22,130 nt of DNA from a virus, in IMG/VR virus record IMGVR_UViG_3300038655_000116, positions 1 through 22,130 of that record, one strand, 5' to 3'. Shown here piece after piece: positions 1 to 22,130 of the stretch. The notes under the pieces are model-generated. The model saw nothing but the letters and a program-made list of their open reading frames with translations. It was not told where the DNA came from and ran no database searches. The translations under genes and the position numbers were made by a program. Every line of letters starts with the position of its first letter. The stretch's first letter is position 1.

Positions 1-1
1 C

Positions 2-643
2 TTTGCCGATCAGGAAAGCTTCGACAGCGATGAGATAGCGGCGCTGCGCCCCCGGATCACGGGAGGGCCGTTGAGGCTGCCGCATCCTGGCGTCGTGTTC
101 GAGGTCAAGGATCGCGACCCGCGGCGCTCCGCCTTGCTCGTCTATGCGCGCCAGTTCGACGATAGAGTCGAAGCGGGCTTCGTCTTCAAGGACAGACCGA
201 GACGGAGATGGACGGACTGCCTGATCCATGCCGTGTTCACCGAGCCCGGGCTGGCAGAAGGCTATCCGAACCCGAAGCTGGGTGAGGAAGAGATCAACAT
301 CTATGGCGAAGTAGCCACGGGCATCGTCTGGCGCGCTCTGACCATCCTGTCCCAGGTGGCCGAGATCAAGCCCCGCACCATCAGCCCCGCGCAGCGCCGC
401 AAATACGCCAAAGCGGGCGTGCGCGGGTGGACATGGCATCAGATCATGATCGATCCGGAGCGGCTGCGCGCCACGAGCGCACCGCAGGGCGGCACGCATG
501 CCGCTCCGCGCTGGCATGTCCGGCGTGGCCATTGGCGGCAGCTTGCCGACGGCCGCCGGGTCTTCGTGCGTCAATGCGAGGTCGGCGATCCCGCGCGCGG
601 CGGCGTGATCAAGGATTACATCGTGAAAGGACAATCGGCATGA
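2..643 (+). CDS. Hypothetical phage protein, 5' end outside window
   Basis: The reading frame is open from base 2, so the true start lies to the left. A TTG at 71 could start a 190-residue protein, but the open upstream codons argue that the gene is simply cut by the window edge. I do not recognise a named domain. The C-terminal part has a basic and aromatic stretch (WHVRRGHWR, then GRRVFV, a Cys, and IKDYIV at the end) that I associate with uncharacterised phage proteins found near replication genes. No signal peptide or membrane segment is visible. Its stop (641-643) overlaps the ATG of the helicase in an ATGA junction, so the two are translationally coupled in one operon. A role in phage DNA replication or recombination is inferred from position only. 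Confidence 0.75.
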   Translation, partial: FADQESFDSDEIAALRPRITGGPLRLPHPGVVFEVKDRDPRRSALLVYARQFDDRVEAGFVFKDRPRRRWTDCLIHAVFTEPGLAEGYPNPKLGEEEINIYGEVATGIVWRALTILSQVAEIKPRTISPAQRRKYAKAGVRGWTWHQIMIDPERLRATSAPQGGTHAAPRWHVRRGHWRQLADGRRVFVRQCEVGDPARGGVIKDYIVKGQSA

Positions 644-1959
644 GCAGCTTCACACCATCGCCCCCGCAGGCTGCGGCCATTCGCGAGATCAGGGACTGGT
701 TCGAGACCCGGACCGACGCGCAACAGGTATTCCGGCTGTTTGGGTATGCCGGGAGTGGGAAAAGCACGGTGCTGAAGTTCGCACTCGACGAGCTTGGCCT
801 CTCCCCCCATCGCAGCGCGAAGGACGGCCCCTGCGTGCCGGGCGTGGTCACCGCCACTTTCACCGGCAAGGCGGCGCTCGTGCTGACGCGCAAGGGCACG
901 CCCGCGCGCACCATCCACAGCCTGATCTATTCGGTGAGCGAGGCGACCGAGGAAGAGGTCGAGGCGGCGGGCAAGCGCCTCCGCGAGGCCGAGGACGCCG
1001 CGCGGCACATGAGCGGGTTCGACCGCACCACGGCCGAGGCCGCGGTCGAGGCGATGCGCCAGGCGCTTTCCGCAATGAAGCACCCGCGGTTTGCGCTGAA
1101 CCCGCAGAGCGACGCGGCCGATGCAAGGCTGATCGTGCTCGACGAGGTCTTGATGGTGGGCGAGGACATGGCGCGCGATCTGATGAGCTTCGGCAAGCCC
1201 ATCCTCGTGCTCGGCGATCCCGGCCAGCTGCCCCCCATCAAGGGCGACGGCGCTTTTACCCGCGACGAGCCGGATGTGATGCTGACCGAGATCCACCGCC
1301 AGGCGGCCGAGAGCGCCATCATCCGCCTCGCCACCATGGCGCGGACCGGCGAGCCCATCGGGTTTGGCGGCTATGACGCCCATGTGGCAAAGATGCGAAA
1401 GGGCGACGTCACGCCCGAACAGGCCCTCCACGGCGGCCAACTCATCTGCGGAATGAACGCGACGCGGCTGCAGATCAACAACGCGATGCGCGCTGCAGCG
1501 GGGCTCGGGAACACATGGCTGCCCACCGGCGCGGCCGAGAAGATCGTCTGCCTGAAGAACCAGAACGACCTCGGGCTCATCAACGGGATGTTCGTGACGC
1601 TGGAGGATATTGTTGACGAGGGCAGCCTATACTTCTCGGCCGTCGTGACGGACGAGGACGGGCAGCGCGTCGGGCCGGTCGATCGCGACGGCCGCCCGGG
1701 TCGCCTGCGCCTCTACAAGGGGCATTTCGAGGACCATGTCGCCTTCGACCGAACCCGCCATGACCGCGACTGGAAAGACAAGAGGCGTCTGACCGAAGCG
1801 ACCTTCGGCTGGGCCATCACGGCGCACAAGGCGCAGGGCTCGCAATGGGAGAACGTGATCGTCTGGGACGACGGGCTGGGCCGCACCGAGCTCGACCGCC
1901 GCCGCTGGCTCTACACCGCCATTACACGCGCGGAGCGCGGCCTCGTCCTGCTGGCGTGA
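640..1959 (+). CDS. ATP-dependent RecD-like DNA helicase (SF1)
   Basis: A 439-residue cytoplasmic helicase expected to unwind DNA during phage replication or recombination. Visible motifs are a Walker A loop GYAGSGKST at residues 35-43 (Lys41), a Walker B-like LIVLDEV around 164-170, a GDPGQLPPI motif at 192-200, and C-terminal UvrD/RecD-type motifs TAHKAQGSQ near 394-402 and YTAITRAE near 425-432. This order fits the AAA_30 plus UvrD_C_2 architecture of RecD2-like phage helicases. The region around residues 100-150 is charged and probably helical. I chose the ATG at 640 because AAGGA lies 9 nt upstream and the start overlaps the preceding stop; a longer frame from 427 is only overlap with the upstream gene. 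The primase gene follows after 8 nt. Confidence 0.9.
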   Translation: MSSFTPSPPQAAAIREIRDWFETRTDAQQVFRLFGYAGSGKSTVLKFALDELGLSPHRSAKDGPCVPGVVTATFTGKAALVLTRKGTPARTIHSLIYSVSEATEEEVEAAGKRLREAEDAARHMSGFDRTTAEAAVEAMRQALSAMKHPRFALNPQSDAADARLIVLDEVLMVGEDMARDLMSFGKPILVLGDPGQLPPIKGDGAFTRDEPDVMLTEIHRQAAESAIIRLATMARTGEPIGFGGYDAHVAKMRKGDVTPEQALHGGQLICGMNATRLQINNAMRAAAGLGNTWLPTGAAEKIVCLKNQNDLGLINGMFVTLEDIVDEGSLYFSAVVTDEDGQRVGPVDRDGRPGRLRLYKGHFEDHVAFDRTRHDRDWKDKRRLTEATFGWAITAHKAQGSQWENVIVWDDGLGRTELDRRRWLYTAITRAERGLVLLA

Positions 1960-1967
1960 GCCCTGCC

Positions 1968-4541
1968 ATGATCGACCTGAACGATGTCTGGGCGCCGCCC
2001 GCCCGCCACGACCTGACCGCGATCAAGGCCCGGCTGGTGGACTCCGCCCGCGACTGGCTGCCGCCGCTCTTTCCCGAGGCGCGGCTGACGCATGATCGCC
2101 GGGCGCTGCGCTGCGCCGATCTCTCCGGACGCCCGCCGCGCGGAGAAGGGTCGTGCATCATTCACCTCGATGGCCCCTATGCAGGGTGGGGCTTCGATTT
2201 TGCCACAGGTGAGCGCGCCGGCCCGGTCGATCTGATCTATCACGGCACAGGCCTGACGGAGGGGCGGCTGTTCGACGAGGCGGCGCGGCTTGCGCATCTG
2301 GAGCATGACGTCGCTCGGCAGCCCCGGCCGACATCTGCGGCGTGTCCCGACCACACTCTGGAAATCCGGCGCATCCTGGACGCGTGCATGCCCCTCGCGG
2401 GAAGCCCAGCCGAAACCTATCTGCAGGCGCGCGGGCTCGGGGATCCGGGCGCACCGGATCTGCTCTATCACCCGGACCTGACCGATTTCGAAGCCCGGCG
2501 TGGCAGGCCCGGCATCGTGGCGATCCCGCGCCTCGTCAGTGGCGAGGCGGTCGGCGGCATTCACCGGACCTACCTGCTCGATGACGGCAGCGCCAAGGCG
2601 CCTGCTGGCAAGAAGATGCTGGGCAAGATCGCCGAGGCGGCCGTGCGGCTGTTCCCACTGCCCGAGGACGGCCATCTCGGCGTCGCGGAAGGCATCGAGA
2701 CGGCGCTCGCGGCCCATGCGCTCTTCGGTATACCGGTCTGGGCGGCGCTGTCGGCCGACGGGCTGGCCCGGTTCAGTTGGCCCGAGGGCGTGAGCCATGT
2801 CACGATCTACGCCGATGCCGGCGATACCGGGCGCCAGGCCGCCGCGACCCTGTCGGATCGATTGAACCTTGCGGACATCCCGAACCGGATCGTGGCCCCG
2901 CTGCATGGTGACGATTTCAACGACGACCTTCTCAATGGCGCAACGTCGGCTGAATATGAACGACCGGCAGTGGCCGAGCCCGGATCCGAATATTCCGAGA
3001 CCGCGACATCCCTCGTGGCCTCCGCCGACGACCCTGACGCGCTGCTCGCAGCGGCCGAGACGCTGACCAACCCGCCCGAGCTCGAGGCGCTCTCCACGCT
3101 GCTGGGGCGCATCGCACTGGCCCGGCTCGACCCTTTGCCGGAGCGCCAGATCCTCGACCGGATCAAATCCACCACGGGCATCGCCGTCTCGATCCTCGGA
3201 AAGCAGCTGACCGAACTTCGGAAGCGGGTGACCGCGACCGGCGATCCGAACGCCCGGATCCCCCAGCCGGTCTGGTTCGGCCGATTGCGCCTCGATCTGT
3301 CCGGCACGCCCGAGCGCAACGAGGCCAATGTCATGATCGCGCTCAACTCCGATCCGGCTTACGCAGGCGCTTTGGCCTTCGACGAGTTCGCGCAGGAGAT
3401 CGTGGTGCGCCAGCCTCTGCCATGGGACAGGGTCGAGACGACCCTTCCACGCGTGTGGGACGATGCCGACGATATCCGCACTGCCGAATGGCTCCAGATC
3501 CGCGGGATCAACGTGGCGCCGGTCGTCGTCAGCCGCGCCGTTGGCGCCGTCGCCCGCGAGTTGCGCATCCACCCCGTCCGTGACTGGCTCGACACCCTGA
3601 CATGGGACGGCACGCCCCGGATCGAGACCTGGACCAGCACCTATCTCGGCGCTGAGCCTACCGCGTTCCACCACACCATCGGTGCGCTCTGGCTGATCTC
3701 GGCCGTCGCCCGTATCTACCGCCCCGGCGTCAAGGCCGACCACATGCTGATCCTCGAGGGGCCGCAGGGCGCGCGCAAATCCACCGCGCTCAAGGTCTTG
3801 TCCGGCGAGGCCTGGTTCACCGACGAACTGCCCGAGCTCGGCTCGAAGGACGCCGCCATCCACATGCAAGGCATCTGGATCGTGGAGATCGCCGAACTCG
3901 ACGCCATCGGCCGCGCCGAGGTCTCGCGCATCAAGGCGTTCCTGACGCGGACCACCGACCGTTTCCGCCCGCCCTATGGTCGCTACACCGTCGAGGTCCC
4001 GCGCCAGTGCGTCTTCGCCGGCACCGTAAACCCCGACACCTACCTGCGCGACGAAACCGGCAATCGCCGCTTCTGGCCGCTCCGCTGCGGGACCATCGAC
4101 ATCGCGGCGCTCGACCGCGACCGCGACCAGCTCTGGGCCGAAGCCGTCCACCGCTTCCGCGACGGCGCGATCTGGTGGATCGAGGACCCAGCGCTGCTGG
4201 CCGAAGCCCGCGCAGCGCAGGACAGCCGCTACCAGTCCGACGCCTGGGACGACCTGATCGAACACTGGCTGACGCACGAGATCCGCACCGTGTCGGACGG
4301 CTTCCCCGACTACGGCAACTCCCGCACCGAGAGCGTGCCGCGTCCGGAGCCGTTGAGGGATGTGGCGGTCGGCGAGATCCTAGAGGAGGCGATCGGGCTC
4401 GAACCCGCGCGCTGGACCCGCGGCGACCAGATGCGCGTCTCGGCCTACCTCAAGGCGAACGGCTGGGAGCGGTACCGACGGCGCGACGAGGGCGGGCGCG
4501 AGGCGCCGCGGGAGTGGCGGTATCGTAGATGTGTTGGGTAG
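1968..4541 (+). CDS. Toprim-VirE primase/helicase replication protein
   Basis: An 857-residue replication protein that appears to join a primase-like N-terminal half to a VirE/VapE-type P-loop helicase half. The Toprim part shows EGIETA at residues 241-246 and YADAGDTG at about 281-288. The acidic pair is spaced D-x-x-D rather than the more common D-x-D, so the metal site may be unusual. The C-terminal half has Walker A GPQGARKST at 598-606, followed by WIVEIAELD and TVNPDTYLRDETGNRRFWP, the hallmark order of the VirE family. Start ATG 1968 lies 8 nt after the helicase stop with only a weak GTGAG ribosome site, suggesting coupled translation. The stop codon TAG (4539-4541) is the first three bases of the direct repeat flanking the insertion sequence, so the protein is intact. 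It probably primes and unwinds phage DNA. Confidence 0.88.
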   Translation: MIDLNDVWAPPARHDLTAIKARLVDSARDWLPPLFPEARLTHDRRALRCADLSGRPPRGEGSCIIHLDGPYAGWGFDFATGERAGPVDLIYHGTGLTEGRLFDEAARLAHLEHDVARQPRPTSAACPDHTLEIRRILDACMPLAGSPAETYLQARGLGDPGAPDLLYHPDLTDFEARRGRPGIVAIPRLVSGEAVGGIHRTYLLDDGSAKAPAGKKMLGKIAEAAVRLFPLPEDGHLGVAEGIETALAAHALFGIPVWAALSADGLARFSWPEGVSHVTIYADAGDTGRQAAATLSDRLNLADIPNRIVAPLHGDDFNDDLLNGATSAEYERPAVAEPGSEYSETATSLVASADDPDALLAAAETLTNPPELEALSTLLGRIALARLDPLPERQILDRIKSTTGIAVSILGKQLTELRKRVTATGDPNARIPQPVWFGRLRLDLSGTPERNEANVMIALNSDPAYAGALAFDEFAQEIVVRQPLPWDRVETTLPRVWDDADDIRTAEWLQIRGINVAPVVVSRAVGAVARELRIHPVRDWLDTLTWDGTPRIETWTSTYLGAEPTAFHHTIGALWLISAVARIYRPGVKADHMLILEGPQGARKSTALKVLSGEAWFTDELPELGSKDAAIHMQGIWIVEIAELDAIGRAEVSRIKAFLTRTTDRFRPPYGRYTVEVPRQCVFAGTVNPDTYLRDETGNRRFWPLRCGTIDIAALDRDRDQLWAEAVHRFRDGAIWWIEDPALLAEARAAQDSRYQSDAWDDLIEHWLTHEIRTVSDGFPDYGNSRTESVPRPEPLRDVAVGEILEEAIGLEPARWTRGDQMRVSAYLKANGWERYRRRDEGGREAPREWRYRRCVG

Positions 4542-4545
4542 ACTC
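4539..4545. repeat. Left copy of 7-bp IS target duplication (TAGACTC)
   Basis: TAGACTC here recurs at 6127-6133 directly outside the other end of the insertion sequence. Identity continues for two more bases (GT), but those overlap the left inverted repeat. The first three bases are the primase stop codon. A 7- to 9-bp duplication is longer than the 2-4 bp usual for many IS5-family members, although some subgroups make 8-9 bp. Confidence 0.75.
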
Positions 4546-4561
4546 GTCGCCCGTGAATTCC
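4546..4561. repeat. IS left terminal inverted repeat
   Basis: GTCGCCCGTGAATTCC pairs imperfectly with the right end of the element at 6110-6126. It lies 4 bases outside the transposase stop codon (4566-4568, minus strand). Confidence 0.7.
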
Positions 4562-4565
4562 TCGA

Positions 4566-5933
4566 TTATGCGGCTACGCGGCGATCAGCTGTTGCGCTGT
4601 ACGGCGTCGTCGGATTGCCGACGTTGTAGAGACGGCAGAGGATCCAGACGAAAAGCAACCTGATCCAGGCTGCCAGGAGCCGCATGTTGTGCCCTGCGGC
4701 GGTCAGGATTGCGTTGATCGCATCGCCTTCGGGTCCGGTGAGGTGGTTCCGTTCGAGGTGTCCGTCTTCCTTCAAATGGCCAATGACCGGCTCAATGGCA
4801 CTTCGTCGTCGCATTTCGCGCCGGATGGTGGGCGAGGTGATGCCGCGTGTGTGGGAGATGGTGATATCGAGGTTGTCACGCTCGATCCTGTGGCCGCGGT
4901 AGCCGCGGTCGACATAGGCGCGGGCAACAGATGTTCCGGTCAGGCGGGCCACCTGATCGATCTGTCCGGCGAGGCTGTGACCATCATAGGGATTGCCGGG
5001 CAGCGCCATGGCCCCGAGCACGAACTGGCCGCCTTTGCAGCGCTCGTTGGTCGTGGCGATCGAGGTCTTGCAGCCGAATTCGTAGCGGGTGCGGGCCTTG
5101 CCTTTCCCGATGCATTCGACCTCCGGCGCGTGGAACGCGTATAGTTTGTCCTTATCGTCTGGCTGCTGCCCAAGGATGCGCTCGGCGCGCTCCAGCACCG
5201 TGGCGAATGCCACCTCCAGCGCCGGGTCCCCGGCGATCTTGCGGCGGATGTCCCGGGTCAATCGTCCCAACCAGGTGCGCATGCTTCTCAACCAGCGCAG
5301 GCCCTGCTTGTGGCCCCGGCCATGCAGCAGCCGGGCAACCTCGCGCCGGGCCCGGGTTGTCAGCCGCAGGAAGGATTGGCGCAGCTTGATCCCGTGGCGC
5401 TTCGCCAGACGGTTCAGCCATTCGATCGACCGCAGGATCAGATGGCTGTCGGTCGGATGTGCCACCGCCTTGGTCTGCACTGTGGTGTCCACCGTGATCC
5501 GTTCCAACTGCCGCTCACTCACAGCCTCGGTTTTTACAGCCACGGCAATGGTTTCGGCCAGCAGCGCCTCCAGATCCTCGGCCCCGATCCGTTGGCGCCA
5601 GCGGGTCATCGAGGAGCGGTCGATCGGCAGCCGGTGCTGGAAAAACGTCTCGCCGCAGAAGGCCTGAAAGTATGGGTTCTCCAGCCAGGTCGCGCAGGTC
5701 TCCTCATCCGACAGACCCTTCATGTGCTTGAGCAAATGGAGCCCTGTCATCAGACGTGTCGGCGACCCACGCCGGCCTTTCCGATCATGGTAATGCGTCC
5801 CGAACGCGTCATCGAACCGGGTCCAGTCGATCAGGCCAGCCAGCTTCAGCAGTTCGTGCCTCGGATCGAGAATGCTCTCCAGAGAACTCCTGAACAGATC
5901 GTCAGGTCGGGCTTCGGGCAGTTTCGGACGCAT
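4566..5933 (-). CDS. IS5-family-like DDE transposase
   Basis: A 455-residue transposase that would cut and join the ends of its own element. It begins MRPKLPE and carries the N-terminal InsH/DUF772-type region (around residues 15-110, including GLHLLKH and NPYFQAFCGE) followed by a DDE catalytic core. The likely catalytic residues are D149 in VDTTVQ, D342 in VDRGYRG and E381 in IEPVIGHLKED. A basic region at about 170-235 separates the first and second Asp. The start at 5933 is preferred over the upstream ATG at 6026 because the family starts at MRPK and the extra 31 residues look random. The ribosome site (CGAG) is weak. No frameshift or stop is seen, so the enzyme should be functional. Confidence 0.92.
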   Translation of the reverse strand: MRPKLPEARPDDLFRSSLESILDPRHELLKLAGLIDWTRFDDAFGTHYHDRKGRRGSPTRLMTGLHLLKHMKGLSDEETCATWLENPYFQAFCGETFFQHRLPIDRSSMTRWRQRIGAEDLEALLAETIAVAVKTEAVSERQLERITVDTTVQTKAVAHPTDSHLILRSIEWLNRLAKRHGIKLRQSFLRLTTRARREVARLLHGRGHKQGLRWLRSMRTWLGRLTRDIRRKIAGDPALEVAFATVLERAERILGQQPDDKDKLYAFHAPEVECIGKGKARTRYEFGCKTSIATTNERCKGGQFVLGAMALPGNPYDGHSLAGQIDQVARLTGTSVARAYVDRGYRGHRIERDNLDITISHTRGITSPTIRREMRRRSAIEPVIGHLKEDGHLERNHLTGPEGDAINAILTAAGHNMRLLAAWIRLLFVWILCRLYNVGNPTTPYSATADRRVAA

Positions 5934-6018
5934 CGCAATCTCGCACGTAGGTGGGGCCTGATCGCAGTGGAGCACGACCGGTTGGCGATGGGAATCCCCT
6001 ACGCGCAAGCGCGTCAGA

Positions 6019-6061
6019 AATCGCAAGGTTTTCGTGGGTATCGACCAGAAACCTTGCGATT
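6019..6061. repeat. Perfect 13-bp inverted repeat upstream of transposase
   Basis: Arms AATCGCAAGGTTT (6019-6031) and AAACCTTGCGATT (6049-6061) enclose 17 bases. The repeat lies inside the insertion sequence, in the leader of the transposase gene. It could form a hairpin in a read-through transcript and limit transposase expression, as leader hairpins do in some other IS elements; that role is inferred. There is no T-tract, so a simple intrinsic terminator is unlikely. AT-rich DNA just upstream (6066-6105) is the probable transposase promoter region; GATAAT at 6073-6068 on the minus strand is the best -10 candidate, but the -35-like CTGACA is 21 bases away. Confidence 0.6.
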
Positions 6062-6109
6062 CCGGATATTATCAAAACTAGAATAAGAATACATTGTCAG
6101 ATGCTTACG

Positions 6110-6126
6110 GGAAAATCACAGGCGAC
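6110..6126. repeat. IS right terminal inverted repeat
   Basis: GGAAAATCACAGGCGAC is the inverted partner of the left end at 4546-4561. The best match is the outer GTCGCC-pyrimidine-GTGA. Confidence 0.7.
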
Positions 6127-6133
6127 TAGACTC
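6127..6133. repeat. Right copy of 7-bp IS target duplication (TAGACTC)
   Basis: It matches 4539-4545 exactly and sits directly next to the right inverted repeat. Confidence 0.75.
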
Positions 6134-6344
6134 GTGATGAGGCGGCAAACGGCGAAAACCGGACCTTGGTCTCGACATCGCTGTATCCCGCTGAGTCTGG
6201 TGGAATGCAGCACTCGCTGCGGACGCCTACCCTTAGGTGGATTGGAGCTGCCAACGTCCTTCTGGGCAAAAGGAGGCAGTCGTCGGATTACAGGCCGGAA
6301 AGTCGATGCAGCCTATCTCGTAGCGCGATCAATCGATGTCAGAA
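6134..6344. other. Non-coding gap between IS and CBASS operon
   Basis: About 210 bases with no convincing gene on either strand. It should hold the 3' end of the CBASS transcript, but I see no strong hairpin with a T-tract. Before the IS arrived this DNA directly followed the primase stop codon. Confidence 0.5.
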
Positions 6345-7244
6345 TTACCGATGACCGCTGTTCCAGTAGCGCCGCACAGCCGCGAGAAACGTCTGATAGT
6401 TCTGCATATTCCAGCAGACATGTGAGCTCTCTCGGATTAACCAGTAGAGATCATTCGCGCAGGACAGTTCGTTTGCATTGCATCGCTCCAGCCAGTACAA
6501 ATAGTCCTCAAAGCTCTGCTGGTATCCTGCAACGAAGTTCTGGTTCGGGACACTCCACAGCATTCCCTCGAGAAAGTATGACGGCGCGACGCCCTTCTTG
6601 AGGAAGCCCTCGTCGACCATTGCGTTGCGCATGTTCTTCAGCACCCGCACGTTCGGCTTAAAACGGTTACTGGTAGCTTGATGCTTAGATGTGCAGTTCT
6701 GCTTATGCTGCCTCGGGAAGTTGACAATCCGGTCCCCGTCAGCAGTGATGAACGATATTCCTATATGATGACGGTTATCCGAAGGCGACCGATACGAGGT
6801 GTACCGATGGTGCTCGATGCAAGCCAAAACGTCTGCGGTGCGTCGATTTCCCTCTCCCGGAACAGCAATTGCTTTTCGACCCGGGGTCACACCGCCGCCG
6901 AAATTCGCCTTCAGCCAAGCGACTACTTCAGATTTGAACTCCGTTAAGCCGTATTTTGCGGGCGAGCGGTTCGCTTCATACGCCTCCTTCTCCGCTGGAT
7001 CGAGACCAGATATGTCGCTGTTGAAGACGTCGGTTAGACAGATCACCACATCCACATCGCTTTCGGAGCCGCGGACGTTCGTGTCGTTCCCATAGGAGCC
7101 CTGCAGGAATACGTCGATCCCGCGTCCTGCATACGGAGCATCAGGATGCTCGAGGACTGACCGTATCGTCTGGTAGGTCGCTGCGGATTGCTGCTGGGAT
7201 CCCACATGGGACCAAGTTTCAAGTTGGTTCTCTGAAATTGCCAT
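6345..7244 (-). CDS. CBASS CD-NTase (cyclic oligonucleotide synthase)
   Basis: A 299-residue nucleotidyltransferase of the cGAS/DncV-like (SMODS) superfamily. It is expected to sense phage infection and make a cyclic nucleotide that switches on the neighbouring phospholipase. The active site is visible as GS at residues 49-50, the acidic pair D63 and D65 in SDVDVV, and a third Asp at D138 in TADVLAC. The later FPRQH...KH...T...FKPNVRVLKNMRN stretch (about 177-207) is also typical of these enzymes. The ATG at 7244 is chosen because GAGGTG lies 5 nt upstream; the in-frame TTG at 7256 is less likely. It begins 8 nt after the CapV-like stop, in the same operon. Clade and product cannot be assigned by eye. 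Its DNA is clearly less GC-rich than the phage genes (32 of 60 bases G or C at 6361-6420, against 46 of 60 at 15001-15060), a sign of separate acquisition. Confidence 0.9.
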   Translation of the reverse strand: MAISENQLETWSHVGSQQQSAATYQTIRSVLEHPDAPYAGRGIDVFLQGSYGNDTNVRGSESDVDVVICLTDVFNSDISGLDPAEKEAYEANRSPAKYGLTEFKSEVVAWLKANFGGGVTPGRKAIAVPGEGNRRTADVLACIEHHRYTSYRSPSDNRHHIGISFITADGDRIVNFPRQHKQNCTSKHQATSNRFKPNVRVLKNMRNAMVDEGFLKKGVAPSYFLEGMLWSVPNQNFVAGYQQSFEDYLYWLERCNANELSCANDLYWLIRESSHVCWNMQNYQTFLAAVRRYWNSGHR

Positions 7245-7252
7245 TTCACACC

Positions 7253-8176
7253 TCAACTAAACAAGACGTCATGAATTTTGTTCTCGTAGCGGCCGAAGGA
7301 CTCGCTGCCCTGTTGACGCAGCAAGTTCAACTTATTCAAGTCATGCTCAAATAGGTCAGTCGCCATTTCCGGTTTGTTGAAATGGTCGCTAACCCGAGCC
7401 GTCGGCACGGTCGCAAACAAGAGCTGGCGCAGTTGATCCATGGACGCCGTATTCACTTCGAGCGTCTTCTGCAGAAGCTGCACCAGCCAGAAGCGGCGTT
7501 TCATGCGTTCGAAGAATGGGTAGCGCGGCTCCGGGTACTGCCCGCAACCTATGCTCAGTACGCGGCACTCAGTCGGTGCGAACCCAAGCGGCCCGGTGGC
7601 ATCAGCCAACGCGTAGAGCGCAGGATTGTTCGCCACATAGCCGCCGTCGAAGAGCTCGACATCGTTACCCGTGCTCGTTTTCACGATCTTGCGCTCGAAG
7701 AACGGGTACGCCGAACAAGACGCTTCCACCGCGTCGGCGAGCGTGCAGCCGAAGCCCGGAACGAATGTAGCGCGCCTGCCGTGTGCCTGGGTCTGCATGC
7801 TCTTGAAGATCATTGGCGTCTCAAGTTGCCACTTCGTAGTCACAACACCAAGGCCAGTGCGAACCGTGTCGAAACCATCCTCTCCGAAGACCTTCTCTCC
7901 TACGGCCCGAAGACGCCGTGTGCGCTCGCGCGGTTTCTTGGCTTGCATGATATGCGGGACGTGCTCCCGATAGAGGCAATGGATTTCTTCGACCGTCTTT
8001 CCGGTAGCCAACAGCGTGGCGATGATCGAGCCGGTACTTGTCCCGAAGATCAAATCGAAGCTCTCGTGAATGGGCTGAGGGAGCACTGCTTCGACCTCGG
8101 CCAGCACTCCGAGGGAATAGAAGCCTTTCGCTCCCCCACCGTCCAAGCTCAAGATCCTGCAAACGCCTTCTTGCAT
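7253..8176 (-). CDS. capV: CapV-like patatin phospholipase, CBASS effector
   Basis: A 307-residue patatin-like phospholipase, the killing arm of a CBASS system. When bound to the cyclic nucleotide made by its partner, such enzymes degrade membrane phospholipids and kill the infected cell before phage release. The sequence shows the oxyanion loop DGGGAKG at residues 12-18, the nucleophile elbow GTSTGS with Ser47, and the catalytic Asp177 in DGGY, so the Ser-Asp dyad is intact. No membrane segment or signal peptide is seen. The ATG at 8176 is chosen because TTGGAG stands 10 nt upstream and the family begins just before RILSLDGGG; an open frame back to 8530 runs through non-coding repeats. It is the first gene of the two-gene operon. 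No ubiquitin-like Cap2/Cap3 or HORMA/TRIP13 genes are present, so this is a minimal type I layout. Confidence 0.9.
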   Translation of the reverse strand: MQEGVCRILSLDGGGAKGFYSLGVLAEVEAVLPQPIHESFDLIFGTSTGSIIATLLATGKTVEEIHCLYREHVPHIMQAKKPRERTRRLRAVGEKVFGEDGFDTVRTGLGVVTTKWQLETPMIFKSMQTQAHGRRATFVPGFGCTLADAVEASCSAYPFFERKIVKTSTGNDVELFDGGYVANNPALYALADATGPLGFAPTECRVLSIGCGQYPEPRYPFFERMKRRFWLVQLLQKTLEVNTASMDQLRQLLFATVPTARVSDHFNKPEMATDLFEHDLNKLNLLRQQGSESFGRYENKIHDVLFS

Positions 8177-8373
8177 CGGAAGCACGCTCCAAGTGATACC
8201 CAGATATAGTGGATTGTGCGCAGGTCGTATGCAAGAGTTAGCGGTGCATCGTCGAATGGCTGTTCTGTGATGCTGTGCCAGGCGAGTTCGTTTTCGCAAC
8301 CAACGGCCGCTCCGCGACCTTCGTCCGCATCCTCTGTTTATCTGAAGCTGCTTGGCAATATTCATGGCGTTCT

Positions 8374-8671
8374 GTCCCAACCTCCCCGGTGGTCCCAACC
8401 CTGTCCCAACCTCCCGAGGGGGTTGGGGACACGAAAAGCCGTTCAAAAACAACGGTGTCCCCAACCTCACCCCGTGGTCCCAACCTTTTGCTACACATTC
8501 ATGTGGGAGAACGGAAAAGGTCGGGAACATGCTTTTCTATACGAAAAGAGAAGGACCCCCGTTGGGGACACCGAGGTTGGGACCACATCTGGGCAAGGCA
8601 TTGCCATGGAACGATAAAAGCCTGTCCCAACCCCCTGAGAGGGTTGGGACAGCGCGCCATGAGGTTGGGAC
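8374..8671. repeat. Cluster of 11 GTCCCAACC-type short repeats
   Basis: Eight exact copies of GTCCCAACC or its complement start at 8374, 8392, 8403, 8477 (plus) and 8624 (plus), and at 8575, 8642, 8663 (minus). Three variants with one extra G/C lie at 8421-8430, 8457-8466 and 8561-8569. Two pairs form inverted repeats: 8403-8411 with 8421-8430, and 8624-8632 with 8642-8650, the second with perfect 11-bp arms (TGTCCCAACCC). Copies left of about 8490 are mostly in plus orientation and those to the right mostly minus. A degenerate copy (GGTTGGTCC) is at 8704-8712. Spacing is irregular, so this is not a CRISPR or simple tandem array. It looks like a binding-site cluster for a replication initiator or a regulator, but no cognate protein can be named. 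Confidence 0.85.
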
Positions 8672-8727
8672 ATGGGCCGGGCGACATCCGCTCGCAGGCT
8701 AGGGGTTGGTCCAGGTGGCGATTTTTC

Positions 8728-8756
8728 TTGTTCGGCGGAATCCGGCGCACTAGCCT
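8728..8756 (+). promoter_or_regulatory. Weak candidate promoter for the RuvC-like gene
   Basis: TTGTTC at 8728-8733 and TAGCCT at 8751-8756 are 17 bases apart, 47 bases before the start codon. The -10 match is poor, so this is only a candidate. Confidence 0.25.
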
Positions 8757-8803
8757 TGTCTCGACCAAAGCCGAAGGCCCACTCGATCCCGTGAGCCTTC
8801 ACC

Positions 8804-9325
8804 ATGTACACACAACACCAACGCGTTGCCGATACGCGCCCCGAACCCCAGCACGGCGCAAACACGATCCTCGCCCTCGACCTCGGCACGACCACCGGCT
8901 GGGCGCTGCGCGCGGCGGACGGCCTGATCACCAGCGGGACGGTCTCGCTCAAGCCCAGCCGCTACGACGGCGGCGGCATGCGATATCTGCGGTTCACCAA
9001 CTGGCTGACCGAACTGGACCGGCTGTCAGGTCCGATCGCCACGATCTGGTTCGAAGAAGTTCGGCGGCACGCAGGCACCGATGCGAGCCACGTCTATGGG
9101 GGTCTGATGGCCACGCTGACCGCGTGGGCCGAGCTGCGCGGCATCCCCTATGCAGGCGTCCCGGTCGGCACGATCAAGCGCCACGCCACCGGCAAGGGCA
9201 ACGCGCCCAAGGCGGCGATGATCGCCGCGGTCCGGGCACGCGGGTTCTCGCCCGCCGATGACAACGAGGCCGATGCCATCGCCATCCTGTTCTGGGCCAT
9301 CGAGACGCAGGGAGGTGTGGCATGA
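8804..9325 (+). CDS. RuvC-like Holliday junction resolvase
   Basis: A 173-residue nuclease of the RNase H-like RuvC fold, likely to resolve branched phage DNA made during replication or recombination before packaging. The first strand LALDLGTTTGWA carries D26. WFEEVRRH supplies the second acidic residue (E84 or E85). The loop GKGNAPK at about 130-136 and the end helix ADDNEADAIAIL with D152/D153 and D157 complete the acidic cluster. The order and length fit phage crossover-junction endonucleases. The first 20 residues look unstructured, and a start further in is possible, since the ribosome site before 8804 is weak (GTGAG). Its stop overlaps the next ATG (ATGA), so it heads a coupled run of small phage genes. 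Confidence 0.85.
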   Translation: MYTQHQRVADTRPEPQHGANTILALDLGTTTGWALRAADGLITSGTVSLKPSRYDGGGMRYLRFTNWLTELDRLSGPIATIWFEEVRRHAGTDASHVYGGLMATLTAWAELRGIPYAGVPVGTIKRHATGKGNAPKAAMIAAVRARGFSPADDNEADAIAILFWAIETQGGVA

Positions 9326-9525
9326 CCGGCATGCGGTTCACGCCGAAAGGCTATGGCGGGCGGCGCCGCGACCCCCAGCAGGTCAAGCGCGACGGCTGGC
9401 AGGAACAGGGTGTGCTGGCCGTCTCCGTTGACGACGACCGCCTGACCTGGCCCGAACGCGAGCTCGTCCGGCAGCTGGGCGAGCGGCTCTACGGGCAGCG
9501 GGACCGGGAGGTGCGGCATGACTGA
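9322..9525 (+). CDS. Small conserved phage protein, unknown function
   Basis: A 67-residue basic protein beginning MTGMRFTPKGYGGRRRDP, with no membrane segment. It overlaps the RuvC-like stop by 4 bases and the following gene by 8 bases, which strongly supports it as a real coupled gene. The N-terminus is rich in Arg and Gly and the C-terminal half is likely helical. I recognise no domain. Nucleic-acid binding is possible from the charge, but this is a guess. Confidence 0.65.
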   Translation: MTGMRFTPKGYGGRRRDPQQVKRDGWQEQGVLAVSVDDDRLTWPERELVRQLGERLYGQRDREVRHD

Positions 9526-9964
9526 ATGGACCATGGCACGGGTGCAGGACCGGGTCGAGAGCGCCGCCGACGTGTTCGCACAACTGCCCGCCGTGAAGCC
9601 CACCGGGTATTTCAACGCGTGGCCGGAGTATTTCCACGGCTTCGCAGATCAGGTGGGCCAGGAGCCCGAGATGAAGCGACCGCGCCCGAGCCCGCGGCAG
9701 ATCACCGAGGCCGAGGCGGCGATGCTCTGGCTGCGCTGGCTCGAGCGCGACGACGCCCGCATCGTCTGGCTGCGCGCCAACCGCCAGCCGTGGAAGAAGA
9801 TCGGCTGGGAGGTCGGGCTGAGCCGTCCGGCGGCCAACCGGCACTGGCAGTACGGCGTGGCGCTGATCACATGGCGGCTCAACGGGCGCGTGCCGTCGTC
9901 CAGGCGATCGCGGCGCTTCGTGGTCGAGAACGCCGATCGGCTGTCAAGAAAAATCATCCTGTGA
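9518..9964 (+). CDS. DUF6362-family phage protein
   Basis: A 148-residue protein I match to DUF6362, found in alphaproteobacterial prophages between replication and packaging genes. Visible features are the aromatic stretch PTGYFNAWPEYFHGF at about 27-41, PRPSPRQITEAEAAMLWLRWL at about 54-74, and a helix-turn-helix-like segment WKKIGWEVGLSRPAANRHWQYGV at about 92-114. This last part resembles a DNA-reading domain, so a DNA-binding or packaging-related role is plausible but unproven. The start at 9518 overlaps the previous gene by 8 bases. About 430 non-coding bases follow, so it probably ends this transcription unit. Confidence 0.75.
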   Translation: MTEWTMARVQDRVESAADVFAQLPAVKPTGYFNAWPEYFHGFADQVGQEPEMKRPRPSPRQITEAEAAMLWLRWLERDDARIVWLRANRQPWKKIGWEVGLSRPAANRHWQYGVALITWRLNGRVPSSRRSRRFVVENADRLSRKIIL

Positions 9965-10394
9965 GGGAATTTTCGGAGAGACATCGGTGGGGGTTCACCG
10001 ATCCCCGGCCGAGGGCTACAAACGGGATATACTCGGGAGAGGCGTGCGCGGGACGGCCCGCCGCCGCTGGCTTCCCGGGGTCCGGCGCAGGGTCCAGCCG
10101 GGGTCCAGGCCACCAAGTCATTGTTTTACGGTTCCTTTCCGGGCCGAAACGTATGCTGGCGGGCGTGGCGCAAAATGTCGCCAGCGACAGGGCCGATTTT
10201 TTGGGAAGCCACCGGTGTCCAGCATCCAGCTACGACACCCTGAAAGCTTCGTGATTTCAAAGACCTGACCGGCCGCGCGGGGTGGATACCCCGCGGACTT
10301 CGGAGTCCAGCCGGAAGCCGGTGGCCCCCACCGCGGAGTCCACCCGTGGGGGAGTCCAATCCCTTCGGCCCCAATGCCATAGACAGGAATACGC
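9965..10394. other. 430-bp non-coding region with short direct repeats
   Basis: No frame here has convincing coding character. The region contains GGGTCC at 10078, 10090 and 10101 (12 and 11 bases apart) and GGAGTCCA at 10302, 10335 and 10351. CCCCCAC (10325-10331) pairs with GTGGGGG (10346-10352) as a 7-bp stem with a 14-base loop. GCTGGCG (10155-10161) pairs with CGCCAGC (10179-10185), with a T run 11 bases beyond; that is too loose for a confident terminator. The gap probably holds the promoter of the methyltransferase genes. Confidence 0.5.
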
Positions 10395-11729
10395 ATGACG
10401 CTGAGCTTCGCCCCGGAGCGGATCGAGCACTGGCCGCTCGCGCGCCTGCAGCCTTACGCGAAGAACGCGAAGCAGCACGGGCCCGACCAGGTCGCGAAGC
10501 TCGCTGCCAGCATGGCCGAGTTCGGCTGGACCGTGCCGTGCCTCGTGGGCGAGGACGGCGAGCTGATCGCCGGCCACGGGCGGGTGCTGGCCGCGACGCA
10601 ACTTGGGCTGACCGAGGCGCCGGTGATCGTGCTCGGGCACCTGACCGAGGCGCAGCGCCGGGCCTATCGTTTGGCCGACAATAAATTGACCGAACTCGGA
10701 ACATGGGACGAGGCGCTGCTGTCGGCGGAACTGAACGAGCTGCTGGCCGACGACTACGACCTGTCGCTGGTCGGCTTTTCCGACGGCGAACTCGACAAGC
10801 TGCTGGCCTTCGATACGGACGTGGGCGGCGGAGAAGAAGGTAGCGCCGGGGGCTCCGTGCCTCCGCTGACCATCCCCGAGCCACCGCGCAATCCGGCCTC
10901 GCGGACAGGCGACCTGTGGATCCTCGGCGATCATCGGCTGCTCTGCGGGGACAGCACGAACCACGAAGATGTCCGCCGTCTGATGAACGGCGAGCGCGCG
11001 GTGCTGTTTGCGACCGACCCTCCGTATCTCGTCGACTACGACGGATCGAACCACCCGACGCGGAACAAGGACTGGAGCCAGTCCTACGGCGTCACTTGGG
11101 ACGACAGCAGCCAAGGGGCCGAACTCTACGACGGGTTCATAGCGGCCGCCGTCGCCGAGGCGATCACCGAGGACGCCGCCTGGTACTGCTGGCACGCCTC
11201 GCGCCGGCAGGCGATGCTGGAGGCCTGCTGGGAGAAAGCCGGCGCCTTCGTCCACCAGCAGATCATCTGGGTGAAGGACCGCGGGGTTCTCACCCGGTCG
11301 CATTACCTCTGGAAGCACGAGCCCTGCTTCATGGGCTGGCGCCGACCGAACCGCCCGCCGAAGGTTGCCGAGCAGACGTTGCCCTCGACTTGGGAGATGC
11401 CGTCCTTCGCCAAGGACGACCGGCCCGACCACCCGACGCCGAAACCGCTCGACGCTTTCGGGATCCCGATGCGCCAGCACGTCGCCCGTGGAGGGCTCTG
11501 CTACGAGCCGTTCGCTGGCTCGGGCTCGCAGATCATGGCGGGTGAGGCCAACGGCCGGCGCGTCTTCGCAATGGAGATCAGCCCGGCTTACGTCGATGTC
11601 GCCGTAGAGCGCTGGCAGGCCGAGACCGGCAGGGACGCGATCCTCGATGGCGACGGTCGGACCTTCGCGCAGGTGAAAGCCGAGCGGCTGGGCGAGACCA
11701 CGGCAGCAGGCGCCGATGCCGCTGCCTGA
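10395..11729 (+). CDS. ParB-like domain/DNA methyltransferase fusion
   Basis: A 444-residue two-domain protein. Residues about 9-100 form a ParB/Srx-like nuclease-fold domain with the signature LIAGHGR at 57-63. Residues about 165-425 form a DNA N6-adenine or N4-cytosine methyltransferase. The catalytic motif DPPY is at 208-211, and the S-adenosylmethionine motif FAGSGS lies after it, at 373-378, which is the beta-class order. Such fusions are common in phages and likely methylate phage DNA at a specific site, protecting it from host restriction. No restriction partner is nearby, so it is an orphan enzyme. AGGA stands 7 nt before the ATG. The stop overlaps the C5 methyltransferase start by one base, so both are co-expressed. 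Confidence 0.9.
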   Translation: MTLSFAPERIEHWPLARLQPYAKNAKQHGPDQVAKLAASMAEFGWTVPCLVGEDGELIAGHGRVLAATQLGLTEAPVIVLGHLTEAQRRAYRLADNKLTELGTWDEALLSAELNELLADDYDLSLVGFSDGELDKLLAFDTDVGGGEEGSAGGSVPPLTIPEPPRNPASRTGDLWILGDHRLLCGDSTNHEDVRRLMNGERAVLFATDPPYLVDYDGSNHPTRNKDWSQSYGVTWDDSSQGAELYDGFIAAAVAEAITEDAAWYCWHASRRQAMLEACWEKAGAFVHQQIIWVKDRGVLTRSHYLWKHEPCFMGWRRPNRPPKVAEQTLPSTWEMPSFAKDDRPDHPTPKPLDAFGIPMRQHVARGGLCYEPFAGSGSQIMAGEANGRRVFAMEISPAYVDVAVERWQAETGRDAILDGDGRTFAQVKAERLGETTAAGADAAA

Positions 11730-12721
11730 TGGCCGTCTACTACAACGATGCCGACCCCTTGGCCTGCGCATGGCTGCGGGAATTGATCGCGGCCGGGCTG
11801 CTGCCGGATGGCGACGTGGACGAGCGGTCCATCCTCGAAGTGGAGCCCACCGACCTGCGCGGCTTCGCGCAGTGTCATTTCTTCGCCGGAATCGGCGGCT
11901 GGCCCTACGCACTACGCCTCGCCGGCATAGCCGAGAATCTGTCCGTCTGGACCGGCTCGCCGCCCTGCCAGCCATTCAGCCAGGCCGGGCAGCGCAAGGG
12001 ACAGGACGATGACCGCCATCTCGCCCCGGCCTTCCTGCGGCTCGTCGCAGCCTGCCGCCCGGAGTTCGTCTTCGGCGAGCAGGTCGCGAGCGCGGCAGTG
12101 CTCGGACCAGTTGGCAGCGCGACTCGCACAGCGGCTGAGGGCCCGGCTGGCTGGGCGTGGTTCGACGCTCTGGCTTCTGACCTGGAAGCGGCATCTTACA
12201 CCGTCGCGGCGGCCGATCTGCCGGCTGCGGGCATCGGCGCTCCGCACATCCGCCAGCGGCTGTTCTTCGGCGCCGCCGCCCTGGAGCCGGGCGGGCTGGG
12301 CAACGGCCTCAGCGCGGGATCACAAGGACGGATCGGAATGCCGGGCGGTGCCGATCAACGCGCTACTCGGCCGGCAGGTCTGGCTGGCGGGCTGGCCGAC
12401 GGCGATGGCGGGCTCGCCCGCGACGGCAGCGTACAACGCGGCGGGCAACACGGATGCGAGCCGCAGGACGGTAAAGCTGGTCGACTGGTCGAAGGTGACG
12501 ACCCCACCGGCGCCGATGCGACGGACGGCGTCTGGCGAGATCCGGACTGGCTCCTCTGCCGCGATGGCCGCTGGCGGCCCGTTGAGCCCGGAACATTCCC
12601 GCTGGTTGATAGGATATCCGGTCGCATGGGGCTGCTGCGGGGCTACGGCAATGCGATCGTGCCGCCGCTCGCGGCGGAGTTCGTGACGGCGTTTCTGGAG
12701 AGCCTGCCGGAGGGGCTGTGA
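11729..12721 (+). CDS. DNA (cytosine-5) methyltransferase
   Basis: A 330-residue C5 methyltransferase that should transfer a methyl group from S-adenosylmethionine to cytosine in phage DNA. Motif I FFAGIGG is at 51-57, and motif IV SPPCQPFSQAG at 77-87 carries the nucleophile Cys80. Motif VI appears as FGEQVAS (115-121), where the usual Asn of ENV is Gln. QRLFF at 176-180 fits motif VIII and GNAIVPP at 307-313 fits motif X. The middle (185-260) is Gly-rich and poorly conserved. Residues about 122-141 look like an insertion relative to relatives. A second frame through the same DNA (12009-12686) also looks conserved; see that entry. It is coupled by single-base overlaps to the genes before and after it. 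Confidence 0.87.
   Translation: MAVYYNDADPLACAWLRELIAAGLLPDGDVDERSILEVEPTDLRGFAQCHFFAGIGGWPYALRLAGIAENLSVWTGSPPCQPFSQAGQRKGQDDDRHLAPAFLRLVAACRPEFVFGEQVASAAVLGPVGSATRTAAEGPAGWAWFDALASDLEAASYTVAAADLPAAGIGAPHIRQRLFFGAAALEPGGLGNGLSAGSQGRIGMPGGADQRATRPAGLAGGLADGDGGLARDGSVQRGGQHGCEPQDGKAGRLVEGDDPTGADATDGVWRDPDWLLCRDGRWRPVEPGTFPLVDRISGRMGLLRGYGNAIVPPLAAEFVTAFLESLPEGL
12009..12686 (+). other. Possible overprinted frame inside the C5 methyltransferase gene
   Basis: This alternative frame would encode up to 225 residues beginning at an ATG at 12009. It contains strings that I recognise from phage proteins annotated as methyltransferase-related: GSTLWLLTWK at 51-60, RLRASALRTS at 72-81, ARDHKDGSECR at 102-112, INALLGRQVWLAGW at 116-129, TASGE at 173-177 and SPEHSRWLIGYP at 193-204. 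The overlapping methyltransferase frame is also canonical over the same bases, for example at its residues 143-180 and from about 270 to 320. The cause could be true dual coding, or an ancient frameshift history that left two related families. No clear ribosome site was found for a separate start. Confidence 0.35.
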
Positions 12722-12930
12722 TGAAGCAGAGCCGGATCATGTCGATGGTCGAGGCCGCGACGAACGTCGTCGTCGGCTACGTGCTGGCCATCGCCACGCA
12801 GATCGTCGTGTTCCCATTGTTCGGGATCGAGACCGGTCTCGCCGAGCACATGACCATCGGCCTCGCCTTCGTCGGCGTCTCGCTGGCGCGCGGCTATCTT
12901 CTGCGCCGGCTGTTCGAATTTTGGCGGTGA
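12721..12930 (+). CDS. Small membrane protein, DUF7220-like
   Basis: A 69-residue protein beginning MKQSRIMSMVEAATNVVVG. It has two hydrophobic stretches, about residues 13-34 and 41-57, followed by a basic end (RGYLLRRLFEFWR), so it is probably a small inner-membrane protein with two helices. I match it to the DUF7220 family found in alphaproteobacterial phages; the function is unknown. ATG 12721 overlaps the methyltransferase stop by one base, and a GTG one codon earlier is less likely. It is the last plus-strand gene before the minus-strand group and ends in a palindrome shared with its convergent neighbour. Confidence 0.75.
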   Translation: MKQSRIMSMVEAATNVVVGYVLAIATQIVVFPLFGIETGLAEHMTIGLAFVGVSLARGYLLRRLFEFWR

Positions 12931-12943
12931 CGCCGCGCGTCAC
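12927..12943. terminator. Palindrome covering two convergent stop codons
   Basis: GTGACGC (12927-12933) and GCGTCAC (12937-12943) form a perfect 7-bp stem with a 3-base loop. The stem contains the stop codons of both convergent genes. It lies where transcripts from opposite directions would meet, so a bidirectional terminator is plausible, but a T-tract is lacking on both sides. Confidence 0.4.
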
Positions 12944-13137
12944 TCTTCGGAGGCGACTTCCGAGACGTATGCACCGCCCGCATTCCACGAACCTTCATCG
13001 AGGGTCCAGACGGCGTTTTCCATGTCGGCCAGAACCTTGAAGGCGGCGACTTGCGCCGCCTCAGGGGATAGTGCTTCGACGGACACGAAGGTGCTTTCGG
13101 TGACGTCGCGGGTGATCTTGACCCTGAAGCGCGGCAT
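12940..13137 (-). CDS. Small hypothetical protein, unknown function
   Basis: A 65-residue acidic protein beginning MPRFRVKITRDVTEST. It has a beta-strand-like start (FRVKITRDV, TFVSVEA) and a short helix (PEAAQVAAFKVLADM), an arrangement seen in many small phage proteins, but no family is recognised. The start codon overlaps the stop of the upstream DUF3489 gene by one base, and AGGA lies 9 nt before it, which supports a real coupled gene. It is the last gene of the minus-strand group. Confidence 0.7.
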   Translation of the reverse strand: MPRFRVKITRDVTESTFVSVEALSPEAAQVAAFKVLADMENAVWTLDEGSWNAGGAYVSEVASEE

Positions 13138-13727
13138 CAGTCCGCGTCCTGAATGCGATAGCAGCGCCCACGACCCTCGACCTTCTCCGAGGTGATGGTC
13201 AGGCCGAGCTTCTTTTTCAGTGCGCCGGACATGGCGCCCCTAGCGGTGTGAGCCTGCCAGTCGAGTGCCGCCACGATCTCGTCGATGGTGGCTCCGCCCT
13301 CGGCGCGGAGCATCTCGATCAGCTTCGCCTGCTTCGTGCCCGCGCGCGGTGTGCGCGCCTTGGCCGCGGGGTCGCCCTCGGCGGGAGCGTCCTTCGGGGC
13401 CTCCGCGCTCGGCGCCGCGTCGGCGCCCGTGTTCGCTCTGTCGCCGCCTTCCGGCTCGATCCCGATGGCGGCGAGGCCCGCATCTGCGATGTGCAGGAGG
13501 ATGGCGCGGCCGTCCGTGTCGTTGCGCCAGATGCGGTTGAGGGCGGCATCGGCCTTGGTCCGGCTGTCGGTCGTGGTCTCGGCGATCAGCCCGCGGGAGA
13601 GGAGCGCGCCGACCACCTTGGCGGCCGCGCCGCCGCGGAGCGAGCCGGGAAGCGGCAGGACGTTGCGGTCCTCGCGCTGCGCGGCGGCGCTGAGGATCAC
13701 GAGCTGGGTATCGGAAAGCTTGGTCAT
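13137..13727 (-). CDS. DUF3489-domain protein with winged-helix-like C-terminus
   Basis: A 196-residue protein that I assign to DUF3489. Residues 1-85 look like a winged-helix-type domain (TKLSDTQLVILSAAAQREDR at the start, later RAILLHIADAGLAAIGIEP). An Ala/Pro-rich linker follows at about 93-128. Residues about 130-196 are a second DNA-binding-like domain with KQAKLIEMLRAEGGATIDEI and ALDWQAHTARGAMSGALKKKLG. The second part is the conserved DUF3489 region and resembles a replication or regulatory winged helix. GGAGA stands 7 nt before the ATG. It could regulate this small operon or other phage genes, but no target is known. Confidence 0.82.
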   Translation of the reverse strand: MTKLSDTQLVILSAAAQREDRNVLPLPGSLRGGAAAKVVGALLSRGLIAETTTDSRTKADAALNRIWRNDTDGRAILLHIADAGLAAIGIEPEGGDRANTGADAAPSAEAPKDAPAEGDPAAKARTPRAGTKQAKLIEMLRAEGGATIDEIVAALDWQAHTARGAMSGALKKKLGLTITSEKVEGRGRCYRIQDAD

Positions 13728-13822
13728 GGGGTCGTCTCCTTGGTCGGGGCCGCGACCGTCGCGACCCTCCTACGACCCCGAGCCGCGCCTTGGCGCGGCA
13801 GGAGTTCCGGCGGGGCCGGAGG

Positions 13823-14041
13823 TCAGATCAGCCCGAGGTCTCGCAGGAGCGTGGCGGCGTCGGGCAGCCGATCCGTCGCCACGTCGATGGCGATGGTCAT
13901 GCTGTCGGCGGTAAGGCGGGCCGAAATGTCCGCTTCCTCGCGGAGGGCGTCCCCGATCTCCTCGAGAACGGCGGGGATGCGGCTGGCATCCCAAGGCTCG
14001 TTCAGGCCGCGGATGGCGATGCGGATGGTGCTGGTTTCCAT
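13823..14041 (-). CDS. Small hypothetical protein, unknown function
   Basis: A 72-residue protein beginning METSTIRIAIRGLNEPWDAS. Predicted strands (STIRIAIRG, SMTIAIDV) alternate with helices (PAVLEEIGDALREEAD, DAATLLRDLG), suggesting a compact alpha/beta fold. I recognise no family. GGAG lies 8 nt before the ATG, and the gene starts 5 bases after the stop of its upstream neighbour, so they are in one operon. It is separated from the DUF3489 gene by about 95 bases. Confidence 0.65.
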   Translation of the reverse strand: METSTIRIAIRGLNEPWDASRIPAVLEEIGDALREEADISARLTADSMTIAIDVATDRLPDAATLLRDLGLI

Positions 14042-14046
14042 GGTGC

Positions 14047-14319
14047 TTACTCCGCGTGCTCGCCCTCGCCGAAGGCGCTGTCGGTGATGCGCTTGAGGAG
14101 GCTGGCGTAGTGGTCAAGGGTGCCGACCATCGCCCAGCCCACCTCGTCGGGGTGGCAGTTGAAATGGTCGTCGCTCAGCGCCTGTAGCCGGGCGAGCATC
14201 TCGTCGATCTCGGCTTTCTTGCCGATGAAGGCGTTCAGCGCGGCTTCTTTGTTGCGGCGCGCCTTCTCGGCGCGGAGCTGGTGGCGGGGCGTGGTGATTG
14301 GGTTCAGGCGCGTGGTCAT
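14047..14319 (-). CDS. Small helical hypothetical protein
   Basis: A 90-residue, mostly helical, charged protein with a basic first part (MTTRLNPITTPRHQLRAEKAR) and heptad-like stretches through about residue 45, which may be a short coiled coil. No family is recognised. The ATG at 14319 is preferred over one nine codons upstream because GGAG stands 6 nt before it. It is the first gene of the minus-strand group and is divergent from the small terminase gene, with which it shares a 112-bp intergenic region. Confidence 0.65.
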   Translation of the reverse strand: MTTRLNPITTPRHQLRAEKARRNKEAALNAFIGKKAEIDEMLARLQALSDDHFNCHPDEVGWAMVGTLDHYASLLKRITDSAFGEGEHAE

Positions 14320-14381
14320 CCGGTGGCTCCGTGTGCTGAGTTGCATCGTCCTTCTGGATCCAGGTTCGCTCCGGCGCAGAG

Positions 14382-14400
14382 GCTTATCAACTCAATAAGC
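14382..14400. promoter_or_regulatory. Palindrome in divergent promoter region
   Basis: GCTTAT and ATAAGC are separated by CAACTCA in an AT-rich patch between two divergent operons. A -10-like TGATAAT follows at 14413-14419 on the plus strand without a clear -35. The palindrome could be an operator for a dimeric repressor that controls the packaging genes, the minus-strand group, or both. Confidence 0.4.
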
Positions 14401-14431
14401 ACATGATTTCGAATGATAATCGGAGCGCGGC

Positions 14432-14992
14432 ATGGAGGGTCTGAGCGAGCGCCAATACGCCGCCCGCGTCGGCCTCTCGCGCGGGGCGATCCAGAAGGCG
14501 AAGGCCGCCGGCCGCCTGGTGCTGCACGCCGATGGGAGCATCGATCCCGACGCCAGCGACGCGCGCCGGGCCGAGAGCACGGACCCGTCGAAAACCCGCA
14601 AGCCGCCCGCGCCGAAGCGCAAGCCCGTACCGGAGGCGGCTGTTTCGGCGGTGGGCGATACCCTCAAGGAACAGGGCCTGGCCGCGCCGGCCACGGGCGG
14701 CGGGACGACCTTCCTGCAGGCGAAGACGGCCAACGAGGTGCTGAAGGCGCAGGAGCGGCGCATCCGGCTGCAAAAGCTGAAAGGCGAGCTGATCGACCGC
14801 GCCCGCGCGCTGGCGCTGGTGTTCCGGCTGGCGCGGCAGGAGCGCGATGTCTGGGTCAACTGGCCCGCCCGGGTGGCCGCACTGATGGCGGCCGATGTGG
14901 GCGTGGAACCGGCCGCGATGCAGAAGGCTCTGGAGAAACATGTCCGATCCCAGCTCGACGACCTCGCCGAGATCCAGCCCGATCTCCGCTGA
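14432..14992 (+). CDS. Phage terminase small subunit (Nu1-like)
   Basis: A 186-residue protein that fits a small terminase: it would recognise phage DNA and bring in the large subunit for packaging. The N-terminus GLSERQYAARVGLSRGAIQKAKAAG (residues 3-27) is a helix-turn-helix like that of lambda Nu1. A Pro/Lys-rich linker lies around 46-66. TFLQAKTANEVLKAQERRIRLQKLKGELID (about 91-120) is a long basic helix, a known feature of this family. GGAG stands 6 nt before the ATG. The last 53 bases overlap the large-subunit gene in another frame, as is common in lambda-type phages. Confidence 0.85.
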   Translation: MEGLSERQYAARVGLSRGAIQKAKAAGRLVLHADGSIDPDASDARRAESTDPSKTRKPPAPKRKPVPEAAVSAVGDTLKEQGLAAPATGGGTTFLQAKTANEVLKAQERRIRLQKLKGELIDRARALALVFRLARQERDVWVNWPARVAALMAADVGVEPAAMQKALEKHVRSQLDDLAEIQPDLR

Positions 14993-16940
14993 GGACGCGG
15001 ACGCGCAGGCCTTCGACGGGGCGCAGGACATCCTGCGTGCCTGGGGCGCAGGGCTGCGGCCCGACCCGGACCTGACGGTATCCGAATGGGCCGACCGGCA
15101 CCGCAAGCTGTCGTCGCGCGCCTCGGCCGAGCCCGGGCAGTATCGCACGGTGCGCACGCCTTACATGGGCGAGATCATGGACCGGCTGAGCCCCGGCGAT
15201 CCCACGCAGCGGGTGGTGTTCATGAAGGCCGCGCAGGTCGGCGCGACAGAGGCCGGGAACAACTGGATCGGGTTCGCCATCCACCAGGCGCCGGGCCCGA
15301 TGCTTGCGGTCCAGCCGACGGTGGAACTGGCCAAGCGCAACTCGCGCCAGCGGATCGACCCGCTGATCGAGGAAAGCCCGGAGCTGCGGGAGCGAATCAA
15401 GCCGGCGCGCTCGCGCGATGCGGGCAACACCATGCTGTCGAAGGAGTTCGCGGGCGGCATCCTGATCATGACCGGGGCGAACTCGGCGGTGGGGCTGCGG
15501 TCCACGCCGGCGCGCTATATCTTTCTCGACGAGGTCGACGCGTATCCGGCCTCGGCCGACGAGGAAGGCGATCCGGTGACGCTGGCCGAGGCGCGCTCGC
15601 TGACCTTTGCCCACCGGCGCAAGGTGTTCCTCGTCTCGACGCCGACGATCCGGGGGCTCTCCCGAATCGAGCGGGAGCTCGAGGCGTCCGACCAGCGCCG
15701 CTTCTTCGTGCCATGCCCGCATTGCGACGCAATGCAGTGGCTGAAGTTCGACCGGCTGCGCTGGGAGAAGGGGCGGCCGGAGACGGCGGAGTATCTCTGC
15801 GAGGGCTGCGACGGGGCCATCGCGGAGCACCACAAGACGGCGATGCTGGAAGCGGGCGAATGGCGCGCGACCGCCGAGCCGGAGGACCCCGGCACCGTCG
15901 GCTATCACCTCTCGGCGCTCTACTCGCCGGTGGGCTGGCTCGGCTGGGACCGGATCGCGCGCGCCTGGGAGGCGGCCCGAGGCTCGGACGAGGCGATCAA
16001 GGCGTTCCGCAACACGATCCTCGGCGAGACATGGGTCGAGAGCGGCGAGGCGCCCGACTGGCAACGGCTGGCGGATCGCCGCGAGGCATGGAAACCGGGC
16101 ACCGTGCCGGCGGGCGGCCTGTTCCTGACCGCCGGCGCCGACGTGCAGAAGGACCGCATCGAGGTCGATGTCTGGGCCTGGGGCCGCGGGCTGGAAAGCT
16201 GGCTCGTCGATCATGTCGTCATCGAGGGCGGGCCCGGCGATCCGGCCTGCTGGCAGCAGCTCACGGATCTGCTGGGGCGCACATGGACGTATGCCTCCGG
16301 CGAGCATCTGGCGATCGCGCGTCTTGCGATCGACACGGGCTACGAGACCAGCGCGGTCTATGGCTGGGCGCGGCAGGTCGGCTTCGCGCAGGTGGCACCC
16401 GTGAAGGGGCTCGACGGGTTCAATCGGTCGAGCCCGGTGACAGGCCCCACCTATGTTGACGCGACCGTCGCGGGCAAGCGCCTGCGCCGCGGCGCGCGGC
16501 TGTGGAGCGTGGCGACCTCGACCTTCAAGGCCGAGACCTACCGCTTTCTGCGCCAGGACCGACCGGCGGAGGAAGAGATCGCCGCCGGTGCACCGTTTCC
16601 GCCCGGAACGGTGCATTTGCCGTCCTGGGCGGACAGCGAATGGCTGAAGCAGCTGGCCGCCGAGCAGCTGGTCACGGTGAAGGGCAAGCGCGGCTTCACG
16701 AAGCTCGAATGGCAGAAGCTTCGGGAGCGCAACGAGGCGCTGGACTGCCGGGTCTACGCCAGGGCCGCCGCGTGGATCGCCGGGGCCGACCGGTGGTCTG
16801 AGGCCCGCTGGGCCGATCTGGAGACGCAACTCGGCATCGAACAGCGGAGCGATCCTAATGGGGTGACGGGCTCCGAACCGCCCGCTGGCAAGCGGAGCAC
16901 GCTGCGGCGGCGGACCGTCCGCTCGAGTTACATGGAGTGA
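14940..16940 (+). CDS. Phage terminase large subunit (GpA family)
   Basis: A 666-residue packaging motor and nuclease of the lambda GpA family, which cuts concatemeric DNA and pumps it into the procapsid. The ATPase shows the divergent Walker A MKAAQVGATE at residues 95-104, as usual in this family, and Walker B YIFLDEVD at 193-200. CPHC (259-262) and CEGC (287-290) form a probable zinc ribbon. The nuclease half has TAGADVQKDRIEV and AIDTGYET, which hold conserved acidic residues. The start at 14940 has GGAG 6 nt upstream; an ATG 15 codons earlier is less likely. The stop abuts the stop of a convergent minus-strand gene. Lambda-type cos packaging is implied, but no cos site was found. Confidence 0.95.
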   Translation: MSDPSSTTSPRSSPISAEDADAQAFDGAQDILRAWGAGLRPDPDLTVSEWADRHRKLSSRASAEPGQYRTVRTPYMGEIMDRLSPGDPTQRVVFMKAAQVGATEAGNNWIGFAIHQAPGPMLAVQPTVELAKRNSRQRIDPLIEESPELRERIKPARSRDAGNTMLSKEFAGGILIMTGANSAVGLRSTPARYIFLDEVDAYPASADEEGDPVTLAEARSLTFAHRRKVFLVSTPTIRGLSRIERELEASDQRRFFVPCPHCDAMQWLKFDRLRWEKGRPETAEYLCEGCDGAIAEHHKTAMLEAGEWRATAEPEDPGTVGYHLSALYSPVGWLGWDRIARAWEAARGSDEAIKAFRNTILGETWVESGEAPDWQRLADRREAWKPGTVPAGGLFLTAGADVQKDRIEVDVWAWGRGLESWLVDHVVIEGGPGDPACWQQLTDLLGRTWTYASGEHLAIARLAIDTGYETSAVYGWARQVGFAQVAPVKGLDGFNRSSPVTGPTYVDATVAGKRLRRGARLWSVATSTFKAETYRFLRQDRPAEEEIAAGAPFPPGTVHLPSWADSEWLKQLAAEQLVTVKGKRGFTKLEWQKLRERNEALDCRVYARAAAWIAGADRWSEARWADLETQLGIEQRSDPNGVTGSEPPAGKRSTLRRRTVRSSYME

Positions 16941-17555
16941 TCAGTGGGCCTTCTTTTCCCCGCGACTACGATGGCCGGCACGCACCCTGCGCCGGAACTC
17001 GGCGAGCATGGCCAGGTCGAACTCGATCTCCCGGCGGTCGATGTCCTCAGGGTCAAAGGCGCCTCCGACCCATTCCAGCAAGAACGCATGTTCGGGATGT
17101 TTCGGGTCGGCGATCGCATCGAGGAAGTTCATGAACCCGGGCAGACCGCCCACATCTTCGGGCGGTGCGCGGCGTCCGCCCTCGACGAACACCGGATAAT
17201 CTTTGTCTGGATCACCGTCGCGGACGTGCTCCACACGGATGCTGTGCCGCCAGTCGTCACCGAAATCGTAGACATAGGTGAATTGGTCGATTCCCCGATC
17301 CATCACCTGATTCAGCCGGGTTCCCTTGGCCTTGTAGACCCGGCCGGACGCGCTCTCCAATCCGGGGAGCGGGTCGCCATAGGCGCGGTCGCCCACGCGA
17401 AACTCGTAGAGATGCGCATGGTCCCACCGCATCACGGCCTGAAGGATGTCGTGCAATGTCGACAGGGTGATCGCAGCCGCCACGTCAACCCGCCGCCAGA
17501 TACGCGGGGTGATGTCCTCGAGTTCGATCATCAGACGGGCGACGGGCTCCGACAT
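16941..17555 (-). CDS. pRiA4b ORF-3-like protein
   Basis: A 204-residue protein of the plasmid pRiA4b ORF-3 family, whose function is unknown. Typical features are RLMIELEDITPRIWRRVDV near the start, TLSTLHDILQAVMRW, HLYEFRVGDRAYG, and FTYVYDFGDDWRHSIRVE in the middle, followed by a Gly/Pro-rich VEGGRRAPPEDVGGLPGF. It has no membrane segment. GGAGG stands 5 nt before the ATG at 17555. The gene is inserted against the direction of the packaging operon, its stop directly touching the terminase stop. In related phages the gpW-like gene usually follows the terminase, so this looks like a moron gene with its own promoter. One GTCCCAACC word lies 23 bases upstream of its start. Confidence 0.88.
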   Translation of the reverse strand: MSEPVARLMIELEDITPRIWRRVDVAAAITLSTLHDILQAVMRWDHAHLYEFRVGDRAYGDPLPGLESASGRVYKAKGTRLNQVMDRGIDQFTYVYDFGDDWRHSIRVEHVRDGDPDKDYPVFVEGGRRAPPEDVGGLPGFMNFLDAIADPKHPEHAFLLEWVGGAFDPEDIDRREIEFDLAMLAEFRRRVRAGHRSRGEKKAH

Positions 17556-17577
17556 GGGTCCTCCGGGCGGCAGCTTT

Positions 17578-17586
17578 GTCCCAACC
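17578..17586. repeat. Single GTCCCAACC copy upstream of the pRiA4b-like gene
   Basis: The word is the same as that clustered at 8374-8671. It lies 23 bases before the minus-strand start codon and 17 bases before the plus-strand gpW-like start. Another isolated copy occurs at 5264-5272 inside the transposase gene, so chance is a real possibility. Confidence 0.35.
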
Positions 17587-17602
17587 ATAGAAGGCGCGCG
17601 TG

Positions 17603-17818
17603 ATGCCGACAATTACCGACCTGCGCAGCCGCCGCGACGCGCTCTCGGCGCAGCGCTCCTCCGGCGTGGCGCGGGTCAGCTATGACGGCAAGACCGTCGA
17701 GTATCGCAGCGTGGTCGAGATCGACCGCGCCATCGAGGCGCTGGACCGCGAGATCGCCGCGGCCGAGGGCCGGCGGATCGTGCGGCAGCTGCGTGTGACG
17801 TCGACGAAGGGGCTGTGA
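17603..17818 (+). CDS. gpW-like head-tail joining protein
   Basis: A 71-residue protein matching the gpW family, which sits between the portal ring and the tail connector and stabilises filled heads. The pattern ITDLRSRRDALSAQRSSG, VSYDGKTVEYRSVVEID and RAIEALDREIAAAEG is typical: helix, beta hairpin, helix. ATG 17603 is preferred over a GTG one codon earlier. The portal gene follows after 3 bases. Position directly before the portal agrees with lambda gene order (A, W, B). Confidence 0.87.
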   Translation: MPTITDLRSRRDALSAQRSSGVARVSYDGKTVEYRSVVEIDRAIEALDREIAAAEGRRIVRQLRVTSTKGL

Positions 17819-17821
17819 TCC

Positions 17822-19351
17822 ATGGGGCTGTTCGACCGGTTCCGCCGCCAGCCCGCCGGCGGCCCTGCGGGCATGCGTGCGCGCCTCGAAGGGGCGATGT
17901 CCCGGCGCCGGTTGCGCGGCTGGAACCCGCCGCTGGAGAACGTCAACGCGCTCGTCGCCTCGGGCGGCCCAAAGCTGCTGGCGCGGGCGCGCGAACTGGT
18001 GGTCACCAACGGCTATGCCGCCAATGCCTGCGAGGCCTTCGCCGCCAATCTCGTCGGCGACGGCATCAAGCCGTCTTCGCTGATCGACGACGCGGAGCTT
18101 CGGGACCAGGTCCAGCGGCTCTGGCTCGCCTGGACCGACGAGGCGGACGCGGACGGGCTGACGGACTTTTACGGCCTTCAGGCCATGGTCGCGCGAGAGA
18201 TGTTCGTCGCGGGCGAGTGTTTCGTGCGGCTGCGCCCACGTCGCACCGAGGACGGTCTGCTCGTGCCGCTGCAACTGCAGCTCCTGCAATCCGAGATGCT
18301 GCCCTTCGAGAAGACCGAGACGGCAGCCAACGGCAACCGCATCCGCTGCGGGATCGAGTTCGACGCCATCGGCAGGCGGGTGGCCTATCACTTCCGCCGC
18401 AGCCATCCGGGCGACAGCACGGACCGGCGCGTGGCGGTGCCGGAGACGGTGCGTGTGCCGGCGGCTGACGTCCTTCACGTCTATCGCCCGCTCGATGCCG
18501 GGCAGATCCGCGGCCTGCCGCATGTCGCGCCCGCCATGGTGCGGCTTTTCCTGCTGGACCAGTACGACGACGCCGAGCTCGACCGGAAGAAGACCGCGGC
18601 GATGTTCGCGGGCTTCATCACCAAGACGGCGCCCGAAGAGCCTATGATAGGCACGGAGGAGGCCGACCCCGACGGCGCGGCCATCGCCAGCCTCGAGCCG
18701 GGGACGCTGCAGGTCCTGCTGCCGGGCGAGGACGTGAAGTTCTCGTCACCGGCGGATGTGGGCAGCAGCTACGAGGCGTTCCAGTACCGCACGCTGCTCG
18801 GCGTCTCGGCCTCGCTGGGGCTGCCGTATCACCTGGTCACCGGTGACGTGCGCCAGGCCAACTATTCGAGCTTGAGGGCCGAGCTCGTCGAGTTCCGGCG
18901 TCGCGTGCAGCAGCTCCAGCACGGGGTGATCGCGCATCAGCTCTGCCGCCCGGTCTGGGCGCGCTGGCTGGAAACGGCGCGGCTGGCAGGCCGGCTGGAT
19001 CTGCCCGACCCGGCCGTCGCCCAAATGGTGCAGTGGATCCCGCCCCGCTGGGACTGGGTCGATCCGCTGAAGGACATCCAGGCGCAGGTGCTGGCGATGG
19101 AGGCGGGCATCACCTCGCGGCGCAAGGTGGTGGAGGCCACCGGCTACGATGTCGAGGAGGTCGACCGCGAGAACGCGACGGACACGGCGCGCGCCGAGGG
19201 GCTCGGCCTGCGCTACCGCACCAGCCCCGGCGAGACGCAGGGCGCGCGGGCGACGCCGGCAACGCGGCCCGATCCGGGCGATGGGTCGGCAGATGACAGC
19301 GGTGACGACATCGATGCGGCCGCGACCGACCGCGCCACCAATCAGGAGTGA
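17822..19351 (+). CDS. Phage portal protein (lambda gpB family)
   Basis: A 509-residue portal protein that forms the ring through which DNA enters and leaves the capsid. Characteristic stretches are RLRGWNPPLENVNAL at about 32-46, ARELVVTNGYAANACEAFAANLVGDGI at about 57-83, YRPLDAGQIRGLPHVAPAM near 221-239 and LGLPYHLVTGDVRQANYSSLR near 337-357, all typical of the lambda type. The last 50 residues are Asp/Ala/Thr-rich and probably flexible. The protease start follows 4 bases after the stop, with its ribosome site (AGGAG) just inside the end of this gene. Confidence 0.95.
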   Translation: MGLFDRFRRQPAGGPAGMRARLEGAMSRRRLRGWNPPLENVNALVASGGPKLLARARELVVTNGYAANACEAFAANLVGDGIKPSSLIDDAELRDQVQRLWLAWTDEADADGLTDFYGLQAMVAREMFVAGECFVRLRPRRTEDGLLVPLQLQLLQSEMLPFEKTETAANGNRIRCGIEFDAIGRRVAYHFRRSHPGDSTDRRVAVPETVRVPAADVLHVYRPLDAGQIRGLPHVAPAMVRLFLLDQYDDAELDRKKTAAMFAGFITKTAPEEPMIGTEEADPDGAAIASLEPGTLQVLLPGEDVKFSSPADVGSSYEAFQYRTLLGVSASLGLPYHLVTGDVRQANYSSLRAELVEFRRRVQQLQHGVIAHQLCRPVWARWLETARLAGRLDLPDPAVAQMVQWIPPRWDWVDPLKDIQAQVLAMEAGITSRRKVVEATGYDVEEVDRENATDTARAEGLGLRYRTSPGETQGARATPATRPDPGDGSADDSGDDIDAAATDRATNQE

Positions 19352-19355
19352 CATC

Positions 19356-20348
19356 ATGAACAGCTGGTACACGATCCGCGCCCGCGACGGCGGCGCGGAG
19401 GTGCTGATCTATGACGAGATCGGCGCCTATGGCGTCTCGGCCAAGGGCTTCCTCGCCGAACTCGGCGCGCTGCCGGACGAGACCGCGATCGATCTGCGGC
19501 TGAACAGCCCCGGCGGCTCGGTCTTCGACGCGGTCGCGATCCACAACGCGCTGAGCCGCCACGCCGGCAGCGTCACCGTCTGGATCGACGGGATCGCGGC
19601 CTCGGCCGCCAGCTACATCGCGATGGCGGGCGACGAGATCGTCATGCCCGAGAATGCCTTCCTGATGATCCACGATCCCTCCGGCCTCGTCATGGGCACG
19701 GCGGCGGACATGCGCGAGATGGCCGGGACGCTGGACAAGATCGCGGCCGGCATGCTGCGCGGCTACGCCGCCCGCTCGGGCAGGCCCGAGGAGGAGATCG
19801 CCGGGCTGATGGCCGCCGAGACCTGGCTCACAGCGGCCGAGGCGCTGGAGGCAGGTCTCGCCACGCGCCTGGCCGAGCCGGTGCGCATCGCCGCGCGCTT
19901 CGATATCGCCCGGTTCCGCAACGCGCCGCCAGCGCTGGTGGACGCGGTCGAGACCCCAGATCCGGAATACGCCAAGACGGAAACCGACATCGTTGACGAC
20001 GCCAACGATGTCGCGTCGGTCCCCGATCCCGCGCCGCAGCCCGTGGCCGACGATCCGGACGGCCCCATGGCAGACGCCAGCACGGCTCCGAACGCCACCG
20101 CCATCCGCGCCGAGGCCATCGCCCATGCCCGGGCCGTGGTCGATCTCTGCCGCCTCGCGGGTCAGCCGCAGATGGCCGGGCGCTTCCTCGAGGAGGACGC
20201 CAGCCTCGACGCGGTGCGCAGCAGCTTGCTGGACACGAAGGCCGAGGCCGCGCCGGAGATCACGCCCCATCACCCGCAACCCGGCCGCAGCGCCACGACC
20301 CGTCCCTGGGGCGACGTGATCGCCCGCACCTTCAAGCTCAAAGGATAG
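19356..20348 (+). CDS. ClpP-like (S49/S14) head maturation protease with scaffold-like tail
   Basis: A 330-residue protein with an N-terminal ClpP-fold protease (about 1-200) and a C-terminal region that probably acts as capsid scaffold, as in lambda gpC. The oxyanion strand NSPGGSV is at 50-56, the nucleophile is probably Ser83 in GIAASAAS, and the catalytic His is H106 in MIHDPS. Residues about 210-240 are a Pro/Asp-rich linker. AIRAEAIAHARAVVDLCRLAG (from about 248) is helical and resembles scaffold tails. An in-frame ATG at 20067 could in principle start a separate 93-residue scaffold like lambda Nu3, but no strong ribosome site precedes it. AGGAG stands 8 nt before the ATG at 19356. Confidence 0.92.
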   Translation: MNSWYTIRARDGGAEVLIYDEIGAYGVSAKGFLAELGALPDETAIDLRLNSPGGSVFDAVAIHNALSRHAGSVTVWIDGIAASAASYIAMAGDEIVMPENAFLMIHDPSGLVMGTAADMREMAGTLDKIAAGMLRGYAARSGRPEEEIAGLMAAETWLTAAEALEAGLATRLAEPVRIAARFDIARFRNAPPALVDAVETPDPEYAKTETDIVDDANDVASVPDPAPQPVADDPDGPMADASTAPNATAIRAEAIAHARAVVDLCRLAGQPQMAGRFLEEDASLDAVRSSLLDTKAEAAPEITPHHPQPGRSATTRPWGDVIARTFKLKG

Positions 20349-20354
20349 GCTCCC

Positions 20355-20720
20355 ATGACCACGCTTTCTGAGTCCACCCACCCCGGCGGCTTCCTCGTCT
20401 GGGAAGCCCATCGCGACTACACCCGAGAGACCGTCACCGTTGCGTCCGGCACGCTCTCACCCGGCACCGTGCTGGGTCAGATCACCGCCTCGGGCAAATA
20501 CGCCGCCCACGACCCCGACGCCACCGACGGGACAGAGACCGCCGTCGCCGTGCTCTGGGGCAAGGCGGACGCCAGCGGCGGCGATGCACCGGCCGTGGCG
20601 GTGGTCCGCGGCCCCGCCATCGTCAACCGGCATGATCTCGTCTTCGCGGGCACGCCCAGCGATCCCGAGGTCGCCGCCGCCCACGCCGCGCTCTTCGCCG
20701 CGGGCATCATCGTCCGCTGA
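20355..20720 (+). CDS. Head decoration protein (gpD-like)
   Basis: A 121-residue protein of the lambda gpD family, which binds the outside of the expanded capsid and strengthens it. HPGGFLVWEAHRDYTRETVTV at the start, GTVLGQITASGKY in the middle and AVVRGPAIVNRHDLVF near the end match the beta-rich gpD fold. It lies between protease and major capsid genes, in the lambda order C, D, E. The start at 20355 follows the protease stop by 6 bases. Confidence 0.92.
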   Translation: MTTLSESTHPGGFLVWEAHRDYTRETVTVASGTLSPGTVLGQITASGKYAAHDPDATDGTETAVAVLWGKADASGGDAPAVAVVRGPAIVNRHDLVFAGTPSDPEVAAAHAALFAAGIIVR

Positions 20721-20745
20721 TCCGAAACCGACAGGAGGCATCAAC

Positions 20746-21759
20746 ATGGCCACCATGGACATCTTCGAAGGCGATGCCTTCACCATCGTCGAACTCACCC
20801 GCGCGCTCGAGAATATCCCCTACAAGCCCGCCATCCTGTCGGGCGCGGACCTCTTCGGCGCCCGCGGTGTGCGCAGCCGCACCGTGATGATCGAGAGCCG
20901 CGACGGCACGCTGTCGCTGATCCCGTTCTCCGAGCGTGGCTCTGCCTACGAGAGCCAGACGCCTGAACGCCGCGAGATGCGGGCGTTTGTTTGCCGGCAG
21001 TTCAAGAAGCAGGACGTGCTCTGGGCCTCGGAGATCCAGGCGATCCGCGACTTCGGCTCGGAAACCGCGGTGCAGCAGGTGCAGGCCGAGGTCGCCCGCA
21101 AGCTGGGCCGCCTGCGCAACGACGCCGAGGCCACGTTCGAGTTCCACCTCTTCAACGGCATCCAGGGCGTGGTGAAGGACCCCAGGGACGGCGCCACGGT
21201 GATCGATTACCACGCCGAGTTCGGCATCACCCCGGCCACGGAGGTCGACTTCGACCTCGACAACACCTCCCCCGCCTCGGGCGCGCTGCGCAAGCGTTGC
21301 CAGGCGCTGATCGAGAGCGTCGAGGATTCTCTGGGCGGGCTCGCCGCCGGCCAGGTGCAGCTCCGTGCCGAATGCGGCTCGGCCTTCTTCGCCGATCTGG
21401 TTGCCCACAAGGAGGTGCGCGAGACCTATCTCAACACCGCGGCGGCCGCCGATCTGCGCGGCCGCGTGGGCGAGGAGGTCAGCTTCGGCGGGATCACCTT
21501 CCGCCGGTATCGCGGCGGGCTGGGCTTCGGCGTGCCCACCGACAAGGCGTATTTCTACCCCGAGGGCGTCGAAGGCCTGTTCGAGATCTACTACGCGCCT
21601 GCGGACACCTTCGAGACGGTCAACACCGTCGGCCTGCCGCTCTATGCCCGCATGATCCCGGACCGGGACCGCGACGAATGGGTGCGGCTCGAGATCGAGA
21701 GCAACCCGCTGCCGATCTGCACCCGACCGCAGGTCCTGCGCAGCGCGCGGCGGACCTGA
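20746..21759 (+). CDS. Major capsid protein (gpE family)
   Basis: A 337-residue capsid protein of the lambda gpE type. It starts MATMDIFEGDAFTIVELT, and the family signatures include IPYKPAILSGADLF, RTVMIESRDGTLSLIPFSERG, FGSETAVQQVQAEVARKLGRLRNDAEATFEF and, near the C-terminus, YFYPEGVEGLFEIYYAPADTFETVNTVGLPLYARM. The ribosome site AGGAGG is the strongest in the window and stands 7 nt before the ATG at 20746, as expected for a highly expressed gene. The stop overlaps the connector gene start by one base. Confidence 0.95.
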   Translation: MATMDIFEGDAFTIVELTRALENIPYKPAILSGADLFGARGVRSRTVMIESRDGTLSLIPFSERGSAYESQTPERREMRAFVCRQFKKQDVLWASEIQAIRDFGSETAVQQVQAEVARKLGRLRNDAEATFEFHLFNGIQGVVKDPRDGATVIDYHAEFGITPATEVDFDLDNTSPASGALRKRCQALIESVEDSLGGLAAGQVQLRAECGSAFFADLVAHKEVRETYLNTAAAADLRGRVGEEVSFGGITFRRYRGGLGFGVPTDKAYFYPEGVEGLFEIYYAPADTFETVNTVGLPLYARMIPDRDRDEWVRLEIESNPLPICTRPQVLRSARRT

Positions 21760-22070
21760 TGACGGCGGCTGCGATGGCGCTCGACGCGCTCTTCGCCGAC
21801 GACAACATCGCCCGCGAGGCCGTCTACACGCCCGAGGGTGGAACGCCTGTCCTCGTCCGGGTGGTGACCCGCCGGGCGGACGAGACCACGGGCTTCGGCG
21901 ACGCGCGCCTCTGGTCGGAGACCACGCGCGTGGATCTGCGCGTAGCCGAGGTTCCGACCCCGCGCCCCGGCGACCGCATCGAGATCGACGGCGAGGCCTT
22001 CCTGATCCAGGGCGAGCCGGTCCGCGACCGCGAGCGGCTCGTCTGGACCGTGGATCTGAGGCCGACATGA
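21759..22070 (+). CDS. Head-tail joining protein (lambda FII-like position)
   Basis: A 103-residue protein, mostly beta-strand (VYTPEGGTPVLVRVVTRR, RVDLRVAEVPTPRPGDRIEIDGEAFLIQG), that fits the small connector proteins that follow the major capsid gene in lambda-like phages. The overall pattern recalls lambda FII/Phage_attach, but this is a match by eye. ATG 21759 overlaps the capsid stop by one base, and another ATG at 21774 is possible. It overlaps the next gene in an ATGA junction. Confidence 0.8.
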   Translation: MTAAAMALDALFADDNIAREAVYTPEGGTPVLVRVVTRRADETTGFGDARLWSETTRVDLRVAEVPTPRPGDRIEIDGEAFLIQGEPVRDRERLVWTVDLRPT

Positions 22071-22130
22071 AGCTGAAACTCGACGTCACGCCCGACCTCG
22101 CTTCGTTGATGGCCGCCGAGATCAAGGCGG
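22067..22130 (+). CDS. Start of a phage tail gene, cut by window end
   Basis: Only the first 21 codons are present, beginning MKLKLDVTPDLASLM. Position after the head-tail connector suggests a minor tail protein in the place of lambda gpZ. The fragment is too short for a family match. The ATG overlaps the previous stop (ATGA). Confidence 0.6.
   Translation, partial: MKLKLDVTPDLASLMAAEIKA

Follow-up and report, generated by a model that had tools for sequence, protein, structure and literature searches.

A cluster of short repeated words in a viral DNA is very probably the replication origin of a phage, and comparison across related genomes points to VapE, a primase-helicase of the same phage, as the protein that would read these iterons through its C-terminal winged helix. 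The stretch of DNA analysed, referred to here as the window, is 22,130 nucleotides long, and the CBASS genes and insertion sequence (IS) found between vapE and the array would represent cargo. The assignment to an origin of the SaPI/PICI rep-ori kind, carried here by temperate phages, is well supported by sequence comparison. The array, its conserved two-arm design, its constant association with vapE-type genes, and its residue-level covariation with VapE are established by computation, and from these we infer VapE-iteron binding and origin activity.

The repeat array and the genes around it

The word GTCCCAACC was found by word search in eight exact copies and three near-copies within 298 bp of the window. 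The exact copies lie at 8374-8382, 8392-8400, 8403-8411, 8477-8485 and 8624-8632 on the plus strand, and at 8575-8583, 8642-8650 and 8663-8671 on the minus strand. The near-copies carry an extra C and are located at 8421-8430 (minus; one base longer, GGTTGGGGAC / GTCCCCAACC), 8457-8466 (plus; one base longer, GTCCCCAACC) and 8561-8569 (minus; GTTGGGGAC / GTCCCCAAC, the last base of the 10-mer being different), while degenerate copies occur near 8519 and 8704, both minus. Read along the array, the strand order is + + + - + + before the centre and - - + - - after it, with plus words mainly to the left and minus words mainly to the right of a point near 8522. Two arms, 8374-8485 and 8575-8671, flank a central interval between inward-facing iterons (8486-8574), which is 52% AT against 37-40% in the arms and is the proposed melting region. 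One inverted repeat pairs 8622-8636 with 8638-8652 (93% complementary), and a second pairs 8401-8427 with 8626-8652. A sequence-only reading of this DNA had described eight exact and three one-base-longer words within 300 bases, the bias in orientation, two inverted-repeat pairs, and an irregular spacing incompatible with CRISPR or a tandem repeat, and all of this was borne out by the computed word positions. CRISPR and tandem repeats are made of regular identical units, while the spacing here is irregular and both orientations occur. In 200 first-order Markov resamplings, GTCCCAACC was expected 0.185 times per window and reached at most one copy per 300 bp.

The candidate origin as a unit is an element of about 310 bp (8362-8682, no strand assigned), which recurs in many prophage contigs, about 82-92% identical and with the words at unchanged positions. 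The minimum of the cumulative GC skew of the window falls in 8001-9000, the interval that contains the array, and in 28 of 41 loci the skew is higher to the right of the array than to its left, although the difference is small (p 0.005). In six host genomes with a related prophage, the word is elsewhere about as frequent as its reversed control, and its only cluster is the one in the prophage; the outcome that the earlier reading had named as counting against it, a word frequent at non-phage sites of the host, is thus not observed.

On the left of the array, the replication module begins with a Dda-like SF1 helicase gene (427-1959, plus), followed by vapE (1845-4541, plus), which encodes a DUF7146-Toprim primase, a VapE helicase and a C-terminal winged helix (PF13362; PF05272, E 5e-82) and is the proposed initiator. 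Homologue alignments place its true start probably at a conserved ATG at 1968 (MIDLNDVW). Between vapE and the array, 3.8 kb of IS and CBASS cargo hold a transposase gene (DUF772/DDE; 4566-6026, minus), a CBASS oligonucleotide cyclase gene (6345-7256, minus), and the gene of a patatin-type phospholipase effector of CBASS (7253-8176, minus). The patatin reading frame is listed from 8530, and its family match starts only at residue 120; the overlap with the array is an upstream extension only, with the likely start at ATG 8176, so the array is intergenic. On the far side stands a RuvC-like resolvase gene (8804-9325, plus), used below as a linkage control. The flanking genes agree with the earlier reading of divergent CBASS and RuvC-like units: the two CBASS genes, for cyclase and patatin effector, are on the minus strand, and the RuvC-like gene is on the plus strand. 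The window also encodes a GpA terminase, a lambda-type portal, a Clp-type protease and a head-tail attachment protein; the absence of an own structural and packaging gene set, by which a PICI satellite is recognised, does not apply to it. A DUF3489 gene (13137-13727, minus) occupies a constant place between methyltransferase/DUF7220 genes and the terminase in most relatives. Another contig, L127 (IMGVR_UViG_3300031223_000581), has an array identical to that of the window and neighbours, CBASS and transposase included, at about 100% identity.

Arrays beside vapE-type genes in other phages

Loci were collected through RuvC relatives, word-pattern matches, CapV relatives and then VapE relatives, in genomes and virus contigs. 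The search took the most repeated 7-mer downstream of vapE, and at least six copies of one word were counted as an array. The array follows vapE in more than 100 alphaproteobacterial prophages, the hosts of VapE relatives being Rhodobacterales, Rhodospirillales and some Hyphomicrobiales. Arrays of 6-12 words were present at 118 distinct VapE loci, where shuffled DNA gave at most 3-5 copies, and about 20 VapE loci have no array of at least six words in their available sequence, some of these contigs ending there. When the genes of the window are mapped onto the loci, the array commonly stands between vapE and ruvC, mostly without CBASS. It starts tens of bp past vapE, often 57-70 bp from the stop codon, or 1-4.6 kb away with cargo between. 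A putative origin immediately 3' of the initiator gene is seen in the relatives (from about 57 bp downstream), and in the window cargo intervenes. Several loci encode only a distant VapE homologue (31-36% identity); there the array stands close to the 3' end of that gene, and no RuvC homologue was detected. The comparison of related prophages, which the earlier reading had suggested as a check, thus finds the cluster staying with the replication gene vapE and not with CBASS.

Outside this clade, in named phages whose VapE-type genes are no more than about 42% identical, arrays built from other words fill the intergenic gap after the gene. Marinobacter phage PS3 has eight copies of GGGGTGA after its vapE-type gene, Corynebacterium phage StAB seven word copies, Staphylococcus phage QT1 six and Acidovorax phage ACF1 four; the three copies in Streptococcus phage Javan405 are weak and not beyond chance. 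In Pseudomonas phage Haddon and its relatives, the array lies about 380 bp downstream of the gene.

Copies agree within an array, and the word differs between phages. The types include GTCCCAACC, TGTCCCACTT/CT, TGTCACCAACC, TGTCACCACCT, GTCCAACCT, GTTCCCAACC/ACC, TGCCCAACCT, TGGTCCCACTT and others. The architecture is shared: the longest interval free of words (mean about 88 bp) has a plus word before it and a minus word after it in 102 of 106 arrays, and this central gap is AT-richer than its flanks (Wilcoxon p 4e-19; 106 arrays). When eight arrays of different words are aligned, stretches of spacer are shared and the words are altered at matching places, which suggests that words were rewritten in place rather than whole arrays exchanged.

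Several further observations concern the same region. Cargo occupies the interval from vapE to the array (4542-8176 in the window; the same slot in L174-L332), where different prophages have IetAS, AbiEi/AbiEii, PD-Lambda-2, RmrA, SIR2-like and CBASS genes. Prophages of Rhodospirillales type have a second array about 1.5-1.8 kb beyond the vapE array, with 5-8 words GGTTTCCA or GGTTACCA; the former was seen in L369 (11491-11649), L246 (10603-10760), L238 (10893-11048), L243 and L370, and the latter in L367 (9522-9690). Upstream of RuvC in L043, L060 and L037 stand AGGCTCAC (11 copies), AGGTCCCC (12) and ACATTCCC (10), located between distant VapE relatives and RuvC and suggestive of further iteron types. 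RuvC relatives without a detected VapE (L013, L047, L064, L015, L031) have upstream words of their own (TCTTTCAA, CAGATTTC, AATCTGG, CAGTTTCG), and these repeats are perhaps origins of other replication modules.

Covariation of the word with the VapE winged helix

The C-terminal domain in question was modelled with AlphaFold2 (residues 780-898). The model contains a helix-turn-helix and a two-strand wing, with helices at 842-850 and 859-871 and strands at 874-880 and 889-895 (model numbering H63-71, H80-92, E95-101, E110-116), at a mean pLDDT of 79.7 and about 68-93 in these elements. On this model, residue 859 is predicted to start the recognition helix and residue 878 to lie in the wing. Covariation and structure prediction together mark the winged helix (residues ~842-898, 4368-4538, plus) as the proposed iteron reader.

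Corrected for overall divergence, word class correlates with VapE residues 781-898 (partial r 0.33-0.43) and nowhere else in VapE. Across one set of 106 loci, the partial r is 0.48 for the C-terminal domain, 0.07 for the upstream helicase and -0.03 for RuvC. The rules for single residues were first noticed by reading C-termini sorted by word class. At 878 (codon 4476-4478, plus), on the first wing strand and R in the window, Q accompanies TCACC words in 22/22 and R or K accompanies other words (TCCC) in 95/96, which makes 117/118 in the sample. At 859 (codon 4419-4421, plus; R in the window), R accompanies CCAAC in 69/73 and K accompanies CCAC in 42/44. A weaker rule applies in the same helix at 866 (codon 4440-4442, plus; S in the window), where S, A or T goes with CCAAC and G with CCAC. 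In classical contacts of this type, Arg is expected to read G and Gln to read A. A scan of all 898 columns without preselection gave the same residues. For CCAAC/CCAC, 859 ranks first (normalised mutual information 0.40), followed by S866 (0.21), and the best column outside 790-898 reaches 0.15; for TCACC/TCCC, 878 ranks first (0.60) and the next column has 0.19. Phylogenetically independent pairs, taken from a tree of VapE residues 41-760, were concordant for 878 in 10 of 11 and for 859 in 17 of 21, with none discordant for either.

The rules were fixed before new loci, from the same broad clade, were fetched in two further scans. The raw script scores on the new C-termini were 41/45 for 878, 41/45 for 859 and 37/45 for 866. 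The score for 878 becomes 43/45 once parsing errors in L339 and L341 are corrected; these corrections came after the result was seen, and the raw scores are therefore the unbiased ones. The remaining 878 misses are L369 and L370, to which the script assigned the second, more distant GGTTTCCA array; the predicted GTCACCAA adjoins vapE in seven copies in L369 and two in L370. The in-sample locus L238 is similar, with the predicted word beside vapE and the second array further off chosen by the script. L370 and L367 have no clear array of the predicted word, with two copies of its core each. Exceptions to the 859 and/or 866 rule are L209, L281, L247, L252 and L358; L367 and L358 remain exceptions for 859, and D-type words (GTCCAACC) carry G866, against the 866 rule.

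The Pseudomonas phages all have a helix of the K-and-G type and single-A words, as the rule predicts, with the exception that L507 also has three CCCAA copies. Their arrays are mixtures of GTCCCAC and GTCCTAC, and Arg or Lys two residues past the wing Trp goes with GTCCCAC or GTCCTAC, respectively; this holds in 12/12 and 32/32 of those called, with two independent pairs only, both concordant. We incline, by a little, to read these correspondences as a near-modular code, in which single winged-helix residues would set single iteron features and phages would repeatedly have rewritten all of some ten iterons in place to match. With the same slight preference, the terms of the code would be Gln/Arg at 878 for A/C, Lys/Arg at 859 for one/two A, and the Pseudomonas post-Trp Arg/Lys for C/T.

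The earlier reading had left the choice between an origin and an operator for the CBASS and RuvC-like genes, and only the first of these is supported. The origin with iteron-like sites is upheld by an array that stays with vapE where CBASS or a detected RuvC is missing and by a word that covaries with the VapE C-terminus. A many-copy operator, where a repressor or activator would bind to govern both the operon led by the RuvC gene and the CBASS cargo divergent from it, is improbable. The array does lie in a divergent intergenic region upstream of both genes, winged-helix regulators do bind such sites, and VapE binding could affect nearby transcription as a side effect. But CBASS is absent from most array loci, arrays follow vapE where no RuvC homologue is detected, the word follows the C-terminal domain of VapE while RuvC divergence does not track it, and the single-residue peaks fall in VapE.

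Equally improbable is an account by linkage, in which one recombining block would carry both the array and the vapE 3' end and the two would match with no contact between protein and DNA. At many loci only 57-70 bp separate the array from the vapE stop codon, which would favour such an account. It would, however, raise all C-terminal columns, and 859 and 878 stand far above their neighbours; no such correlation is seen for RuvC on the opposite flank; in A-type phages the rule still holds across 2-4.6 kb of intervening cargo; and independent pairs show evolution at the same word positions.

Short inverted sites are clustered in parS-like sites and recombination enhancers as well. A partition (centromere-like), recombination-enhancer or packaging site bound by another phage protein is nevertheless highly improbable: no parA or parB is among the gene families found around the array, the terminase genes are about 6 kb away, and the word tracks VapE. 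A mobile repeat (REP- or MITE-like) placed here by chance would explain the inverted repeats and the high identity of copies between phages, but can practically be dismissed in view of one cluster per host genome in six genomes, a fixed place after vapE, and words that differ between phages while the spacers stay partly homologous.

The readings rejected in the course of the analysis were a CBASS operator, CapV relatives being few and most arrays having no adjacent CBASS; a RuvC-linked element, most RuvC relatives lacking this word and those with a close VapE having a different word at the same place; a host-dispersed repeat, by the word counts in the six host genomes; and covariation by linkage only, by the RuvC and upstream-helicase controls.

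Known replication systems and the proposed origin

VapE belongs with the SaPI Rep helicases, as its residues 477-790 match PDB 7pds, 'Similar to D. nodosus vapE' (phmmer, E 1.2e-48), an entry that the fold library lists as PriRep1 with dsDNA. The first Foldseek match of the C-terminal model is SaPI5 PriRep1 with dsDNA, a weak match below usual significance (E 0.08, TMq 0.46), and 7pds is second by VIA-align among many tied winged helices. The fold matches are winged-helix proteins, all with modest scores, and many unrelated ones score alike; the C-terminal profile gave chance matches only against PDB sequences.

The closest likeness is to the pri-rep-ori of SaPI/PICI elements (SaPIbov1, SaPI5 PriRep1, EcCICFT073), which have an initiator helicase of the same family and an origin 3' of its gene. 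A passage of PMC7581432, citing Ubeda 2007, states that the C-terminal domain of SaPI Rep recognises the origin. SaPI/PICI are satellites, whereas the present elements are temperate phages of full size that have genes for terminase, portal and tail; here, defence cargo can separate initiator and origin, and word variety and residue-level covariation extend over more than 150 natural variants. Cch2 of SCCmec, a helicase able to load itself, uses its C-terminal domain to bind direct repeats that closely follow its gene (PMC7581432), and covariation suggests binding of this type for VapE. The SCCmec system differs in having three iterons only in the putative origin, no two-arm array and a separate primase-polymerase.

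The alpha protein of satellite phage P4 combines primase, helicase and a C-terminal origin-binding winged helix in one protein, and the P4 ori/crr contains multiple short iterons and an AT-rich stretch. The three-part plan, short iterons and AT-rich stretch are shared with the VapE system, while the primase and helicase subfamilies are different, and P4 alpha is absent among the matches listed in the PDB sequence searches and both fold lists. The origins of lambda O and of iteron plasmid Rep proteins also place iterons beside an AT-rich region (a principle listed in PMC4980987). Unlike VapE, these initiators are not helicases and must recruit DnaB, and their iterons are direct repeats instead of two inward-facing arms. 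A literature search on VapE with iterons or origins returned nothing relevant, the SaPI work of Ubeda (2007, 2012) lying outside its scope.

Under the origin reading, VapE, with primase, helicase and winged helix in one protein, would bind the GTCCCAACC iterons through the winged helix and form helicase rings on both inward-facing arms. The rings would melt the AT-richer centre and unwind the DNA outward, and VapE would prime its synthesis. CBASS and the IS would have been inserted as cargo between initiator gene and origin.

The SaPI/PICI rep-ori design is already known; what is new is how widely it occurs in temperate phages, together with the covariation of initiator and iteron at the level of residues. 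The design would thereby be extended to full-size temperate phages. In vast numbers of prophages, the annotation of a vapE-type gene goes no further than 'virulence-associated' or 'primase/helicase', and a likely origin can now be placed beside it. The stretch between initiator and origin is also shown to be a place where anti-phage defence genes are carried. The natural initiator-iteron pairs with switched specificity, more than 150 in number, make a joint change of specificity in an initiator and its many-site origin testable. If the code is true, origin specificity would be predictable from sequence, and related prophages could split into replication-compatibility groups.
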